64,000 nucleotides of DNA. Origin: a virus. The notes below the pieces were generated by a model, which saw nothing but the letters and a program-made list of their open reading frames with translations, was not told where the DNA came from and searched no databases. Below are positions 1 through 64,000 of this stretch, piece after piece. Positions within the stretch are counted from its first letter, which is position 1. Each line of letters begins with the position of its first letter. The DNA lies in IMG/VR virus record IMGVR_UViG_3300043399_000297, positions 124,001 through 188,000 of that record. The stretch is one strand, 5' to 3'. The translations under genes and the position numbers were made by a program.

Positions 1-296
1 AATATGATGAGGTTGCAATAAGCGATGACAAGATTATCGTGGCCACGTATGGTGTTGCAGCAGTAGGCATTAATATTCCTAGAATTTTCAATCTTGTTCT
101 TATTGAGCCTGGTAAGAGCTTTGTTCGTGTTATTCAGTCAATAGGTAGAGGCATTCGTAAAGCAGAGGATAAGGACCACGTGGAAATCTGGGATATCACA
201 AGCACTTGTAAGTTTGCAAAACGACATTTGACTCAGCGCAAACAATTCTACAAAGAAGCTAATTATCCCTTCAGTTTGGAGAAATTAGATTATTAA
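1..296 (+). CDS. uvsW: UvsW-like DNA/RNA helicase, C-terminal fragment (cut by window start)
   Basis: This is the 3' end of a superfamily 2 helicase; the gene enters from outside the window, and the reading frame is open from base 3. The fragment holds the end of the second RecA-like domain: a motif V-like segment (VATYGVAAVGINIPR) and motif VI (QSIGRGIRK, with the Q-x2-G-R-x2-R pattern that contacts ATP). In T4, UvsW unwinds branched recombination and replication intermediates and R-loops. The family (UvsW/RecG/RAD54-type) is clear; the UvsW name rests on the fragment and the T4-like context. Confidence 0.8.
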   Translation, partial: YDEVAISDDKIIVATYGVAAVGINIPRIFNLVLIEPGKSFVRVIQSIGRGIRKAEDKDHVEIWDITSTCKFAKRHLTQRKQFYKEANYPFSLEKLDY

Positions 297-300
297 TTTC

Positions 301-329
301 TTGACTTGTTATAATATTGTTGCTATGAT
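301..329 (+). promoter_or_regulatory. Early sigma70-type promoter P1 (leaderless)
   Basis: TTGACT (301-306), a 17-nt spacer and TATGAT (324-329), with TG one base upstream of the -10 (extended -10). Six bases separate the -10 from the ATG at 336, so transcription should begin at the start codon. No ribosome binding site is present. Confidence 0.75.
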
Positions 330-335
330 ACTAAT

Positions 336-836
336 ATGCGAATACTAACATTAGAAAATACAAATTATAACCTAGAGACACTTCCTGAGGAAATTGATGA
401 CCTTAGGTTTGCTATTCTAGATAACTCTACTCCTTCAAATGTAGACTATCATTTTATTCCATTGATCTTTTTGGAATCATTTAATAGTCCTGCACTTGTA
501 TTGAAAATAGCAAATAAAATTATCAAGATGCCTATTGATTGGCAAGTATTGATAGGAGAGCAAGAACACGGTGATTTAGAATCATTGCCACTATCAAGTC
601 TTAATGACAGAGGGTTTAATGTTTTTGAGTTTAATCCACTAACTTCGTATGCTCCGGGATTTCTACCTATTGAGATACTAGACATATATCCAGAAGTAAC
701 TTGGTATGCACCTAGATTAAAGAATGGACAATTTTTAGCCGTACCTATAGATGAAGGAGAAAAGCCAAGATGCGTTTACTTTGTTAAAGAAGTCAGTAGA
801 AATTGTGAAGTAGTTGACTATAGCCAAGTATATTAA
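336..836 (+). CDS. Hypothetical protein, 166 aa
   Basis: I do not recognise this protein. It is acidic and soluble-looking, with no signal peptide, membrane segment or metal-binding cluster. It starts at an ATG that coincides with the predicted transcription start of promoter P1 and has no Shine-Dalgarno sequence. It heads a run of early genes (336-2662) that follows uvsW and contains gp62, which suggests early expression. No function is inferred. Confidence 0.7.
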   Translation: MRILTLENTNYNLETLPEEIDDLRFAILDNSTPSNVDYHFIPLIFLESFNSPALVLKIANKIIKMPIDWQVLIGEQEHGDLESLPLSSLNDRGFNVFEFNPLTSYAPGFLPIEILDIYPEVTWYAPRLKNGQFLAVPIDEGEKPRCVYFVKEVSRNCEVVDYSQVY

Positions 837-846
837 GGAGAAGACA

Positions 847-978
847 ATGACTAGTGTAATTGAATCCTATAAGAAGCAGAGTAAGAAGAAAGAGGGCGAT
901 GTAATGGGAGTAATTCGCACACTTTTCCCTGACATTGAAGTTGAAACCTTTTTGCAAAATAGGAATAAAAATGTCTAG
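847..978 (+). CDS. Small basic hypothetical protein, 43 aa
   Basis: A short open frame that begins at an ATG eight bases after an AAGGAG ribosome binding site (836-841). Its last 8 bases overlap the next gene. The first half is lysine-rich (YKKQSKKKEG) and the second half looks structured (VIRTLFPDIEVETFL). The good binding site and the tight spacing to both neighbours support a real gene. Function unknown. Confidence 0.55.
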   Translation: MTSVIESYKKQSKKKEGDVMGVIRTLFPDIEVETFLQNRNKNV

Positions 979-1402
979 TGGAAAAACTATCGCTAATTCA
1001 CAACACGCCAAAGTAATTAATGTTACGAGTAAAACTTGGACATTGCCGAACCCTGCGACAGTTCCGGCAGGAAAGATTCAAGTATATTATGATAATACAA
1101 CGAAGAAGGAAAAGAAGATGGGTTGGTTTAGAAGAAAGTTTATGGAGTGGTCTCAGCGAGCCTGGGAAGACGGTAAGAAAGAACTGCATCATTTAAATGA
1201 AGTCAGACCTCACGAAGGCGTTAGTGGAAAGTCTAGTGTTCGTTTCACCGTTTATGCTGCGTCAGGAGGACATATCATTGAATATTACAAGCAAGATCGC
1301 TATAGAGATAGTGAAGGTCCTGAACTTGTTATCGTCAGTACCGGTGATAGCCTCGGTACAGCAGTTGAGCATATTCTTACACTAGAGGCACTAAAGTCCT
1401 AA
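971..1402 (+). CDS. Hypothetical protein, 143 aa
   Basis: Unrecognised. An ATG at 971 follows AGGAAT at a sensible distance and is preferred to the TTG at 935, which has no binding site. The N-terminal 40 residues look beta-rich (VTSKTWTLPNPATVPAGKIQ), then comes a basic amphipathic stretch (MGWFRRKFMEWSQRAWEDGK) and a C-terminal part with Gly-rich turns. The stop overlaps the next start as TAATG, so it is probably translationally coupled to gp62. Confidence 0.65.
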   Translation: MSSGKTIANSQHAKVINVTSKTWTLPNPATVPAGKIQVYYDNTTKKEKKMGWFRRKFMEWSQRAWEDGKKELHHLNEVRPHEGVSGKSSVRFTVYAASGGHIIEYYKQDRYRDSEGPELVIVSTGDSLGTAVEHILTLEALKS

Positions 1403-1989
1403 TGGCTAAAGATAAACTATCAGTAGATGAAAAGTTTGAGAAGGTTGAGTTTGACCTTTTTGAAGCACTTGCGGCTATTGATAGGAAAGACTACGACTAT
1501 TATGATAGGTTAACTACAGAACAACAGCGTAAGTTTGTTCCTTTTATGCTAATTCATTGGGTCAGTGCTATCAAGGGTAGCAAGGATTTACAGTCATATT
1601 ATCTTCGAAGCACTGACTATCACGCTAATAGATATTTGTTCAATGAGTATGTGCAGAAAAATCCTAAACTACAATGGCTGATGCTATGTGCAGCAAGTCC
1701 GAATCGAGGAAAACAGTTCCATCAATGGATCCCGCACATAAAAGAACGTGTATCTAAACTGAAGGAATCACCCAAGAGTAGTGACATAAAGGAATATTTT
1801 AAAAAGGTATATCCAAAAGCATCTAGTTCAGATTTGTCATTAGTCACTGAGGTTTTTGTTGATAGTCATAGAAAAAAGATGTATATTGCAAACAAGTTTC
1901 CTGAACTTAAATATGATGAGATAGAGCTATTAAGTGACCTTATTACGAACGAAGATATCCAAGACTACGAAAAAGCCTCAGGTAACTAA
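1402..1989 (+). CDS. 62: Clamp loader small subunit (gp62-like)
   Basis: At 195 aa it is close to T4 gp62 (187 aa). The central segment with a block of small and hydrophobic residues followed by NRGKQFHQWI resembles the RGKRYGKW block of T4 gp62 and its marine-phage relatives. In T4, gp62 joins gp44 to form the AAA+ clamp loader that places the gp45 sliding clamp on DNA for the replicative polymerase. The partner gp44 is present but far away (59991-60914), not adjacent as in T4. It starts by TAATG overlap with the upstream gene. The assignment rests on pattern similarity and length. Confidence 0.6.
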   Translation: MAKDKLSVDEKFEKVEFDLFEALAAIDRKDYDYYDRLTTEQQRKFVPFMLIHWVSAIKGSKDLQSYYLRSTDYHANRYLFNEYVQKNPKLQWLMLCAASPNRGKQFHQWIPHIKERVSKLKESPKSSDIKEYFKKVYPKASSSDLSLVTEVFVDSHRKKMYIANKFPELKYDEIELLSDLITNEDIQDYEKASGN

Positions 1990-2662
1990 AACAGAATTTC
2001 AATGTGAATTCTGTAATAGGTATTTCCTGAAGGAAACTACTATGATTAGCCATTTATGCGAAACAAAGCGTAGATGGCAAGACCGCGATATGCCAGGCAA
2101 TCGTATAGGATTTCAATCTTGGCTTGAGTTCTATAAAAGAAACACTGCAAGTAAGAAGCAAAAGACATATCAAGATTTCGCAAAGAGTGCATATTATATT
2201 GCCTTTGTCAAGTTTGGACATTATTGTGTTGACATTAAATGTATCAATGTGAATAGATATGCAGATTGGTTATTGAAGAATAATATCAAGATTGATAGTT
2301 GGTGTAGTGATAGCAATTATGATAAGTTTTTGATCGACTTCTTGAAAAATGAAGATCCATTAGATGCTATTGCGCGCAGTATTGAAACTACAATTGAATT
2401 GGCCAAGAAAGAACAAATACAAAGCAATGACTATTTAAGATATGGTAATAAGAATCGTATCTGTCATCTTATAACGAATGGTAAAATTAGTCCTTGGATG
2501 TTATATCAAAGCGAGAGTGGGATTGAGTTTGTTGAAAGTTTAGACGAAGGGCAGCAGAAATTAATCATTGACTATATCAATCCTGAACAGTGGGCATTGA
2601 AGTTTAGAAAAACTAATAACATTGATCAAGTGAAAGAGTTATTGAAAAAAGCAGGTTATTGA
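1934..2662 (+). CDS. Zinc-finger protein, conserved hypothetical
   Basis: The N-terminus has a C-x2-C-x12-H-x-C cluster (CEFC...HLC) that could bind one zinc. The rest (about 190 aa) is helical with conserved-looking aromatic positions. The frame overlaps the end of gp62 by 56 bases. The GTG at 1934 is the only conventional start ahead of the zinc finger, so the start is uncertain. The position between gp62 and the next cluster suggests an early DNA-metabolism or regulatory role, but no function is assigned. Confidence 0.65.
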   Translation: MTLLRTKISKTTKKPQVTKTEFQCEFCNRYFLKETTMISHLCETKRRWQDRDMPGNRIGFQSWLEFYKRNTASKKQKTYQDFAKSAYYIAFVKFGHYCVDIKCINVNRYADWLLKNNIKIDSWCSDSNYDKFLIDFLKNEDPLDAIARSIETTIELAKKEQIQSNDYLRYGNKNRICHLITNGKISPWMLYQSESGIEFVESLDEGQQKLIIDYINPEQWALKFRKTNNIDQVKELLKKAGY

Positions 2663-2669
2663 ATAAATA
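2662..2669 (+). promoter_or_regulatory. Late promoter element
   Basis: AATAAATA, matching the T4 late -10 consensus (TATAAATA), lies 19 bases before the ATG at 2689 and just after the preceding stop codon. Confidence 0.55.
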
Positions 2670-2688
2670 TATTTGAAGAGGGTTAAAA

Positions 2689-3024
2689 ATGGCTGCGCGT
2701 TACACAAAAATTACTTATTCTAGACCAAATATTCAAACTCCATGGTTTTGGGAGTCGCCTGCTGGATTGCAAGACACTTCCTTAAATGCCGGATTACAAG
2801 GATTTTATTCTTCACAATTGAATAACTTGGTATATTTTAATGAGACACGCTCTCAAAATTTATTGTCTACTATATTTGAATATAATTTTCCTGATTTTGA
2901 TGCCTGGATGACTTTCAATAATTTAACGGCTGAGGAAGTTTTTCCTATAGACATTTTACCTGCTGAGAAAGCATATAATGCAGAACACGGAATAACTTAT
3001 GTTTTGGAAACCAACGAAATCTGA
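2689..3024 (+). CDS. Hypothetical protein, 111 aa, late expressed
   Basis: Unrecognised small protein with many Asn, Phe and Tyr residues and no membrane segment. The leader carries GAGGG about 10 bases before the ATG and a late promoter-like AATAAATA further upstream, so it is probably expressed late, unlike its early neighbours on both sides. The composition would suit a minor virion component, but nothing in the sequence proves this. Confidence 0.6.
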   Translation: MAARYTKITYSRPNIQTPWFWESPAGLQDTSLNAGLQGFYSSQLNNLVYFNETRSQNLLSTIFEYNFPDFDAWMTFNNLTAEEVFPIDILPAEKAYNAEHGITYVLETNEI

Positions 3025-3030
3025 TTTTTG

Positions 3031-3059
3031 TTGACAATTACGAATAGGTCGTGTATCAT
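3031..3059 (+). promoter_or_regulatory. Early sigma70-type promoter P2 (leaderless)
   Basis: TTGACA (3031-3036), 17-nt spacer, TATCAT (3054-3059). Six bases follow before the ATG at 3066. The promoter should drive the tightly packed early operon from 3066 to 7664. Confidence 0.8.
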
Positions 3060-3065
3060 TACAAA

Positions 3066-3287
3066 ATGAGCGCGACCTATTTTCATATGAGTCAGGATTT
3101 ATTTAACAAGTGGACATATGCTTTGATTGATGAAGCATACGATTGGAAACAACTTGGACTTTCAAATGAATATTGCAATGATATATCAATGCCTAAATAT
3201 GGGTTGAGGCTCATCAATTGGCAAGACCGATCGTTTTATATTATAGACGAAAAGAAATATGCAATCTTTCTATTGAGGTACCAATGA
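3066..3287 (+). CDS. Small early protein, member 1 of a tandem family
   Basis: A 73-aa protein with no recognised domain. The ATG at 3066 is chosen because it lies exactly at the predicted transcription start of promoter P2; a second ATG at 3090 is possible. It ends in FYIIDEKKYAIFLLRYQ, a pattern (hydrophobic strand, D/E-E/T, then Y/W-hydrophobic-F/L-L-R) shared with the next three small proteins. Its stop overlaps the next start as ATGA. Confidence 0.65.
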   Translation: MSATYFHMSQDLFNKWTYALIDEAYDWKQLGLSNEYCNDISMPKYGLRLINWQDRSFYIIDEKKYAIFLLRYQ

Positions 3288-3502
3288 GTATATTCAAAGA
3301 TGAAAGCCCATACAGTGTCCTTGTCGGTGACAGCAAAATCATCGATGAAAATGAGGTATTAGATTGGTGTCGTAATACTGAAGGGTTCCAGGGCGTAATT
3401 ACAACTGATGTATCTGATGTTAGTGCTACTGATGATATTATCTATACCTATTTGTTTGACACTCAAGAAGCTGCAACTTGGTTTAAATTAAGGTGGTTAT
3501 AA
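3284..3502 (+). CDS. Small early protein, member 2 of a tandem family
   Basis: A 72-aa acidic protein beginning at an ATG preceded by GAGGT and overlapping the previous stop. It contains the family's central VLDWCRN element and ends in YLFDTQEAATWFKLRWL, which aligns by eye with the tails of its neighbours (FKLRW, FLLRY, HWKL). Function unknown. The tandem arrangement suggests ancient duplication. Confidence 0.65.
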   Translation: MSIFKDESPYSVLVGDSKIIDENEVLDWCRNTEGFQGVITTDVSDVSATDDIIYTYLFDTQEAATWFKLRWL

Positions 3503-3744
3503 GAAGTAGCTGGTACGATATTAAACGAGGTTGGGAACAAACTAATCCGGGATGGTATGAAAAGATCATATACATAGAAGATCCACCCGAAACAATAAAA
3601 AGATATTACGAAATATTAGAATGGATTTATGAAAACTTAGATAGTTGTGAACGACATTGCAGGTGGCGATATAACGGCAACTATCTATGTTTTAAGTTTA
3701 GATATGAAAGACATTACTTATGGTTCAACCTAACTTGGGGTTAA
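3493..3744 (+). CDS. Small early protein, member 3 of a tandem family
   Basis: An 83-aa Trp/Tyr-rich protein that starts at a GTG overlapping the end of the previous gene by 10 bases; the exact start is uncertain. It has the family's EILEWIYE element in the middle and a tail reading FKFRYERHYLWFNLTW. No metal cluster is complete, although two Cys and a His occur near residue 55. Function unknown. Confidence 0.6.
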   Translation: MVIRSSWYDIKRGWEQTNPGWYEKIIYIEDPPETIKRYYEILEWIYENLDSCERHCRWRYNGNYLCFKFRYERHYLWFNLTWG

Positions 3745-4001
3745 CCCCAATAAATTATGAATATATAGACGAACAACCAACTCCTCCTAGAAAGATTAAA
3801 AAGACAGTTCCTTCTAATGACGGTGGTTGGGAAGATAGAACTTTTATCCGTATTCCAGTCGGAGAACATAAAATAAGTGAATTAGAAATTTGGTGTAGAT
3901 CATATTACTATGAACCTCGTTATCTTGGTCCCTGGTTCAAAGTTTCTGGCTATATCATATTAGACGAAAAGACATATACGCATTGGAAGTTGTGTGAGTG
4001 A
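3720..4001 (+). CDS. Small early protein, member 4 of a tandem family
   Basis: A 93-aa protein overlapping the previous gene by 25 bases. A proline-rich N-terminus leads into the family pattern ELEIWCRSYYY and the tail GYIILDEKTYTHWKLCE, which matches member 1 (YIIDEKKYA) closely. The gene after it starts inside its last codons, so the whole block is probably translated by coupling. Function unknown. Confidence 0.6.
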   Translation: MVQPNLGLTPINYEYIDEQPTPPRKIKKTVPSNDGGWEDRTFIRIPVGEHKISELEIWCRSYYYEPRYLGPWFKVSGYIILDEKTYTHWKLCE

Positions 4002-4683
4002 TCTAACAACCGGTGAAGGTTACATATTCCTAGAGAATATTATACCACACGATCTTATTGATGGGATCAACAGTAAACTAGATACACTATATCCTGTTCG
4101 TGCATCCAGTGCAGGTAAGCAATATGCAGAAAAAGATGACATAAAGAATCTACCTGATATTAGCGTTTGGTGGAGTCAAATGACTATGGATTGGCCAGAA
4201 GTATATTTGATCAATGACTTCTTAATTACACAAGTAAGTAAGGAGTTAGATAACTCAGTTTGGTATGCTAGCGATATAGTCACGATTAACGGTGATAGTA
4301 AGTGGGTGAATCCACATGTGGATACCCCACATAGATTTGATCAATGGAATATGGATGATAGACTGTTAGGAGTGCAGTGCATCGTTTCATTGCAAGATAC
4401 TACTCCTGAAATGGGAGCAACTGGATTTGTACCAAACAGTCATATACCAGACTGGGACATTCATCTATGCTATAACGGTGCATATAACAAATATTTTTAT
4501 GATTTTTGTGAACAGAAACATATGCCGAAAGGTAGTGTATTGATGTATAACTGTAGATTGCTTCATAGTAGTATGCCAAATTATTTTCATGAACCTCGCC
4601 CAATGCTCTTGCTAAATTATCTAAACGGTGATATAGTAGAAGATGTGAAAAAGATAGATAATATTTGGAGTTCAAATGGCTAG
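3994..4683 (+). CDS. PhyH-type 2-oxoglutarate/Fe(II) dioxygenase
   Basis: This 229-aa protein carries the iron-binding triad of the phytanoyl-CoA dioxygenase group: H108-x-D110 in NPHVDTPHRFD and a distal H191 in CRLLHSS. R202 (PRPML) could bind the 2-oxoglutarate carboxylate. GATGFVPNSHIP is the usual strand-turn segment before the distal His. Such enzymes hydroxylate small molecules, bases or proteins; the substrate cannot be read from the sequence. Similar genes are common in aquatic T4-like phages. It starts at a GTG that overlaps the previous stop. Confidence 0.8.
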   Translation: MSDLTTGEGYIFLENIIPHDLIDGINSKLDTLYPVRASSAGKQYAEKDDIKNLPDISVWWSQMTMDWPEVYLINDFLITQVSKELDNSVWYASDIVTINGDSKWVNPHVDTPHRFDQWNMDDRLLGVQCIVSLQDTTPEMGATGFVPNSHIPDWDIHLCYNGAYNKYFYDFCEQKHMPKGSVLMYNCRLLHSSMPNYFHEPRPMLLLNYLNGDIVEDVKKIDNIWSSNG

Positions 4684-5233
4684 GCATTGTATGCTGGATA
4701 TGGAAACGCTTGACACTGCACCGTCAACTGTTATCCTCACGATTGGTGCAGTGATTTTTGATCCGCGCGGTATGGGAGTCACTGATACTCTTGATCTTCG
4801 CCCCACGATTGATGAACAGACCGACACATATGGTCGCACTATAAGTGACGCTACTATGCAATGGTGGAGCGGCCAGAGTCCAGAAGCGATTGAAGAAGCT
4901 ATGGGTGATCGTGATCGTATCCCATATCGTGACGCAATGGAAAAGCTTTATAAGTTCTGCTGGAACTGTGATAAGGTCTGGGCTAACGGGTCAATCTTTG
5001 ATATCGCAGTGGCAGAAAGTGCATTTCGTGATCTTGAAATGCAGATGCCCTGGCAGTTTTGGAACATTCGTGATTGTCGCACTATTTATGATCTTGCCGG
5101 TGTATCGTTGAAGGATGCAAAGTATCAGACTAAGACTACTCACAAGGCCGTAGAAGATGCTATACACCAGGCTATTGTTATTCAAGACGCATACAAGATT
5201 TTTATGAAGGCTGGATTGACTCATATCCGATGA
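4676..5233 (+). CDS. dexA: DexA-like 3'-5' exonuclease (DEDDh)
   Basis: This 185-aa protein is a DnaQ-fold exonuclease. The metal-binding set is complete: D8-x-E10 (LDMETLD), D109 (GSIFDIAV), H156 and D161 (THKAVEDA). The segments WWSGQSPEA and FWNIRDCRT match the WWKNQSPEA and FWNQRDIRT blocks of T4 DexA. T4 DexA degrades single-stranded DNA from the 3' end and takes part in host-DNA breakdown and recombination. The gene overlaps both neighbours and belongs to the early operon. Confidence 0.82.
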   Translation: MARHCMLDMETLDTAPSTVILTIGAVIFDPRGMGVTDTLDLRPTIDEQTDTYGRTISDATMQWWSGQSPEAIEEAMGDRDRIPYRDAMEKLYKFCWNCDKVWANGSIFDIAVAESAFRDLEMQMPWQFWNIRDCRTIYDLAGVSLKDAKYQTKTTHKAVEDAIHQAIVIQDAYKIFMKAGLTHIR

Positions 5234-5454
5234 ACACTGAAAAAGAAAATATTTGGCGAACACTGCAAGGGTTGAAGCCTATTCAGCCATTAAAGTGTCG
5301 TTTGGGGTGGCATCGTTGGACTAGCTTTGAAGTGACTGACGGTGATTATGGAATGGGATATGGAGCTGCTGCAAGATGTAATTGTGCGGATTGCGGATTA
5401 CCCAGAGTAGAATATCCCGTCAGATTATTAGGTCCTAAAAATAATGCAAATTGA
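5230..5454 (+). CDS. Small Cys-rich protein (DUF1660-like)
   Basis: A 74-aa protein whose core has the pattern C-x3-W-H-x-W (CRLGWHRW) followed by CNCADCG. This resembles small phage zinc proteins of the DUF1660 type, which contain C-x2-G-x-H and C-x2-C-G elements. Four Cys/His ligands could hold one zinc. It starts by ATGA overlap with the dexA-like gene. Function unknown; the family link is tentative. Confidence 0.6.
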   Translation: MNTEKENIWRTLQGLKPIQPLKCRLGWHRWTSFEVTDGDYGMGYGAAARCNCADCGLPRVEYPVRLLGPKNNAN

Positions 5455-6013
5455 TAGTGACATTGACATTGATGTTGGGAATCGTGATCAACTGTTATCA
5501 GTGATCAAGCATATTCCTGCCGCAATGCGCAAAGTCAATCCTATCCGCAAACATCCAAGTGGTATCTATATCACAGATATTCCCTATGATCCTATAAACG
5601 ATATGGCATCAATTGATTATGTTGAAGCCGAACAGAGAGGATATTTTAAACTAGACATTCTTAATGTCCACGTATATGAAAAAGTAAAGGACGAAGAACA
5701 TTTAGTTAGATTGATGGAAGAACCAGATTGGTCTATGCTCAATGACAAATCTATAGTTGAAAAACTAATACACCTTAATAATTCATTCTATGTTATTCAA
5801 AGAATGCCAGAGCCAATTAATAGTATCCCTAGACTTGCTATGTTTCTAGCAGTTATTCGTCCTGCTAAAAAGCATCTGCAAGGGTTATCTTGGAAAGAAG
5901 TTGCTAAAACTGTGTGGGATAGAGATGTAGACGGGTACAGCTTCCGAAAGTCTCACGCAATAGCTTATGCCCAATTAGTTGTTGTTCATATGAATTTATT
6001 GAGGGGAGTATAA
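5444..6013 (+). CDS. DnaE-like (PolIII alpha) catalytic palm fragment, C-terminal half
   Basis: A 189-aa protein that reads like a stripped-down DNA polymerase III alpha palm. It opens with SDIDIDVGNRDQ (D6, D8), equivalent to the PDIDIDF block that holds the first two catalytic aspartates of DnaE. Then come RKHPSG (like the KHAGG block), YFKLDIL with D71 (like KFDFLGL, the third catalytic aspartate), and YSFRKSHAIAY (like FNKSHSAAYA in the fingers). The motif order is that of DnaE, but the PHP domain, the N-terminal half of the palm and the tau/beta-binding tail are absent. The missing N-terminal motif occurs in the separate gene at 58290. Whether it polymerises is unknown; a replicative family B polymerase would be expected elsewhere in this phage. 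Confidence 0.7.
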   Translation: MQIDSDIDIDVGNRDQLLSVIKHIPAAMRKVNPIRKHPSGIYITDIPYDPINDMASIDYVEAEQRGYFKLDILNVHVYEKVKDEEHLVRLMEEPDWSMLNDKSIVEKLIHLNNSFYVIQRMPEPINSIPRLAMFLAVIRPAKKHLQGLSWKEVAKTVWDRDVDGYSFRKSHAIAYAQLVVVHMNLLRGV

Positions 6014-6276
6014 TGGCCGAAATCAAAATCAAGCGTAAGCCTGTAAGAATGAATGAAAATATGACAGCTATGCAAATTAGGCGTAAGCATATAAACATTA
6101 CTGGAAAGATCACAACACTACAGGAGCAGATTAAGCAATTGCAGGAACTATGTCAGCATACAAATGTTGAGAAGAAGTATAAAGCCAACACAGGCAACTA
6201 CGATCCCTCTGCTGACAGTTACTGGATTGATTGGAGATGCCCGGATTGCGGCAAACGATGGATAACAGACCAATGA
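6013..6276 (+). CDS. Small zinc-ribbon protein
   Basis: An 87-aa protein with a basic N-terminus, a short coiled-coil stretch (about residues 25-50, TTLQEQIKQLQEL) and a C-terminal C/H cluster: CQHTN then CPDCGKRW. The two halves could form one zinc site. It starts with a one-base overlap of the previous stop (TAATG) behind a GGGGAG binding site. Function unknown. Confidence 0.65.
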   Translation: MAEIKIKRKPVRMNENMTAMQIRRKHINITGKITTLQEQIKQLQELCQHTNVEKKYKANTGNYDPSADSYWIDWRCPDCGKRWITDQ

Positions 6277-6485
6277 CTCACTTAACTATAGTTAAATGGC
6301 TAGGAACAATAGGTATCATTGGTTCTACACTACTTAGAGCATTTGATTATCATATTGCTGATATGACAGTAGGCTTTATTGGTACTGCTTGCTGGGCATA
6401 TGCTGCTATTAAAGAGAAAGATTACCCTCTGCTTACGGTTAACGGATTCGTATTAGCAGTATTAGGATATGGACTTATTAGATGA
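6273..6485 (+). CDS. Small membrane protein, 70 aa
   Basis: The ATG at 6273 overlaps the previous stop (ATGA) and is preferred to upstream starts that lie inside the neighbour's zinc ribbon. Two to three hydrophobic helices are visible (TIGIIGSTLL, VGFIGTACWAYAAI, FVLAVLGYGLI) with few charged residues. It is probably an inner-membrane protein. No holin features such as a lytic neighbour are seen, so no role is assigned. Confidence 0.65.
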   Translation: MTHLTIVKWLGTIGIIGSTLLRAFDYHIADMTVGFIGTACWAYAAIKEKDYPLLTVNGFVLAVLGYGLIR

Positions 6486-6826
6486 AACCACTAATTAAAC
6501 ACGCAAGATCGTTTCCAGTATCAATTTACATTGCTGGAAGTTATAGTAAGGCAATTAAGCTGGTACAGGAATACTGTGACGAAGTAGGATATTGCGTCAC
6601 AGTAGAATCTACTTATTATGTATACAAAGGAGGAAGCGAACACGGAATTCGTGTAGGACTTATCAATTACCCTCGCTTCCCTAGTGATCCTTCTACCATT
6701 ACCAAGAAAGCATTTGAGATTGCTGAAAAACTACGAGTAGGGTTGAATCAAGAATCCTATTCAGTGGAAACTCCATTAGAAACGATTTGGTATAGTTATA
6801 GAACGGGTGATGTAAGTGAAGATTAA
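6482..6826 (+). CDS. Hypothetical protein, 114 aa
   Basis: A soluble protein with an alternating alpha/beta look (SIYIAGSYSKAIKLVQEYC) and no recognised motif. It starts by ATGA-type overlap with the small membrane protein and overlaps the next gene, so it is expressed as part of the early operon. The IAGSYSKA segment recalls nucleotide-binding turns, but no complete P-loop or catalytic set is present. Function unknown. Confidence 0.65.
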   Translation: MKPLIKHARSFPVSIYIAGSYSKAIKLVQEYCDEVGYCVTVESTYYVYKGGSEHGIRVGLINYPRFPSDPSTITKKAFEIAEKLRVGLNQESYSVETPLETIWYSYRTGDVSED

Positions 6827-7076
6827 TTACGGAATATTAGCTAGGGCTTTTTGGGATAGCATCAAGTTTCCTTTACTAATACTAGGGTTACTAGCATTGG
6901 TTGCTACTGTGGTAATACCTATATTCTATTTTCTAGGTCCTAATGCAGGATTCCCGGTAGTCATAGCACTGCTTGTGTTTAGTCTGTTGGTAATGTTCAC
7001 TATCGTGAGATATAGAGAGTTGATGGAGGAACATAGAAAAGAACAGAAGAGGATAATTAACACACTAATGAAATGA
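6816..7076 (+). CDS. Membrane protein with charged tail, 86 aa
   Basis: Two long hydrophobic segments (about residues 18-40 and 46-64) are followed by a strongly charged helix (RELMEEHRKEQKRI). The start is a GTG overlapping the previous gene by 11 bases. The layout, two membrane spans and a cytoplasmic coiled tail, is seen in small phage membrane proteins of unknown role. It is placed just ahead of the deformylase. Confidence 0.65.
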   Translation: MKINYGILARAFWDSIKFPLLILGLLALVATVVIPIFYFLGPNAGFPVVIALLVFSLLVMFTIVRYRELMEEHRKEQKRIINTLMK

Positions 7077-7145
7077 TAGACTTTTTAAAGTTTGTTTTCG
7101 TTGTTGTCTATATAGTTACAATAGAAGTTTATGATAGGATATTTA

Positions 7146-7664
7146 ATGCAGATAAAGTTGTTAGAAGAAGGAAACGAATTACTGACTAATGCCTGTGAAG
7201 AATGGGACTTTGAGAAAGACGGTGATCCTACCGAGTTAGTCAAAGATTTGTTCACCGCGTTAGTTGAGTATGGCGGTGTTGGGCTTGCTGCCCCGCAATG
7301 TGGAATTATGAAGAACATCTTTGTAATGGGCAACTTCCAGAAATTGACAGCCTGCATTAATCCTGTTGTAGTTGAAACGAGTGATAATGCAATAGTTGAT
7401 GTAGAAGGATGCTTGAGCTTTCCGGGACTATGGCTTAAGGTAAAAAGACCTACTAGTGTAACAGTGCAATATCAGAATATTGAGGGCAAGACTGTTCAGG
7501 AAGAACTAGATGGACTTGCTGCAAGGGTGTTCTTGCACGAATTTGATCACTTGTTTGGCATTACATTTGATAACAGGGTAGGGGAATTAAGTTTGAAGAT
7601 GGCTAGAGAAAAGAGAAAGAAGTCAATAAAGAAACTATCTAGGGCATCCGCTTCACAAGCGTAA
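7146..7664 (+). CDS. def: Peptide deformylase
   Basis: The three deformylase motifs are intact: GVGLAAPQ (residues 44-51), EGCLS with metal ligand C89, and HEFDH with H131 and H135 as metal ligands and E132 as catalyst. At 172 aa it has usual length. The enzyme removes the N-formyl group from nascent proteins; phage copies are common in aquatic myoviruses and are thought to support translation during infection. I choose the ATG at 7146 (AGGAT upstream) over one at 7131. Its 3' end overlaps the convergent gene by 26 bases. Confidence 0.92.
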   Translation: MQIKLLEEGNELLTNACEEWDFEKDGDPTELVKDLFTALVEYGGVGLAAPQCGIMKNIFVMGNFQKLTACINPVVVETSDNAIVDVEGCLSFPGLWLKVKRPTSVTVQYQNIEGKTVQEELDGLAARVFLHEFDHLFGITFDNRVGELSLKMAREKRKKSIKKLSRASASQA

Positions 7665-8016
7665 TACTACGTCTTTTAGAACGTTTTTTAGCAAAGTCAG
7701 TCATACTAACTATAGGACCATGAACGATTTCCAGCCCCTTGTTATTGAATGTCTTGATATAAGGCTTAAAGATATTCCATTCTGTTTTCAGAAAAATATT
7801 AATGGGAATCGATCTATTCGATTCCCACCACCATATATCACCTAATTCTAAAAATTTTGCTTTTAACTCTATCTCAACAATCGCACCGTAATCATATAAT
7901 GTTGTAACAGTGTCATCCCTATTTTGGATTATGCCCACGTAATCTTGATTACTGTAGGTGCATATGGTGATGAAAGGATGGTTGTCGCTCAGCTTCTTTA
8001 AAAAATCTTCATTCAT
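7639..8016 (-). CDS. Conserved phage hypothetical protein, 125 aa
   Basis: An unrecognised protein with a core typical of a family I have seen in T4-like cyanophages (YVGIIQNRDD, then LGDIWWWESNRSIPINIFL). The N-terminal half looks like a small beta barrel. The C-terminus is very basic. Its promoter is a late element on the minus strand with only a six-base leader, and a hairpin spans the promoter region. It converges with the deformylase gene. Confidence 0.65.
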   Translation of the reverse strand: MNEDFLKKLSDNHPFITICTYSNQDYVGIIQNRDDTVTTLYDYGAIVEIELKAKFLELGDIWWWESNRSIPINIFLKTEWNIFKPYIKTFNNKGLEIVHGPIVSMTDFAKKRSKRRSITLVKRMP

Positions 8017-8040
8017 AATAGTGAAAGTATTTACACTATT
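8017..8040 (-). promoter_or_regulatory. Late promoter inside an inverted repeat (minus strand)
   Basis: On the minus strand, AATAGTG and CACTATT flank a TAAATAC late element (8033-8027). The predicted start at about 8022 removes the 5' arm. Read-through RNA from upstream would carry the whole hairpin next to the ATG at 8016; late RNA would not. Confidence 0.6.
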
Positions 8041-8072
8041 TTACCCAAACTATATATTTTCATATTTTATTA

Positions 8073-8081
8073 GCTAAATAC
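8073..8081 (+). promoter_or_regulatory. Late promoter element
   Basis: GCTAAATAC; predicted transcription start about 8086, followed by an AAAGGAG ribosome binding site (8088-8094) for the TTG at 8102. Confidence 0.65.
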
Positions 8082-8101
8082 GTTATCAAAGGAGAAACAT
8101 T

Positions 8102-8869
8102 TTGTATAGCACTAATGTATTTTTATACACACAGCGTCAAATTGTCGTGCTCCTAATAGGAAATTCACCGAGGAAGTATATGCCAGTATATGCCAAGCCA
8201 CTAACTCTACATAAAGGCGTAGACAACAAGATACAGTTTCAGTTCTTGAACCAAGAACAGAAGCCAGTTGACATTACAGGCAAAGAAATCACCTGTAGAA
8301 TAATCAACTATGACGGCACACAAGTATTAATAAGAAAAGCATTGACTCTTGAATTGTCAGTGACTGGTATTGCTGCACTTTATCTAAATGCTGCTGAAAT
8401 TGAAGATATCGTTCCTCAAAAAGCTTACTATAGTTTAGAGATTCCAGTAGGTGAGTTTGATTTCCCTGTATTTGTTGATCAAAATGCAGGAGCAAGAGGC
8501 GATATGAATATCGTTAATTCGGTACTTCCATCCTTTGTCCCTTCCCAATCAGTTACGATTCCAACAGGACAAGCGTTTCCCAATATTAGCAACAACTCGG
8601 GAAATGCGAACTATGTATATTCCACAAGCGTTATCAATACACAGGATAATCCTATTCTTACTATTCAGGCTAGATATGATGAGTATTATGGTAATGTCGC
8701 AATACTAGGTTCTACTATTGTTGATGGTGATTGGTATCCTATTGTAGAAGAAACCGACTTTGCTAATGTAACTGAGACTAAGGGGTATACTATAAAAGGG
8801 TATCATCCCTTCGTAAAGATGGAATTCACAAGCAATGCGGGAACCGTAACTAACGTATTGTCCCGATAA
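8102..8869 (+). CDS. Virion structural protein (possible BppU-like N-terminal domain)
   Basis: A 255-aa late protein. The start is a TTG seven bases after a strong AAAGGAG; a later ATG (VYAKPLTLHKG region) would drop about 26 residues. Residues 30-135 look like an Ig-type beta sandwich of the sort found at the N-terminus of phage baseplate upper proteins (Q-F-x-F-L-N-Q-E-Q-K-P-V-D-I-T-G-K), and the rest is also beta-rich. The late promoter supports a virion role. The exact structure served is unknown. Confidence 0.6.
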   Translation: MYSTNVFLYTQRQIVVLLIGNSPRKYMPVYAKPLTLHKGVDNKIQFQFLNQEQKPVDITGKEITCRIINYDGTQVLIRKALTLELSVTGIAALYLNAAEIEDIVPQKAYYSLEIPVGEFDFPVFVDQNAGARGDMNIVNSVLPSFVPSQSVTIPTGQAFPNISNNSGNANYVYSTSVINTQDNPILTIQARYDEYYGNVAILGSTIVDGDWYPIVEETDFANVTETKGYTIKGYHPFVKMEFTSNAGTVTNVLSR

Positions 8870-8872
8870 TAT

Positions 8873-8901
8873 TTGACTTTACAATAGAAACCTGTTAAAA
8901 T
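8873..8901 (+). promoter_or_regulatory. Early sigma70-type promoter P3 (leaderless)
   Basis: TTGACT (8873-8878), 17-nt spacer with TGT ahead of the -10, TAAAAT (8896-8901). Six bases later lies the GTG start of the primase gene at 8908. Confidence 0.75.
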
Positions 8902-8907
8902 ACATTT

Positions 8908-9885
8908 GTGTTTGATATATTAACCATTGTTCCTGGTAAAAAGAAGACAACTGGCAAGGGCTGGGTAAGCTTTAATGCACCTTGTTGCCACAATAGGGGA
9001 CATAGGCCAGACAAAAGAAGTCGCGGCGGCATCAAATTTGATGGTGATACTAATTGGTCATATCACTGCTTTAACTGTGATTTCAAATGCGGATTCATTT
9101 TGGGAAACACTTTTAGTAAGAACTTGAAGATGTTTTTGTCTTGGTGCGGAGTACCAGACGAGCAGATTACTAAATGGAACTTTGAGAGTCTACAACAAAA
9201 AGACTTAATTGAATATATCAAAGTAAAGAAACAGAAATCAAAGGTAAAATTTAAAGAAACTAAACTTCCTGAAGATGCTATACTCATTGATGAGAATAAC
9301 ATAGATCATAAAAAGTATGCAGACTATATTAAAAGTCGCGGATTATCAGTCAATGACTATCCCTTTATGATCACGCCAGATGAAGAGGGTAGAAACAGTA
9401 ATAGAATTGTCATACCCTATACATTTGAGGGCAAAATCGTAGGTCATATTAGTAGATATCTTGACAATCGTATTCCTAAGTATATTAAAGAGCAGCAAGT
9501 AGGATATGTGTTTGGATATGATTTACAGAAACCTGAATATGAAGTATGCGTTGTGGTCGAGGGTATATTTGATGCGCTGAGTATCAATGCGTGTGCATTA
9601 ACTCACGATACTATAAGCGACGAACAGGCAGAAATACTAAGAAAGCTTAATAAAAAGATAATAGTAGTGCCTGACTTAGATAAGTCCGGAATGACAATAT
9701 GTGATAGAGCAATTGAATTGGGATTTTATGTATCTATTCCTAATTGGGACGATGACATAAAGGATACCAATGATGCTATATTAAAGTATGGCAGAGTCCC
9801 TACATTACTAAGTATCTTACAGTCAGCAACTAATAGTAAGATTAAGATAGAATTACAGAGGAAGAAAATTGCTAAAAGAATATAA
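8908..9885 (+). CDS. 61: DNA primase (gp61-like)
   Basis: A 325-aa primase, similar in length to T4 gp61 (342 aa). The N-terminal zinc domain has CCH at 26-28, H32, C54, C57 and C61. The TOPRIM domain shows the catalytic Glu in VVVEGIFDALS (E218) and the acidic pair in VPDLDKSG (D256, D258). It makes RNA primers for the lagging strand and works with the gp41 helicase encoded directly downstream. The GTG at 8908 sits at the predicted transcription start of P3, with no ribosome binding site. Its end overlaps the helicase gene by 17 bases. Confidence 0.9.
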   Translation: MFDILTIVPGKKKTTGKGWVSFNAPCCHNRGHRPDKRSRGGIKFDGDTNWSYHCFNCDFKCGFILGNTFSKNLKMFLSWCGVPDEQITKWNFESLQQKDLIEYIKVKKQKSKVKFKETKLPEDAILIDENNIDHKKYADYIKSRGLSVNDYPFMITPDEEGRNSNRIVIPYTFEGKIVGHISRYLDNRIPKYIKEQQVGYVFGYDLQKPEYEVCVVVEGIFDALSINACALTHDTISDEQAEILRKLNKKIIVVPDLDKSGMTICDRAIELGFYVSIPNWDDDIKDTNDAILKYGRVPTLLSILQSATNSKIKIELQRKKIAKRI

Positions 9886-11281
9886 CACCGACGTTCAAGA
9901 ACTATTTTTAAGAATGATGGTAACTAACGCAGAGTTGTATACTCGCGTTATGAACATTATGAATCCTCAGAACTTTGATCGTAGACTTAGGCCGGTTGCT
10001 GAATTCTTAGTTGATCATACTAACAAGTATAGTATTATGCCTGATCCAACGCAGATTAAGGCTACTACAAGCGAAACTATTGAAGCAATACCTGACTTAA
10101 CTGAGGGGCATTATGAGTGGTTCTTGGAAGAGTTTGAAGCGTTCACTAAACGCCAAGAACTTGAAAGAGCTATTCTTAAGGCAGCAGACTTGCTTGAGAA
10201 GGGTGAGTTTGATCCTGTTGAAAAACTAGTTAAAGATGCTGTTCAGATTAGCTTGATGCGTGATATGGGCACAGACTATTTTGCTGATCCTAAGCAACGA
10301 CTAGACAAATACTTTAATCAGGGTGGTCAGGTATCTACAGGCTGGCCTCAGCTTGATAGAGTTATGTATGGCGGAATGAGTCGCGGTGAGTTGAATATCT
10401 TTGCAGGTGGTTCAGGTTCTGGTAAAAGTCTCGTGATGATGAACATCGCATTGAATTGGTTAGAGCGCGGACTAAGTGGCGTTTATATCACATTAGAACT
10501 TAGTGAAGAACTTACTTCACTTAGAACCGATGCTATGCTTACAAGTATGAGCACCAAAGATATTCGTAAGAACCTAGATGATTCTGCATTGCGTGTCAAG
10601 ATGGCAGGTAGAAAGATGGGTACTTATCGTGTTAAGAAATTGCCCGCTCAAAGCAATGTCAATGCTATCAGAGCATATATCAAAGAAGTTCAAATTCAGA
10701 CTGGGATCAAGATCGACTTTGTTATGGTTGACTATCTTGATCTTGTTATGCCTGTGTCAGTCAAGGTCAATCCCAACGATCAGTTCATTAAAGACAAGTA
10801 TGTTTCGGAAGAACTTCGCAATCTTGCAGAAGAACTTAATGTATTGTTCATCACTGCTAGTCAGTTGAACCGTAGTGCAGTTGAAGAAATTGAGTTTGAT
10901 CATAGTCATATTGCAGGCGGTATCTCAAAGATCAATACTGCTGACTATGTGTTTGGTATCTTTACTTCACGATCTATGAAGGAGCGCGGCAAATATCAGA
11001 TTCAATGTATGAAAAGTCGTAGTTCTACTGGTGTGGGACAAAAGATTGACCTAGAATATAATATCGAAACTATGCGTATTACTGATGAGGACCCAGAAGA
11101 GGGAAGAACACATACCCAAACACCTAGTCAACTTATGAGTCAAATACGGCCCGGGCCGGGAGGAATTGTTTCGCCGGGCTCGAATGGCCCGGCTGCAACA
11201 ATAGAAAATACACCTAAGATAAATGCAAATGTGGATGGAGCTAAACTAAAATCATTGTTGAATTCTCTCAAGAAAACTTAA
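9869..11281 (+). CDS. 41: Replicative DNA helicase (gp41-like, DnaB family)
   Basis: A 470-aa hexameric-helicase protein. A helical N-terminal domain precedes the RecA-like core with Walker A GGSGSGKS (180-187), Walker B FVMVDYLDL (about 290-298) and the sensor-like segment FITASQLNR. It unwinds the fork ahead of the polymerase and pairs with the primase upstream. The start is a TTG behind AGAGGAAG. The C-terminal tail (after about residue 415) is low complexity and includes a GC-rich palindromic stretch encoding PGPGGIVSPGSNGPAA, unlike the rest of the gene. Confidence 0.92.
   Translation: MLKEYNTDVQELFLRMMVTNAELYTRVMNIMNPQNFDRRLRPVAEFLVDHTNKYSIMPDPTQIKATTSETIEAIPDLTEGHYEWFLEEFEAFTKRQELERAILKAADLLEKGEFDPVEKLVKDAVQISLMRDMGTDYFADPKQRLDKYFNQGGQVSTGWPQLDRVMYGGMSRGELNIFAGGSGSGKSLVMMNIALNWLERGLSGVYITLELSEELTSLRTDAMLTSMSTKDIRKNLDDSALRVKMAGRKMGTYRVKKLPAQSNVNAIRAYIKEVQIQTGIKIDFVMVDYLDLVMPVSVKVNPNDQFIKDKYVSEELRNLAEELNVLFITASQLNRSAVEEIEFDHSHIAGGISKINTADYVFGIFTSRSMKERGKYQIQCMKSRSSTGVGQKIDLEYNIETMRITDEDPEEGRTHTQTPSQLMSQIRPGPGGIVSPGSNGPAATIENTPKINANVDGAKLKSLLNSLKKT
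11148..11193 (+). repeat. GC-rich double palindrome inside the helicase gene
   Basis: GGCCCGGGCC (11148-11157) is a perfect palindrome. It is followed by the 7-bp hairpin GCCGGGC (11173-11179) / GCCCGGC (11187-11193). The block is in frame, lies in the unstructured C-terminal tail, and contrasts with the AT-rich surroundings. Confidence 0.6.
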
Positions 11282-11287
11282 ACTTTG

Positions 11288-11296
11288 AATAAATAC
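11288..11296 (+). promoter_or_regulatory. Late promoter element
   Basis: AATAAATAC, predicted start about 11301, ahead of the ATG at 11313. It opens the late block 11313-14004. Confidence 0.7.
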
Positions 11297-11312
11297 GATA
11301 TAGGATCTTATT

Positions 11313-11567
11313 ATGCAAAAGAAAACAAGAAGCCTTCTTGAAGAATTACAAGCATATGGCGACACCCGTGATATTAATCACATTATTGAATCACGGGCAT
11401 CAAATGTAATCACTAGCGCCATCAATTTACTTGAATTGATACAAAAAAATTATTCTTCTGAAAAGGCTGAAATACTTGAAAGGAAACTTTTGAGTGCAAT
11501 CAAGAGCAAAGATCAAACTAGATTTGCTAAGGCTGTAAGGAAGAAAAATGAAGATAAACGAGATTAA
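11313..11567 (+). CDS. Small conserved T4-like phage protein, 84 aa
   Basis: A helical protein (ASNVITSAINLLELI, then AEILERKLLSAIKS) with a basic tail. The pattern resembles small proteins found near late genes of T4-like cyanophages, but I cannot name it. It is driven by a late promoter and overlaps the next gene by 20 bases. A head-assembly role would fit the context; this is inference only. Confidence 0.6.
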   Translation: MQKKTRSLLEELQAYGDTRDINHIIESRASNVITSAINLLELIQKNYSSEKAEILERKLLSAIKSKDQTRFAKAVRKKNEDKRD

Positions 11568-12858
11568 TCAACCTCAACAAGTTGATGAAGGTATTAGAGA
11601 TTCTCTAACAGGGCTATCTCAATCCTTGATAGGTGATTATGGTACTGCTGCAATTAAAGGAATGTTTACTGGTAAGGGTACTAAAAAGCAGTTAGAATAT
11701 GATACCTTCTTCAAAGACTTCTTCAATGATGCAGTCACTTCACTACAAAATGGAATCAAAAGCGGAATTGTTGACAAAAACCTATCAATGTCTGGTATAC
11801 CCGCGCCTGCAGGCGACGGTGAAGTTGATCCACCCACCGTTACTCCTGAACCCGGCGAACCGGGAGGGGGTCCTACTCCCGGTCCTACTCCAGGTCCTAC
11901 ATCAGGAGGTGGCATTACTACAGGAGGCTCTATATCAGGCAGGAGTCCTACCACAAGTATGTCTATAACACGTTCGGCAGCACCCGGATCTCCAACTTCC
12001 ACAACAACGCCCGGAGCACCCACTCCCAAAACATCTGCTACTGCCCCGGCGGTTGCAGCTAAAAAAGCACAACAACAAACAACACAAAATATCAATAATT
12101 ATATTAAGCAAGCAGCGCAAACACTTAACACAGCTACTGATAAAAATCAAAAAATTGCGCTCACAAAAGAATTAGTGAACGCGATGGCTGATAGGCAAGG
12201 ATCTCCCGAGTGGAATAATGCACTTGCTACTGTTCAGCAAATTATTAAGAGAGGAGGAGTAGATCCGGGATTTGCAAATGCTGCTATCGGCAATCTCAAA
12301 GCAGGCAAAACAATGTCTGAAGCTTGGAGAATCTATTTTGCTAATAAACTTATTGAAGCTGTAGGTCTAACTTGGAAAGATTTGGGTCTTTGTGTTCTGA
12401 AGGAAAATAAAAAATATTTTGTTGCTAGCACAAAATTTGCAAAATTAAATTATATCTTCGAAAGTATACTTGAAGCAGACACCGGAGTTAAGAGTGTGGG
12501 TGACTATATGCTAGAGTGGTTCACTGCTTGGATGGGAGGCACTGCTTGGGATTCGTATAAACCTAAAATTATTCAGTTATGCCAAAACATTGAAAATAGT
12601 TATAGAAAAGGTAACTGGAAAGAAGCAATAAGAACACTAGCTAAAGCCGCGTATGCGATTCCTGGAGTAGGTAAAGCAAAGGGTCTTGCAAACGTTCCGG
12701 GTGCAGCAGGATCTGAAGCTCCCGGCGCTACTAAAAAGCCAACTGCCGACTTCGGAGCACCTAGCGGCGGGTCTTCTACACTGGCGGCTCAGTTGGATGC
12801 TTTAAAGAAAGAAGATCCTGAAGGATTCAAAAGATATATGGATAGTTTAAGGTCCTAA
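11548..12858 (+). CDS. Late protein with long Pro/Gly/Thr linker, 436 aa
   Basis: Three parts are visible: an N-terminal domain (1-90) beginning MKINEI, a low-complexity linker (about 90-165) with repeated PGPTPGPTPGPT and Ala/Thr/Pro runs, and a helical C-terminal domain (165-436). The MKINEI start and late promoter resemble other putative head or internal proteins of this phage (MRLTDL, MRLFEL). VDEG near residue 14 matches a loose prohead-protease-type site. No enzymatic motif is seen. Confidence 0.6.
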   Translation: MKINEINQPQQVDEGIRDSLTGLSQSLIGDYGTAAIKGMFTGKGTKKQLEYDTFFKDFFNDAVTSLQNGIKSGIVDKNLSMSGIPAPAGDGEVDPPTVTPEPGEPGGGPTPGPTPGPTSGGGITTGGSISGRSPTTSMSITRSAAPGSPTSTTTPGAPTPKTSATAPAVAAKKAQQQTTQNINNYIKQAAQTLNTATDKNQKIALTKELVNAMADRQGSPEWNNALATVQQIIKRGGVDPGFANAAIGNLKAGKTMSEAWRIYFANKLIEAVGLTWKDLGLCVLKENKKYFVASTKFAKLNYIFESILEADTGVKSVGDYMLEWFTAWMGGTAWDSYKPKIIQLCQNIENSYRKGNWKEAIRTLAKAAYAIPGVGKAKGLANVPGAAGSEAPGATKKPTADFGAPSGGSSTLAAQLDALKKEDPEGFKRYMDSLRS

Positions 12859-12861
12859 CAT

Positions 12862-14004
12862 ATGAATGATCTAAGAACAATCATTGATAAAATTACTGAA
12901 CTCAGTACTATTACTGAGGCTAAAGGACACCTAGACCATCCTGAGGATCTTGTGTTTTTAGAAGACGAAGCTGGCGCGCAAAGAGCTATTCAAGCGATTG
13001 AAGCTACTGTTTTAAATCCGCAGACAGTAACAATCAAGTGGGACGGATATCCTGCTCTAATTTTCGGTAGAGGTCCTGATGGTAATTTTACTATTATGGA
13101 CAAGCATATGTTCAACAAAAAGGACGGATCCGGCAGACAAGTTTACAGCCCTAAAGCATTCGTTGAATATGATAGGGCAAGAGGCGTTGACCGCGGCGAT
13201 TTGTATAATCTAATTAATACAATATGGCCGGGGTTAGAACAAGAAGATAGAGGCTCTAACGGCTACTATTGGGGCGATCTATTATTCAGCAGACCATTAC
13301 AGGATGAAAACGGGGTATTTAAATTTAGAGCCAATCCAAATGGTATTGCCTACACAGTAGATGCTGACAGTGATGTTGGTAAACTGTTAACCGATAAAGT
13401 TGCTGGTATAGCCGTCCATCAATTTATTCCCGCTAATGCAACAAGCACAGATGATGCTACTCCGTTGAACGGGACAATTGGAAATCTACAAAATACTAGC
13501 AATGTTGCTATTGTTCCCAGTAAGATGCCTATTACTCCTAAGTTAAAAATGCCAAAGCAGCTTGTAAATGTCGCTCAGCGAGAATTAAATCAATATGGAC
13601 CCTCTATCAGAGATTTGATGAATACTGCGCCTCAAGCTAGAAACACGTTCAATCAATTGTTTACTACCTATATCAACAAGAAGATTGTTAGTGGTAATCT
13701 TTCAAACTTGTTAAAGGGTTTTATGGACTATGTTCAAACAAGGCCAATGAGCGACAAAATGAAAGCTAAAATTATGGAGCATCTTAAAGTCAATAAAGAA
13801 GGCTTGTTGGGCGCATTCAAAGTATGGGTAGCTATTTACAATCTTAAAATGAATGTAGTGAAACAACTTGATCAAGCAGCAGCACATAGCCCAGTTAAAG
13901 GCTATCTACAGGATGGTACCCAAACACAAGAGGGATTTGTCAGTCAAGGTCTCAAGTTCGTAGACAGAATGGGCTTCAGTCGCCAAAATCTAGCCGGCCG
14001 ATAG
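12862..14004 (+). CDS. DUF6267-like protein with a ligase-type KWDG motif
   Basis: A 380-aa late protein. Residues 57-70 read TIKWDGYPALIFGR, a K-x-D-G element like motif I of the covalent nucleotidyltransferase (DNA/RNA ligase) superfamily, with K59 as the possible AMP-bound lysine. A segment YYWGDLLFS further on could stand for motif III (usually with Glu). Proteins with this KWDG-P-A block occur widely in aquatic T4-like phages and I associate them with DUF6267; activity is not proven. The C-terminal half is helical. It starts 3 bases after the previous gene. Confidence 0.6.
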   Translation: MNDLRTIIDKITELSTITEAKGHLDHPEDLVFLEDEAGAQRAIQAIEATVLNPQTVTIKWDGYPALIFGRGPDGNFTIMDKHMFNKKDGSGRQVYSPKAFVEYDRARGVDRGDLYNLINTIWPGLEQEDRGSNGYYWGDLLFSRPLQDENGVFKFRANPNGIAYTVDADSDVGKLLTDKVAGIAVHQFIPANATSTDDATPLNGTIGNLQNTSNVAIVPSKMPITPKLKMPKQLVNVAQRELNQYGPSIRDLMNTAPQARNTFNQLFTTYINKKIVSGNLSNLLKGFMDYVQTRPMSDKMKAKIMEHLKVNKEGLLGAFKVWVAIYNLKMNVVKQLDQAAAHSPVKGYLQDGTQTQEGFVSQGLKFVDRMGFSRQNLAGR

Positions 14005-14031
14005 TCCAAAACCGAGTTTTTTTCTTCCTGG

Positions 14032-14060
14032 GATAAATACTTTTATGAGCTATGCGCTCA
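14032..14060 (+). promoter_or_regulatory. Late promoter plus 5'-terminal hairpin
   Basis: GATAAATAC (14032-14040) predicts a start at about 14045. The transcript would begin with the hairpin TGAGC-tatgc-GCTCA (14046-14060). AAGG follows at 14071-14074, ahead of the ATG at 14083. Confidence 0.65.
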
Positions 14061-14082
14061 CATTTATATAAGGAAAAATAAA

Positions 14083-14457
14083 ATGGCACAATTTACTCGC
14101 GTTAATGGTGATTTGGATCCGGTACTATGGCTCGATGCACCTGAATATAGCAATCCTGGCTCAACCTCAGCAGTTACTAGTGGTGTAACAGTTCAGCCCC
14201 AGGGCCCAAAGCTTGAATTCTTCACAATTACAGGCAACGGCGCGCAGATTGCAACTAACATCAATGCAGTATTCCAGACTGTTCAGCAGCTTGCAACCGT
14301 ATATCTCTATGAGTATACCAACGCAACTGATGACACTCTTGCTATTGCTGTTTATCCAGTAGAAGCTTGGACCACTACTACACTTGACAACGCACTTTCA
14401 AATGCTTGGACAAGTGCTAACGTTTCAGTAGCAACTGGTGCAACTTTCAACGGCTAA
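14083..14457 (+). CDS. Small late structural protein, 124 aa
   Basis: A single-gene late transcription unit with its own promoter, 5' hairpin and strong terminator, an arrangement that suggests high expression. The protein is Thr/Asn/Ala-rich and beta-type, starting MAQFTRVNGDLDPVLWLDAPEYS; the block VQPQGPKLEFFTI is typical of a small protein family in T4-like cyanophages. An abundant virion part such as a decoration or tail protein is likely, but which one cannot be read. Confidence 0.6.
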   Translation: MAQFTRVNGDLDPVLWLDAPEYSNPGSTSAVTSGVTVQPQGPKLEFFTITGNGAQIATNINAVFQTVQQLATVYLYEYTNATDDTLAIAVYPVEAWTTTTLDNALSNAWTSANVSVATGATFNG

Positions 14458-14482
14458 TAGTTAGCTAAACAAATCTACGAAG

Positions 14483-14514
14483 ACCCGGGGCTAGAAATAT
14501 CCCCGGGTTTTTTA
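14483..14514 (+). terminator. Rho-independent terminator
   Basis: Perfect 8-bp stem ACCCGGGG / CCCCGGGT with a 10-nt loop, followed by TTTTTT. It ends the unit of the gene at 14083 and isolates the next late promoter. Confidence 0.9.
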
Positions 14515-14517
14515 TTA

Positions 14518-14527
14518 TTCTAAATAC
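14518..14527 (+). promoter_or_regulatory. Late promoter (near-leaderless)
   Basis: TTCTAAATAC ends three bases before the ATG at 14531. The predicted transcription start (about 14532) falls on the start codon within one base. Confidence 0.65.
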
Positions 14528-14530
14528 TTT

Positions 14531-14974
14531 ATGTCTTATCGTATTAGATGTTATACGTTGTTTAATATTACACAGACGGGAGTGTTGAATAGATCCAAAC
14601 CAAACGAAACCGACATTGGCAATTGGGTAGAAAACCGAAACACACAGTGTAATTTTGATACAATACTTCAGGTTATCTCGTTAAGATCACAACCTGATGT
14701 GGTGAAGTCACCCACACAGAAAATTGTTACTGAAGATGATTTACAAAACTTTGGATTTTTATATACTATAGAGGAAGAAAACGCTAATATATGGCAGTTT
14801 GATTTTGAAGTTCAACATCCTAGTGTTTTCGAGAACGGAATTACAGAGTTTGGTGCATTGTATAATGATTGTAATGGAGTTCCTATGATAAACTGCAACA
14901 ATCAATTGAAAAATGTACCAAACTTTTTGAATATAAGTGACGAGTTATCTAATATATACTTTGAGGTAATATGA
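14531..14974 (+). CDS. Conserved T4-like phage protein, 147 aa
   Basis: The segments MSYRIRCYTLFNITQTGV and NTQCNFDTILQVISLRSQP belong to a protein I have seen conserved in T4-like cyanophages, without a firm function. The fold looks mixed alpha/beta. Its start codon coincides with the start point of a late promoter, with no ribosome binding site, so it is probably a leaderless late gene. It overlaps the next gene by four bases. Confidence 0.65.
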   Translation: MSYRIRCYTLFNITQTGVLNRSKPNETDIGNWVENRNTQCNFDTILQVISLRSQPDVVKSPTQKIVTEDDLQNFGFLYTIEEENANIWQFDFEVQHPSVFENGITEFGALYNDCNGVPMINCNNQLKNVPNFLNISDELSNIYFEVI

Positions 14975-15435
14975 AGAACGCAGTTAAACTTGTTAAGTTT
15001 TTCGACAGGGAGTTACCTCACTGTGCAGATGAACTTATTGTTCCTTTAGAAAAGAACACTTACTTATTGTTCAATAAGTATAGAGTTATTCAAGAACAAG
15101 ACAAGGTGGTTGCATATGATATGAATTATAAAGAATCAGTTGACTTTTCGAGTTTAAAGGTAGCAGTTTCATATTGCACATTGATGCATAACAAAAAATA
15201 TAATCAAGCTAAACGATTGAAGACTATTGACTTGAAACTAATAAGCTTAACCTTTGATGCATCGATTCACAAACAACGATTAAAACAAAGTATAGATGAA
15301 GATTCTAAAATACTGTATACTACTAAGATCCAGGAAGATTTTTATCAAAAGAGATTATTACGTGATGAGATGGATTATTTCATAAATAGTTCAAAGGATA
15401 TGTTATCAAGAAAATTATCCCACAATTTTAATTAA
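14971..15435 (+). CDS. Conserved T4-like phage protein, 154 aa
   Basis: A basic, mostly helical protein starting by ATGA overlap with the gene before it. The middle (AVSYCTLMHNKKYNQAKRLKTIDLKL) and the C-terminal helix are features of a conserved hypothetical family that accompanies the previous gene in related phages. No catalytic motif is visible. The pairing suggests a shared late function, perhaps in head or tail assembly. Confidence 0.6.
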   Translation: MKNAVKLVKFFDRELPHCADELIVPLEKNTYLLFNKYRVIQEQDKVVAYDMNYKESVDFSSLKVAVSYCTLMHNKKYNQAKRLKTIDLKLISLTFDASIHKQRLKQSIDEDSKILYTTKIQEDFYQKRLLRDEMDYFINSSKDMLSRKLSHNFN

Positions 15436-15439
15436 TTGT

Positions 15440-15448
15440 GATAAATAC
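15440..15448 (+). promoter_or_regulatory. Late promoter element
   Basis: TGATAAATAC-type element just downstream of the preceding stop; predicted start about 15453, ahead of the ATG at 15473. Confidence 0.65.
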
Positions 15449-15472
15449 AATATCAGGATGGAAGAATAACCT

Positions 15473-16213
15473 ATGAGACTTACCGATTTAGATAAAACTA
15501 ATACCCCAGTCAAAGCATTGAAAGAAAACTTTGCAATGGATTTTGATGTATCGACCCTTGATAAATCAAAGACTAGAAATATGCTTACTAAGGTTAAGGG
15601 TCTTATCAATGAGACAAGGAAATCTAAAGATTTCCACACCGCACAGAAGAATCCTTCTTATATGAAATTGATGTTTATGGAGCAAGCTCTTACTCAGCAT
15701 ATGAAAGTTGCAAAGAGTCCTCGTATCGTATTTGAAAACGAAGAAGTAGAAAAGAGCCAGGTTATTCTCGCTGCGCAGGATATGATTGATTCAGTGCAGA
15801 AGATGTATGAAGACATTAATGATATGCTAGTTAAAGAACTTCCTGCTCTAGTTGACTCAATTCAAAGCGAGATTGGCGTCACCGAAAGTGATACGTTTAA
15901 CTCACAGGCAAGTGAAGCTCTTACTACTCTTAATTCAACATTGCAAGAAACACAGACTGCACTTAAGGGTGCATTGGGTGCATTGACTGGTCAAGCACCT
16001 GGTGATATGATGGGCGGAGAAATGCCCGAATTAGGTGCTGATATGGGAGCAGAGATGGGCGCCGAAATGGGTGCAGATGCAGAAGCAGAACTAAATGCGC
16101 CGGCCCCGGGCGCAGGTCCTGCAGGTGGAGGAGCACCTGAGCTTCCTCCTGTTCCAGATATGGGCGGAGAAGAAGAAGCTCCTGGCGCAGCAGTTGGTCG
16201 TCCCAAAAGATAA
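15473..16213 (+). CDS. Coiled-coil late protein with Met/Gly/Pro-rich tail, 246 aa
   Basis: Residues 1-175 are helical with coiled-coil character (VILAAQDMIDSVQKMYEDIND). Residues 180-246 are low complexity: repeats of MGAEMGAEMGADAEAE, then Pro/Gly-rich sequence. The MRLTDLDK start resembles other presumed head-associated proteins in the window. The layout would suit a core, scaffold or internal head protein; this is inference. The stop overlaps the next start as TAATG. Confidence 0.6.
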   Translation: MRLTDLDKTNTPVKALKENFAMDFDVSTLDKSKTRNMLTKVKGLINETRKSKDFHTAQKNPSYMKLMFMEQALTQHMKVAKSPRIVFENEEVEKSQVILAAQDMIDSVQKMYEDINDMLVKELPALVDSIQSEIGVTESDTFNSQASEALTTLNSTLQETQTALKGALGALTGQAPGDMMGGEMPELGADMGAEMGAEMGADAEAELNAPAPGAGPAGGGAPELPPVPDMGGEEEAPGAAVGRPKR

Positions 16214-16548
16214 TGCGTCTTTTTGAACTAGTGGATCAAGATAGTCTTGCAATTAAAATAGATGTTTTGGTTCAGCAATTAGAACAAGACTATAAAGAGG
16301 GTAAGATCAATGATGATTTTACCCTCGATGATCTTATTCGATATTTTAGTGATAATGAAGTTGTGTTAGGTAAAGAAGACTTATACAATATGATTAAAGT
16401 TCCTCCTATGAATGACTTGGTAAAAAATATTCAAGGTGACAAAGTAGTATTTGCGGGACAAGAAGAAGAACACGCTGATAGACCGGAAGATGGCGGCGAC
16501 AATGAAAAAACAGTTAAACAGATGGCTAAAAGAGCAATGAAAATTTAA
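16213..16548 (+). CDS. Hypothetical late protein, 111 aa
   Basis: A small acidic helical protein starting MRLFELVDQDS, the same kind of N-terminus as the gene before it. The middle (DDLIRYFSDNEVVLGKEDLYNMI) looks like paired helices and the tail is charged (EEEHADRPEDGG). It is translationally coupled to the coiled-coil protein and probably serves the same structure. No domain recognised. Confidence 0.6.
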   Translation: MRLFELVDQDSLAIKIDVLVQQLEQDYKEGKINDDFTLDDLIRYFSDNEVVLGKEDLYNMIKVPPMNDLVKNIQGDKVVFAGQEEEHADRPEDGGDNEKTVKQMAKRAMKI

Positions 16549-16557
16549 CCATAACTG

Positions 16558-16585
16558 TTGATAACACATAAAATAGTGATATAAT
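16558..16585 (+). promoter_or_regulatory. Early sigma70-type promoter P4 (leaderless)
   Basis: TTGATA (16558-16563), 16-nt spacer, TATAAT (16580-16585), then five bases to the ATG at 16591. It drives a nuclease gene embedded among late genes. Confidence 0.75.
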
Positions 16586-16590
16586 ATTAT

Positions 16591-17277
16591 ATGGCTATAA
16601 CAAACAAATTCCCTTATCAAGAAATGAAGCGTGAAACGACTACTGAAGGTCGTAAGTATGTAACTCCAGATGGATCAAAGCTTCCTAGCGTCACTACGAT
16701 ATTAGACGCAACTAAACCAATCGAAGCAAAGAAAGCTCTCATTGAATGGCGCCGCAGAGTTGGCGAACAAAAAGCTAAAGAAATTACAGCCGAGGCAGCA
16801 GGTCGCGGTACTCGAATGCACAAGTGGCTTGAGAACTACATCTTAAATGATGACACGGGTGAACCAGGTGGTCATCCTGCAAGTCAGCAATCACATAGGA
16901 TGGCACATACTGTTATCAAGGAAGGTCTATCCAACTGTGATGAATTTTGGGGAACAGAAGTTTCCCTCTATTTCCCTCAAATCTATGCAGGTACAACAGA
17001 CTTAGTTGGAATTCACGATGGTGCAGAAGCTATTATGGACCACAAACAAACCAATAAGCCCAAGAAGCGTGAATGGATTGAAGACTATTTCTTGCAGTTG
17101 ACTGCTTATGCTAACGCTCACAACGAAGTCTATGGAACTAAGATTCGTAAGGGTGTAATCTTTATGTGTAGTGCTGCAAACGAATACCAAGAGTTCATTG
17201 TTGAAGGCAATGAGTTCGATGAATGGAGCAATCGCTGGTGGAAGCGAGTAGAGGAATACTACACCAAGTTCCTATAA
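16591..17277 (+). CDS. PD-(D/E)XK nuclease (RecB/Cas4/MGME1-like)
   Basis: This 228-aa protein has RGTRMH near residue 72, the DNA-end-contacting element of RecB-family nucleases, then the active site GTTDLVG (D137) and IMDHKQT (D150, K152), and the RecB-type motif Q169-x3-Y173 (QLTAYA). Such enzymes are metal-dependent exonucleases; related phage genes probably serve recombination or degradation of host DNA. It is monocistronic with an early leaderless promoter between late genes. Confidence 0.82.
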   Translation: MAITNKFPYQEMKRETTTEGRKYVTPDGSKLPSVTTILDATKPIEAKKALIEWRRRVGEQKAKEITAEAAGRGTRMHKWLENYILNDDTGEPGGHPASQQSHRMAHTVIKEGLSNCDEFWGTEVSLYFPQIYAGTTDLVGIHDGAEAIMDHKQTNKPKKREWIEDYFLQLTAYANAHNEVYGTKIRKGVIFMCSAANEYQEFIVEGNEFDEWSNRWWKRVEEYYTKFL

Positions 17278-17283
17278 CCTAGC

Positions 17284-17319
17284 ATAAATAAGTGTATTCA
17301 GTAGGCAAAGAATACACTT
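17284..17319 (+). promoter_or_regulatory. Late promoter overlapped by a 10-bp hairpin at the fibre gene start
   Basis: ATAAATA (17284-17290) predicts a start at about 17296. AAGTGTATTC (17290-17299) pairs perfectly with GAATACACTT (17310-17319), directly before the ATG at 17320, and the loop holds the AGTAGG ribosome binding site. Late RNA would lack most of the 5' arm. Confidence 0.7.
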
Positions 17320-20300
17320 ATGGCAATTATCCAGATTTCAAAAATCCAACAACGCTCAGGTAATTTAGTAGACCTGCCGCAACTTGACGAAGCCGAATTT
17401 GGCTGGGCGACTGACGAAAAACGTCTTTTTATTGGTAAAACCACCCCAAACGAAAACATTGAAATATTAACCTCATATTCGCATATTGCATTCAGTCAAA
17501 TTGATGGTTCTGTAGGCAATCTCAATATTAACCCATTAACCGCCGCTAATGGACAACCACTAGTGTTTGATGGAGACAATTGGGTAAATAAGGGAGGAAT
17601 TGCGGGAGGCTTAATTACATTAGGTGATGTATCTAATGTTAAAATCGACGGGGGTGCAATCGGATATGTTCTTGAGACAGATGGGTCCGGAAATTTAAAT
17701 TGGACTCCTAAGGGAGCAATAGTTGCCTATATTGAAAATGTGTCTCAAGCCAATCCCGGTATTGTGACAACTACAGCAAATAATGCATTCGTTGATGGGT
17801 TGCGAGTTACTATAACTGGTGCTCAAGGAATGACTCAGTTGAATGGTAATTCCTATTATATTGATGTGTTGACTGCTAATACTTTTGCTCTTTACACGAA
17901 TTCAACTTTATCAGCTACAGGCAATACTCTATCTTTTTCTCCCTATGCCTATTCAACAGTATCTGCTACTACTGCAAGTACCAACAGGATTACTGTAGGT
18001 AACTCTGCACCCCTTTCATTGAACGCTCCTGTAAAATTTTCAGGAAATATTGCAGCAAATGGCAGTGGCAATGTAACAAACTTAAATACTTCGACTACAT
18101 TTTATGTAAAGTCTAAAGATTCGGGTAACACTTGGATTACTGTTTCTGATACATTGTTACCGAACGGCGTAGCTGGAAACACTTATATACTCGCTACGTC
18201 AACGAGTTTAAGTGCTGCTGTATATCAAACCGGAGGTAGAGCAGTTTCTTCATTATCCGGGGGAACTTCTAGTGCCAATGCTCAAGGTACTAATACCTCG
18301 GTTCAGTATAACGCAGGTGGATTTTTAGCAGGAGGAACCGATCTTACCTTTGATTATGTCGGTAAAGTATTAACTGTTAATGGTACTGCTAATATAGTAA
18401 ATGTCAACGCCGGCGGTAATGTAGTGGGAAATAGATTTATTGCTAATGTGGCTACTGGTACTGCTCCTATTCAAGTGACTTCAACTACTCGTGTAGCAAA
18501 TCTTAACGTTGCATACTCAAACGTAAGTGACTTTGGTGTTGTTACTGCACAAACAACAGGGACATTTTATCCTACCTTTATCAATGGAACAAGTTCGGGT
18601 AATTATGCATTAAGTGCAAACAGTGCTTTCAGCGCAAATATTACATCTGGCGTGTTTAATGCCGGCGGATTTACTGCATTAGGAAACATATCTGCTAATA
18701 ATTTATCAATCAGTAATTTAGCAAACGTAGGTTCAAACCTCAATGTATCCGGTAATATCACTGCTCCGAGATTAATATCCAATATTGCAACTGGCACTGC
18801 GCCATTAACTGTAACTAGCAACACTCGTGTTGCAAACTTGAATGTTAATTACGCAAATGTAAGTGATTTCGGAGCTGTTACTGCACAAACAACAGGAACA
18901 TTCTATCCAGTTTTTGTAAGTGGTAGTTCAAGTGCAAATTATGCTTTGGGTGCAAATGCTAATATTTCGTTTAATGCAGCAACCGGAAATCTTGCTGTAA
19001 CATTGTTGAATGTTACGTCAAATGCTAACGTTGGTAACTTAGGGACAGCAGCACTTGTTGCAACGGGCAATGCTTCGTTTACGGGTGCAAACGTTTATGT
19101 AGCAGATATCGGAAACCTAAAGATTCCTGGAGGCTCAAGTGGATATGTATTACAAACAGACGGTACTGGTAACTTAAGTTTTGCTAACCCTGGTGCAGTA
19201 GTTGCTTCTCCTGCAGGTTCAAATACACAAGTTCAGTTCAACGATAATAATGTAATGAACGCAACAAGTGCATTTACATTTAATAAAGCAACTAATAATG
19301 TCAATGTAAACGGCAATACGATCACAAGTGGACTTGTTTCCGGCGGAACGTTAAATATAACCGGCAATGCTAATATCGGTAATCTCGGATTAAGTGGAAT
19401 TATAACTGCTTCTGGTACAATAACAGGCGGAAACTTATCAACTGGCGGCACATTAAATGCAACCGGCAATGCTAATGTAGGCAACATTGGAGCTACTAAT
19501 GCAAATATTACTGCGATCACAGTTTCAAGCAATGCTAATGTTGGCAATTTAGGTGCAAGTGGAATTATAACTGCTTCTGGTACAATAACAGGAGGCAATT
19601 TAGCGACTAACGGAACGTTGAATGTAACCGGTAATGCCAATGTAGGTAATATCGGAGCAGTTGCTGCTGTGTTCACTGGTGCAGTTTCAGGGGCCACCTT
19701 AAATATAACAGGTAATGCTAATACAGGTAATTCAAGAACCGGTGCTCTTGTAGCAACAGCTAACGTTTCGTTTACCGGATCTAATATTAGTTTAGGTGAT
19801 GTTGGCAACGTAAAAATTACCGGCGGCTCAAGTGGTTACGTGTTGTCTACTGACGGTTCAGGTAATTTAACTTTTGCTAACCCTGGAGCAGTTGTTGCTT
19901 CTCCGGCTGGATCAAACACCCAAGTTCAATTCAATGACAACAACGTAATGGGGGCAAATAATAATTTCACCTTTAATAAAACAACCGGTAATTTGAATGT
20001 TCCTGGAAATATTGTCGCCGGCACTACTTTAGTGGGAACAGGGTTAACTATTAACGGCAATGGTACTCTCACCGGAAACTTAACTACTCAAAAGAACCTT
20101 TCAGTTGGATTATCAGCAACTATATCCGGCGCGTTGAATGTCAATGGGCAAACAACACTGGGTCTTGCTAGCGGCACTTTTTCAGGGAGTGGCGCCGGAT
20201 TATATTCAATTAACGGTGGAAATGTCAGTAAAGTAGCCAATGCTGTTTATGCAGATAATGCAGGGTATGCAACTACTGCGGGAAGTATAACATCTATTCC

Positions 20301-20751
20301 GGCCGGAACAAAAATGTTGTTTGCACAGACCTCTGCTCCCACCGGATGGACTAAGGATACTACATATGATAACGCGGCTCTCAGAGTAGTAAGCGGTGCC
20401 ACCGGAGCAGGTGGCTCAGTAGATTTCACTTCAGCATTTACCTCACAGGCTGCGGGCGGCACAGTAGGTGATACTGCATTATCTGCGAATCAAATGCCAT
20501 CCCACACACACTATACTGTAGCCGATGTTCTGGGATCTGGAAAAATCACTTCGTCATCTCCGATTGCGTGGTGGAATGGAAACAACCCCGGTGAAGAAGA
20601 ATATGAATTGGCTGACAGCTATGGCAACCCGGCTACACTAGGTATTACTAGCAGTACGGGCGGATCAGCATCACACACTCACTCATTTTCGGGAACCAGC
20701 ATTAATCTCGCTGTTAAATACGTAGACGTTATTATCGCAACGAAAAACTAA
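17320..20751 (+). CDS. Tail fibre protein with gp12-like collar tip, 1143 aa
   Basis: The N-terminus (QISKIQQRSGNLVDLPQL, then EFGWATDEKRLFIG) is the short trimerising or attachment module seen at the start of many phage fibres and tropism proteins. Residues 130-950 are Asn/Gly/Thr-rich beta repeats with units such as NATGNANVGNIGA shared with the giant fibre at 44128. The C-terminus has PAGTKMLFAQTSAPTGWTK, the tail-collar motif, and two H-T-H pairs (SHTHY, SHTHSFS) like the metal-binding histidines of T4 gp12. It is probably a receptor-binding tail fibre. Confidence 0.8.
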   Translation: MAIIQISKIQQRSGNLVDLPQLDEAEFGWATDEKRLFIGKTTPNENIEILTSYSHIAFSQIDGSVGNLNINPLTAANGQPLVFDGDNWVNKGGIAGGLITLGDVSNVKIDGGAIGYVLETDGSGNLNWTPKGAIVAYIENVSQANPGIVTTTANNAFVDGLRVTITGAQGMTQLNGNSYYIDVLTANTFALYTNSTLSATGNTLSFSPYAYSTVSATTASTNRITVGNSAPLSLNAPVKFSGNIAANGSGNVTNLNTSTTFYVKSKDSGNTWITVSDTLLPNGVAGNTYILATSTSLSAAVYQTGGRAVSSLSGGTSSANAQGTNTSVQYNAGGFLAGGTDLTFDYVGKVLTVNGTANIVNVNAGGNVVGNRFIANVATGTAPIQVTSTTRVANLNVAYSNVSDFGVVTAQTTGTFYPTFINGTSSGNYALSANSAFSANITSGVFNAGGFTALGNISANNLSISNLANVGSNLNVSGNITAPRLISNIATGTAPLTVTSNTRVANLNVNYANVSDFGAVTAQTTGTFYPVFVSGSSSANYALGANANISFNAATGNLAVTLLNVTSNANVGNLGTAALVATGNASFTGANVYVADIGNLKIPGGSSGYVLQTDGTGNLSFANPGAVVASPAGSNTQVQFNDNNVMNATSAFTFNKATNNVNVNGNTITSGLVSGGTLNITGNANIGNLGLSGIITASGTITGGNLSTGGTLNATGNANVGNIGATNANITAITVSSNANVGNLGASGIITASGTITGGNLATNGTLNVTGNANVGNIGAVAAVFTGAVSGATLNITGNANTGNSRTGALVATANVSFTGSNISLGDVGNVKITGGSSGYVLSTDGSGNLTFANPGAVVASPAGSNTQVQFNDNNVMGANNNFTFNKTTGNLNVPGNIVAGTTLVGTGLTINGNGTLTGNLTTQKNLSVGLSATISGALNVNGQTTLGLASGTFSGSGAGLYSINGGNVSKVANAVYADNAGYATTAGSITSIPAGTKMLFAQTSAPTGWTKDTTYDNAALRVVSGATGAGGSVDFTSAFTSQAAGGTVGDTALSANQMPSHTHYTVADVLGSGKITSSSPIAWWNGNNPGEEEYELADSYGNPATLGITSSTGGSASHTHSFSGTSINLAVKYVDVIIATKN

Positions 20752-20763
20752 CAGGATATATTA

Positions 20764-21066
20764 ATGAAACTAGAACCCGGAAAATTTTGCCCACTGCTTA
20801 AAAAAGATTGCATAGGCTTGCAATGCTCTTGGTTTATGCTAATTAGAGGTAAGCATCCACAGACAGGTCAAGACGTTGATGAATGGGGCTGCGCTATGAC
20901 TTGGTTACCTATACTAATGATTGAAAATAGTCAACAGCAGAGACAGACCGGTGCTGCTGTAGAAAGTTTCAGAAATGAAGTAGTAATGGCAGCAGAAAAA
21001 AGTCAACAGCGTTTGCAACAAGAAAATAATACGCCTCCGTTATATATTAATACTTTTCAAGGCTGA
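20764..21066 (+). CDS. Small Cys-containing conserved phage protein, 100 aa
   Basis: The N-terminal half carries a conserved-looking block CPLLKKDCIGLQCSWFM, then DEWGCAMTWLPILMIEN. Four Cys could bind a metal or an iron-sulphur cluster. The C-terminal half is a Gln-rich helix. Proteins with this block are widespread in aquatic phages, without known function. It follows the fibre gene by 12 bases and is probably transcribed with it. Confidence 0.65.
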   Translation: MKLEPGKFCPLLKKDCIGLQCSWFMLIRGKHPQTGQDVDEWGCAMTWLPILMIENSQQQRQTGAAVESFRNEVVMAAEKSQQRLQQENNTPPLYINTFQG

Positions 21067-21110
21067 ATGTTTTTATTAACATAGCATATAATTATTTCTT
21101 ACCAATAAGA

Positions 21111-21172
21111 TAAATACTTTCAAGCTCAAGAGAGTTTATGCAGTCCCCGCTGCGTAGAGGCTAGAACCCTCT
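21111..21172 (+). promoter_or_regulatory. Late promoter and structured 5' leader
   Basis: TAAATAC (21111-21117) predicts a start at 21122. The 69-nt leader folds into three hairpins: AAGCTC-AAGA-GAGTTT (21122-21137), GCAG/CTGC (21140-21153) and AGAGG/CCTCT (21156-21172). AAGGAG follows (21178-21183), ahead of the ATG at 21191. Confidence 0.65.
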
Positions 21173-21190
21173 TATATAAGGAGAAAACAA

Positions 21191-22459
21191 ATGGGACGCC
21201 CACTAAAGATTGCTAAAGCACAAGCAGTCATTACAATCACAAACACAACTAACTCAACTGATCTAGTTACAACTAATGCAAACTTCACTAATCTTGGTAT
21301 TATTGCAGGTATGCCGTTTGTAACTGCATCGAACATCGGCGGGCTTGTCGCCGGAACACTATATTGGATTCTTAAGGTAGTAAACTCAGGAAATAACAGC
21401 ACTTTCACTGTTTCTGAAACTCCGTTAAATGCTAATGTAAATAGCACACCCAAAGATTTGTCAACTGCATCAGGCACTGTTTCAACTACAGTTGGTCCAG
21501 TTGATGCGTATTTCAATAATCCAAACGGTCCTCAATGGCCAGCAACAAATGCCAATACTTACTCAGTAGTAGGCGGTAATACATCAATTTATGGCAAACA
21601 AGTACTTTGCAATGTTGCGCTAGGTCAAACAGGTTCAGGTGTAATCTATTCATACACTACGAGCCCTGTAATTGGTGGTCTAGGAACAGATTTTGCCAAC
21701 ACTAGCGGTACAGGCACTGTTATTCAGTATGTGCAAGCAAATGGTGTTCCAGCTACTCTTGGATATGTAAGCAGCAATGCTCAGCCAAACATTGAGATTT
21801 CAAATGCAACTGCAACTGGTAATTTCTTGACAACAGTAGGTAATGCATTAACTTTGAGTTTAAATCTTCCGGTTACTCTAACAGCCGATATCGGTGGTCT
21901 AACAGCAGGAACTACTTATTTCGTTAAAACAACTCCAAATGCAACTGCATTTTCAGTGTCATTAACGCCGGGCGGAGCTAATGTTGGATTAAGCAGCGAA
22001 GATGCAACTTCTTACGCAAATCAGGACTTGGTCACTTTCGCAGCTAACGCAGCAGCAGCTACTTCAGCCGCTGCTTATATCTTTGCAACACCAGAAGCAG
22101 GATATATTGTTCGTCAGAAGGGCAAGCAGAAGTATCTTGTTAAGGGAGCCACATCAGGTCTCGTTGGACAGTGCTACACTGCAAACGTTGCAAATACTGC
22201 AATGCTTCCAAACACTATGACTATCACTGCAACCTATGCCAACAGTGCAACAGTTAAGGTTCAGAGTTTGAGCGATCACACTGCTGAATTGTTCACTGCA
22301 ACATCAGGTGGACCTGCAACAAGCACTGACAACATTAACAATGCTGCCCCTGCTTTTGCAACGTTCAACACCGCTGTTGCTGCTAACTCGACTCAGTTGT
22401 ATGATTTCAGTTATGGCAACGCACAACCTTACCCGATCGTACAAATCGGCAACGCATAA
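21191..22459 (+). CDS. Virion structural protein, 422 aa
   Basis: A Thr/Ala/Asn-rich beta protein starting MGRPLKIAKAQAV, a start seen in a structural protein of T4-like cyanophages. It holds two copies of a roughly 50-aa module of the form hydrophobic-PV-x-F/L-T ... GGL-x-AGT-x-Y-x-V/I-K ... FTVS-x-TP (about residues 25-90 and 215-265), shared with three other virion genes here. Basic YIVRQKGKQKYLV near residue 300 divides the protein. The structured late leader suggests strong expression. Which virion part it forms is unknown. Confidence 0.65.
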   Translation: MGRPLKIAKAQAVITITNTTNSTDLVTTNANFTNLGIIAGMPFVTASNIGGLVAGTLYWILKVVNSGNNSTFTVSETPLNANVNSTPKDLSTASGTVSTTVGPVDAYFNNPNGPQWPATNANTYSVVGGNTSIYGKQVLCNVALGQTGSGVIYSYTTSPVIGGLGTDFANTSGTGTVIQYVQANGVPATLGYVSSNAQPNIEISNATATGNFLTTVGNALTLSLNLPVTLTADIGGLTAGTTYFVKTTPNATAFSVSLTPGGANVGLSSEDATSYANQDLVTFAANAAAATSAAAYIFATPEAGYIVRQKGKQKYLVKGATSGLVGQCYTANVANTAMLPNTMTITATYANSATVKVQSLSDHTAELFTATSGGPATSTDNINNAAPAFATFNTAVAANSTQLYDFSYGNAQPYPIVQIGNA

Positions 22460-22469
22460 GGAATAAAAT

Positions 22470-22787
22470 ATGGCTCAGCCTTCACCACAATTTGCTAGTG
22501 CTAAGACTGAGACCGAAGTCGCAGTCCTTCAGGTCCAGTTCGAAAATATCAACGAAAAGGTAGATAATTTGAAAACTGACCTGAAGGAAATGCGAGAAGC
22601 AATTAACCACACAAGTGAAACAGCCTTTAGACTTATTAAAGAGTTCAAAGAAGATAATGCTAAGGCACATAAGGAAGTTGCAGATAAGATTTCTGCTTTA
22701 GAAAAATGGCGCTGGATGCTTATGGGCGCAGGAATCTTAGCCGGAGCATTAGGTTGGCCAGTGCTATCTAAATTGCTTGGTATCTAA
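22470..22787 (+). CDS. XhlA-like coiled-coil protein with C-terminal membrane anchor, 105 aa
   Basis: Residues 10-80 form an acidic coiled coil (LQVQFENINEKVDNLKTDLKEMREAI), and residues 86-102 form one hydrophobic helix (WMLMGAGILAGALGWPVL). This order matches the XhlA/haemolysin-type phage proteins that act with holins, and some tail-associated membrane proteins. It directly follows a structural gene. A role in lysis is possible but no classical holin lies beside it. Confidence 0.55.
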   Translation: MAQPSPQFASAKTETEVAVLQVQFENINEKVDNLKTDLKEMREAINHTSETAFRLIKEFKEDNAKAHKEVADKISALEKWRWMLMGAGILAGALGWPVLSKLLGI

Positions 22788-23185
22788 GTAAGACTGTTTA
22801 ATTTCTCTATAACAATATCAATATTAACCGTAGAAAATAATCCCGGATGTAATGGTTTAGGATATAACCCATTCATAACCCAAGCATAACCACAGTGTTC
22901 ATAATTTAGTTCGGGTACAAACTCATCTTCTATTTCACAAAAAAAGGTATGATACACGAAGTTGCCATTGACAAACTTTTGTATGGGTATTAGTTTGATA
23001 TCCTCGTTGAAAAAACCAATTTCTTCATTACATTCTCTTGCGATACCATCGAATAGTGTTTCGTTTTGTTCGATCTTTCCGCCAGGTATGCTCCACGTTG
23101 GATTTTTTTGATCGGATCGTAATAGATAGAGATATCGGTCAGTTTTCTTGCTATGAAAGAATACGCCGGCTGCTTGATGGGTCAT
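22784..23185 (-). CDS. Nudix hydrolase, 133 aa
   Basis: The Nudix box is complete at residues 36-58: G36-x5-E42-x7-R50-E51-x2-E54-E55-x-G57 (GKIEQNETLFDGIARECNEEIG). Enzymes of this family cleave nucleoside diphosphates linked to another group, such as damaged dNTPs, NADH or mRNA caps; the substrate cannot be told here. It is the last gene of a minus-strand operon with gp14 and gp15 and starts by ATGA overlap with gp15, an unusual partner for a neck operon. Confidence 0.88.
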   Translation of the reverse strand: MTHQAAGVFFHSKKTDRYLYLLRSDQKNPTWSIPGGKIEQNETLFDGIARECNEEIGFFNEDIKLIPIQKFVNGNFVYHTFFCEIEDEFVPELNYEHCGYAWVMNGLYPKPLHPGLFSTVNIDIVIEKLNSLT

Positions 23186-24558
23186 ATTACTATACTATAG
23201 TCGCCCTGATCGTACCAACCTTCATATGATTTTACCCACATCCCTTCAGTAGGAACATATCTATATTGCACATTAGTGGTTAAATTAGTTACAAATTCAA
23301 TTGAGGTTGCATTTAAACTATCAAATGATACTACCCACTCCATTGTATTGGTGTCAAACTCTATAACATCATTGGCACTAGCAACTAAGTTGCCCCAAGA
23401 TACAGTAGTATCGTTGTCATATCCAATGTTCTCTACAATTAAATATCTTACTCCGGGAGTCGGCCCGGGTAATCCTGCATTAGGACCAGTCAACAACGGA
23501 TTAATAATGGCGTTTATCGGAGACAGCGTGTTCTGTGGCAAGGTGTCTTCATCAATATTGTAAATTAAGAATCTGTCATCGTTAGGATTAGGAACTATTG
23601 TTCCCACGATATCGTCTTCCATATATGGATTTTGTAACCAAATCTGGCTAATTCCCGGTTTTACAGCTCCATATACATTTAATAAACTTGACCAATATAA
23701 ATCAGTATTGGGATTTATCGGTTGTTCAAAGCTATCGTTAGGTGGAAAGAATGGTTCATTTGCCGGAAGTAGTTGTAGTTGATTACCCATTAACAGTAAT
23801 TTGTATCCATATGGTGTAATCTTTTGTCTAGTTCCGAGTAACAAATCTTCGTCCTGCATATCTTGTAAAGCATTTCCTTTAAAGATACTTGCAATGATTT
23901 TATGAATAACTCCCATCTTCTTGAGTTTAGAACTAGTGCTGATCCATATTGGCATATAGAACTTCCAAGTCAAAATATCAATTGGATTTTGTGTTCCTTG
24001 CGGGATCGTTCTACTAGTGAAGGTTATGCCATCCTGGTATACAACTGAAAGAGAAGTCCAGTCAATAAAGTTATCAGTGCTTTGAATTTCTAAAGCAGGA
24101 TTAAATAACGTGCCCAATTGCTCTACTATTTCAAGTTTCTGATTATAGTTTGTGGTCCAAAAATCAACAGTCACTCTAAGAGTGTATGGTACTGGCATTA
24201 ATCTTTCGACTGTGAATGCCTGCCCTTGCGTAGTCTCGTAAACTTGAGTATCTTGATTATATGCTCGTTGTCTCACGTTAATTCTGTCAACGAAAGTAGG
24301 ATCCTGCGTCCTCTTTTGATCATATTCTAACCCGCTAATGTAGTAAGTAATCATAGGTGCAGAGGGAAGATTGCTTGCACTATTGTTTGCAATAATAGTA
24401 GATGCTTGTCTGCTACTATCACCGTACATAATAGGAACTCGCATATATATTGGATTACCGTTCGGATCTTTACCCCTAGTTACTTCCCAGTTGCTAAAAA
24501 TCTTAGCAAACTGAATCAAAAACCGACGTATTTGGTTATCATAAAAATATTGTGCCAA
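23182..24558 (-). CDS. 15: Tail completion and sheath stabiliser protein (gp15-like)
   Basis: The start MAQYFYDNQIRRFLIQFAKI, the block RVPIMYGDSSRQAS, the segment VERLMPVPYTLRVTVDFWT and LFNPALEIQSTDNFIDWTSL match the conserved blocks of gp15 in T4-like marine phages. In T4, gp15 forms the hexamer that caps the finished tail and joins it to the head. At 458 aa it is much longer than T4 gp15 (272 aa); the extra about 190 residues are C-terminal. The start is a TTG behind AAGGAT. Confidence 0.85.
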   Translation of the reverse strand: MAQYFYDNQIRRFLIQFAKIFSNWEVTRGKDPNGNPIYMRVPIMYGDSSRQASTIIANNSASNLPSAPMITYYISGLEYDQKRTQDPTFVDRINVRQRAYNQDTQVYETTQGQAFTVERLMPVPYTLRVTVDFWTTNYNQKLEIVEQLGTLFNPALEIQSTDNFIDWTSLSVVYQDGITFTSRTIPQGTQNPIDILTWKFYMPIWISTSSKLKKMGVIHKIIASIFKGNALQDMQDEDLLLGTRQKITPYGYKLLLMGNQLQLLPANEPFFPPNDSFEQPINPNTDLYWSSLLNVYGAVKPGISQIWLQNPYMEDDIVGTIVPNPNDDRFLIYNIDEDTLPQNTLSPINAIINPLLTGPNAGLPGPTPGVRYLIVENIGYDNDTTVSWGNLVASANDVIEFDTNTMEWVVSFDSLNATSIEFVTNLTTNVQYRYVPTEGMWVKSYEGWYDQGDYSIVI

Positions 24559-24569
24559 TTATTAAATCC

Positions 24570-26306
24570 TTATTCTGGTGGCAAAACGTCTGGCTTCGGT
24601 TGAAGTATTGATGACAGTGGTTGTGCTTCAGGAACCAATTTACCTTCATTATTTACATAAATTTCTTGCTTGTCATTAATAAATCCTGAGAGCAGTGCCT
24701 GATCAGCTAACGTAAATCCTGTATCAGTTCTTACATTTTCAGAGATTCTAATCCACAATTGCCCGTCCCAACGATATAACAACTGCGGAGCATAATCAAT
24801 ACGTAAGAAATAGTCACCCACTTGCGGGTTTTGTGGGAAACTAATACCAGCACCGGTTGTACCATATGGTCCAGTTACTCCTGCAGGATAACCGTTTGGT
24901 GTCGAACCATCCCCAGTTAGATATCCTGCGGAATAACCGAATGATCTTGGGCTTGCTCGTGCTATATATTGGAATCTAGGATCGCAGTCAGCACGATAAT
25001 CCATTTGTTGTGTAATATCACCGGTGAATCCAGGAGCAGTAGGATCAGCGTCGGCAGTAGCATAGGTGTTGTCTGCGGTGCCATATGGCCCATATACAAT
25101 GCCATATGATTCAACAGTTAATATCTTTGTACCTTCTACTGCTCCGGACCCACCGTCAGTTCTAGAGGGTGCTTGTTCTATGATTTGCAGACTTGCTTGC
25201 ATAAACTTATCAATTGTTCCACCGTCTGCGGTCATATTATAAATTGCATCTAGTGCTTCGGAGGAAATTTTAATTCCGGCACTTGGATTTTTATACTTTG
25301 AATTTCTAAAAATTGTTATCTTACCTAATGCAGGAGTAAATCCAGGAGTAGTACCAGGCTGCACGTTAACGTCAATCGGCGGCGCGGGTTGGTCATACTT
25401 ACGAGATAATACACCGTTTGATTCGTATTCCCCGTAAGTAGGAACAATATACAATTTACTTGTATCATACCCTGATAGTGGAACTAGTCTTTGTGCTTCT
25501 TGTAATTGAGCATCGTTGATTGCAATATTTTTGTTATACGTAGAAAGAATATCAGCAAGACTGCCGTTGTCTACTACCTTCCAATATGTTTCGTTTGGAG
25601 GAGTGATTCCAATCGGAACTTCTATTAATGCCTCGTAAACTTTGCCGCCATATGTTACTGTATATCCGGCCGGATACGTTTTAGCAGAATCGTAATCGCC
25701 TAAATAATTGTCTTGCTCTACAGGCTGATCTAATATGTCTTTGAATTCTTCGCTGTTTACTAGTGGTTCACACTTGATACGCCATAGATGAGGGTACCAA
25801 GTTTGACTAAAGCCTTCACTTGCATAGTTAGAATCAGTGATTTGATAGAATCGCTTTAACGCAACGGGAATAGTCTCGTTTAATGGATTATAATCTAGTA
25901 AGTGTGGAAGTTCCAATACGTCACCAACCATCAATTTACGACCTATAATGTCTATCATATCATTGTAGTGGACGGTGATAAAGATTATATCATTGTTCAG
26001 GAACAAACCAAATTGGCTTAAATCAAAGTCTAAGTTTTGAACATTATAGTGACCGCGCAGTCGATAAATGTTTGGATCATACTTACGATCACGGTTTTCT
26101 AAGAACAACAAGTCTTGAATCTGTGTAGGATTAGGTTCAAGATATTGTGGTTGAGTGTAATCAGTAGATGGACCCTGATTGGCTATACCTATATACTTGT
26201 GAATATATAAGTCGGTACCACCGACCGTAAACATCTCTGAGATATTTCGGTCTAGAAAACGATAATCGTTTTGTTTGTTCGAACGGTAAAGTGATAGCTT
26301 TGGCAT
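24570..26306 (-). CDS. 14: Neck protein (gp14-like)
   Basis: Blocks such as LYRSNKQNDYRFLDRNISEM, GGTDLYIHKYIG, LLFLENRDRKYD and FDLSQFGLFL are diagnostic of the gp14 family in T4-like phages of aquatic bacteria. In T4, gp13 and gp14 form the head-completion neck ring. Here the protein has 578 aa against 256 in T4, with a long insertion or extension rich in Pro, Gly and Tyr after residue 210. The start codon lies at the predicted start of a late promoter, so the gene is probably leaderless. It heads an operon with gp15 and Nudix; gp13 is elsewhere (30880). Confidence 0.88.
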   Translation of the reverse strand: MPKLSLYRSNKQNDYRFLDRNISEMFTVGGTDLYIHKYIGIANQGPSTDYTQPQYLEPNPTQIQDLLFLENRDRKYDPNIYRLRGHYNVQNLDFDLSQFGLFLNNDIIFITVHYNDMIDIIGRKLMVGDVLELPHLLDYNPLNETIPVALKRFYQITDSNYASEGFSQTWYPHLWRIKCEPLVNSEEFKDILDQPVEQDNYLGDYDSAKTYPAGYTVTYGGKVYEALIEVPIGITPPNETYWKVVDNGSLADILSTYNKNIAINDAQLQEAQRLVPLSGYDTSKLYIVPTYGEYESNGVLSRKYDQPAPPIDVNVQPGTTPGFTPALGKITIFRNSKYKNPSAGIKISSEALDAIYNMTADGGTIDKFMQASLQIIEQAPSRTDGGSGAVEGTKILTVESYGIVYGPYGTADNTYATADADPTAPGFTGDITQQMDYRADCDPRFQYIARASPRSFGYSAGYLTGDGSTPNGYPAGVTGPYGTTGAGISFPQNPQVGDYFLRIDYAPQLLYRWDGQLWIRISENVRTDTGFTLADQALLSGFINDKQEIYVNNEGKLVPEAQPLSSILQPKPDVLPPE

Positions 26307-26311
26307 ACATT

Positions 26312-26320
26312 TATTTATCG
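26312..26320 (-). promoter_or_regulatory. Late promoter, minus strand (leaderless)
   Basis: CGATAAATA read on the minus strand. The last A of TAAATA is at 26312, so position +1 would be 26306, the A of the gp14 start codon. Confidence 0.7.
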
Positions 26321-26330
26321 AAAAAAACGG

Positions 26331-26380
26331 TTGACACGGCTACACTAAACTGCTAAAAGAGAGAAATGCAATGCCGCATT
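26331..26380 (+). promoter_or_regulatory. Early promoter P5 with 5'-terminal hairpin
   Basis: TTGACA (26331-26336), 17-nt spacer ending TGC, TAAAAG (26354-26359). The transcript would begin at about 26366, at a hairpin AATGC-6 nt-GCATT (26365-26380), ahead of the HNH gene. Confidence 0.7.
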
Positions 26381-26397
26381 AACATAGACGGAAAAAT

Positions 26398-26874
26398 ATG
26401 ATGTTTAAGTATAAGTGCAATCCTGAGTTTTTTGATCATCAAGGGAACCCCTATTTCCCGGCATTTTTTAGAGGGAAGGAGCTGCCCGGATACTACTTTG
26501 TTTTCCGAGAGGGCAAGATAGTGTTTATGAGTAATCGCCGGGGATCACTTAAGCCGCTGTCACCTAGCGTTAGTGGTAAAAGCAAATACCCTAAGGTTAG
26601 TGTAACTGTTGATGAGTTTGGCACCAGACTCACTCCTCATATTCATCAAATTGTTGCACAGACTTTCCACGATTATCCTCTACCGGACGGGGTTACCGAA
26701 GCTGAATGGCGCCGAACTCCTGCTTCTATTAAGAAGCATTTTGATTCACATTATTGGGAAGCAAATCACATCGACCACGATCATTCTAACTTCCATCCAA
26801 ACAACTTGGAGTGGGTATCCCGCGGTACCAATGTCGATAAGTATCACGAACATCGCTTGGAAAATGAAGATTGA
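26398..26874 (+). CDS. HNH homing endonuclease, 158 aa
   Basis: The HNH active site is in residues 123-140 (NHIDHDHSNFHPNNLEWV), with H124, D126/H127 and the N-N-L-E-W helix start typical of HNH_3 enzymes. The N-terminal part has strand-rich segments with an R-G-K-x-P-G pattern usual in free-standing phage HNH genes. Such enzymes cut specific sites and spread themselves into homologous phages. It has its own early promoter and lies at the border between the gp14-gp15 operon and the early block. Higher GC than its neighbours suggests separate origin. Confidence 0.85.
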   Translation: MMFKYKCNPEFFDHQGNPYFPAFFRGKELPGYYFVFREGKIVFMSNRRGSLKPLSPSVSGKSKYPKVSVTVDEFGTRLTPHIHQIVAQTFHDYPLPDGVTEAEWRRTPASIKKHFDSHYWEANHIDHDHSNFHPNNLEWVSRGTNVDKYHEHRLENED

Positions 26875-26887
26875 CCTGAGTTTTCGG

Positions 26888-26933
26888 TTGACATAGTTAC
26901 CCAAAACTGCTATAAGAGAACTATAGCAAGGAG
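26888..26933 (+). promoter_or_regulatory. Early promoter P6 with palindromic operator-like site
   Basis: TTGACA (26888-26893), 17-nt spacer, TATAAG (26911-26916). The palindrome GCTATA-N7-TATAGC (26909-26927) covers the -10 and start point. AAGGAG (26928-26933) precedes the ATG at 26942. Confidence 0.75.
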
Positions 26934-26941
26934 ATAGTGAT

Positions 26942-27172
26942 ATGCTCAAGCCCGAAACCCGCGCAAAGGTCATTGAACTTAAGAGCCGATTGCATCGTGC
27001 AGAAGATCGGGAACTTATCGACAGTCTGGTTAACGCAGTTGAACAGTTCCATAAGGAAAACGAACGTCTTAAACAACGTAACCTCGAGGATAGCTGGCGC
27101 AACAGCCCCGATCGCAGCGGCGGACAGTTTAGTGATAGTGAAATTCTTGACAGCTACAGGAATCGTTGGTAA
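26942..27172 (+). CDS. Small charged early protein, 76 aa
   Basis: A helical, highly charged protein (ELKSRLHRAEDRELIDSLVNAV) with a basic/Ser C-terminus. No known domain. It begins a four-gene early unit behind promoter P6 with a good AAGGAG, and its stop overlaps the next start as TAATG. Its size, charge and strong promoter fit a host-takeover protein, but there is no direct evidence. Confidence 0.65.
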   Translation: MLKPETRAKVIELKSRLHRAEDRELIDSLVNAVEQFHKENERLKQRNLEDSWRNSPDRSGGQFSDSEILDSYRNRW

Positions 27173-27348
27173 TGACCATTGAAGACCGCGCATTTGAACT
27201 TCTCCGCGAAGCTCTGCCCGGGCTTAATGAAGGGCAATATCGTATAATCAAGGAAACTTCTCACCCTTTATGGGAAGAGGCAGTAAAGATTGCCACTAAA
27301 GAAGATGAAGATTGGGCCTTTCTCACTAAGCGTTGGGAGCAATTATGA
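27172..27348 (+). CDS. Small acidic early protein, 58 aa
   Basis: An acidic protein rich in Glu and Trp (ETSHPLWEEAVKIATKEDED). The ATG at 27172 overlaps the preceding stop and is chosen over a TTG six bases upstream. The stop overlaps the next ATG. Function unknown; it is part of the P6 unit. Confidence 0.6.
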   Translation: MTIEDRAFELLREALPGLNEGQYRIIKETSHPLWEEAVKIATKEDEDWAFLTKRWEQL

Positions 27349-27695
27349 CTACTAATGCATACCTCTTTATGTGGAATCAGTATGGTATTGAATCCATCAT
27401 TCCGATCACACAGTATGAAGATCAAAGTAAGCTTGACATGTGGAAGATTCTCAAGGAAGAACCTACAGGTAAGAATCCTCTTGATGAAATCATTAGTGCT
27501 ATGATGATGCGGGCCCGATTCAATACAGAGCGTAGTTTTGAAATCTATGCTATGGATTGTGAAGAAGGCATCACCGAAGAAAATCTGTGGGAATTTTGGG
27601 ATAATAGTCCTCAATGTGCTGCTGACCTAACTCGTCAAAAGGGTGTATGCATCTTTAGCAATCGTAATATGCTAAACGAAGTCAAGATTAGGTAA
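27345..27695 (+). CDS. Hypothetical early protein, 116 aa
   Basis: Unrecognised soluble protein. Features include SIIPITQYEDQSKLDMW near the N-terminus and a stretch of three consecutive Met (AMMMRARFN). It starts by ATGA overlap with the previous gene. The GC-richer codon use matches the rest of the 26.3-29.5 kb block. Function unknown. Confidence 0.65.
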   Translation: MTTNAYLFMWNQYGIESIIPITQYEDQSKLDMWKILKEEPTGKNPLDEIISAMMMRARFNTERSFEIYAMDCEEGITEENLWEFWDNSPQCAADLTRQKGVCIFSNRNMLNEVKIR

Positions 27696-27703
27696 CTTTT
27701 CAA

Positions 27704-27749
27704 TTGACATTGTTTGCCCATTTTGCTATAACAAATATATAGCAAGGAG
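27704..27749 (+). promoter_or_regulatory. Early promoter P7 with palindromic operator-like site
   Basis: TTGACA (27704-27709), 17-nt spacer, TATAAC (27727-27732). GCTATA-N7-TATAGC (27725-27743) covers the -10 exactly as in P6, and AAGGAG (27744-27749) follows directly. Confidence 0.75.
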
Positions 27750-27757
27750 ATATTGAA

Positions 27758-27940
27758 ATGTCCGACTTTGATACATTGTTTGACCTATTGAAGATTCGTT
27801 ACAAGAACGATGCTGATCCTAGTCGCAGTGCATATCTATATCTCGCTCATCTGTTTCGTACCCACGTTCCAGAAGATGCAATGAAGTTTTACATTAAAAA
27901 TACCGAAAAAGCTATAATTATTAACACTCTCAAAGCTTGA
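27758..27940 (+). CDS. Small early protein, 60 aa
   Basis: A helical protein (FDTLFDLLKIRYKND, then SAYLYLAHLFRTHVPEDAM). It has the second copy of the palindromic promoter-leader module and its own AAGGAG. The next gene begins 12 bases after its stop. No domain recognised. Confidence 0.65.
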   Translation: MSDFDTLFDLLKIRYKNDADPSRSAYLYLAHLFRTHVPEDAMKFYIKNTEKAIIINTLKA

Positions 27941-27951
27941 GGAAATACAAG

Positions 27952-28158
27952 ATGGGATATCGTGTTCTTAATCGCACTGATCGTGACAAGTATCAGCCTC
28001 GCAAGGGTCTTGAAGGTCCGTTCTTCTATCCTAATGGTCGTGTGACATATTACGATCCGATTGAGGGCGCGTATTGGGACCCTACAACCGACTTTTACCT
28101 CTCTTATGAGGAACAAGTTGAGCTACAAAATATGATTTTTGACAAACTTAAGGCTTGA
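27952..28158 (+). CDS. Small early protein, 68 aa
   Basis: A Tyr-rich protein (GYRVLNRTDRDKYQPRKG, then FFYPNGRVTYYDP). The ATG at 27952 behind GAGGAA is taken as the start. It ends in an acidic helix. The stop codon lies inside the -35 region of the next promoter and inside a 7-bp inverted repeat. Function unknown. Confidence 0.65.
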   Translation: MGYRVLNRTDRDKYQPRKGLEGPFFYPNGRVTYYDPIEGAYWDPTTDFYLSYEEQVELQNMIFDKLKA

Positions 28159-28183
28159 CATTTCAAGCCTACCGTTGTATAGT
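28151..28183 (+). promoter_or_regulatory. Early promoter P8 overlapped by an inverted repeat
   Basis: TTGACA (28155-28160), 17-nt spacer, TATAGT (28178-28183). A perfect repeat AGGCTTG-6 nt-CAAGCCT (28151-28170) covers the -35. TAGGAG (28203-28208) precedes the ATG at 28215. Confidence 0.7.
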
Positions 28184-28214
28184 GATACATAAGCTTAAAA
28201 CTTAGGAGTAAATT

Positions 28215-29468
28215 ATGGCTCGTCGTGCAATCGTTACTAAGGTTCGCAAGCCCAAGAAGACCACAGTTCGTGTTGGTAAGAAGGGTGTTGCCCTCGCTTC
28301 GTCTGGTAATACACTTACGAAGGATTTTCGCCCTAAGGATAGTGATGTTCTGCGGTATGGTCCTGAACCCAGCTTCACTGACAGCCAGCCCATTGAGGAA
28401 CAGCGTCAGTCTATTCTTTCCGACGCATATAATTGGTATTCGCGTTTCTGCACTCACAAGGATTCCAAGCTGTTCCTAATTCAGTATCTTGAAGATACTA
28501 ATATGAGCAAGGATGTTGTCAAGTTAGTGCGTAAGGCCCCTGACAATCGTATGGTTACGACTGCTGGTTGGGCTGCTCGTTGCGCTACTCGTGGTCTTGT
28601 TCTGACCGAGAAGCAGAAGAATTATATTCAGGCTTGTGTTGATCGTCTAGTTGACTTTGCTAAGGCTGGTGTTAAGGACGAGCCTGCCGAAGGCGAAGAA
28701 ACTGTTGTTGAAAAGCCCAAGCGCACTGTCAACATTCAGGAAGTGATGCGTGAAAAGGCTGATGAAGCACTGAGTGATGTTGAAGCACTGTTTGATGAAT
28801 TCATCACTGCCGGTTGCCCCAAGGACTTTTCTGTAGACAAGAAGATCATTGGTTTTCTGACTAGCCGCAATGTTCTCCCCCAACACATTGCCAACGCTAT
28901 CAAGCGTTATACTAGCCTGCTTAACGAGTATAATGAAGCAGTTGCTGGTAACGATGACCAAGTCAAGGAAGCATATTCCAGCTATGGTAAGATGCAGTTG
29001 CGCTATACCGTCAAGTTTATTGAAGATATCATTGCAGAACTGAATGGTTATATCGGTCTTAAGCAGGCTACGAAGAAGGTTCGTGCTAAGAAGGTTGTTC
29101 CGGTTGAGAAGGTCGTGGCGAAGGTAAAGTTCCAAAAAACCAACGATGCACTTGGTATCACAAGTGTCAGTCCCGTCAAGCTGCATCAGTGCGCCGAGGC
29201 GTTCCTGTATGATACTGCTAAGCGCAAGATCATTTGGTTGGTTGCTGACGAGTATAGTAAGTGCTTGATTGTCAAGGGCAATGCAGTAATTGGGTTTGAC
29301 AAGAAAAAGAGTATGAGCAAGACTGTTAGGAAACCGGAAGAGTTCCTTAAGGGAATGATGAGCGCAAGTCGCCCGAACACTCGCAAGATGATTGACGATA
29401 TCAAGGCAGTTGCAGCGATCCCGAATGGTCGATTCAATGAGAATATTGTTATCCTTAAGGTTTGGTGA
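28215..29468 (+). CDS. Large basic early protein, 417 aa, unknown
   Basis: The N-terminal 35 residues are very basic (ARRAIVTKVRKPKKTTVRVG), suggesting nucleic acid binding. Residues 60-160 and 190-290 look like two similar helical units (ILSDAYNWYSRF and KFIEDIIAELNGYIGL), each followed by a K/P-rich linker. The last 95 residues form a beta-rich domain containing the segment KIIWLVADEYSKCLIVKGN. It has its own strong promoter, ribosome binding site and GC-richer codons, so it is probably abundant early. The GIY-YIG gene overlaps its end by 14 bases on the other strand. Confidence 0.65.
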   Translation: MARRAIVTKVRKPKKTTVRVGKKGVALASSGNTLTKDFRPKDSDVLRYGPEPSFTDSQPIEEQRQSILSDAYNWYSRFCTHKDSKLFLIQYLEDTNMSKDVVKLVRKAPDNRMVTTAGWAARCATRGLVLTEKQKNYIQACVDRLVDFAKAGVKDEPAEGEETVVEKPKRTVNIQEVMREKADEALSDVEALFDEFITAGCPKDFSVDKKIIGFLTSRNVLPQHIANAIKRYTSLLNEYNEAVAGNDDQVKEAYSSYGKMQLRYTVKFIEDIIAELNGYIGLKQATKKVRAKKVVPVEKVVAKVKFQKTNDALGITSVSPVKLHQCAEAFLYDTAKRKIIWLVADEYSKCLIVKGNAVIGFDKKKSMSKTVRKPEEFLKGMMSASRPNTRKMIDDIKAVAAIPNGRFNENIVILKVW

Positions 29469-30072
29469 TCGTCTTGCACGAATCCCCGTGCCATCTGACG
29501 AAATTACCCTTGTTAACTGTCTTCCCGCAGTGTTCGCAAGTTAATTGATACTCTGGTTTGCACATTGGATTATTTTTCCCGGTCTTGTTAGCGTTTAGTG
29601 CCGACAGGGCCGGGTTTTTCTTCCCACGCATTGCACTCGGTTTCCCATACATTGGATTCTTCTCGCCTAAGTTTTCCGAGTTGCGTCTACTAAGTTCGGG
29701 GTTCTTGGTACCGAACATAGGATGTTTTTCTCCCTGGCGTTTTCTATTTCTCTCTGCTGTATCAGGGCGAGACTTCCCAAAACAAGGATGATTTACCCCT
29801 GCTTCGGAACCGCCTGTTTCCGGTATACGGTTGGCCCACTCATCGCTTTCTACAACGTTCCATAGTTCGGAATAATATACGCCCCAGGTTGTCAGTTCTT
29901 CTTTAGTTTGGCACTCTTTCAATATCACTGTAGTTACATCATTTCCGTGTTCAAGGATATGAGGTATCCAATCAATGCCGGAACCTTTATATTTGAATGG
30001 ATCTTTTTCTGTTTTACCTAGGTATTGTAGACCGGTTTTGTTGTGGGTCTTCTTATACAAATAAATAGTCAT
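29455..30072 (-). CDS. GIY-YIG homing endonuclease 1 (NUMOD3-type), 205 aa
   Basis: The N-terminal catalytic domain has the GIY-like IYLYKKTHNKTGLQYLGKT with the second YLG element, then GSGIDWIPH and the downstream E in the helix. Residues 95-165 hold repeated G-K/E-x-NP-M-Y/F-G units (GEKHPMFGTKNP, GEKNPMYGK), the NUMOD3 DNA-binding repeats, and a C-terminal C-x2-C-x13-H-x4-C finger. It is close in the N-terminal half to endonuclease 2. It lies antisense over the last 14 bases of the gene at 28215 and has a late promoter with a 5'-terminal hairpin. Confidence 0.88.
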   Translation of the reverse strand: MTIYLYKKTHNKTGLQYLGKTEKDPFKYKGSGIDWIPHILEHGNDVTTVILKECQTKEELTTWGVYYSELWNVVESDEWANRIPETGGSEAGVNHPCFGKSRPDTAERNRKRQGEKHPMFGTKNPELSRRNSENLGEKNPMYGKPSAMRGKKNPALSALNANKTGKNNPMCKPEYQLTCEHCGKTVNKGNFVRWHGDSCKTITKP

Positions 30073-30098
30073 TGCTGATACTCCGCTATAGTGTTAGA

Positions 30099-30139
30099 GT
30101 GGTTAGATGCGTCAACATCGTGAACCACACTTTTATTTA
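30099..30139 (-). promoter_or_regulatory. Late promoter and covarying hairpin, GIY-YIG copy A
   Basis: Minus strand: TAAATA (30139-30134), then a start at about 30128, the first base of the outer stem GTGGTT/AACCAC. The inner stem is GATG/CATC with a 6-nt loop. The hairpin ends 26 bases before the ATG at 30072. Confidence 0.7.
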
Positions 30140-30150
30140 GTCCTTTTTAC

Positions 30151-30179
30151 TTGACTTAGAACCATTAATCTAATATATT
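30151..30179 (+). promoter_or_regulatory. Early promoter P9
   Basis: TTGACT (30151-30156), 17-nt spacer, TATATT (30174-30179). AAGGAG (30195-30200) precedes the GTG start at 30205. Confidence 0.65.
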
Positions 30180-30204
30180 AAACAAATCATCAAAAGGAGT
30201 TATC

Positions 30205-30645
30205 GTGGGAAACAATGTCAATTTAAGTGAGTATGCAAAGTTTGTGTTGGCTGTATGCAGTGAACCTAGCAAGAATCTTACTGCGTATATGGATCGGCTT
30301 GACGAATTAGATGCAAACTATGATCCGAAGCTTATGGGGTATGGTCCGGACATCAATGTTCCTTTGCTATTAACCGCAGCTTTGGGTTTGGGATCGGAAT
30401 CCGGAGAATTCCAAGAAATCGTAAAGAAGGTCTATTTCCAAGGAAAACCAATGACGGATGAAACCGTCCATCACGCCAAGCGTGAACTCGGGGACATTAT
30501 CTGGTATTGGGCTAACGCTTGTAATGCGCTTGGTCTTGATCCTGACGATGTTATTGCAGAGAATGTCAAGAAGCTTGAAGCACGATATCCGGGTGGCAAG
30601 TTTGATGTTCACTATTCAGAAAATAGAAAGGACGGAGACCTGTAA
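30205..30645 (+). CDS. mazG: MazG-like nucleotide pyrophosphohydrolase, 146 aa
   Basis: The all-helical MazG motifs are visible: SESGEFQEIVKK (E-x2-E metal ligands, about residue 71) and RELGDIIWYWANA (E-x2-D, about 98). The C-terminal DPDDVIAENVKKLEARYP is typical of phage MazG. These enzymes hydrolyse NTPs or dNTPs and in phage are thought to tune nucleotide pools or (p)ppGpp-linked stress. The GTG start follows AAGGAG and promoter P9. Confidence 0.85.
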   Translation: MGNNVNLSEYAKFVLAVCSEPSKNLTAYMDRLDELDANYDPKLMGYGPDINVPLLLTAALGLGSESGEFQEIVKKVYFQGKPMTDETVHHAKRELGDIIWYWANACNALGLDPDDVIAENVKKLEARYPGGKFDVHYSENRKDGDL

Positions 30646-30854
30646 TGGGTCTCGGTCCAAGTGTCTGTGGTAGATGTAGGGTATTTTCTAATTACGTGCC
30701 CAATGTGATTCCTAATAAGCGGGGATATTGGGTATGCCCAGTATGTGACCTAGAAACACACGATAGTCTATTTGAATTTACAAGGGACGATCAGCTAGTT
30801 ATAGAAATCAATACACAAATTATTAGAGAGAATAGAGGTCAGAGCGTTTCCTGA
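30645..30854 (+). CDS. Small zinc-ribbon protein, 69 aa
   Basis: Two Cys pairs (CGRC at 8-11 and CPVC at about 31-34) form a zinc-ribbon pattern, followed by an acidic beta/helix part. It starts by TAATG overlap with mazG, so the two are co-translated. Function unknown. Confidence 0.65.
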   Translation: MGLGPSVCGRCRVFSNYVPNVIPNKRGYWVCPVCDLETHDSLFEFTRDDQLVIEINTQIIRENRGQSVS

Positions 30855-30861
30855 TAAATAA
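30853..30861 (+). promoter_or_regulatory. Late promoter element
   Basis: TGATAAATA overlaps the preceding stop codon; predicted start about 30866, and AGGAA precedes the ATG at 30880. Confidence 0.65.
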
Positions 30862-30879
30862 GATTAATAGGAAACAACT

Positions 30880-31665
30880 ATGGCAGCAGACCTTTTAGCA
30901 ACACCAAACAATTATGATCTTCAAGAATACAAGAATGCTCTCTTTGAAAATCTACGCCTGCGTTTAGGCGGAGATATCATTGATCTTGAGTTGGATCCGC
31001 AGCACTATGAAGCTGCCTACAACTATGCTATCAAACTATACAGGCAAAGAGCGCAGAACGCAACGATTGAAAGCTATACGCTTTTTATGGTTGAAAAGAA
31101 CGTATATGAGTATACGCTTCCGGAAGAATTCATCAACGTAAGATGCTTGTATCGTAGAACGGTGGGCTTGGAAACAGGTCCATCGTCCACTGCGTTTGAT
31201 CCATTCTCAAGTGCAATTCTCAACACCTATCTACTCAACTACAACTACACGGGCGGCCTTGCTACATACGACTTCTACGCTGGATATGTAGAGCTTACAG
31301 CACGTATGTTCGGTGGCTATCTCAATTATACATTCAACCCAGTAACCAAACTCTTGAAGATCGTGAGAGACTTTAAGGGCACAGGAGAGCGTGTTTTGAT
31401 TTGGGCTGACGTTCAGCGTCCTGAGTTAGAATTGTTGCAAGACCCGGGTGCCGGTGTATGGATCGGTGACTATATTCTTGCTATTCTAAAAGGGATCATT
31501 GGCGAAGCCCGTGAAAAGTTTCAGTCAATCGCCGGACCTGGTGGAGGCACATCATTAAATGGTTCTGCAATGAAGGCTGAAAGTAAGGCCGATCAGGAAC
31601 GGTTAATTATGGAACTTAAGGCTTATGTGGACTTTTCACAACCCCTGACATGGATACAGGGCTAA
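30880..31665 (+). CDS. 13: Neck protein (gp13-like)
   Basis: A 261-aa protein with the blocks DPQHYEAAYNYAIKLYRQRA, GLETGPSSTAFDPFSSA, TYLLNYN, LTARMFGGYLNYTFNPV and IIGEAREKFQSIAGP, which identify gp13 of T4-like aquatic phages. In T4, gp13 and gp14 complete the neck and allow tail joining. Length is near T4 gp13 (309 aa). It has its own late promoter and is separated from gp14 (26306, minus strand) by early genes and endonucleases. Confidence 0.9.
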   Translation: MAADLLATPNNYDLQEYKNALFENLRLRLGGDIIDLELDPQHYEAAYNYAIKLYRQRAQNATIESYTLFMVEKNVYEYTLPEEFINVRCLYRRTVGLETGPSSTAFDPFSSAILNTYLLNYNYTGGLATYDFYAGYVELTARMFGGYLNYTFNPVTKLLKIVRDFKGTGERVLIWADVQRPELELLQDPGAGVWIGDYILAILKGIIGEAREKFQSIAGPGGGTSLNGSAMKAESKADQERLIMELKAYVDFSQPLTWIQG

Positions 31666-31711
31666 ATTAACTTGGATTCACGGATGAGGACTACTATCGG
31701 GCAACACAAGG

Positions 31712-31740
31712 TTGACATTTTTAAAGAAATGTAATATCAT
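31712..31740 (+). promoter_or_regulatory. Early promoter P10 (leaderless)
   Basis: TTGACA (31712-31717), 17-nt spacer, TATCAT (31735-31740); six bases to the ATG at 31747. Confidence 0.75.
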
Positions 31741-31746
31741 ATAAGA

Positions 31747-32397
31747 ATGACAAATAAAATTATCTCCATCTCCGGATTGATAGGATCAGGAAAAGACACC
31801 GCCGCCGACTATCTCTGCACGGTACATGGTTTCAAGCGTATGAGCTTTGGTGCCAGTCTCAAGGACGCAGTAGCAGTCATTTTTAATTGGAATCGCGAAC
31901 TACTAGAAGGGTCAACTAAGACTAGCCGAGAATGGCGAGAAGAAGTTGACACTTGGTGGGCAGATCGTTTAGGCATTCCCAATCTAACTCCTCGTTGGGT
32001 ACTACAGCAATGGGGAACAGAAGTTGCTCGTAAGGGTTTCCATGATGAAATCTGGGTTGCGAGTGTAGAGAACAAACTTCTCAACAATAAAGATGATATC
32101 GTAATCACTGATTGTAGATTCCCCAACGAACTTACTGCTATCAAGAACGCAGGTGGTATCACAATGCGAACTCATAGAGGCAAGGCTCCCAATTGGTTAG
32201 ATATCGCTGCAATTATAAACACTACTACGGACGAAGCCGTAAAGATTCACTGTCTAGAGCAAATTGAAAAGTTCAACGTTCATGCTAGCGAGTATTCTAG
32301 CGTTGGTCTAGCGTATGATTATCATCTAGACAACAATAAGACGGTAACAGAATTGCACGAACAAATTGAGAGTATTTTACGCCAATCTACAATTTGA
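31747..32397 (+). CDS. 1: Deoxynucleoside monophosphate kinase (gp1-like)
   Basis: A 216-aa P-loop kinase: Walker A GLIGSGKDTA (10-19), then RMSFGASLKDAV and the block RELLEGSTKTSREWRE and LTPRWVLQQWGTEVAR, which match T4 gp1-type dNMP kinases. A Walker B-like strand is DIVITDCRFPNE. The enzyme phosphorylates dNMPs for phage DNA synthesis. Its ATG lies at the predicted start of P10 with no ribosome binding site. The last 21 bases overlap the convergent GIY-YIG gene. Confidence 0.87.
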   Translation: MTNKIISISGLIGSGKDTAADYLCTVHGFKRMSFGASLKDAVAVIFNWNRELLEGSTKTSREWREEVDTWWADRLGIPNLTPRWVLQQWGTEVARKGFHDEIWVASVENKLLNNKDDIVITDCRFPNELTAIKNAGGITMRTHRGKAPNWLDIAAIINTTTDEAVKIHCLEQIEKFNVHASEYSSVGLAYDYHLDNNKTVTELHEQIESILRQSTI

Positions 32398-33039
32398 ATT
32401 ATGCCAACGATTGAAGTTGCCCATGCCCGCTACTTTCTTATGACAGTGCGGGCATTCAAATACCGGGTCCTTTTTACCATACCTAACACTCTTTTCACCC
32501 AATTGTGAATTTCTTCTTTTCTCGTTTGATTCGGGAGTTTGAGTTTTTCCAAACATATGGTTATCAGGGCCTAATTGACAGGTCTTCATCCTAGCACTTT
32601 GATCTGGTCTTTTTCTACCAGTGAGTTTTTTACTATGCTCGGGTCTTTTTCTACCTATTTTAGGTAAGGCAGCTTTTCTCTTGTGTTCTTCTGTGTGTTT
32701 TCTACCGGCTTGTGCAATTCTAAGTTTTTCTTTAGTTTTTGCTGATCTGGGAACGCCAACCTTCCCACCAACTCCCCCGCCGGTTTCTGGAATTTTATTA
32801 GCCCATTCTGTGCTGTCTGCAACACTCCATAGCTTGCTGTAATATCTGCCCCAGTAGTTTAATTCTTCGTTGGATTGGCATTCCTTGAGGATTTCAGTAG
32901 TTACATCACACCCGTGTTCTTTGATATGCGGTACCCAATCTGTACCAGAACCCATATACTTATACGGGTCTTGGATAGTTTTTCCGAGATACTTGAATCC
33001 GGTTTTGTTGTGGGTTTTCTTGTACAAATAAATAGTCAT
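32377..33039 (-). CDS. GIY-YIG homing endonuclease 2 (NUMOD3-type), 220 aa
   Basis: The N-terminal 80 residues are nearly the same as in endonuclease 1 (IYLYKKTHNKTGFKYLGKT, GSGTDWVPH), then diverge into a different set of NUMOD3-type repeats (GRKRPEHSKKL, GRKRPDQSARM) and a C-terminal C-x2-C-x12-H finger. This is the expected pattern when the catalytic domain is kept and the DNA-recognition tail changes to a new site. It overlaps the dNMP kinase end by 21 bases in convergent orientation and has the conserved late promoter-hairpin leader. Confidence 0.88.
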   Translation of the reverse strand: MTIYLYKKTHNKTGFKYLGKTIQDPYKYMGSGTDWVPHIKEHGCDVTTEILKECQSNEELNYWGRYYSKLWSVADSTEWANKIPETGGGVGGKVGVPRSAKTKEKLRIAQAGRKHTEEHKRKAALPKIGRKRPEHSKKLTGRKRPDQSARMKTCQLGPDNHMFGKTQTPESNEKRRNSQLGEKSVRYGKKDPVFECPHCHKKVAGMGNFNRWHNSNCRLA

Positions 33040-33065
33040 AGCTGATACTCCTTGACAGTATTAGA

Positions 33066-33108
33066 GTAGTTGGGGATTGCCGTCCCGCGAACTACATCTT
33101 TATTTATG
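33066..33108 (-). promoter_or_regulatory. Late promoter and covarying hairpin, GIY-YIG copy B
   Basis: Minus strand: CATAAATA (33108-33101), start at about 33095, the first base of the outer stem GTAGTT/AACTAC; inner stem GGGA/TCCC; 6-nt loop. It ends 26 bases before the ATG at 33039, behind AAGGAG. Confidence 0.7.
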
Positions 33109-33456
33109 CCAATCTACGAGCAAATCTCCGCGCTTCCAAGTTATCTCTTTGCGCTTCACTACCTCAACGCAATTGAGACAAATTGACCTAAGGTTAGTTA
33201 GATTGACATTAGTTAAGTCTCCGTCTATGTGGAATACAAGCATTTGCGTTGGGTAAGACGCTTTGAATCCGCAACATTCACATATTGTCTTTTTTTTGTA
33301 TCCAGCCTTCTCCCATATATAAAGTTGTGGCTTTTTCTTGGCCCTTTTCTTTCCGCAACTATCACATATACTGCGATAGTAGGTTTTGCCATTGCGGATG
33401 TAATTTATTGCGCAATAGTTCTTATTACATTCCTTGCATATGGGTCTTTTCAACAT
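33100..33456 (-). CDS. HNH-type endonuclease, 118 aa
   Basis: A small protein with four Cys pairs (CKEC, CDSC, CECC, CLNC) that form treble-clef zinc sites and an HNH-like core LVFHIDGDLTNVNLTNLRSI, where H and the N-L-T-N-L turn would be catalytic. It fits free-standing phage HNH genes. Its 3' end overlaps the promoter of GIY-YIG gene 2. Its own late promoter places the start codon at the transcription start, so it is probably leaderless. Confidence 0.75.
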   Translation of the reverse strand: MLKRPICKECNKNYCAINYIRNGKTYYRSICDSCGKKRAKKKPQLYIWEKAGYKKKTICECCGFKASYPTQMLVFHIDGDLTNVNLTNLRSICLNCVEVVKRKEITWKRGDLLVDWHK

Positions 33457-33461
33457 AACAC

Positions 33462-33469
33462 TATTTAGT
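33462..33469 (-). promoter_or_regulatory. Late promoter, minus strand (leaderless)
   Basis: ACTAAATA read on the minus strand; the last A is at 33462, so +1 would be 33456, the A of the HNH start codon. Confidence 0.65.
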
Positions 33470-33517
33470 CATTTTCACCTTTAAAGGTTCCGTTAACCAC
33501 ACTTTTTTATGTTTTTT

Positions 33518-33580
33518 GCTAAATATCTCTAGAACCTTAGTAATCGTTACTAGGGCAGGTGGTAAACCTCATAATCATAC
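33518..33580 (+). promoter_or_regulatory. Late promoter and structured leader of the sheath gene
   Basis: TAAATA (33520-33525), start about 33531. The 65-nt leader has a 9-bp hairpin CCTTAGTAA-tcg-TTACTAGGG (33535-33555) and a second, AGGT/ACCT (33557-33569). GAAGGA precedes the ATG at 33596. Confidence 0.6.
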
Positions 33581-33595
33581 GAAGGAAAAAATAAT

Positions 33596-36500
33596 ATGGC
33601 ACTCGTTTCACCAGGTGTAGAAGTTACAATCATTGACGAATCTCAATATCTTCCAGCACCAACTAATACTATTCCATTCGTCTTGCTTGCAACTGCACAA
33701 GATAAAGCAAATCCAACTGGCACAGGCGTAGCATCAGGTACTACAGCCGCAAATGCTGGTAAGTTGTTCCAAGTAACAAGTCAGCGTGATCTTGTTGCTC
33801 TTTATGGAAACCCATTCTTCTACACAACTGCAAACGGTACTCCAATTCAGGGCTATGAACTTAATGAATATGGGCTGCTTGCTGCTTATTCTGCATTGGG
33901 TATCACAAATCGTGTATACTGCTTACGTGCAGACATTGATCTTGCAAGCTTAGTAGGACAAACTGGTAGACCAACTGGTAACCCTGCAAATGGTACATAT
34001 TGGTTAGACACTACTACATCAACTTGGGGCATTTATGAATTTGATTCAGTAACAGGAACATTTGCTCTGCAAACACCAATTGTAATTACTGATCCTGATC
34101 AAATAAGCGGAAGTTATCCCATTAACTCTTTGGGTGTAATTGGAAGTTATGCAGTAATTGCAATTCCTACATATGATTGGCCAAGCCAAACAGCCGCCGG
34201 ACAATTCTTTTATAAAAATGATGTTAATCAGTGGGTAAGAATTGGTACCGCTGAATGGTTAAACTCTTGGCCTACTGTTCAGGGCACACTAGCCCCAGGT
34301 TCTTTAACAATGAATAATGAGCTTACTATTACTTTAAGTGGTATGGCAACAGTGTCAGTATCAGTAAGTTCTTCGCCCGACAATACTGTAGCAGATTTGG
34401 TGAATCAAATCAATACATTTGCAAACGGTGGTAATTTGGGAAGTTTATTTGCTGCTTCAGTGAATGGTAAATTAGTTCTTTATTCCAGACAAACAGGCGG
34501 CGATATTACATCATCTGTTCCTTATGAGGTAACAATTGGCGGCACGGCAGGACTATTGACACAATTAGGAATTTCTGCGGGAACATATTATCAGCCTATA
34601 GTTTCTTATGGAACATCCGCTCAGCAGCCATTATGGCAACAAGGACAATCATATCCTGCACCAACTGGATCAGTTTGGATCAAGATAGGAACTGCAGGTT
34701 CAGGTTTAAATTCAGTAGTTTCTGAATTTAATTCTACTACTGCTAATTGGGTGGCAAAAACGGTATCTTACGCTACTGCTGACTGGAGCGCGATAGGCAG
34801 TCTCGATTCATCAGGTGGTAAAAATATTCCAGCAGGAACCGTATACGTACAATATGATTACGATACGAGAGTAACAGGTGGTATTATACAGAAATATCCG
34901 GCAACTCCTATCTATTATTGGGAAAGACTTGCAGAAGGCCCTACTGTAGTTACTGGGACTAACACCTCACCCTCATTCACAAATGGACCATATGATTTAT
35001 TAGTACAAATATCTGTTCCGGGAACGTCAACATTAGGCAATTATTACACGGTCGTCCTCGGCGATAACACTGATGCAGAAGATTTTGTAAATGCTTGGAA
35101 CACTGCTGCTATCCCATATACTATAGCATCTTTAACTTCGGCAGGAGCAATACAATTAACACACACGCAAGGAGGCGTGATTGTTCTAAGCGATATTCTT
35201 TGGGATACGACTGGTGTAAGTTCTGGTTTACTTGAAGAAGCCGGATTTGTACCGGGATCGACCTTAGGTGCAAAATACGGACCTGCTGTTATGACTATGC
35301 TTAATGCCGGTCAGGGCCCAAGCTATCCTGATTCTACTACAAGTGGAGTTGGATCAGGTTTCGAAATGACAATCAGAGGTCAATATCAAACTTATTATTT
35401 CGAGACAGATAACTTCGTTGATGCCGGCGGCGGATATGCAGTTGGTGACACTATAACAATCAATGGTTCATACTTAGGTGGTTCATCTGGAACAAATAAT
35501 TTGGTTGTTGCTGTTACAAGTGTAGACGCAGGAAATGGCAACGCTGTTACAGGCATTGCATACGTGTCAGGAACTGCTGCATTAACCTATCAAGTACAGT
35601 TATCAAATTGGGTAGAGTTTGATATGACTGCTAACGAGGGTTCACCTACACAGGCTCCTGATGATTTGACCAATTGGTTCTATAGTGTTGTTGATGAAGT
35701 AGACATTATGGTTAATACCACTAGCGGTTGGTATGGCTATAGAAACGTTTCATATGATAATAACGGTTTCCCCCTTCCTTCAGGTATTAATACTACTGAT
35801 CCAAACGGACCTATTGTAAGTGCAACTAAACCAACCACTCAATCAGATGGTACAGCACTTTCATACGGTGATCTTTGGATTGATACTAGTGATGTTGAAA
35901 ATTATCCAATTATTAATCGTTGGCAGTCTGTTAGCGGCGTAAATCAATGGGTAAGAATTGATAACACTGACCAAACATCATCAAAAGGTGTATTATTTGC
36001 TGACGCACGTTGGGCTACAAATGGAACTACTAATCCAGCAAACGATCCGATTCCGTCTATTGTGAGTTTGTTAACAAGCAATTACTTGGATCTTGGAGCT
36101 CCTGACGAAGATTTGTATCCAGTTGGTATGTTGTTGTTCAACACTCGACGTTCAGGATACAACGTCAAGCAATATCGTGTTAATTATTTTAACACTGATA
36201 GATTCCCTGATCAACCCATTCCTGATCAAACAGATGCTTGGGTAACTATTTCAGGCAATCAGTCAAACGGTAGTCCATATATGGGTCGTAAGGCACAGCG
36301 TGCAGTTGTAGTTAAGGCACTACGTGCAGCAATTGATACTAATAGCGCAATTCGCGACGAAGATAATCCATTCAACTTAACTGCTTGCCCTAACTATCCT
36401 GAATTGCAGCCTAATATGGTTGTTCTAAACAACGATAGAGGAAATACAGGTTTCATCGTCGGTGATACTCCAATGAGACTTCCAGATGATGCTACTGCAA

Positions 36501-37228
36501 TTCAAGCCTGGGCAACTAACGCAGCCGGAGCTACATCTACTGGCGAAGAAGGTCTTGTAACTCGTGATACATATCTCGGACTATTCTATCCATCAGGTAT
36601 CACCAGCGACTTGAATGGCAATTTAGTAGCTGTTCCTGCATCACATATGATGTTGAGAACTATTCTTAGAAACGATACTGTTGCTTATCCTTGGTTCGCA
36701 CCGGCTGGTACTCGTCGCGGTATTATTGATAACGCAACAAGTATTGGTTATATTGATAGCGCAACTGGTGAATTCCAAGTAATTAAGACTAGAATTGGTA
36801 TTCGTGATGTTCTTTACACAAATCAGATTAATCCAATGGTATTCTTTACTGGAAATGGATTATTGAATTATGGAAATAAAGTAAGCTTTAATTCACAGTC
36901 AGCACTTGATAGAATCAATGTTGCAAGACTTATTGCTTATATCCGTCGACAGTTGACAATTGCTGCAAGACCGTTCGTGTTTGAACCAAATGATGCAATT
37001 ACTCGTCAGCAGGTTACATCTGTAATTCAAACATTGTTTATTGATCTTGTTGCAAAACGTGGTATTTACGATTATCTCGTAGTTTGCGATGAATCAAATA
37101 ATACTCCGGCTCGTATCGACAGAAATGAGCTTTGGGTAGATATTGCAATTGAGCCAGTTAAGGCAATTGAGTTCATTTACATTCCGGTAAGAGTTCTCAA
37201 CACTGGCGAAATTGCAGCATTAGGTTAA
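33596..37228 (+). CDS. 18: Tail sheath protein (gp18-like), enlarged to 1210 aa
   Basis: The N-terminus (ALVSPGVEVTIIDESQYLP) and the C-terminal 350 residues (FYPSGITSDLNGNLV, WFAPAGTRRGIIDNA, INPMVFFTGNG, RPFVFEPND) are classic contractile-sheath features. The protein is nearly twice T4 gp18 (659 aa). The extra sequence lies between about residues 120 and 850 and includes repeated beta modules: YWLDTTTSTWGIYEF, a hook-IN-like unit (TVADLVNQINTFANGG ... GKLVLYSRQTGG) and a DLWIDTSDVENYP unit. The inserts should decorate the outer surface of the tail. Own late promoter. Confidence 0.92.
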   Translation: MALVSPGVEVTIIDESQYLPAPTNTIPFVLLATAQDKANPTGTGVASGTTAANAGKLFQVTSQRDLVALYGNPFFYTTANGTPIQGYELNEYGLLAAYSALGITNRVYCLRADIDLASLVGQTGRPTGNPANGTYWLDTTTSTWGIYEFDSVTGTFALQTPIVITDPDQISGSYPINSLGVIGSYAVIAIPTYDWPSQTAAGQFFYKNDVNQWVRIGTAEWLNSWPTVQGTLAPGSLTMNNELTITLSGMATVSVSVSSSPDNTVADLVNQINTFANGGNLGSLFAASVNGKLVLYSRQTGGDITSSVPYEVTIGGTAGLLTQLGISAGTYYQPIVSYGTSAQQPLWQQGQSYPAPTGSVWIKIGTAGSGLNSVVSEFNSTTANWVAKTVSYATADWSAIGSLDSSGGKNIPAGTVYVQYDYDTRVTGGIIQKYPATPIYYWERLAEGPTVVTGTNTSPSFTNGPYDLLVQISVPGTSTLGNYYTVVLGDNTDAEDFVNAWNTAAIPYTIASLTSAGAIQLTHTQGGVIVLSDILWDTTGVSSGLLEEAGFVPGSTLGAKYGPAVMTMLNAGQGPSYPDSTTSGVGSGFEMTIRGQYQTYYFETDNFVDAGGGYAVGDTITINGSYLGGSSGTNNLVVAVTSVDAGNGNAVTGIAYVSGTAALTYQVQLSNWVEFDMTANEGSPTQAPDDLTNWFYSVVDEVDIMVNTTSGWYGYRNVSYDNNGFPLPSGINTTDPNGPIVSATKPTTQSDGTALSYGDLWIDTSDVENYPIINRWQSVSGVNQWVRIDNTDQTSSKGVLFADARWATNGTTNPANDPIPSIVSLLTSNYLDLGAPDEDLYPVGMLLFNTRRSGYNVKQYRVNYFNTDRFPDQPIPDQTDAWVTISGNQSNGSPYMGRKAQRAVVVKALRAAIDTNSAIRDEDNPFNLTACPNYPELQPNMVVLNNDRGNTGFIVGDTPMRLPDDATAIQAWATNAAGATSTGEEGLVTRDTYLGLFYPSGITSDLNGNLVAVPASHMMLRTILRNDTVAYPWFAPAGTRRGIIDNATSIGYIDSATGEFQVIKTRIGIRDVLYTNQINPMVFFTGNGLLNYGNKVSFNSQSALDRINVARLIAYIRRQLTIAARPFVFEPNDAITRQQVTSVIQTLFIDLVAKRGIYDYLVVCDESNNTPARIDRNELWVDIAIEPVKAIEFIYIPVRVLNTGEIAALG

Positions 37229-37240
37229 GAAATAAAGTTT

Positions 37241-37265
37241 AGAGTGGGTACAAAGTGCCCACTCT
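37241..37265. other. 11-bp hairpin between sheath and tube genes
   Basis: AGAGTGGGTAC-aaa-GTGCCCACTCT with one G-U pair. It is followed by A-rich sequence, not T, on the plus strand, so it is not a standard terminator. It may be an RNA-processing or stability site. Confidence 0.6.
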
Positions 37266-37270
37266 AAAAA

Positions 37271-37279
37271 GATAAATAC
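37271..37279 (+). promoter_or_regulatory. Late promoter element
   Basis: GATAAATAC; predicted start about 37284, then TAGGAG ahead of the ATG at 37299 (tail tube). Confidence 0.7.
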
Positions 37280-37298
37280 TTTTATAGGAGAATACAAA

Positions 37299-37937
37299 AT
37301 GGCAACAGCCTCTCAATCATTGTTCAACATGACCGTAGCATCTGATAACGCGGGCGGCAACCAAGGTCTGTTGATGCCTAAACTACAGTTCCGCTTTAGA
37401 GTCAACTTCTTGAACTTTGGGGTTGATGCAAATGGTGGTCTTCAGTTGACAAAGCAGGTTATGGACTGTGCAAGACCTCAAGTGCAGTTTGACGAAGTTA
37501 CATTGAACGTTTACAACTCAACAATGTATCTTGCAGGTAAGCATAAGTGGCAAACACTTGCAATTAACATTCGTGATGATGCATCAGGAACAGTTTCTAA
37601 GGCTGTAGGACAGCAGTTACAGAAGCAACTTGATTTTGTTGAGCAGGCATCTGCTGCAACCGGTCAAGACTACAAGTTTCAAACAAATATCGATATCTTA
37701 GATGGTGGTAATGGAGCATTAGCTCCAGTAACATTAGAAACTTGGGAACTATATGGTTGTTTCTTGCAGCAGGTAAACTATCAGACATTAAACTATGGTA
37801 CAAGTGATGCCGTTTCAATTGCATTAACGCTACGCTATGATAACGCAATTCAGGCACCTCTTGGTTCTGGTGTTGGAACAAACGTTGGTCGTGCGTTCGG
37901 CGGAGCATCAGCAACTGGTATTGGCGCTACTACTTAA
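37299..37937 (+). CDS. 19: Tail tube protein (gp19-like)
   Basis: A 212-aa protein after the sheath gene. The segments LQFRFRVNFLNFG, VMDCARPQVQFDEVTLNVYNS and KWQTLAINIRDDASG are typical of the gp19 tail tube fold, with the C-terminal SIALTLRYDNA strand. T4 gp19 is 163 aa; the extra residues are mainly in the middle and the Gly/Ala-rich tail. It polymerises into the inner tube through which DNA passes. Own late promoter, directly followed by a second tube-like gene. Confidence 0.9.
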   Translation: MATASQSLFNMTVASDNAGGNQGLLMPKLQFRFRVNFLNFGVDANGGLQLTKQVMDCARPQVQFDEVTLNVYNSTMYLAGKHKWQTLAINIRDDASGTVSKAVGQQLQKQLDFVEQASAATGQDYKFQTNIDILDGGNGALAPVTLETWELYGCFLQQVNYQTLNYGTSDAVSIALTLRYDNAIQAPLGSGVGTNVGRAFGGASATGIGATT

Positions 37938-37953
37938 TAATTAGGACTATTTA

Positions 37954-39204
37954 ATGTCACTAGGAAATTGGGGACAATCTTTACTCAATGTCGCTGCTAA
38001 TTTAACTGGCGGCGACATTGACCTTAAAGACTACCAACACGCATCTAAAACTTTTAGGACTAATTCATATGAATATGCTCCTAAGTTCAAATTTCTATTC
38101 CATACTTATTTTGAAATTAATCCAGAAGCATATGGACAAAATGTTAACTATGGCTTATTAGTTAAAGAAGTAAAGCTCCCTACGTTTAGTTTCCAGACAT
38201 ATCAACTAAATCAATACAATAGAAAAAGAATAGTTCAGACTAAAATAAAATATGAACCCATTGAAATAACGTTTCACGATGACGGAGGAAATAACGTTAC
38301 TAAATTATGGGAAGCATACTATCGTTATTATTATAATGATGCCAGTAAACCGCAAAGTGTATTAATGGGATCAAGAGGATCGAGTTTATCAGGGGATTCA
38401 AGCGACCCTCTTACTTCATATAATGATAGAAATATATACACTGATAGTATTTCCGGAGATGATGACTGGGGTTTTATAGGCGGAGCAAATAAGCAAGATG
38501 ATAAAAAGGCTCCCTTCTTTAAGAATATAACTGTTTTTGGATTAAACCAGCATAATTTTACCGCATATACTCTAGTCAATCCTGTAATTACAAATTTCTC
38601 GCACGACACCTACAACTATAATGAAGGCGGAGGAATAATGCAAAATAGAATGACAATAGACTATGAAACTGTTGTATACAACTATGGAGCATTAGACGGA
38701 AGGGATCCAAGTCAAATAGTTACTGGATTTGGAGAAACAGCACACTACGATACTGATCCAAGTCCAATTATGAACGGCGGCGCAAATGGGACAATATTGG
38801 GTCAAGGTGGACTAATTGATGCAGCAGGCGGAACAATTCAATCACTTACTGATGGTAATATACCGGGTGCAATTAGAAATGCAGGAATTGCATACGACAA
38901 TATTAAAAATCCAAACTTGGTAGAAAATTCTGCATTAGCAATAGCCGGTATGTTCTTTAATACATTGTCTAATGCTCCGAAGAATAGAAATACTAATTTT
39001 TCTTCTCCTACAGCAGGTTCTACACCTGGTCCATTAGGAACAGCGAGCAGCCCAACTATTGCTGCTAAACAAAAGCCTGACGTATTAAGAAACGATCCTA
39101 CATCAGGATACCCTGTAGATGGTTCAACTCTACTAAATAATTATAATGGTAAGGGTTTTCCGGTCGATGCACCGTTCAAAACCGGGCCTATAGTTAGCGC
39201 GTAA
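37954..39204 (+). CDS. Second tail-tube-fold protein (possible gp54/gp48-type tube initiator)
   Basis: The N-terminal 150 residues resemble the tube protein (FKFLFHTYFEINPEAYG, LLVKEVKLPTFSFQTYQLNQ, IKYEPIEITFHDDGGN, LWEAYYRYYYND), so it has a tube-like fold. The C-terminal half is Gly/Asn/Pro-rich with no known domain. In T4, gp48 and gp54 are the tube-fold proteins that link baseplate and tube; this gene's place beside gp19 and its extended tail suit such a role, but the exact equivalent is unclear. Confidence 0.65.
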   Translation: MSLGNWGQSLLNVAANLTGGDIDLKDYQHASKTFRTNSYEYAPKFKFLFHTYFEINPEAYGQNVNYGLLVKEVKLPTFSFQTYQLNQYNRKRIVQTKIKYEPIEITFHDDGGNNVTKLWEAYYRYYYNDASKPQSVLMGSRGSSLSGDSSDPLTSYNDRNIYTDSISGDDDWGFIGGANKQDDKKAPFFKNITVFGLNQHNFTAYTLVNPVITNFSHDTYNYNEGGGIMQNRMTIDYETVVYNYGALDGRDPSQIVTGFGETAHYDTDPSPIMNGGANGTILGQGGLIDAAGGTIQSLTDGNIPGAIRNAGIAYDNIKNPNLVENSALAIAGMFFNTLSNAPKNRNTNFSSPTAGSTPGPLGTASSPTIAAKQKPDVLRNDPTSGYPVDGSTLLNNYNGKGFPVDAPFKTGPIVSA

Positions 39205-39209
39205 ATGAT

Positions 39210-39569
39210 ATGACTAGTATAGTAGATGTAAAACAAATAGACAACACGATTAAAGTTTTTGATAACTTTTATAATACCCAATTGAAGGTAAATGCGGCTG
39301 ATTGGGATATTGTATATTCATATTTTTATGGAACTAGCAAGAACAAAACAATAGCTAATAATTTTGCTAGTTTGTTGTTTAGGATTGCACAAGAAGGTAA
39401 TTTTAGTGTATTAGATTTGTTAGCTACTATCAAAGGCACCAATACTAAATTACAAATGAACGAAATAATATGTTATTATTTAAATACATTTAGATTAAGA
39501 GCCACATTATACGGAATAGGAATCGTGCCAAAACCCAATCAGGCAGTGCAAAGAAACGTAGTTCTATGA
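39210..39569 (+). CDS. Conserved T4-like phage protein, 119 aa
   Basis: A helical protein (VFDNFYNTQLKVNAADWDIVYSYF, then NNFASLLFRIAQEGNFSVLDLL) conserved, as far as I recall, after tube genes in aquatic T4-like phages. It may be a minor tail or assembly protein. It starts 5 bases after the previous stop and the next gene begins 1 base after its own. Confidence 0.6.
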   Translation: MTSIVDVKQIDNTIKVFDNFYNTQLKVNAADWDIVYSYFYGTSKNKTIANNFASLLFRIAQEGNFSVLDLLATIKGTNTKLQMNEIICYYLNTFRLRATLYGIGIVPKPNQAVQRNVVL

Positions 39570-39570
39570 T

Positions 39571-40005
39571 ATGGGTAATTGGGCACAAGGCAAATATACA
39601 CCTAAAAATCCAGAAAAATATATAGGAAATCACATACCAAAATATCGTTCTGGTTGGGAACTTACATTTATGACATTCTGTGATTCAAACAAGAGTGTTT
39701 TATATTGGTCAAGTGAAAGTATTAGAATTCCATATCGTCATCCATTGACAGGTAAACCAACTATCTATGTACCGGACTTCTTTGTAGTCTATGAGAACAA
39801 GTTTGGTAAGAAAATAGCTGAAGTAGTAGAAATCAAACCTAAAAAACAAAGTCTTATTGAAAGCAAAGTAGCCAGCGCAAGAGATAGAGCAATAGTTGCA
39901 ATCAATCACGCTAAATGGAAAGCAGCAGCAGCATATTGTCAATCACAGGGGTTTGCCTTTCGAGTAATTACGGAAGATGATTTGTTCTATAATGGGCGTA
40001 AGTAA
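39571..40005 (+). CDS. 4: Head completion protein (gp4-like, TnsA/PD-(D/E)XK fold)
   Basis: A 144-aa protein with a nuclease-like fold: E30 in SGWELTFM, D69 in YVPDFFV, and E87-x-K89 in VVEIKPKKQ, the arrangement of TnsA-type enzymes and of T4 gp4 (head completion, 150 aa). In T4, gp4 with gp50 and gp65 completes DNA-filled heads. The gene lies between tail genes and the terminase, in keeping with a packaging role. Confidence 0.85.
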   Translation: MGNWAQGKYTPKNPEKYIGNHIPKYRSGWELTFMTFCDSNKSVLYWSSESIRIPYRHPLTGKPTIYVPDFFVVYENKFGKKIAEVVEIKPKKQSLIESKVASARDRAIVAINHAKWKAAAAYCQSQGFAFRVITEDDLFYNGRK

Positions 40006-40013
40006 CTAAATAC
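40005..40013 (+). promoter_or_regulatory. Late promoter (leaderless)
   Basis: ACTAAATAC just after the gp4-like stop; the last A of TAAATA is at 40012, so +1 is 40018, the A of the gp16 start codon. Confidence 0.7.
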
Positions 40014-40017
40014 TTTT

Positions 40018-40503
40018 ATGACCCGAAAGCTTGAAGAATTGTTTGAATTGGCATCATCCGATGACACCGACCTCACTATCCCATTACCTGAAGTTACTGA
40101 AGAAGTAACAGAAACTGCATTAAGCACCTTAGAAAAAATTGAAAATGCTTTACCTCAAGTAAAAGGACTTGAAGCAGCAGACAATGAAATGGATGAACTA
40201 GCAGATATGGCTACTGCTAGCTATAAGGATCTAATGGATCTTGGAATGCAAGTGGAATCCAGATTTAGTTCCGAAATCTTCAACAGCGCAAGTAGTATGT
40301 TAGGTCACGCTATAACCGCAAAGACTGCTAAAATTAATAAAAAGCTAAAGATGCTTGATATGCAATTAAAGAAGGCACAACTTGATGCTAGACTTGCTGC
40401 CAAAAATGAAGAAGTTGAAAATACTCCACTAGGTGAAGGACAAGCACTTGATCGTAACGAATTGCTTAAGATGCTCTCCAACAAAAATGAAAACAAAGAA
40501 TAA
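40018..40503 (+). CDS. 16: Terminase small subunit (gp16-like)
   Basis: A 161-aa helical protein close to T4 gp16 (164 aa). The blocks LPQVKGLEAADNEMDELAD, YKDLMDLGMQVESRF and MLGHAITAKTAKINKKLKML are conserved in gp16 of T4-like aquatic phages. It forms the ring that regulates the large terminase during DNA packaging. The start codon coincides with a late transcription start and there is no ribosome binding site. The large subunit gp17 is not in this window. Confidence 0.85.
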   Translation: MTRKLEELFELASSDDTDLTIPLPEVTEEVTETALSTLEKIENALPQVKGLEAADNEMDELADMATASYKDLMDLGMQVESRFSSEIFNSASSMLGHAITAKTAKINKKLKMLDMQLKKAQLDARLAAKNEEVENTPLGEGQALDRNELLKMLSNKNENKE

Positions 40504-40507
40504 ATAC
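40499..40507 (+). promoter_or_regulatory. Late promoter element
   Basis: AATAAATAC overlaps the gp16 stop codon; predicted start about 40512, followed by AGAGG ahead of the ATG at 40532. Confidence 0.65.
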
Positions 40508-40531
40508 ATAATAGAATATTAGAGGCCACTA

Positions 40532-41158
40532 ATGAAAAGTTTAAAATACTACCTGATGGAATCAATACACACTTACAACTATAGAATTAGAGTTGCGGGT
40601 GACATTGATGACAATAAACTAGAGTTGCTAAAATACAACTTACAAAAGTTTAGCCCAGTTCGCATTAGCGAACCTAAAACTACTCCTATTCAGAAAGCAG
40701 TTGCAGGATTTCCTGGCATCAATAACGAGAGAGTTACAACAATTGAAATGGATTGTCGTTATCCTGTAATTGATGCATTTGTAAAGCAGATGGCACAACT
40801 ATTAGGTATTGATCCAAATCGTGTAAGAATGGTCAATACTAACTATGATGATAGTATAGACAGTGAAATGGACGGATATGTCAATCAAATGGATCACAGT
40901 CCTCTATTAACTCACGAAGAACTTGAAGAACAGCACGGTGCAAAAGATGCAGTTAAAGCATATGGAAATATGTATCTTGACAGCATTAAAGAGCAGACCA
41001 AAGACGATAAGATTGTAATCCCGTTTGAAGGAAAACCCACTCCACCTGCATTCGATCCATTTAAGCCAGAGACATATGTAGATAAGAAGGGCCAAACAAG
41101 CCCGATGAGTCATATCACTCGTCCTGCAAAGCCACAAACCGGCGCACACAAGGGATAA
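40532..41158 (+). CDS. Conserved late protein, 208 aa (structural region)
   Basis: The N-terminal block SLKYYLMESIHTYNYRIRVAG and the segment KTTPIQKAVAGFPG recur in T4-like phages of aquatic bacteria beside head genes, without a clear function. A ferredoxin-like alpha/beta domain (about 15-105) is suggested by the pattern; the rest is acidic and Pro-rich. It is followed after four bases by the large acidic protein. Confidence 0.6.
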   Translation: MKSLKYYLMESIHTYNYRIRVAGDIDDNKLELLKYNLQKFSPVRISEPKTTPIQKAVAGFPGINNERVTTIEMDCRYPVIDAFVKQMAQLLGIDPNRVRMVNTNYDDSIDSEMDGYVNQMDHSPLLTHEELEEQHGAKDAVKAYGNMYLDSIKEQTKDDKIVIPFEGKPTPPAFDPFKPETYVDKKGQTSPMSHITRPAKPQTGAHKG

Positions 41159-41162
41159 TAAG

Positions 41163-44024
41163 ATGAAAGATATTTTAGATAAACTTACGGAACTTGAAGC
41201 GACTGCGCCGAAGCCAAAGAAGATGTTAACTGAAGATTCAGCTACTCCTCCTGTAAATACTAGCCCAGCTACATTGAAAGACTTCTTTGAATCAGCATTG
41301 AACAAGATACCTATCCCAGGCGAAAAGACTGGCGGAGGAGTAGGTCAGCCTGCATTCTTAGCAACTACTGACCCACAACTTCAAAAAACATTAGGTCCTA
41401 TGATCGATCAATTAGCAAAAGATAAAAAATTAGTAATGATGACTCCGGGACAGCCTGGACAGCCGGCTGGTACACAGACAGCTACTCCGGGGCAACCGGC
41501 ACAAGCTGGTGCAACTGGCCAGCCACAAGCAGGACAACAGCAAATGCGTGAAGGAAATGATACAGTAGAAGAAATCATTCAAACTCTTAAGGCAAGAGGT
41601 AAGGCAGCATTACCGAGGATTACTAGCGAAATTATTGATTTTGTGAAAAGTAATCCGAAGTTTGCATTAGTTGAGCCCTATAAAGGCTATTATAAAATTG
41701 TGCCGGATGCAGACAAGGATAATCACGTTTTTCCTGATCGTGGCGGACGAATTATTGTCAGTGGCGGACAGGCACTTAACGAAAGAGACGAAGGTAAGCC
41801 AGGCAAGAACTTTGCTAAGATTGCTAAGAGTGCCGGTAAGCGTTATGGTAGTAAGGAAGCTGGTGAACGTGTAGCCGGCGCAGTTCGTGCAAAGCTAGCA
41901 AAGCAAGGTAAACTTGAAGAAGAAATGGATGAAGGTCTCGGAGACAAAATCAAGAAAGGTGCTAAATCAGTAAAGCGTTGGGGTCAAGGATGGGATATAG
42001 GTCGTAACACAGCCTCTGTGAAATATGACACCGACACTCTTAGCCCCGATGCAGTTGATTGGACGCTTGGTAGAGATTCAGTAGAACATTCACCACTTGA
42101 TTTACAACAAAAGCTACTCAAGCGCAAAATGAGAAAAGGCGAACTTGAAGAAGGCGCAAAGGTTGATCGCATGGTCAAGCACATTGAAAAGTCAGAGCGT
42201 AAGCTAGGCAAGAGTAAAGAAAAGGCTTCGGACATTGCCTGGGCAACTGCTAACAAGCGTGGTATGCTTGACAATAAGAATAAGAAAGTTAAAGAAGCTG
42301 ATATCCCATCAACACAAGGCGTAGATACAGAAGGCGCAAATCTCGGTGCTGGCAGAAGCCCAACAACACTTGAAGGAAAAACTATGAAGAAATTAAAGCC
42401 AGACTTTTTTGATGCTGACGGTGATGGCAACAAGAAAGAGCCAATGAAAAAAGCTATCAAAGATAAAAAGAAATTGAAGGAAGGTGCAAGTCGTATTGAT
42501 CTTGCTCGCCGTAGAGGACATTTACACGGTTTAGAAAATGCAGAACATTGTGGTTCTAAGTATGAAGACTTAGATGAGCGCAAAGCATATTGTGAAGGTT
42601 ATAAGACCGGACTTGACGAATGCTATGGAATGGGCGTTTACGAAGCTGCTCCCGCAATGCCGCCTGCAACAGTCGGTGGTATGGCAGACGGTGCTATGGA
42701 TGAGGGCAAGTTTGGTAAAGCTTTGGCTACAGCAGCCGGCATTGGCACTTTAGCAGCAGGTGCTGGTATGGCAAAAGGTGCATACGACTACCATAAGACA
42801 GATCCGCGCATCGGTATGTCACAGTATGATTTGGACAAGATGGGCGGAAGAGATTTCACTAAAGAAGATGAGTTTGATGAAGGTAACGCCTTTAGCAAAG
42901 CCGTAAGAGACGCAAAGAGCGATGGGATTCAGCCTGGTGAAACAATCAGAGTAGGTGGGAAAACTTACCCAGTTAAGGAAGAGGATTATGCATTTGAATC
43001 ACTTGATCGTCAATTGAATGCATTACTTAACGAAGGTGAAGTAAACGAAGGACTCTCTGTGTCAGTTTCTAAGGGACAGCAGAATAGCCCTGACTCAGTA
43101 ACTATCACTGCACAAGATGCTGACGCCGATCAACTATTACAGCTTGTAAAGCACGCTGGTTTAGGATTGTTTGGTGATGATCACGCAGAACCATCAAGTG
43201 CAATGTCAGTTCAACCTGCACACGGTGAGCCTGATGAAGTTGGCTCAGGTGGAGTAGATATTGACGTAGTAGATGGTTCTGACGATATGCTTTCTCTTAT
43301 GCAGAAATTAACCGGAATTCAAGGAACAGATATGGATGACGGTGACGAAGATTATGCTGATGAAAAAGGTTCAAGTGACGAATTTCACAGCCACGATGAT
43401 TCAGATGACGAAGAAGGTGATGAAGAAAACACCGATGAATCAACTTGCAACGAATGCGGTATGATGGAAACAAAGTGCTGCTGTGGTGACAAGGAAGAAG
43501 TTGACGAAGTAGAAACTCCAGATCAACAGGAATTTGAAGTAGCTGAAGAAACTGACGCACAAGCAGATGAAGAAGCGGAATCACAAGAAGATGCTGCATT
43601 AGCAGGTGCAGATTCTGGAAATGATGAAGAAGTTACTGAATCATTTTTTGAAATGCTTCAGCGTTTAGACAGTTTAGCAGAAGGCTCAGGTGATAAGCCA
43701 AAGCATCCTGAACACGATAAGAAGGATGACAAGGACTATGATGACGCTGAAGATGATGAAGAAGACGACGAAGAAGACCTAACTGAAGGCCTTAACGAAT
43801 GGGCTAATCAAGTAGGTAAGGGTCCAGGTAAGGGCACAGATGCTAGCTTTGAAGAAGACATTGAGTTTATGACTAAAGTTATTGCTGGTGGACTCAACAA
43901 GCCTAAGTCAACTGGTCAGACTACAGTTCCTGTAATTGCTGGTCAACACGAGCGTATGCACGATCACGTTGGTAAGACAAGCGACACCGTTGATGACTGG
44001 ACTAAGTTAGCCGGAATTAAGTAA
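41163..44024 (+). CDS. Large acidic modular head-type protein with many protease-like sites, 953 aa
   Basis: A mosaic of short modules: a Gln/Pro/Gly linker (PGQPGQPAG), a basic KIAKSAGKRYGSKEAGERVAG unit, a KSKEKASDIAWATANKRGML unit, an EF-hand-like FFDADGDGNKKEPM, a Cys cluster (CNECGMMETKCCCGD) and a very acidic C-terminus. Between modules, motifs such as LEEG, LKEG, LNEG, LAEG, LTEG and MDEG recur; L-x-E before G fits the cleavage rule of T4 prohead protease gp21. This suggests an internal head protein processed during maturation and perhaps injected. Terminator downstream. Confidence 0.6.
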   Translation: MKDILDKLTELEATAPKPKKMLTEDSATPPVNTSPATLKDFFESALNKIPIPGEKTGGGVGQPAFLATTDPQLQKTLGPMIDQLAKDKKLVMMTPGQPGQPAGTQTATPGQPAQAGATGQPQAGQQQMREGNDTVEEIIQTLKARGKAALPRITSEIIDFVKSNPKFALVEPYKGYYKIVPDADKDNHVFPDRGGRIIVSGGQALNERDEGKPGKNFAKIAKSAGKRYGSKEAGERVAGAVRAKLAKQGKLEEEMDEGLGDKIKKGAKSVKRWGQGWDIGRNTASVKYDTDTLSPDAVDWTLGRDSVEHSPLDLQQKLLKRKMRKGELEEGAKVDRMVKHIEKSERKLGKSKEKASDIAWATANKRGMLDNKNKKVKEADIPSTQGVDTEGANLGAGRSPTTLEGKTMKKLKPDFFDADGDGNKKEPMKKAIKDKKKLKEGASRIDLARRRGHLHGLENAEHCGSKYEDLDERKAYCEGYKTGLDECYGMGVYEAAPAMPPATVGGMADGAMDEGKFGKALATAAGIGTLAAGAGMAKGAYDYHKTDPRIGMSQYDLDKMGGRDFTKEDEFDEGNAFSKAVRDAKSDGIQPGETIRVGGKTYPVKEEDYAFESLDRQLNALLNEGEVNEGLSVSVSKGQQNSPDSVTITAQDADADQLLQLVKHAGLGLFGDDHAEPSSAMSVQPAHGEPDEVGSGGVDIDVVDGSDDMLSLMQKLTGIQGTDMDDGDEDYADEKGSSDEFHSHDDSDDEEGDEENTDESTCNECGMMETKCCCGDKEEVDEVETPDQQEFEVAEETDAQADEEAESQEDAALAGADSGNDEEVTESFFEMLQRLDSLAEGSGDKPKHPEHDKKDDKDYDDAEDDEEDDEEDLTEGLNEWANQVGKGPGKGTDASFEEDIEFMTKVIAGGLNKPKSTGQTTVPVIAGQHERMHDHVGKTSDTVDDWTKLAGIK

Positions 44025-44038
44025 TTTTACTACAAACT

Positions 44039-44072
44039 AAAATAGCCGGGCTAGTTCCCGGCTATTTTTTTG
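44039..44072 (+). terminator. Rho-independent terminator
   Basis: AATAGCCGGG-6 nt-CCCGGCTATT with a run of seven T after the stem. It ends the unit of the acidic head-type gene. Confidence 0.92.
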
Positions 44073-44095
44073 GCTATCGTCAATTCTCCCAAAAA

Positions 44096-44104
44096 GATAA
44101 ATAC
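44096..44104 (+). promoter_or_regulatory. Late promoter element
   Basis: GATAAATAC directly after the terminator; predicted start about 44109; AGAAGG precedes the ATG at 44128 of the giant fibre gene. Confidence 0.7.
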
Positions 44105-44127
44105 ACTATAAGAAGGTATTTTAACGG

Positions 44128-47100
44128 ATGAGCCAACGCAATATAGATTTTGGTAGTTTTCCAAATGATCCCGGTGCAGATGCAATTAGAACCGCTTTTC
44201 AGAAAGTTCAAGAGAACTTTAGTGAGCTTTTCGCCGGTCAAGAACAGCAAGCTGTTCTTTCGGTAAACAAGACACCGGGTGCGGGAATTACAGTAAATGC
44301 TCCTACAGGAAATGTAGTAGTTAGTGCAAAAATTGCTTGTGTGCAGATACAAACCTCTACATTAGGTTTGGGTACCGGCGCTGGCCCTAATACTGCAAAC
44401 GTTGCTATTATTACTCAAGGTACAACCCCTTTCATTATTGACATTCCTGAAACAGTAAACAACGTAGCAAATATTAACTTAAGTAATACTTTAGTAACGA
44501 ATAATGTAGTAGCAAATGCTAACATAAGTGCTAATAATATTTCAGTTACGTCAAACATATCGTCCGGTAATATCTCTGCCACCAATCTTGCACTATCTGC
44601 AAATGCTAATGTTAGCAATGTAAATGCAGCAAACGGGACGTTTACTGCCAATGTAAGCGCAGTAAACTATAGTGGAACAACATTAGCCACAACCGGTAAT
44701 ATTACAACTAGTGCTGGGTTTTTAGTTGCACCAAATGCCAGTATTTCCGGAAACATTACATCAGGAAATGCTAATTTGGGTAATTTAGCTAAAGCTAATT
44801 ATTTCCAAGGTGATGGTAGTCTATTAACCAATGTTACTTCTGCTGCTAACTCACAGATAGTATTAGGTACAAGCAATGTAAAAATACCCACATCAGGTGG
44901 CAATGTTAATACTTCAGTTGGTGGTGTAGCTAATGTTTTGGTTGTAACAACAACCGGTGCAAATATAACAGGCACATTAAATGCAACCGGAAATAGTAAT
45001 GTTGGTAACTTAGGTACAAGTGGACTTATTACTGCTACTGGCAACATTACCGGTGGCAATTTAATCGGTACACTGGCAAATGGCAATAGTAACGTTTCTA
45101 TTCCAGCAGCAGCCGGCAATGTTAATATTTCAGTCAATGGAACAGCTAATGTTCTTGTCACTACTAGCACAGGAATCAATGTTGCTGGCACACTAAATGC
45201 AACTGGTAATAGTAATGTCGGTAACTTAGGTACAAGTGGACTTATTACGGCTACTGGAAATGTCACCGGCGGTAATATCAACACATCTGCTAAGGTTGTA
45301 GCATCAACATTAACATCAAACGTAGCAACAGGTACTGCTCCTTTAACAGTCACATCAACAACTCGTGTAGCTAACTTGAATGTTGCCTATGCAAACGTAA
45401 GTGATTTTGGAGCAGTTACTGCACAAACTACAGGAACATATTATCCAGTTTTTGTAAGTGGTAGTTCAAGTGCAAATTATGCTTTGGGCGCAAATAGCGT
45501 ATTCAGTGCTAACTTGGCAAACGGCGCATTGATTGCTACTACATTCGTCGGCGCATTGAGTGGCGCTGCAACAAGTGCAACTACAGCTGGTACAGTGACA
45601 ACAGCAGCGCAACCAAATATTACAAGTGTAGGCAATCTCACTTCATTGATTGTAATCGGTAATATTACAGGCGGTAATTTAATTGGTCCTCACGCGAACG
45701 GCACAAGCAATGTCAATATTCCAACTGCTAGTGGTAATGTTAACGTTTCGGTTGGTGCAACTCCCAATGTTCTTGTCATTACTTCAACCGGCATAAATGT
45801 TGCGGGCACATTAAACGCGACCGGCAATGCTAATGTCGGTAATATCGGTGCTACTAATGCAAACGTAACTGCGATCACGGCAACCGGCAATGCTAATGTC
45901 GGTAATATCGGTGCTACTAATGCAAACGTAACTGCGATCACAGCAACCGGCAATGCTAATGTCGGTAATATCGGTGCTACTAATGCCAACATAACTGCAA
46001 TCACCGTATCAGCTAATGCTAACGTAGGCAACTTAGGCACAACTGGACTTATTACTGCAACCGGAAACATTACAGGTGGCAATTTACTTGGTACTCACGC
46101 GAACGGCACAAGCAATGTCAATATTCCAACTGCAAATAGTAACATCAATCTTAGTGTTAATGGATCAGCAAATGTTCTAGTCGTGACTAGCACAGGCGTT
46201 AATGTTGCTGGTACATTTAATTCAAGTGGCAATGCTAACGTAGGCAACTTAGGCACAACTGGACTTATTACGGCTACTGGAAATATTACAGCGACCGGCA
46301 ATGTAAGCGGTGGTAATTTATTAACCTCAGCCGCAGTCATTGCAAGCACATTAACTTCCAATGTTGCAACTGGTACTGCTCCTTTAACAGTTACCTCAAC
46401 AACTCGCGTCAGCAATTTGAATGTTAATTACGCCAATGTAAGTGACTTCAATGTTGTAACTGCTCAATCTACAGGTACTTATTACCCGACATTTATTAAT
46501 GGAAGCTCAACTGCAAATTATGCATTAGCTGCTAATAGTGCGTTCAGTGCAAATCTTGCAAATGGTGCATTAACTGCTACGACATTTGTTGGGTCATTAA
46601 GCGGAGCTGCTACGAGCGCAACTACAGCCGGTACAGTGACCAATGCTGCTCAGGGCAATATAACCTCAGTCGGCACATTAACAAGTTTAAATGTAAGCGG
46701 AAACATCACCGCACCAAACATCACAGCTAATACAGGAATATTTGCAGGTAACGGGTCTGGATTAACTAATCTAACTGGTGCAAATGTGACAGGAACTGTG
46801 ACAAGCGCAACTAATGCTGCTGCTGTTCTACAAAACACTTCAAGTGCAACTACCGTTTACCCAACATTCAGCACATCAAGTGCAAATGGAAACTCAAGTG
46901 CAGTTATCAATACAGGAATCACCGCTAACTTAGCAAATGCAAGTATAACTGCTACAACATTTGTAGGTGCTCTATCAGGTGCTGCTACAACAGCAGGAAC
47001 TGTAACAACAGCATCACAACCAAACATTACAAGTGTTGGCAATTTGTCAAGCTTGACAGTAACAAGTAATATTACATCAGGTAATGCTAATCTCGGTAAC

Positions 47101-50100
47101 TTAGCTAAAGCTAATTATTTCCAAGGGGACGGCGGATTACTTTCTAATATCTCTGTAGCAGCCGGCTCATATATTCTCAATGGTACAAGTAACGTTACAG
47201 TTGATGCAAGTGGCAACGTAAGAACGAGCGTTGCAGGCAATGCTAATATATTCATCGTTACAGGCGCCGGCGCCAATGTTAACGGAACATTCACTGTAAC
47301 TGGAAACGCTAATGTTGGTAATCTAAACGGCGCCAATACTATTGCAGGTAATTATCTAACAGGAACATTAACTACTGCATCGCAACCTAATATCACTAGT
47401 GTAGGAAACTTGACTTCATTAACGATGGCAGGTATTGCTAATCTAGGTCCTAACGGTAATGTAATTATTACGGGTGGAACGAATGGCGCATTCTTAAAGA
47501 CGAATGGATCTGGATCATTATCTTGGGATACTGCAACATTAGTTCCTGCGCAAGGTTTGAATACACAAGTTATCTTCAACGACGGCGGATCAACTTATGC
47601 AGGTAATGCTAATCTAACGTTCAACAAGACTACCGGTAATTTAAGTGTAGGCGGTGGATTAACTGTAACAGGCACTTCTACATTTGGAAACGTGTATGCT
47701 AATTCAGGCACAATAGGTGCTTCGTTATTGACCGGTACATTAACTACAGCAGCACAACCTAATATCACGAGCATAGGAGCATTAAGTTCATTAATCGTTA
47801 ATGGTAATATTAATGCTAGTAGTTTAACATTAAGCAACTATGCTAATGCTAAGTTTTTAACAGCTACTGCTGGAACATTAACCGCTAGCACTCCTGCCAT
47901 AAGTGTAACCCAAACTTGGAATAATGCGAGTGTCGCATTTACGGCGATAACAGCGAATATAACTGACACCGCTAGTGCAGCGGGTTCTGAGTTAATTGAC
48001 TTGCAGGTAGCTGGTGTGACTGAATTCGCAGTAGACAAATCAGGAAACGGAACATTTGCCGGAACTCTTACTGTAACAGGAAATGCTAATGTTGGTAACT
48101 TAGGTACTGCTGGTCTTATTACTGCAAGTGGTAATATTACAGGCGGCAATTTAAATACATCAGGCAATGTTACTGCATCAAGATTAATTTCAAATGTTGC
48201 AACAGGCACTGCACCATTTGTTGTCACTTCTACTACGCAGGTAGCAAATCTCAGTGTTGCGACAGCAGGTTCTGCTACCACAGCAGGTTCTGCTACCACA
48301 GCAGGAACGGTAACAACTAATGCTCAACCTAATATTACTAGCGTTGGTACATTAACATCACTCGGAGTAAGTGGAAATATCACGGCTGCAAATATTACTG
48401 CAAACACAGGAATCTTTGCCGGAAATGGATTTGGACTAACTAATTTGACTGGTGCTAATGTAACCGGAACAGTTAGCAGTGCAACGAATGCTGCTGCATT
48501 ATTACAGAACACGAGTGCAGCAACTACCGTTTACCCAACATTCAGCACATCAAGTGCAAATGGAAACTCAAGTGCAGTTATCAATACAGGAATCACCGCT
48601 AACTTAGCAAATGCAAGTATAACTGCTACAACATTTGTAGGTGCTCTATCAGGTGCTGCTACAACAGCAGGAACTGTAACAACTGCTGCACAAGGCAATA
48701 TAACCTCAGTCGGAACTTTAACTTCACTTAATGTTAGTGGTAATATCACTGCTCCCAATATTACTGCTAACACCGGCATATTCGCAGGTAACGGATTTGG
48801 ACTTACAAATATTGCAGGCGGTAATGTTACTGGTCAGGTTGGTAACGCATTAGTTGCCGGCACAGTATATACGGCAGCACAACCCAATATTACAAGTGTC
48901 GGCACCTTGTCTAGCTTGAGCGTAACTGGAAACACGACTAGTGGTAATTTAATAGGTACATTAGCAAATGGTAATAGTAATATTGCTATCACTTCGAATG
49001 CGAACATCACATTCTATGTAGCAGGTAATGCTACAGCGAGAGCAGTGTTCACGACAACCGGTGCAAACATTAATGGTACTGCTAACATAACAGGAAATGC
49101 TAATGTCGGTAATTTGGGTGCTGCACAAGTATTTGCAACCGCAAATATTACAGCTCCGCAGATTATTTCAAATATTGCTACTGGTACTGCTCCATTCGTC
49201 GTAACTTCTACTACCCAAGTAGCAAACCTAAGCGTTGCTACCGCAGCTAGTGCAACTACTGCTGGTACAGTTACAACTAATAATCAGCCAAACATTACAG
49301 GTGTCGGTACATTAACTAACCTTTCTGTAGCTGGAAATATAACAGCCGGCAATGCAAATGTAACCGGACAGTTAATATCTACCCTAGCTACTGGCAATGC
49401 TCCTATTCTAGTAAGTTCTACCACTAAAGTGGCCAATCTCAATGCTGATTTATTAGATGGTTATGATACCGCTACTGCAAACACCGCGAACACGGTCGCA
49501 ATAAGAGATGCAAATGGCAACGTTTCTGCTAATTTCTTTGTCGGTAACGGTAGTCAACTAACAGGTATCATTACAAGCGTATCTAATGTAACAAACGGAA
49601 CGTCTAATCTCAATATTGCAACGTCCGGCGGTAATGTTACGGTTAGTGTTGCGGGTAATGCTAATGTAGTTACAGTAACTGGTACCGGTGTTAATGTCTC
49701 CGGCACGTTAAATACAACAGGTAATGTTTCGTTTACTGGTGCAAATGTAAGTGTAGGAAATGTCTCAAATCTTAAGATTACCGGCGGAACTGCAAATGCA
49801 TTGTTGCAGACTGATGGTACAGGTAATCTGAGTTGGACTACTCCAACTACTGCATATGTATATACTCAATCTGTTGCTGCTACAAGTTGGGTAATAACTC
49901 ACAACTTAGGTATTCAGTATGTTAATGTTCAACTCGTAGATGCAACAGGAAATAGTTGGACTGGTAGATATAACTATCCAACTATCACATTTAATAATAC
50001 AAGTGCATTAACTGTAACTTTCGATAGCGCACAAGCTGGATATGCCGCTGTAACTTCAGGCGGGGGATCACAGGGTCCTCAGGGCCTTCCGGGAGCATCA

Positions 50101-51498
50101 GGCGGCGGATCAATATCAAATGGATTATCAAATGTAACCATTGCTACCTCCGGCGGTAACGTTACTACATCAGTCGGCGGCGTTGCAAATATAATTGTTG
50201 CTACAACGACAGGGGTTAATGTCTCTGGAACATTGAACGCAACTGGAAATGCTAACTTCGGTAATGTGGGTGCTACAATAGGATCATTCACTAATGTAAG
50301 TGGAAACGGTTCTACTTTATCTTCTATTACCGGCGGAAATGTCACTGGACAGGTAGGAAACGCATTAGTTGCAGGAACCGTTTATGCTGCTTCTCAGGGC
50401 AATATAACCTCAGTCGGCACATTAACTTCACTCGGTGTGAGTGGAAATATCACTGCTCCTAATATTACTGCAAACACAGGAATCTTTGCAGGTAATGGCT
50501 CCGGTCTTACAAGTATTACAGGTGGTAATGTAATTGGTGCAGTTGCCAACGCCACTTACGCCACGAGTGCAGGCTTAGCAACTAGTGCAACAACGGCCGG
50601 AACTGTAACAACTGCTTCTCAGGGCAATATAACCTCAGTCGGCACATTAACTTCACTTGGCGTGAGTGGCAATATCACTGCTCCTAATATTACTGCTAAT
50701 ACCGGCATCTTTGCAGGTAATGGCTCCGGACTTACAAGTATTACAGGTGGTAATGTAACAGGTTGGGTAGCAAATGCTAACGTGGCAAACTACACAGTTG
50801 CTGCTGCCACATCTACTGGTACATATTATCTCTCACTTTCATCTGCTACATCAGGTAACATTGCCTTAGCAGCTAATACTAATATTAACGTAGCGGTTGC
50901 AACCGGTGCTCTTAATGCTGCTTTACTAGGCGGTGTTCTTACTACAGCATCACAGCCAAACATCACTAGTGTTGGTACGTTAACAAGTCTCTCAGTAACT
51001 GGTAATATAACTACTGGTAATTTAATTGGTACATTAACAAACGGAAATAGTAATATATCTATACCTTCTGCTAATGGAAATATTAATATTAGTTCTGGTG
51101 GTAATGCTAATATATTAATTGTAACTGGCACGAGTGTAAATGTAACAGGAACATTGAATGCTACCGGTGCAATAATTTCCGGAACTGCCAATGTTACGAG
51201 TAACGCAAATATTACACCCACTACTTCAGTCAATCAATATAATGTGACTGCGTTAGCTGTGGCAGCAAATATCCTTGCACCAACTGGTACTGCGTTCGAT
51301 GGACAAAAACTATTAATACGACTTAAAGACAATGGGGTGGGTAGAGCATTGACTTGGACTACAACATCAGGTGGTTATAGAGTCATAGGAACAACATTGC
51401 CAACTACAACCACAGCTTCTAAAACTACATATGTAGGATGTGTGTATAATTCCGCAGATACTTTCTGGGATGTAGTAGCTGTGACAACACAGGCTTAA
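44128..51498 (+). CDS. Giant repetitive tail fibre protein, 2456 aa
   Basis: The N-terminus (DFGSFPNDPGADAIRTAFQKVQENFSELF) is an attachment-type module similar to that of the protein at 56180. About 2200 residues of Asn/Gly/Thr/Ala beta repeats follow, with units such as ATGNANVGNLG, GTGTAPFVVTSTTQVANLSV-like blocks and ITANTGIFAGNGSGLTNL, and a classic fibre unit LNADLLDGYDTATANTANTV. A short collagen-like GPQGLPGASGG occurs near 2000. The last 100 residues form a distinct beta tip. It is probably the long tail fibre; the glycine-rich adhesin follows directly. Confidence 0.8.
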   Translation: MSQRNIDFGSFPNDPGADAIRTAFQKVQENFSELFAGQEQQAVLSVNKTPGAGITVNAPTGNVVVSAKIACVQIQTSTLGLGTGAGPNTANVAIITQGTTPFIIDIPETVNNVANINLSNTLVTNNVVANANISANNISVTSNISSGNISATNLALSANANVSNVNAANGTFTANVSAVNYSGTTLATTGNITTSAGFLVAPNASISGNITSGNANLGNLAKANYFQGDGSLLTNVTSAANSQIVLGTSNVKIPTSGGNVNTSVGGVANVLVVTTTGANITGTLNATGNSNVGNLGTSGLITATGNITGGNLIGTLANGNSNVSIPAAAGNVNISVNGTANVLVTTSTGINVAGTLNATGNSNVGNLGTSGLITATGNVTGGNINTSAKVVASTLTSNVATGTAPLTVTSTTRVANLNVAYANVSDFGAVTAQTTGTYYPVFVSGSSSANYALGANSVFSANLANGALIATTFVGALSGAATSATTAGTVTTAAQPNITSVGNLTSLIVIGNITGGNLIGPHANGTSNVNIPTASGNVNVSVGATPNVLVITSTGINVAGTLNATGNANVGNIGATNANVTAITATGNANVGNIGATNANVTAITATGNANVGNIGATNANITAITVSANANVGNLGTTGLITATGNITGGNLLGTHANGTSNVNIPTANSNINLSVNGSANVLVVTSTGVNVAGTFNSSGNANVGNLGTTGLITATGNITATGNVSGGNLLTSAAVIASTLTSNVATGTAPLTVTSTTRVSNLNVNYANVSDFNVVTAQSTGTYYPTFINGSSTANYALAANSAFSANLANGALTATTFVGSLSGAATSATTAGTVTNAAQGNITSVGTLTSLNVSGNITAPNITANTGIFAGNGSGLTNLTGANVTGTVTSATNAAAVLQNTSSATTVYPTFSTSSANGNSSAVINTGITANLANASITATTFVGALSGAATTAGTVTTASQPNITSVGNLSSLTVTSNITSGNANLGNLAKANYFQGDGGLLSNISVAAGSYILNGTSNVTVDASGNVRTSVAGNANIFIVTGAGANVNGTFTVTGNANVGNLNGANTIAGNYLTGTLTTASQPNITSVGNLTSLTMAGIANLGPNGNVIITGGTNGAFLKTNGSGSLSWDTATLVPAQGLNTQVIFNDGGSTYAGNANLTFNKTTGNLSVGGGLTVTGTSTFGNVYANSGTIGASLLTGTLTTAAQPNITSIGALSSLIVNGNINASSLTLSNYANAKFLTATAGTLTASTPAISVTQTWNNASVAFTAITANITDTASAAGSELIDLQVAGVTEFAVDKSGNGTFAGTLTVTGNANVGNLGTAGLITASGNITGGNLNTSGNVTASRLISNVATGTAPFVVTSTTQVANLSVATAGSATTAGSATTAGTVTTNAQPNITSVGTLTSLGVSGNITAANITANTGIFAGNGFGLTNLTGANVTGTVSSATNAAALLQNTSAATTVYPTFSTSSANGNSSAVINTGITANLANASITATTFVGALSGAATTAGTVTTAAQGNITSVGTLTSLNVSGNITAPNITANTGIFAGNGFGLTNIAGGNVTGQVGNALVAGTVYTAAQPNITSVGTLSSLSVTGNTTSGNLIGTLANGNSNIAITSNANITFYVAGNATARAVFTTTGANINGTANITGNANVGNLGAAQVFATANITAPQIISNIATGTAPFVVTSTTQVANLSVATAASATTAGTVTTNNQPNITGVGTLTNLSVAGNITAGNANVTGQLISTLATGNAPILVSSTTKVANLNADLLDGYDTATANTANTVAIRDANGNVSANFFVGNGSQLTGIITSVSNVTNGTSNLNIATSGGNVTVSVAGNANVVTVTGTGVNVSGTLNTTGNVSFTGANVSVGNVSNLKITGGTANALLQTDGTGNLSWTTPTTAYVYTQSVAATSWVITHNLGIQYVNVQLVDATGNSWTGRYNYPTITFNNTSALTVTFDSAQAGYAAVTSGGGSQGPQGLPGASGGGSISNGLSNVTIATSGGNVTTSVGGVANIIVATTTGVNVSGTLNATGNANFGNVGATIGSFTNVSGNGSTLSSITGGNVTGQVGNALVAGTVYAASQGNITSVGTLTSLGVSGNITAPNITANTGIFAGNGSGLTSITGGNVIGAVANATYATSAGLATSATTAGTVTTASQGNITSVGTLTSLGVSGNITAPNITANTGIFAGNGSGLTSITGGNVTGWVANANVANYTVAAATSTGTYYLSLSSATSGNIALAANTNINVAVATGALNAALLGGVLTTASQPNITSVGTLTSLSVTGNITTGNLIGTLTNGNSNISIPSANGNINISSGGNANILIVTGTSVNVTGTLNATGAIISGTANVTSNANITPTTSVNQYNVTALAVAANILAPTGTAFDGQKLLIRLKDNGVGRALTWTTTSGGYRVIGTTLPTTTTASKTTYVGCVYNSADTFWDVVAVTTQA
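45826..46014 (+). repeat. 63-bp tandem repeat (three units) in the giant fibre gene
   Basis: Units begin at 45826, 45889 and 45952 and encode the 21-aa unit NANVGNIGATNANVTAITATG. The first two units are nearly identical; the third diverges at its end. Confidence 0.85.
46846..47009 (+). repeat. 164-bp direct repeat, copy 1 (giant fibre gene)
   Basis: Identical by eye to 48520-48683 (offset 1674 bp). It encodes the fibre segment starting ATTVYPTFSTSSANGNSS. Confidence 0.85.
48520..48683 (+). repeat. 164-bp direct repeat, copy 2 (giant fibre gene)
   Basis: Identical by eye to 46846-47009. Recombination between copies would delete or duplicate about 1.7 kb in frame (558 codons). Confidence 0.85.
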
Positions 51499-51507
51499 GG
51501 ACAAAAG

Positions 51508-52491
51508 ATGGCAACTAAAACTGTTCTAGTCACTTCCGGTACTACTTGGACACTTCCTAGCGATCTTGACACGTCAGTCAACGTCACTGTCGTTTGTATT
51601 GGTGGTGGTGGTGGTGGCGCTAGAAGTGGCGGCAGTGCTGGGGGTGGTGGGGGCGGTGGGGGCGCTTGGTCAAAAGTATCGCTTTCTATGGCCGGCCTTG
51701 CTCCTGGAAGTTCATCAGTTTTTATTAATATTGGCAGTGCTGGTTCTGGTGGTATTTCTGGATCAGCTAGTGGTGGTAGTGGTGGCGATACTTGGCTGAA
51801 TAAAACAGCTAATATTGCTCCTACTACTTCTAGTGATGGCGCTTTAGCCAAAGGCGGCGGGGGCGGGTTTTCCGGCGGAAACGGTAATAGCGGTGGTTCA
51901 GCAGCAACTGGAGTTGGAGATACAAAAAATTCTGGTGGCGCCGGAGGCGCTGGTTTCTGGGGTGGCGGTGGTGGTGGCGCCGCCGGAAACGAAACTGGCA
52001 ATGGCGGAACTGGTGGTACTTCTGCAACTGGTGGTGTTCGAGGTGGCGGCGGAGGCGGCGGTACAGGAAGCGCAGGTACTACTACGTCTAGCGGCAATGG
52101 TGGTAATGGCGGATTAACATATCTAGGTGCAGCTGGAGGTACTGGTGGTTCATCTGGCACTCCTGCAGGGGGAGTAGGTTCAAATGGCGGCGGCGGTGGT
52201 GGCGGCTACTCTGTTACTAGTGGTACTGGAGGCAGCGGCGGCGCTGGAGGTAATGGTACTGAATATACCATCACCGCAGGAGGCACTGCAGGGTCAGGTG
52301 GTGGCGGCGGCGGCGGGGGTTATGGCACTACTGCTAATTATATAGGCGGGTCTGCTGGTAATTATGGCGGCGGCGGTGGCGGCGGCGGATATAGTACTGG
52401 TAATGGCGGAAATGGCGCGCAAGGTGCATTGATCATAACTTACACTGTTGCTGTACCTAGCACAGGCAATATGCTTATGATGTTCTTTTAA
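51508..52491 (+). CDS. Glycine-rich adhesin-like protein, 327 aa
   Basis: After a beta-rich N-terminal 35 residues (KTVLVTSGTTWTLPSDLD), the protein is built of long glycine tracts (GGGGGGARSGG, GGGGGGGYSV) separated by short Ser/Ala/Asn spacers. Such layouts form polyglycine-II sandwiches in the gp38-type tip adhesins of T-even relatives. Its place directly after the long fibre gene copies the gp37-gp38 order, so a receptor-binding tip is the best guess. It starts 9 bases after the fibre stop. Confidence 0.65.
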   Translation: MATKTVLVTSGTTWTLPSDLDTSVNVTVVCIGGGGGGARSGGSAGGGGGGGGAWSKVSLSMAGLAPGSSSVFINIGSAGSGGISGSASGGSGGDTWLNKTANIAPTTSSDGALAKGGGGGFSGGNGNSGGSAATGVGDTKNSGGAGGAGFWGGGGGGAAGNETGNGGTGGTSATGGVRGGGGGGGTGSAGTTTSSGNGGNGGLTYLGAAGGTGGSSGTPAGGVGSNGGGGGGGYSVTSGTGGSGGAGGNGTEYTITAGGTAGSGGGGGGGGYGTTANYIGGSAGNYGGGGGGGGYSTGNGGNGAQGALIITYTVAVPSTGNMLMMFF

Positions 52492-52497
52492 CTAAAC

Positions 52498-52506
52498 AAT
52501 AAATAC
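52498..52506 (+). promoter_or_regulatory. Late promoter element
   Basis: AATAAATAC; predicted start about 52511; TAGGAG precedes the ATG at 52528. Confidence 0.7.
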
Positions 52507-52527
52507 TTATATATAGGAGAATATAAA

Positions 52528-52701
52528 ATGGCAAAACCAAAATCAAGTGGCGGTTCTAACAAAGGAAATAAAGTATCTTTTTCAGATCAAGTAAAGGGAA
52601 AGACTACGATTGGTCTTAGTAGAAACAGTATTAAGTTTGGTACTATGAATAAAAACAAGCGTAGAAGCTATAAGGCATATCGAGGTCAAGGGAGGCCATA
52701 A
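52528..52701 (+). CDS. Small basic late protein, 57 aa
   Basis: A Lys/Arg/Ser-rich peptide (MAKPKSSGGSNKGNKVSFSD at the start, RRSYKAYRGQGRP at the end) with a late promoter, a good TAGGAG site and a TAATG overlap with the endolysin gene. The block KTTIGLSRNSIKFGTM in the middle looks conserved rather than random. Basic small late proteins may bind DNA or assemble into the virion; no assignment is possible. Confidence 0.6.
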   Translation: MAKPKSSGGSNKGNKVSFSDQVKGKTTIGLSRNSIKFGTMNKNKRRSYKAYRGQGRP

Positions 52702-53324
52702 TGACTCAAGTAACACTAGACTTGTTGAAACAATTATGTCCATCAACTAAAGCAGCGACTCTTGCAAAATATGTTGAGCCGTTGAACACAGTTGGTAGTC
52801 ACTATGATCTTTTTGCTAATCCAAAAAGAATGGCTGCGTTTCTTGCTCAAGTAGCACACGAGTCTGGTGGTTTCAACTTCACCAAAGAAGGATTGAATTA
52901 TTCTGCACAAGCACTAAACAGAACATTCAAGAAGTATTTTCCCACAGTTGCAAGTGCGCAACCATATGCTCGCAATCCGCAAAAGATTGCAAATAAAGTG
53001 TATGCGAATCGTATGGGCAATGGTCCAGAAAGTTCAGGCGACGGATATAAGTTCTGCGGTCGTGGATTAATTCAATTAACCGGCCGCAATAATTATACAC
53101 GCTTTGCAACTGCAATTGGTAAAACACTTGATGAAGCTATTCAATATCTTGAGACTCCTGAAGGTGCAGTAGCAAGTGCGGCTTGGTTCTGGGATGTGAA
53201 CAAGTTAAACATTTATGCTGACAAGGGTGACTTTGTTGGATTAACTCGTAGAATAAATGGCGGCACTAATGGTCTTGCTGATAGACAGCATCATTATGCA
53301 ATTGCGTTAAAGGCGTTAACCTAA
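52701..53324 (+). CDS. GH19 chitinase-like endolysin, 207 aa
   Basis: The family 19 glycoside hydrolase pattern is clear: AHESGGF with catalytic E54, the second acidic residue in TKEGLNYS, and the substrate-cleft block GRGLIQLTGRNNY. GH19 lysins cleave the glycan backbone of peptidoglycan. No signal peptide is visible, so a holin or a tail position would be needed for access. It lies in a late unit between fibre and structural genes, so it could be either a cytoplasmic endolysin or a tail lysozyme. Confidence 0.85.
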   Translation: MTQVTLDLLKQLCPSTKAATLAKYVEPLNTVGSHYDLFANPKRMAAFLAQVAHESGGFNFTKEGLNYSAQALNRTFKKYFPTVASAQPYARNPQKIANKVYANRMGNGPESSGDGYKFCGRGLIQLTGRNNYTRFATAIGKTLDEAIQYLETPEGAVASAAWFWDVNKLNIYADKGDFVGLTRRINGGTNGLADRQHHYAIALKALT

Positions 53325-53332
53325 GGATTATT

Positions 53333-56155
53333 ATGGCTCAACCAGTTTGGATTACTAGTGCAGGACAAATAGGTTCATTCCCTTCTGGATCTAAAATTAT
53401 ACCTGTGTTCCTCGAGGCTGAGCCGGTAGCGCCTGCAACTTCATTAACGTTTGCGATCATAAGTGGTAATTTACCAGATGGATTACAAATTACTGACAAC
53501 GGGATTATATATGGAATCAGCAATCCCGTTTTTGAAAACACAATAAGTACATTTGTAGTGCGAATTACCGATAATTTAGGAAATATTAACGATAGGACAT
53601 TTTCTATATTAATGTCTGGTATAGATGCCCCTGAATTCACTACCCCGGCTGGGAATATTCTTACTACGATTGATAGTATATGGACTGAATTGCAAATCGA
53701 ATATACTAATCCAATACCCAATACTGATATCTTAATTAGACTCATACAAGGTAAATTGCCTCCGGGGCTTGAAATTAATCAGTATGGGCTTATTAGGGGA
53801 TACCCAGAACCTCCTATCTATCTAACAAACGCCGGATTGATTAATACTTCTGCAACGGAAACTAAAGACAACACTATTATTTGTTATAATACATCTGGCT
53901 TTTTTGCAGGTAGACCAATTAACTTCACTGGAGACACGTTTGGTGGTATTGTAGCTAATTTCACGTATTATGTTAAATCAGTAATTAACAGTACAACATT
54001 CACTATTTCAACGTCAGTAGATGGTCCTACATTTGGATTAGAAAACGATACAGGATATATGAACATAACTTTACCTGATTATCAGGTAGGAACTCCAACT
54101 AAAAAAACTTATAGCTTTACTCTTAAACTACAAAGTGCATATGGTTCAAGTATACGTGCATATAGAATGGTTATTATAAATCAAAACTTACCAATTCCTG
54201 AGGGCGGACCCGGTAGGCCAATACATTCTCGCATACCTACAGCACTCAATACCAGACCATTAAGCTATAACATATATGAAAATGACATTAATTATAATTA
54301 TTATTCTTTTCCTCCTAACAGTAAGGGAACAACCTATCCGCCAAACACCCCTGCTTATATAGGAAAATATAGTAGCGATAATCTGTTTTCATTTAGGATA
54401 TTAGGATATGATTTTGACGAAGATGATGTTGAATATGTATTCACTGATTTACCAAATGGATTGACCGGCGATACTTCTTCAGGGTGGATTACCGGATATC
54501 CTATTATTGCAGATAATAGTATAGGAAAATTTGAGTTTAATGCGGCAGTAAGAAAAAGAGTTTATCCATCTGTTCAGTCTCCTTTCTATAGTTTTTCATT
54601 TTACTTAAGAGACAACGTAGGTGGTGATATAATTTGGCTTTCTAATAACAACCTAGGAACAATTTTTAACGATACTACTAGTGTTTTCAAAATACAAGCG
54701 GTTTGCGATCTTGATCTTCAATATACTATTGACTCGGGTTCGTTGCCACCTAATTTAGTTCTTCAAGAGAACGGTGAAATAACCGGCGTTGTGGCATTTC
54801 AGCCCACAACTGATTTATTGGAACAAGGAGATTCAACAACTTTTACTTTTACGGTAAAAGCGTATTCACCGAATTATCCAGTTGTCAATAGTACCAAAGA
54901 GTTTACAATTACAGTATTTCAGAAGTTTAGTCAACCGATGGATACATTATATATTAAATGCACTCCTAGTGTTGAAGACCGAGACTTATTAGCGTCATTG
55001 TTAAACAATACTGAGTTGATTCCGAATGAATTCATTTATAGACCGGACGATAGTAATTTTGGCAAGGCAAGTTCAATTATATATGAACACGCATATGGAA
55101 TAAATGCCAGTAATTTTGACGAATATGTTGCAGCAGTTACTAAAAATCACTATTGGAGAAACATAACTTTAGGTGAATTGAGAACAGCAATAGCGCGTGA
55201 TGAGAACACCGGCGAAATAATATATGAAGTGTTATACAGTGTAGTGTATGATAATCTAGTAAACTATAATAAAGATATTGAGTTTAATGTTTTCGATCAA
55301 ACATTGATTATTAATCCAAACGGTGTTAGTATTTCAAAGCAGATTGATTGGCCAAGACCTATCCCATTATATTTGGGTCAGTGGTATACTAGCGAGACTA
55401 ATTTATATACTAGCTATATAATGAATCCAAATGGGCAAGATTATTATACAAGTTTAACCCCGGGCTTTGCACAAACATTATATCCGAATAGTCTTCCTAA
55501 TATGCGTCAACAAGTTATTGATGAGTTGGGGCAGGAACAAAATACTTACGTATTGCCATTATGGATGACAAGTCAGCAACTAAATGGATCTAGCTTAGGA
55601 TTCACGCCGGCTTGGGTAATATGCTATACAAAACCAAGACGATCCTACACAACACAAGCTACACAAACTAAGAGTATCGATAATATCATTACAGTGGATA
55701 GCACTGAGGGCTTTATAGTAAACAAGCCATTAATATTTACTGGTAAAACATATGGTAACATTGTTAACAATCAAACTTATTATATTAAACAAATAGTTTC
55801 TGAAACTGAAATTATTATTAGCGAGACAATAGAGGGACAGGCATACACATTAGTTGATTCAACTGGTAGTATGGATGTAACATTCTTAGAAGTTGCGTAT
55901 AGTGAAATCATCAAAGAAAATATTGAAAATAATTGGACAACTCCTGCTGGAACGCCCTTCGTTCTAAATAAGATTAACTTCAAGATTGATAGATTCACAG
56001 TAGACAAAAGCACAAGCTATGATTATGATAATAATCTTAATCCTCCCGCCTGGATAGGCTTGCCTAGTGCTACTCCTGTACCCGATCCTAAGGATTCTAA
56101 GAACTTTTATGTTTGGTTCCCTAGGCAAACTATTTTATCCGATAAAACACAGTAA
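53333..56155 (+). CDS. Virion structural protein with Ig-like (He_PIG) repeats, 940 aa
   Basis: Several units follow the pattern S-G-x-L-P-x-G-L-x-I-x3-G-x-I-x-G (SGNLPDGLQITDNGIIYGI, QGKLPPGLEINQYGLIRGY, DLPNGLTGDTSSGWITGY, SGSLPPNLVLQENGEITGV), which marks bacterial Ig-like He_PIG domains. Two copies of the FTG-x5-GGI-x4-TYYVK-x-I module shared with other virion genes are present (about residues 180-245 and 780-850). It probably forms an extended tail or baseplate appendage. No enzymatic motif. Confidence 0.7.
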   Translation: MAQPVWITSAGQIGSFPSGSKIIPVFLEAEPVAPATSLTFAIISGNLPDGLQITDNGIIYGISNPVFENTISTFVVRITDNLGNINDRTFSILMSGIDAPEFTTPAGNILTTIDSIWTELQIEYTNPIPNTDILIRLIQGKLPPGLEINQYGLIRGYPEPPIYLTNAGLINTSATETKDNTIICYNTSGFFAGRPINFTGDTFGGIVANFTYYVKSVINSTTFTISTSVDGPTFGLENDTGYMNITLPDYQVGTPTKKTYSFTLKLQSAYGSSIRAYRMVIINQNLPIPEGGPGRPIHSRIPTALNTRPLSYNIYENDINYNYYSFPPNSKGTTYPPNTPAYIGKYSSDNLFSFRILGYDFDEDDVEYVFTDLPNGLTGDTSSGWITGYPIIADNSIGKFEFNAAVRKRVYPSVQSPFYSFSFYLRDNVGGDIIWLSNNNLGTIFNDTTSVFKIQAVCDLDLQYTIDSGSLPPNLVLQENGEITGVVAFQPTTDLLEQGDSTTFTFTVKAYSPNYPVVNSTKEFTITVFQKFSQPMDTLYIKCTPSVEDRDLLASLLNNTELIPNEFIYRPDDSNFGKASSIIYEHAYGINASNFDEYVAAVTKNHYWRNITLGELRTAIARDENTGEIIYEVLYSVVYDNLVNYNKDIEFNVFDQTLIINPNGVSISKQIDWPRPIPLYLGQWYTSETNLYTSYIMNPNGQDYYTSLTPGFAQTLYPNSLPNMRQQVIDELGQEQNTYVLPLWMTSQQLNGSSLGFTPAWVICYTKPRRSYTTQATQTKSIDNIITVDSTEGFIVNKPLIFTGKTYGNIVNNQTYYIKQIVSETEIIISETIEGQAYTLVDSTGSMDVTFLEVAYSEIIKENIENNWTTPAGTPFVLNKINFKIDRFTVDKSTSYDYDNNLNPPAWIGLPSATPVPDPKDSKNFYVWFPRQTILSDKTQ

Positions 56156-56181
56156 TAAATACATTATGGAATTATTAATAT
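56154..56181 (+). promoter_or_regulatory. Late promoter with leaderless five-codon leader peptide
   Basis: AATAAATAC spans the previous stop; +1 falls at about 56167, within one base of an ATG at 56166. That ATG opens a mini-frame of five codons (MELLI) whose stop overlaps the structural gene start at 56180 as ATGA. Confidence 0.5.
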
Positions 56182-57460
56182 GAGTCAGATTAACACTAAC
56201 GGCATCAACGTAAATTATCCAATACCCGGGAAAAACAATAGTTCTCAGGGGTTCCGTGATAACTTTACTCAAATAAAAACCAACTTGAATACTGCCAGTG
56301 CGGAAATCACTGACCTGCAAAACAAAGTTGTATTGAAAGCTGCACTAGATAATTCGACATTAAACAATGATATGGCTAATACATTGATTAGCAATTTATC
56401 GACTAGAGGATTTAGAGCTACTACATATAATTTAGGAAACGCTCTTTCAGGTACAGTGTTAGTCGATGTTAACAAAGCAGATGTGCATTATGGTACTGTC
56501 ACTCAGGATGTTTTGTTACAATTTGGCAGTTGGGCTCCTACTAACACAGAAAGTAATGTTGTTGTAAGACTTACTATAGCTAATACTGATGCTACTGTGT
56601 CGTTGCCCAGTCAATGTGTAAGTAGTAACAATAACTTTGGTGTAACTTTACTTGAGAATTATGCTAATGTTGCAAACACTGCAACATTGACTGCGCCCGC
56701 AAATACTCAAATACTTGAATACACATTCAGCACTATTGATTGTGGTAATACTATTACAGTATCACCTATTAATAGACCATTCCAATCAACACAGATAGTA
56801 AATAGAAATCCTCCCCCGACTGGGATTCCAGGCGACGTAACAGGTACTGTTAGTGTAGGGACCTCACAATCTCAACTATCAATTACAAATACTTATGCAA
56901 ATGATGAGATATTAACGTCAAGCACTAGCAGTATGTATATTGATATGCCCGTAACATTTACCGGCGAACTACTAGGCGGTATCACAGAAGATACTACTTA
57001 CTATATCAATAATATTGTAAATGGAAACACTTTTACTATCTCATCAACTGCGGGAGGCGGAAACGTAAATCTTTCTGCTGACAGTGGTAATATGTATTTA
57101 AACCCTGTCAGCTATATGTATGTATGCACTAACAATTTTTCAGCAAACATCGAAGAAAAAGATGTAATTAACACTTATTCAACCGGCAACATCATCAAAC
57201 TGAGCAGCACAGTTGATCTAACTGAAAACTCTCCGATCATCTTTACTGGAAATACTGATAGTGGAAATACTAATATTCTTGAGAATGAAGTTTATTATAT
57301 CAAGACTATTAGTTCACCCAACATTACTATAAGTCAAAGTCGCTTTAATGGTATTGCAGGAACTGAATACGCAGTTGGTAATAAAACAAATGTAGACGCT
57401 GTAGCAACTGTATACGTTGGTCCTGACATTTGGAAAAGAATACAACTGAATAACTGGTAA
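56180..57460 (+). CDS. Virion structural / fibre-type protein, 426 aa
   Basis: The N-terminus (INTNGINVNYPIPGKNNSSQ, then GFRDNFTQIKTNL and a short coiled coil) is the attachment module of a fibre-type family in T4-like aquatic phages, related to the N-terminus of the giant fibre. Two copies of the FTG-GGI-TYYI module follow (about 255-310 and 340-400). The C-terminus is short. It probably belongs to the same tail structure as the He_PIG protein upstream. Confidence 0.65.
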   Translation: MSQINTNGINVNYPIPGKNNSSQGFRDNFTQIKTNLNTASAEITDLQNKVVLKAALDNSTLNNDMANTLISNLSTRGFRATTYNLGNALSGTVLVDVNKADVHYGTVTQDVLLQFGSWAPTNTESNVVVRLTIANTDATVSLPSQCVSSNNNFGVTLLENYANVANTATLTAPANTQILEYTFSTIDCGNTITVSPINRPFQSTQIVNRNPPPTGIPGDVTGTVSVGTSQSQLSITNTYANDEILTSSTSSMYIDMPVTFTGELLGGITEDTTYYINNIVNGNTFTISSTAGGGNVNLSADSGNMYLNPVSYMYVCTNNFSANIEEKDVINTYSTGNIIKLSSTVDLTENSPIIFTGNTDSGNTNILENEVYYIKTISSPNITISQSRFNGIAGTEYAVGNKTNVDAVATVYVGPDIWKRIQLNNW

Positions 57461-57461
57461 T

Positions 57462-57704
57462 ATGGAACATCCATTCATTGATAAATCTACGCTTGCTGAC
57501 AAGTCACTAGAAGAATTGCAAGATACCATATCTGGATTAATGAACAAATTGACTTTTGCATATCGAACTGGTAATGGTCCATTAATTCATCAATTACAGA
57601 TGGTGATTGAAAGCTATAGAGGTCAATATTCTAAAAAGATGGATGAGATGTTCGCTAAGCAAAAACTAAACAATCAAATCAACATTCAGTCGGATAAATT
57701 ATGA
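57462..57704 (+). CDS. Conserved T4-like phage protein, 80 aa
   Basis: A helical hairpin protein starting MEHPFIDKSTLADKSLEELQ, with the block LTFAYRTGNGPLIHQLQMVIESYR. It is a conserved hypothetical in T4-like cyanophages as far as I recall. It starts 1 base after the structural gene and overlaps the next by 4 bases. Function unknown; perhaps an assembly chaperone. Confidence 0.65.
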   Translation: MEHPFIDKSTLADKSLEELQDTISGLMNKLTFAYRTGNGPLIHQLQMVIESYRGQYSKKMDEMFAKQKLNNQINIQSDKL

Positions 57705-58252
57705 ACACTAGGATTGAACGAGACTTCTATTTTCACGCTGCACTACACTTCAAAAAGGAGTTTTACGTTAATACCTATGACATTACGTTATCTATGCTCA
57801 TAGATACAGACAGTGCAAGAGAACAGCAAGTGGCTATGGACAGGATATTACATTATCTGAAATGTATATTCAGTGATTGTATCTTTGTTCACTGTTTAGA
57901 TACTGAATCTATCAACAAATACAAAATGGCGGGCATAAGAGTTTGTGAACTACCAGAAGAACCCTGGGACCAAGTTGTAGCAATGGTAGTTTTAAACAAG
58001 TTAAATGCTATAATGGAAAATAGAATACGTATTACTGATATGGTATTGGCTAGTGCGATGAGCGAGGGTGTTAGATATTCAATCGTCAGTGAAGAAGCAG
58101 AAAGTGTATTAGCTGGAAATAACTGGTGGAATAACGCAAGTATGTCAATTACAAATGAGAATGGTTATCCTGGAGAGAACGTAGTCAAGTTATTTCACGA
58201 AGACGATTGGATTAGTTTGGGGTTATCCTGGAAAGAAATGGGTAAAACTTAA
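57701..58252 (+). CDS. Conserved T4-like phage protein, 183 aa
   Basis: An alpha/beta protein (FYFHAALHFKKEFYVNTYDITLSMLID) with a predicted helical middle and a C-terminal tail. It is translationally coupled to the 80-aa protein and the pair seems to be kept together in related phages. No catalytic motif or metal site is visible. Late expression is likely from the upstream promoter. Confidence 0.6.
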   Translation: MNTRIERDFYFHAALHFKKEFYVNTYDITLSMLIDTDSAREQQVAMDRILHYLKCIFSDCIFVHCLDTESINKYKMAGIRVCELPEEPWDQVVAMVVLNKLNAIMENRIRITDMVLASAMSEGVRYSIVSEEAESVLAGNNWWNNASMSITNENGYPGENVVKLFHEDDWISLGLSWKEMGKT

Positions 58253-58254
58253 TA

Positions 58255-58283
58255 TTGACATTATGTTAAGTTAGTGCTATCTT
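58255..58283 (+). promoter_or_regulatory. Early promoter P11 (leaderless)
   Basis: TTGACA (58255-58260), 17-nt spacer ending TGC (extended -10), TATCTT (58278-58283); six bases to the ATG at 58290. Confidence 0.75.
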
Positions 58284-58289
58284 GACACT

Positions 58290-58796
58290 ATGGAAAGAGA
58301 CAAGTTCGGCCAAATCATATATAATGAGAATGACTTAATAGACTTGTATCTATCCAATCCTGACATTAGCTTAAATAACGTTATCGTAAATAAAAAAATA
58401 GTATTCAATAATGAATTGTCACTAGAAAATATACCGGAACTGATTGACTACCTGGTTAGTGATAGTAGCATTGAAGATTTTGATAAAGAATGTCAGAACA
58501 ATTGGTTTCTTCCTGACGAATACAAAACTTTTGATATTGCACAGTTTGTATTAGATCAATGCACTAATCAGGAAGAACTACAACGTGCTGGTGAAGAGTT
58601 ATTGCTTTACCAAGAACGTGATATGTTTATGTTACTTAGATATCTAAAATACTTTGTAGATACGATGAGGAAACATAAAATAGTATGGGGAGTTGGGAGA
58701 GGCTCTAGCGTTAGTAGTTTTGTATTGTTTTTAATTGGTGTCCATAAGATTAATTCATTATACTATGACCTTTCTGTTGATGAGTTTTTAAAGTAA
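58290..58796 (+). CDS. DnaE-like (PolIII alpha) palm fragment, N-terminal half
   Basis: A 168-aa protein. Its last 60 residues (LLRYLKYFVDTMRKHKIVWG, then GVGRGSSVSSFVLFLIGVHK and INSLYYDLSVDEFLK) align by eye with the DnaE segment that carries PGRGSAAGSLV...ITDIDPL-x-Y-x-LLFERFL. In DnaE, the catalytic PDIDIDF block follows a few residues later; here the protein stops instead. That block opens the separate protein at 5444. Residues 1-60 match nothing I recognise. It has its own strong leaderless early promoter. Confidence 0.7.
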   Translation: MERDKFGQIIYNENDLIDLYLSNPDISLNNVIVNKKIVFNNELSLENIPELIDYLVSDSSIEDFDKECQNNWFLPDEYKTFDIAQFVLDQCTNQEELQRAGEELLLYQERDMFMLLRYLKYFVDTMRKHKIVWGVGRGSSVSSFVLFLIGVHKINSLYYDLSVDEFLK

Positions 58797-58807
58797 GGTT
58801 TTCGCTG

Positions 58808-58815
58808 TATAAATA
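58808..58815 (+). promoter_or_regulatory. Late promoter, exact T4 consensus
   Basis: TATAAATA; predicted start about 58821; AAGGAG precedes the ATG at 58837. Confidence 0.8.
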
Positions 58816-58836
58816 AAAATGACAAGGAGTTAATTT

Positions 58837-59313
58837 ATGGGTGTTTATAGATCAGCACAAGGAAAAACAATTGATATGGCAAGACTTGCTGCAATGAACG
58901 AAAGAGTTCGTGCGGTAGGTAATATGAACGTCAACGCTAGAGGTGATACTATTGACAGTAACGGTAGAGTTGTCGTTCCTGTTACTAAAAAGGTAGGAGA
59001 AGCTTACCAAAAGACTGTAGCAAATAGAGCGGCAAATCTTCTCAAGAAGAAAAGAGAAGCTGCCGAAATTGCTGCTGCAAACAAGGCTCAGTCTACTAAC
59101 CAACAAAAAGTTAAAAATGAAGTTATTGCTGAACCCGTAGAAGAAGAAATCGAATTATTGGAAGAGGAATTTGAATTAGAAAATGACGAAGATGCACTTG
59201 CTATCGAAGTATTGAAGGCCGAAGAAAACAAAAAGAACTTTGTCGTTAAGCCTGCAAGTGAAGCTCCTGACTTCTTTGATCCAAATATTGATGTAACTAC
59301 TAAGAAAAAGTAA
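58837..59313 (+). CDS. Conserved late protein with charged coiled coil, 158 aa
   Basis: The N-terminus MGVYRSAQGKTIDMARLAAM and the block AVGNMNVNARGDTIDSNG recur in T4-like aquatic phages. A basic coiled coil follows (about 65-90), then a strongly acidic stretch (EEEIELLEEEFELENDED) and a basic tail. It has a consensus late promoter. A head-core or assembly role is plausible. The co-chaperonin gene begins 2 bases after its stop. Confidence 0.65.
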   Translation: MGVYRSAQGKTIDMARLAAMNERVRAVGNMNVNARGDTIDSNGRVVVPVTKKVGEAYQKTVANRAANLLKKKREAAEIAAANKAQSTNQQKVKNEVIAEPVEEEIELLEEEFELENDEDALAIEVLKAEENKKNFVVKPASEAPDFFDPNIDVTTKKK

Positions 59314-59315
59314 AA

Positions 59316-59684
59316 ATGGCAAATCAAATACACATTACAAAGCACAAGATTGAGAAGATTACTCCACTAAAGGATACTATTTTAGTTCACGGAATGGAGT
59401 TTAAAGAGCGTCTAAGTAGGGGTGGAATCATTCTTATGGACGACGATATGAAAAGCCAAGGCATTCGGCCAAGATGGGCGCAGGTCTACGCTGTTGGTCC
59501 GGATGTTACAGATATTAAAGTAGATGATTATATTATGATAGCACACGGTCGCTGGAGTCGTGGGATAGCAATTGAAGACGAAGACGGCGAGAAAACGATC
59601 CGTAAAGTAGATCCAAATGACATTTTATTAATTAGTGATGAACCAGTAGAAGATTATACAATGAGTGATAAGGTTATTGCTTAA
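59316..59684 (+). CDS. groES: GroES-like co-chaperonin (gp31 analogue)
   Basis: A 122-aa protein with the GroES fold pattern: PLKDTILVHGMEF at the start of the barrel, GGIILMDDD leading to the mobile-loop region, VYAVGPDVTDIKVDDYIMI (V-G-x-G-like turn) and a C-terminal DILLISDE strand. T4 encodes gp31 for folding of the capsid protein; aquatic T4-like phages often carry a GroES-like gene in its place. Its late co-transcription with the previous gene fits a capsid-folding role. Its stop codon is inside the 5' arm of a large inverted repeat. Confidence 0.82.
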   Translation: MANQIHITKHKIEKITPLKDTILVHGMEFKERLSRGGIILMDDDMKSQGIRPRWAQVYAVGPDVTDIKVDDYIMIAHGRWSRGIAIEDEDGEKTIRKVDPNDILLISDEPVEDYTMSDKVIA

Positions 59685-59803
59685 ACGAATATTGAGAAAC
59701 ATTTCTAGTAGGGCCGTGAGCCGAGAATCACTATTTGTTTAAGACTTTAAAGTGAGAAAAAAATACCCATATTAGTAAAATTCCGTACTATGGTCACTTT
59801 AAA
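59680..59803 (+). ncRNA. Predicted structured RNA region between co-chaperonin and next gene
   Basis: Domain 1: a 12-bp stem CTTAAACGAATA (59680-59691) / TATTTGTTTAAG (59732-59743) enclosing two small hairpins. Domain 2: an 18-nt 3' arm (59786-59803) that pairs without gaps with three blocks on the 5' side (TTTAAAGTGA 59746-59755, CCAT 59767-59770, AGTA 59774-59777). No promoter, terminator or tRNA pattern is seen. This could be a leader, a processed RNA or an attenuator for the gene at 59817. Confidence 0.5.
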
Positions 59804-59816
59804 TAATGGAAAAATT

Positions 59817-59987
59817 ATGAAAAATCAAACTAAAAAAGAAATAGTTGCTCTTGCTGCATTAATAGGTGCAGCAGGAGCAGCAACCTATATGTTCTTAAAG
59901 ACATACAAATCCATTCGTGATTTGGAGAACATTGATCTTGACATTGGCGATGATAGTGTGTTATCTTCTCTTTTTAAGAAGGATTAA
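59817..59987 (+). CDS. Small single-pass membrane protein, 56 aa
   Basis: Start at the ATG at 59817 behind GGA; an alternative ATG at 59790 lies inside the predicted RNA stem and is disfavoured. A basic N-terminus (MKNQTKKE) precedes one hydrophobic helix (IVALAALIGAAGAATYMFLK), then an acidic tail. The topology would be N-in, single span. The stop is three bases before the clamp loader gene. Function unknown. Confidence 0.6.
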   Translation: MKNQTKKEIVALAALIGAAGAATYMFLKTYKSIRDLENIDLDIGDDSVLSSLFKKD

Positions 59988-59990
59988 TCA

Positions 59991-60914
59991 GTGAAGAATC
60001 GGTTGTGGGTTGAGAAATATCGCCCATCTAAAATAGATGATTATGTGTTTGTTGACGATAGACAAAAGAACACAGTTGAGCAGTGGATCAAAGACGAGTC
60101 TATTCCCCATCTATTGCTTTCAGGCGATCCCGGCACAGGTAAAACTACATTAGCTAAGGTTCTTATCAATGAACTTAATGTAGAAGACTTTGACGTTCTA
60201 GAAATCAATGCTAGTAGAGAAAATGGCATTGACAACCTTAGAGAAAAAATCAATGGCTTTGTGCAGACTATGCCTTTCGGCAAGTTCAAGGTTGTTTTGT
60301 TAGACGAAGCTGACTATCTTACTCAGCCAGCACAGGCAGCATTGCGTAATGATATGGAAGCATATCACGAAACAGTCAGATACATTTTAACTTGTAACTA
60401 TCAGCACAAAATTATTCCTGCGTTGAAAAGTCGTTGTCACGAATTCCATATCGCAAAGCCCGATATCACGGAATACACAACTCGTGCCGCTACTGTTCTT
60501 ATAAACGAAAACATTGAGTTTGATCTAGATGACCTTGACACATATGTTCGTGCCTGTTATCCCGATCTAAGAAAGTGTTTGAATCAGTTACAGCAGAATA
60601 GCATCACTGGTTCTCTTGCCAAGCCACAGTCAACTGGTAGTGGCGAAGATGAACTATTGGTCGCTGCTACAGAATTGTTCAAGAGTGGTAAGATTCTTGA
60701 AGGTCGTCAGCAATTGTTACAATATATCAGTCTATATCCAACTCGGGTAGAAGATGTGGTAAGATGGGCATATGACAATCTTGATCTTTGGGGTAAGACT
60801 CAAGAGAGCAAAGATGCTTCAATTGTGATCATTCGCAATACGTTAGCAAACCTGCCCTTAGTAGGGATACCTGAAATAAGCATTGCGGCCATGATGGTTG
60901 AATTATGTAGCTAA
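59991..60914 (+). CDS. 44: Clamp loader large subunit (gp44-like, AAA+)
   Basis: A 307-aa AAA+ protein, like T4 gp44 (319 aa): Walker A GDPGTGKT (45-52), Walker B LLDEAD (103-108), sensor 1 TCN and the SRC arginine-finger motif (147-149). It loads the gp45 sliding clamp with gp62. The start is a GTG ten bases after AAGGA. Its partner gp62 lies at the other end of the window, not next door. The last 12 bases overlap the convergent GIY-YIG gene. Confidence 0.93.
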
Positions 60915-61574
60915 TTCCCAACCCTTGACTGATTTGTAATATTTTGTGCGGTTGACCAAATTATAAATATTACTGGCTGAGGCACTGATGTAATTACAGA
61001 AATCGTATTTTGTCATGGTAACTACTTCTTGAGTTTCTTTGTTTCTAAATGAATATAAAGTGTGATCATATTGGTGGTTACCGGCACCTGTTCTATTTCT
61101 ACTTCTAGTCGCTCGTACTTCCGGAGAACTCATACGCTTCTTAAACGCCTCACGACTTTTTTGGCTTTTTGCAGGGTGTCTTTCACCCAAAGACAGCATT
61201 CTCTCGGATTGCAGTGTTCGGTATTTTTCTAATTTGTTGTGACTGTTCTCGCCTGATATTCTTAGAATATGCTCTTCGGTATGCTTATATCCGCTACATC
61301 CGTCTCCACCGTCGGTGAGATTTCGTAGTATGCCGGTGTCATTATCTACTCTACCGTACCATCGTATCATCCGTCTTTCTAACGCAAACGCTCCGGTTTC
61401 GGTGAGATTTTGTTCAAGAAATACAATTCTTGAAAGGTCATCTGGAACCTTAAGTTTTCCGTGATTAGCAAACGCTCGGTTCCCGTTGCCTTTTCCTATG
61501 TAATAAGGGGTTCCTGCTTTAGCTGTAGTTGAGTCATTTTTTCGTAGATATGCGTAGACATAATAAATATTCAT
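60903..61574 (-). CDS. GIY-YIG homing endonuclease 3, 223 aa
   Basis: A different GIY-YIG subtype: YYVYAYLR then [15 protein letters not shown] gives the two signature strands, and [12 protein letters not shown] carries the metal-binding Glu helix. The middle has NUMOD3-like elements ([24 protein letters not shown]) and the C-terminus ends with a helix-turn-helix-like unit ([20 protein letters not shown]). It overlaps the end of gp44 by 12 bases, convergent, and shares the late promoter-hairpin leader with endonucleases 1 and 2 despite its unlike protein. Confidence 0.88.
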
Positions 61575-61599
61575 GCTGATTCTCCTTAACAGAATTAGA

Positions 61600-61640
61600 G
61601 TGAGTAGGAATGCCAGTTCCGTGACTCACAACTATTTATA
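61600..61640 (-). promoter_or_regulatory. Late promoter and covarying hairpin, GIY-YIG copy C
   Basis: Minus strand: TATAAATA (61640-61633), exact T4 consensus; outer stem GTGAGT/ACTCAC starts at 61629; inner stem GGAA/TTCC; 6-nt loop. It ends 25 bases before the ATG at 61574, behind AAGGAG. Confidence 0.75.
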
Positions 61641-61665
61641 CTAGGAGGTTATTATCCGTTACTTA

Positions 61666-61968
61666 TTGATTAGTTTCCTCAGAAAGATGGGTGGACAGAT
61701 TGACGAAATGGTCAGTGTTGGCAAAAGAGTTCGTGATAGTGATAAGATCAATGCTAATGTCATTCTTGACTTTGCTGATAAAAAGATTATTAAGTGTATC
61801 ATTGAGGGCAATGAACACGACTCTACCTTTGAGCAACTAAGAGATTATTATTATAAGGTCTATCCTAACTTAATTGATCAGTTAGAGCGTGAGGCTAATA
61901 TTACTGCAATGCAAGAGCAGCCAATGAATAGACAGCAGCGTAGAGCGCAAGAAAGTAAAAAGAAGTAA
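61666..61968 (+). CDS. Conserved small protein, 100 aa, uncertain start
   Basis: A mixed helical protein (MVSVGKRVRDSDKINANVIL, then FEQLRDYYYKVYPNLIDQLE) with a Gln/Arg/Lys-rich tail. The start is unclear: AGGAGG at 61643-61648 is followed in frame only by ATT (61651), ATC (61654), TTG (61666) and ATG (61687). I give the TTG. The AGGAGG lies just outside the leader of the GIY-YIG cassette, so the native start region may have been altered by the insertion. Confidence 0.55.
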   Translation: MISFLRKMGGQIDEMVSVGKRVRDSDKINANVILDFADKKIIKCIIEGNEHDSTFEQLRDYYYKVYPNLIDQLEREANITAMQEQPMNRQQRRAQESKKK

Positions 61969-61992
61969 ATGGGGCTTTCGCCCCATTTACTT
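61963..61992. terminator. Bidirectional terminator-type hairpin
   Basis: A 13-bp stem AAGTAAATGGGGC / GCCCCATTTACTT with a TTTC loop lies between two convergent genes and includes the stop codon of the plus-strand gene. The T-rich end is weak. Confidence 0.75.
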
Positions 61993-62795
61993 TATGAATA
62001 CATATTCAATATGTGTTCAATAATTTCGTGACGCCTAATATCCTTATTAGTAAATTCACAAGATACCATACCTGGCACACGATACTCTATAATTTTAGAT
62101 TTCAAATCTAATAATCCGTTGTCGGGAGTTTTTCTGTCGGTTTGTTCAACGTCGCCAGTAATGACAATCTTACTGCCCTCACCAATTCTTGTCATTAGCA
62201 TTTTCATCTGACTAGGCGTTGCATTCTGGGCTTCATCCAGAATAATCCAACTGTGCTTAAAGTTACGGCCTCTGCAAAAGGCTAGTGGGGTTATTTCAAT
62301 AACTTGTTCATCTATCATATACTCCAATTCTTTAGTTGAGTAAAACTCTTTCAAAACATCAAACAATGGTCTGACCCACGGTTCCATCTTTGAGTTCAAG
62401 TCGCCGGGTAAGAACCCGTGCTTTTCATCATCAACAGCAACCGCGGGTCTTGTTAGTAGAATCTTGTCACACTGACCACTACGCATAGCTTGAATTGCTG
62501 CAAGCATTGCAAGATATGTTTTACCAGTTCCCGCAGGGCCACTCACCACGACTATATCTGTGTCAGGGTCAGTTAATGCGATTATATATTTTTCCTGATT
62601 TACCGATTGCGGTATTAGTTCGATGGACTTTTTGGTCCTCTTGGGACTGGCTTGATTGAAGTCAATTGTCTTTGATTCATTACTATAGAAAGGTTTACTT
62701 TCATAATCTTTTTTCTGTGTGTATCGTGTGTCTTTTCTTAGTGCGCTTGTTTTTCTCTTTGTCAAGTATGGTCTCCTGATACCGTTTGAAAGCAT
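61992..62795 (-). CDS. phoH: PhoH-like ATPase
   Basis: A 267-aa P-loop protein: Walker A SGPAGTGKTYL (85-95), LLTRPAVAVDDEKHGFLPGD (the PhoH-specific stretch), Walker B WIILDEAQNAT and ITGDVEQTDR. The N-terminal 60 residues are basic and lack a PIN domain. PhoH-like genes are frequent in aquatic phages; their biochemical role (ATPase, possibly RNA helicase or nuclease when fused to PIN) is not settled. Confidence 0.9.
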   Translation of the reverse strand: MLSNGIRRPYLTKRKTSALRKDTRYTQKKDYESKPFYSNESKTIDFNQASPKRTKKSIELIPQSVNQEKYIIALTDPDTDIVVVSGPAGTGKTYLAMLAAIQAMRSGQCDKILLTRPAVAVDDEKHGFLPGDLNSKMEPWVRPLFDVLKEFYSTKELEYMIDEQVIEITPLAFCRGRNFKHSWIILDEAQNATPSQMKMLMTRIGEGSKIVITGDVEQTDRKTPDNGLLDLKSKIIEYRVPGMVSCEFTNKDIRRHEIIEHILNMYS

Positions 62796-62929
62796 TTGCT
62801 CTCAAACTTACTTAGATAGGGGATAATGAGTAAACTATGAGTATGTGAAAAATAGTTTCCTATGATAAATATAAAGCTTATTGCTAAAGTTGTTTCCTTC
62901 TTATTATAGCTGGAGAGATAAATACATAT
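62796..62929. promoter_or_regulatory. Divergent intergenic region with two late promoter elements
   Basis: Between phoH (minus) and the gene at 62930 (plus) lie GATAAATA (62865-62871) and GATAAATAC (62917-62925), both on the plus strand. For the second, +1 is 62930, the A of the start codon. A weak inverted repeat AAACTA/TAGTTT (around 62832-62857) is also present. I see no convincing phoH promoter. Confidence 0.6.
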
Positions 62930-63550
62930 ATGACTACTTTACCAGCAGATAAATTCTTTAACGATATTGACTTCGTTTCTATTGTAGATACTATCAAGGG
63001 TGTCTATATGAGCGACGGATCTATGTCCACATTACTCGATTTTGAACGAGTATTAGATGAAGCCGACTTGTATGCCTTTAAAAATTGGATCGTCGGTGAA
63101 TTAGTTGATGGTCCAGTTATCGGACGATACAATTGCAAATGCACATTCATGTGGCCATACAAGTTAATGCCAGACCCTAGAGGGGCATTACGTTTGGTAA
63201 ACATAGGGTGCAAAGTTACATTTGGTAAAGGTAAAATCAAAGTTCCCGTTCAAGTTAAAGACTATGAAGACTTTGAGCCCGGTACAAGATATCCTAAGTG
63301 GAAAGAACATAAAGTTTGGTTCATAGAGATTGTAGTACCTGCTGACTTAATGGATGACATTAAAGAAGGTTCTATTGATCTTGCTGACCAGTCTATTGAC
63401 TTAAGTGAAATTGAAGACGCATACGATGAAGACCTAGACGATTCAACTAAAGAAGATGCAGGATCAGACACACAAGCAGAAGAAAATCAGCCACTAGGCG
63501 GAGCTCCTGGTGAAATGGCAGCGCCCGGTCCAGAAATGGGGATGATGTAA
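62930..63550 (+). CDS. Conserved late protein, 206 aa (structural region)
   Basis: The N-terminal block FFNDIDFVSIVDTIKGVYMSD and TLLDFERVLDEADLYAFKNW recur in T4-like aquatic phages near head genes. A beta-rich middle is followed by an acidic, Pro/Gly/Met-rich tail (GGAPGEMAAPGPEMGMM) similar in style to the protein at 15473. The start codon coincides with a late transcription start (no ribosome binding site), so it is probably leaderless. Function unknown. Confidence 0.65.
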   Translation: MTTLPADKFFNDIDFVSIVDTIKGVYMSDGSMSTLLDFERVLDEADLYAFKNWIVGELVDGPVIGRYNCKCTFMWPYKLMPDPRGALRLVNIGCKVTFGKGKIKVPVQVKDYEDFEPGTRYPKWKEHKVWFIEIVVPADLMDDIKEGSIDLADQSIDLSEIEDAYDEDLDDSTKEDAGSDTQAEENQPLGGAPGEMAAPGPEMGMM

Positions 63551-63551
63551 T

Positions 63552-64000
63552 ATGAGCCTAGATTACATGGACCTTGAAGGTCAACTTAAAGACACTATTA
63601 CAGTTGATGAGTATGCTGCTAAGATGGGTGAAGACAAAGATATTATCACCATAACATTTACTACTAATTCAAAATTAGCAGCAGAAGATTTAGTAACTTG
63701 GTTTGAATTGGGATATAAATTTGTTTTAGATGCAAGCGTCAGCGATGGTGAAATCGAACCCGGACAATGGTTAGTATTTGTTGAAATCAAACGTAGAAGT
63801 AAAGCTCCAGAACAAATAATTAGTTTGTTGACGGACCTAGAAACATTAACTGGTTATAAACTCAAAGATTGGAATATAATCATTGATGATGAAGAATATG
63901 ACGCAGATGAGCATTTACTTCATCAAACTATGATATTAAATCCAAACGAATACAAAAAAGATGATGAAGTAGAAGAAGAACTTAATGAGTTCAGAACAAT
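63552..64000 (+). CDS. Conserved protein, partial (runs off window end)
   Basis: The ATG at 63552 is one base after the previous stop and the frame stays open to the window end (at least 149 aa). The start MSLDYMDLEGQLKDTITVDE and the segments LAAEDLVTWFELGYKFVLDA and WLVFVEIKRRSKAPEQI resemble a conserved protein that follows the 62930-type gene in related phages. An alpha/beta fold with acidic C-terminal part. No function can be given. Confidence 0.6.
   Translation, partial: MSLDYMDLEGQLKDTITVDEYAAKMGEDKDIITITFTTNSKLAAEDLVTWFELGYKFVLDASVSDGEIEPGQWLVFVEIKRRSKAPEQIISLLTDLETLTGYKLKDWNIIIDDEEYDADEHLLHQTMILNPNEYKKDDEVEEELNEFRT

Follow-up and report, generated by a model that had tools for sequence, protein, structure and literature searches.

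A split minimal DNA polymerase III alpha has been predicted from sequence in group 2.2 jumbo phages, among which Atu_ph07 is named (Iyer et al., 2021; Viruses 13:63, PMC7824862), and no experimental follow-up of this split enzyme was found in the literature searched. The window analyzed here, 64,000 nucleotides corresponding to bases 124001-188000 of a 244-kb IMG/VR virus record, encodes such a pair. As in the phages described by Iyer et al., the NTP-binding and metal-binding parts are carried by two proteins whose genes lie far apart, and a family-B DNA polymerase (PF00136 match at G000:209353, in the same virus record) and T4-type replisome genes are found alongside. Nothing essential differs between the two cases, and the window pair adds another lineage to this family; as the split had already been described (Iyer et al., 2021), our finding is a rediscovery. 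What is new here concerns the fixed synteny, the residue-level mapping, the constancy of the split site, the co-occurrence of the two halves, their occurrence in a non-jumbo phage of 141 kb and the promoter architecture.

To our knowledge, every bacterial C-family replicase studied to date is a single chain, about a thousand residues long. The phage pair shares with bacterial DnaE/Pol III alpha (E. coli, T. thermophilus, and M. tuberculosis) the GRGS motif, D401, D403 and D555, K553 and the FNKSHSAAYA segment, in the same order. By contrast, it is devoid of PHP, thumb, clamp-binding, OB and tau-binding parts, its fingers are mostly deleted, and its 357 aa are divided between two chains, whereas the bacterial enzyme is one chain of about 1,160. 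The N-half gene (58290..58796, +) is an intact frame of 168 aa which contains KIVWGVGRGSSVSSFVLFL, ends in INSLYYDLSVDEFLK followed by the stop, and encodes the GRGS half of a C-family (Pol III alpha) palm, stopping just before the catalytic aspartates. Its GRGS motif (residues 136-139; 58695..58706, +) corresponds to E. coli DnaE 361-364 and is invariant in the alignment. The C-half gene (5444..6013, +), also intact, encodes the 189 aa of the metal-binding palm half together with the FxKSHAxAYA helix, and its product begins with MQIDSDIDIDV. In this protein, DIDID (residues 6-10; 5459..5473, +) is equivalent to E. coli D401/D403/D405, the three aspartates being invariant, while KLD (residues 69-71; 5648..5656, +) is equivalent to K553 and to the third catalytic aspartate D555, with K69 and D71 invariant. 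Finally, FRKSHAIAYA (residues 167-176; 5942..5971, +) matches E. coli FNKSHSAAYA (756-765), with H171 and Y175 invariant.

An earlier note, made from the bare sequence, had read the first of these genes as the N-terminal half of a split DnaE-like core, interrupted just before the aspartates with which the second protein opens, and had given a total of 357 aa and a spacing of about 52 kb. The two figures are correct, the position of the break is as described, and the assignment is upheld by profile searches and alignment. Indeed, the N-half matched the Pfam family DNA_pol3_alpha (PF07733, E 1.4e-8, 35.1 bits for a cut-off of 23.9) and PHROG 11127 'DNA polymerase' (9e-41), and the C-half matched PHROG 11778 'DNA polymerase' (5e-58), with weak matches to phage DnaE families of full length (4e-5, 1e-4). 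PF07733 was the only Pfam domain in the N-half and none was detected in the C-half; PF17657 (DNA_pol3_finger), a Pol III domain distinct from PF07733, exceeded its cut-off in the C-halves of XacN1 and CM1 and had no match in the window genome. The window proteins were about 40-49% identical to those of PA5oct, 121Q and Atu_ph07, over the matched stretch only. A profile alignment of the full C-half with four DnaE sequences was only partly successful, and a colinear MAFFT alignment with four bacterial DnaE proteins was used instead, in which the two halves together are colinear with E. coli DnaE from about 361 to 760.

Following E. coli DnaE numbering, the order of motifs is GRGS (361) and IxxLxYDLxxxEFL (377-392) on the N-half side, then DIDID (401-405), KHxxGV (about 510), GYFKLDxLN (GLVKFDFLG, 550-558), IRP (FRP, about 638) and FxKSHAxAYA (756-765) in the C-half. 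The E. coli catalytic triad D401/D403/D555 and K553 thus align with D6/D8/D71 and K69, which are invariant, together with H37 and H171, in 35 diverse C-halves; the GRGS residues are invariant in 42 diverse N-halves. The resemblance of the two frames to DnaE is real rather than due to chance, and homology is well shown. The same alignment revealed extensive losses: most of the fingers, and most of the thumb between the DxD and HxxG motifs of E. coli DnaE, are deleted, the halves lack YQEQVM and RRAMGKKK, two fingers elements that are conserved among the bacterial polymerases, and neither half contains PHP, helix-hairpin-helix, clamp-binding, OB or any other C-terminal domain.

Since YQEQVM, RRAMGKKK and the thumb are missing, DNA polymerization by the pair is not guaranteed, and these same losses favor a different reading, namely that templated synthesis was lost with thumb and fingers and that the composite site performs non-templated or RNA-directed nucleotidyl transfer, such as RNA end-tailing or a small-nucleotide reaction. 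The nucleotidyltransferase fold is indeed often reused in non-templated reactions (PMC11646218). We nevertheless regard this reading as improbable, in view of the retention of the FxKSHAxAYA helix, of the K553/D555 equivalents and of a Pol III-specific context, and of a gene neighborhood devoted to DNA replication. Many polymerase-like accessory subunits are inactive, and two minimal, split halves could likewise be structural or regulatory subunits of the replisome, with no catalysis of their own; the invariance of GRGS and of all three catalytic aspartates across diverse members makes this very improbable. Among the rivals of the reading that we favor, repair (see below) ranks first, followed by non-templated transfer and then by a non-catalytic role.

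Predicted structures pointed in the same direction. AlphaFold was run on each half singly (mean pLDDT of 85 and 83), and unguided searches of the PDB gave Pol III alpha/DnaE as hits 1, 2, and 5 with the N-half model and as hits 1-4 with the C-half model. Against a viral library (BFVD), the named matches of the C-half model, at ranks 1-13, were all DNA polymerases, several of them Pol III alpha/DnaE. The E-values are weak (0.1-0.3 in the PDB, 6e-3 in BFVD) and modest when taken singly; the strong point of these models is that two independent halves agree on Pol III alpha. The possibility, raised in the earlier note, that the GRGSS region might fit another family better was thus not borne out, as neither Pfam nor PHROG gave a better family than DnaE/Pol III alpha and the unguided structure searches ranked the latter first.

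The site of the split proved constant. The N-half frame ends at the same place, within a few residues, in all 80 relatives retrieved. At the break, the N-half ends in FLK-stop immediately behind the palm helix, and the start of the C-half coincides with SDIDID or precedes it by a few residues. A fused single gene, which the earlier note had thought might exist elsewhere, was found neither among the retrieved N-half loci, whose frame ends were checked, nor among the C-half loci. An intein-mediated split, of the type known in cyanobacterial DnaE, was considered and rejected, there being no intein sequence at the break. The idea that the fingers are supplied as a third, separate protein was also discarded, because PF17657 matches fell only within C-halves, apart from a single-chain polymerase on one contig (G011). 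The latter, a 559-aa DnaE-like protein with fingers (L320:775-2454), lies on the same 151-kb viral contig as both halves, and its closest listed relative, 37.6% identical, is found in a 484-kb uncultured phage. Such compact DnaE-like proteins, which include the actinophage 'DnaE-like DNA polymerase III alpha', resemble the split pair in being phage-encoded, small, of the C family and without most accessory domains. They differ from it in being single chains which keep thumb and fingers, PF07733 and PF17657 covering most of their length, and they form a separate lineage.

Co-occurrence of the two halves was strict in complete genomes, in agreement with what the earlier note had expected of a true pair. 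Both were present in every complete isolate tested, including the most divergent one, Alishewanella phage Slicko01 (141 kb, non-jumbo), where the N-half was found by profile only. Tallies of N- and C-halves were equal in isolates of Escherichia (34/34), Pseudomonas (11/11), Salmonella (8/8), and Erwinia (8/8); for Klebsiella, 11 C-halves and 10 N-halves were counted, the missing one likely being due to a 109-kb unverified record. Both halves were carried by 13 of the 22 large viral records and by eight of the nine exceeding 240 kb. In the ninth (G007), the gp41 gene is situated 3.9 kb from the contig end, so close that the C-half would fall just outside. Records with the C-half only had no gp44 gene, and those with the N-half only, other than G007, had no gp41 gene; truncation accounts for every one-half record, since the neighbors of the missing half are themselves missing or cut off. 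The distance between the two genes, 52 kb here and roughly 15-50 kb or more in other phages, might suggest that they are unrelated or act separately, the likeness to DnaE being accidental in the former case. This is hardly credible, given the strict co-occurrence, the fixed and complementary split point, and the fact that each half retrieves the same top structural relatives.

The split polymerase family is abundant: for the N-half, at least 587 relatives are present in IMG/VR viral contigs, and for the C-half at least 592, so that either half has about 590 copies or more. The family also occurs in well-studied laboratory phages such as 121Q, RaK2, and PA5oct. Among 85,462 cellular genomes, the C-half was detected in six contigs only, all from MAGs, of which at least two also hold an N-half-like stretch. 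A cellular origin was rejected on these grounds, the pattern being consistent with co-binned phage DNA, and both halves appear, from their sequence distribution, to be essentially phage-specific. Their median dN/dS values (0.08 and 0.06, rough estimates as the median dS is near 1) indicate that both genes are under strong purifying selection. In RefSeq, both halves are labeled 'DNA polymerase' in 121Q, GAP32, and K64-1, while depositors often put hypothetical or membrane protein. These two labels are also used, inconsistently, for the C-halves of Atu_ph07 (L327:5001-5561) and Slicko01 (L292), and that of Atu_ph07 is annotated about 20 codons short at its start, which cuts off the catalytic DIDID.

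The gene neighborhood bears on the role of the pair. Downstream of the C-half, 121Q and PA5oct carry in turn a small convergent gene, a structural-type gene, the primase and the gp41 helicase. Apart from minor deviations or divergent annotation, the order is the same in Phosso, SCTP-2, Vibrio 2.275.O, Atu_ph07, and Slicko01. The window keeps the order C-half, primase, gp41, with extra genes in between: a Toprim DNA primase (T4 gp61-like; 8908..9885, +) and a gp41/DnaB-like replicative helicase (9869..11281, +) make up the conserved C-half neighborhood, and a phage peptide deformylase gene (7131-7664) is located between C-half and primase. Downstream of the N-half, a small gene, a GroES/gp31-like co-chaperonin gene (59316..59684, +) and a gp44-like clamp loader gene (59991..60914, +) are conserved. 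The T4-type replisome that the earlier note had placed beside the halves is thus supported by primase, gp41 and gp44. Taken together, this neighborhood suggests a replisome function rather than one specific step. The proposal that the phage has no primase, and that the pair must therefore prime, was dismissed, a Toprim primase being present.

Upstream of the C-half lies a gene for a DexA/Rv2179c-type 3'-5' exonuclease (4676..5233, +), itself preceded by a PhyH-type (phytanoyl-CoA dioxygenase-like) oxygenase gene (3994-4683) with homologues in 45 of the fetched loci. Gap filling is typical of small palm-type polymerases that have no processivity domains (Pol beta-like fold), and an active heterodimer may accordingly serve repair, by base-excision or translesion gap filling, rather than primer extension. 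The exonuclease gene directly precedes the C-half in 102 of 120 close-relative loci, where stop and start often overlap, and a repair role was also suggested by Iyer et al. (2021; PMC7824862). We consider such a role rather unlikely, however, as the conserved neighborhood contains primase, helicase and clamp loader genes instead of repair genes, and as distant relatives do not show the exonuclease link. Indeed, the exonuclease gene is distant from the C-half or absent in 121Q, PA5oct, XacN1, and two further viral genomes (G008 and G009), and its status as a universal epsilon-like partner was rejected for this reason; it is possibly a proofreading partner in the close-relative lineage only.

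From a mechanistic point of view, N-half and C-half represent complementary parts of a single C-family palm in which all catalytic residues are kept, and we think it probable that they make up one minimal polymerase core, which would perform short primer extension and/or gap filling early in infection before handing over to the family-B replicase. N-half and C-half would bind each other and form a single active site at their interface, where the GRGS loop of the former would grip the incoming nucleotide by its triphosphate and the aspartate triad of the latter would bind the two metal ions. Having lost the thumb and most of the fingers, the pair is expected to show poor processivity by itself and to work within the T4-type replisome. 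It would briefly extend the RNA primers made by the phage primase and/or fill short gaps, and then yield to the family-B replicase for bulk synthesis. A parallel may be drawn with the transition from DnaE to PolC in B. subtilis, where DnaE, the lagging-strand primer extender, extends RNA primers and then hands over to PolC (PMC5627055). The proposed working is the same, short extension followed by hand-off, but this is an analogy only: the main phage replicase is a family-B enzyme, and the pair itself is of much smaller size. More specifically, and only tentatively, this Pol III core of two chains, with no thumb and hardly any fingers, may act as a Pol-alpha-like primer extender within a family-B (T4-type) replisome. 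If so, an initiator polymerase of bacterial type would be paired in these phages with a replicase of archaeal/eukaryotic type. If two chains with a total of 357 residues are enough, the minimal chemistry that bacterial replication requires could be tested directly, and an ancestral stage would become plausible.

Early expression of the N-half, which the earlier note had also put forward, has a conserved promoter as its one supporting observation. A sigma70-type promoter (TTGACA-17-TATCTT; 58255..58283, +) has its -10 box ending 6 nt before the ATG, and it is kept in relatives: the best promoter was found at exactly this distance in 72 of 115 distinct relatives, and a score of at least 9/12 at 5-9 nt was reached by 70% of the 115 N-halves, versus 3% of shuffles and 0% of C-halves. 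No Shine-Dalgarno sequence precedes the N-half in the window, and an SD-like sequence was seen in only 3 of the 115 relatives. As the -10 box lies 6 nt before the ATG, transcription is expected to start at or beside its A, giving a leaderless mRNA; the N-half transcript is thus predicted to be both leaderless and early. This leaderless-type promoter was not seen in 121Q, PA5oct, Slicko01, XacN1, or CM1. In the window, promoters of the same type also precede the genes of the primase, an exonuclease (PHROG 298), a dNMP kinase, and two proteins without known function, and relatives of the primase often retain theirs. The promoter class common to N-half and primase supports the prediction of early expression and would tie the N-half to the primase. 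On the plus strand of the window, the starts at 336, 3066, 8908, 16591, 31747, and 58290 have sigma70 promoters with a -10 box ending 5-6 nt before the start codon.
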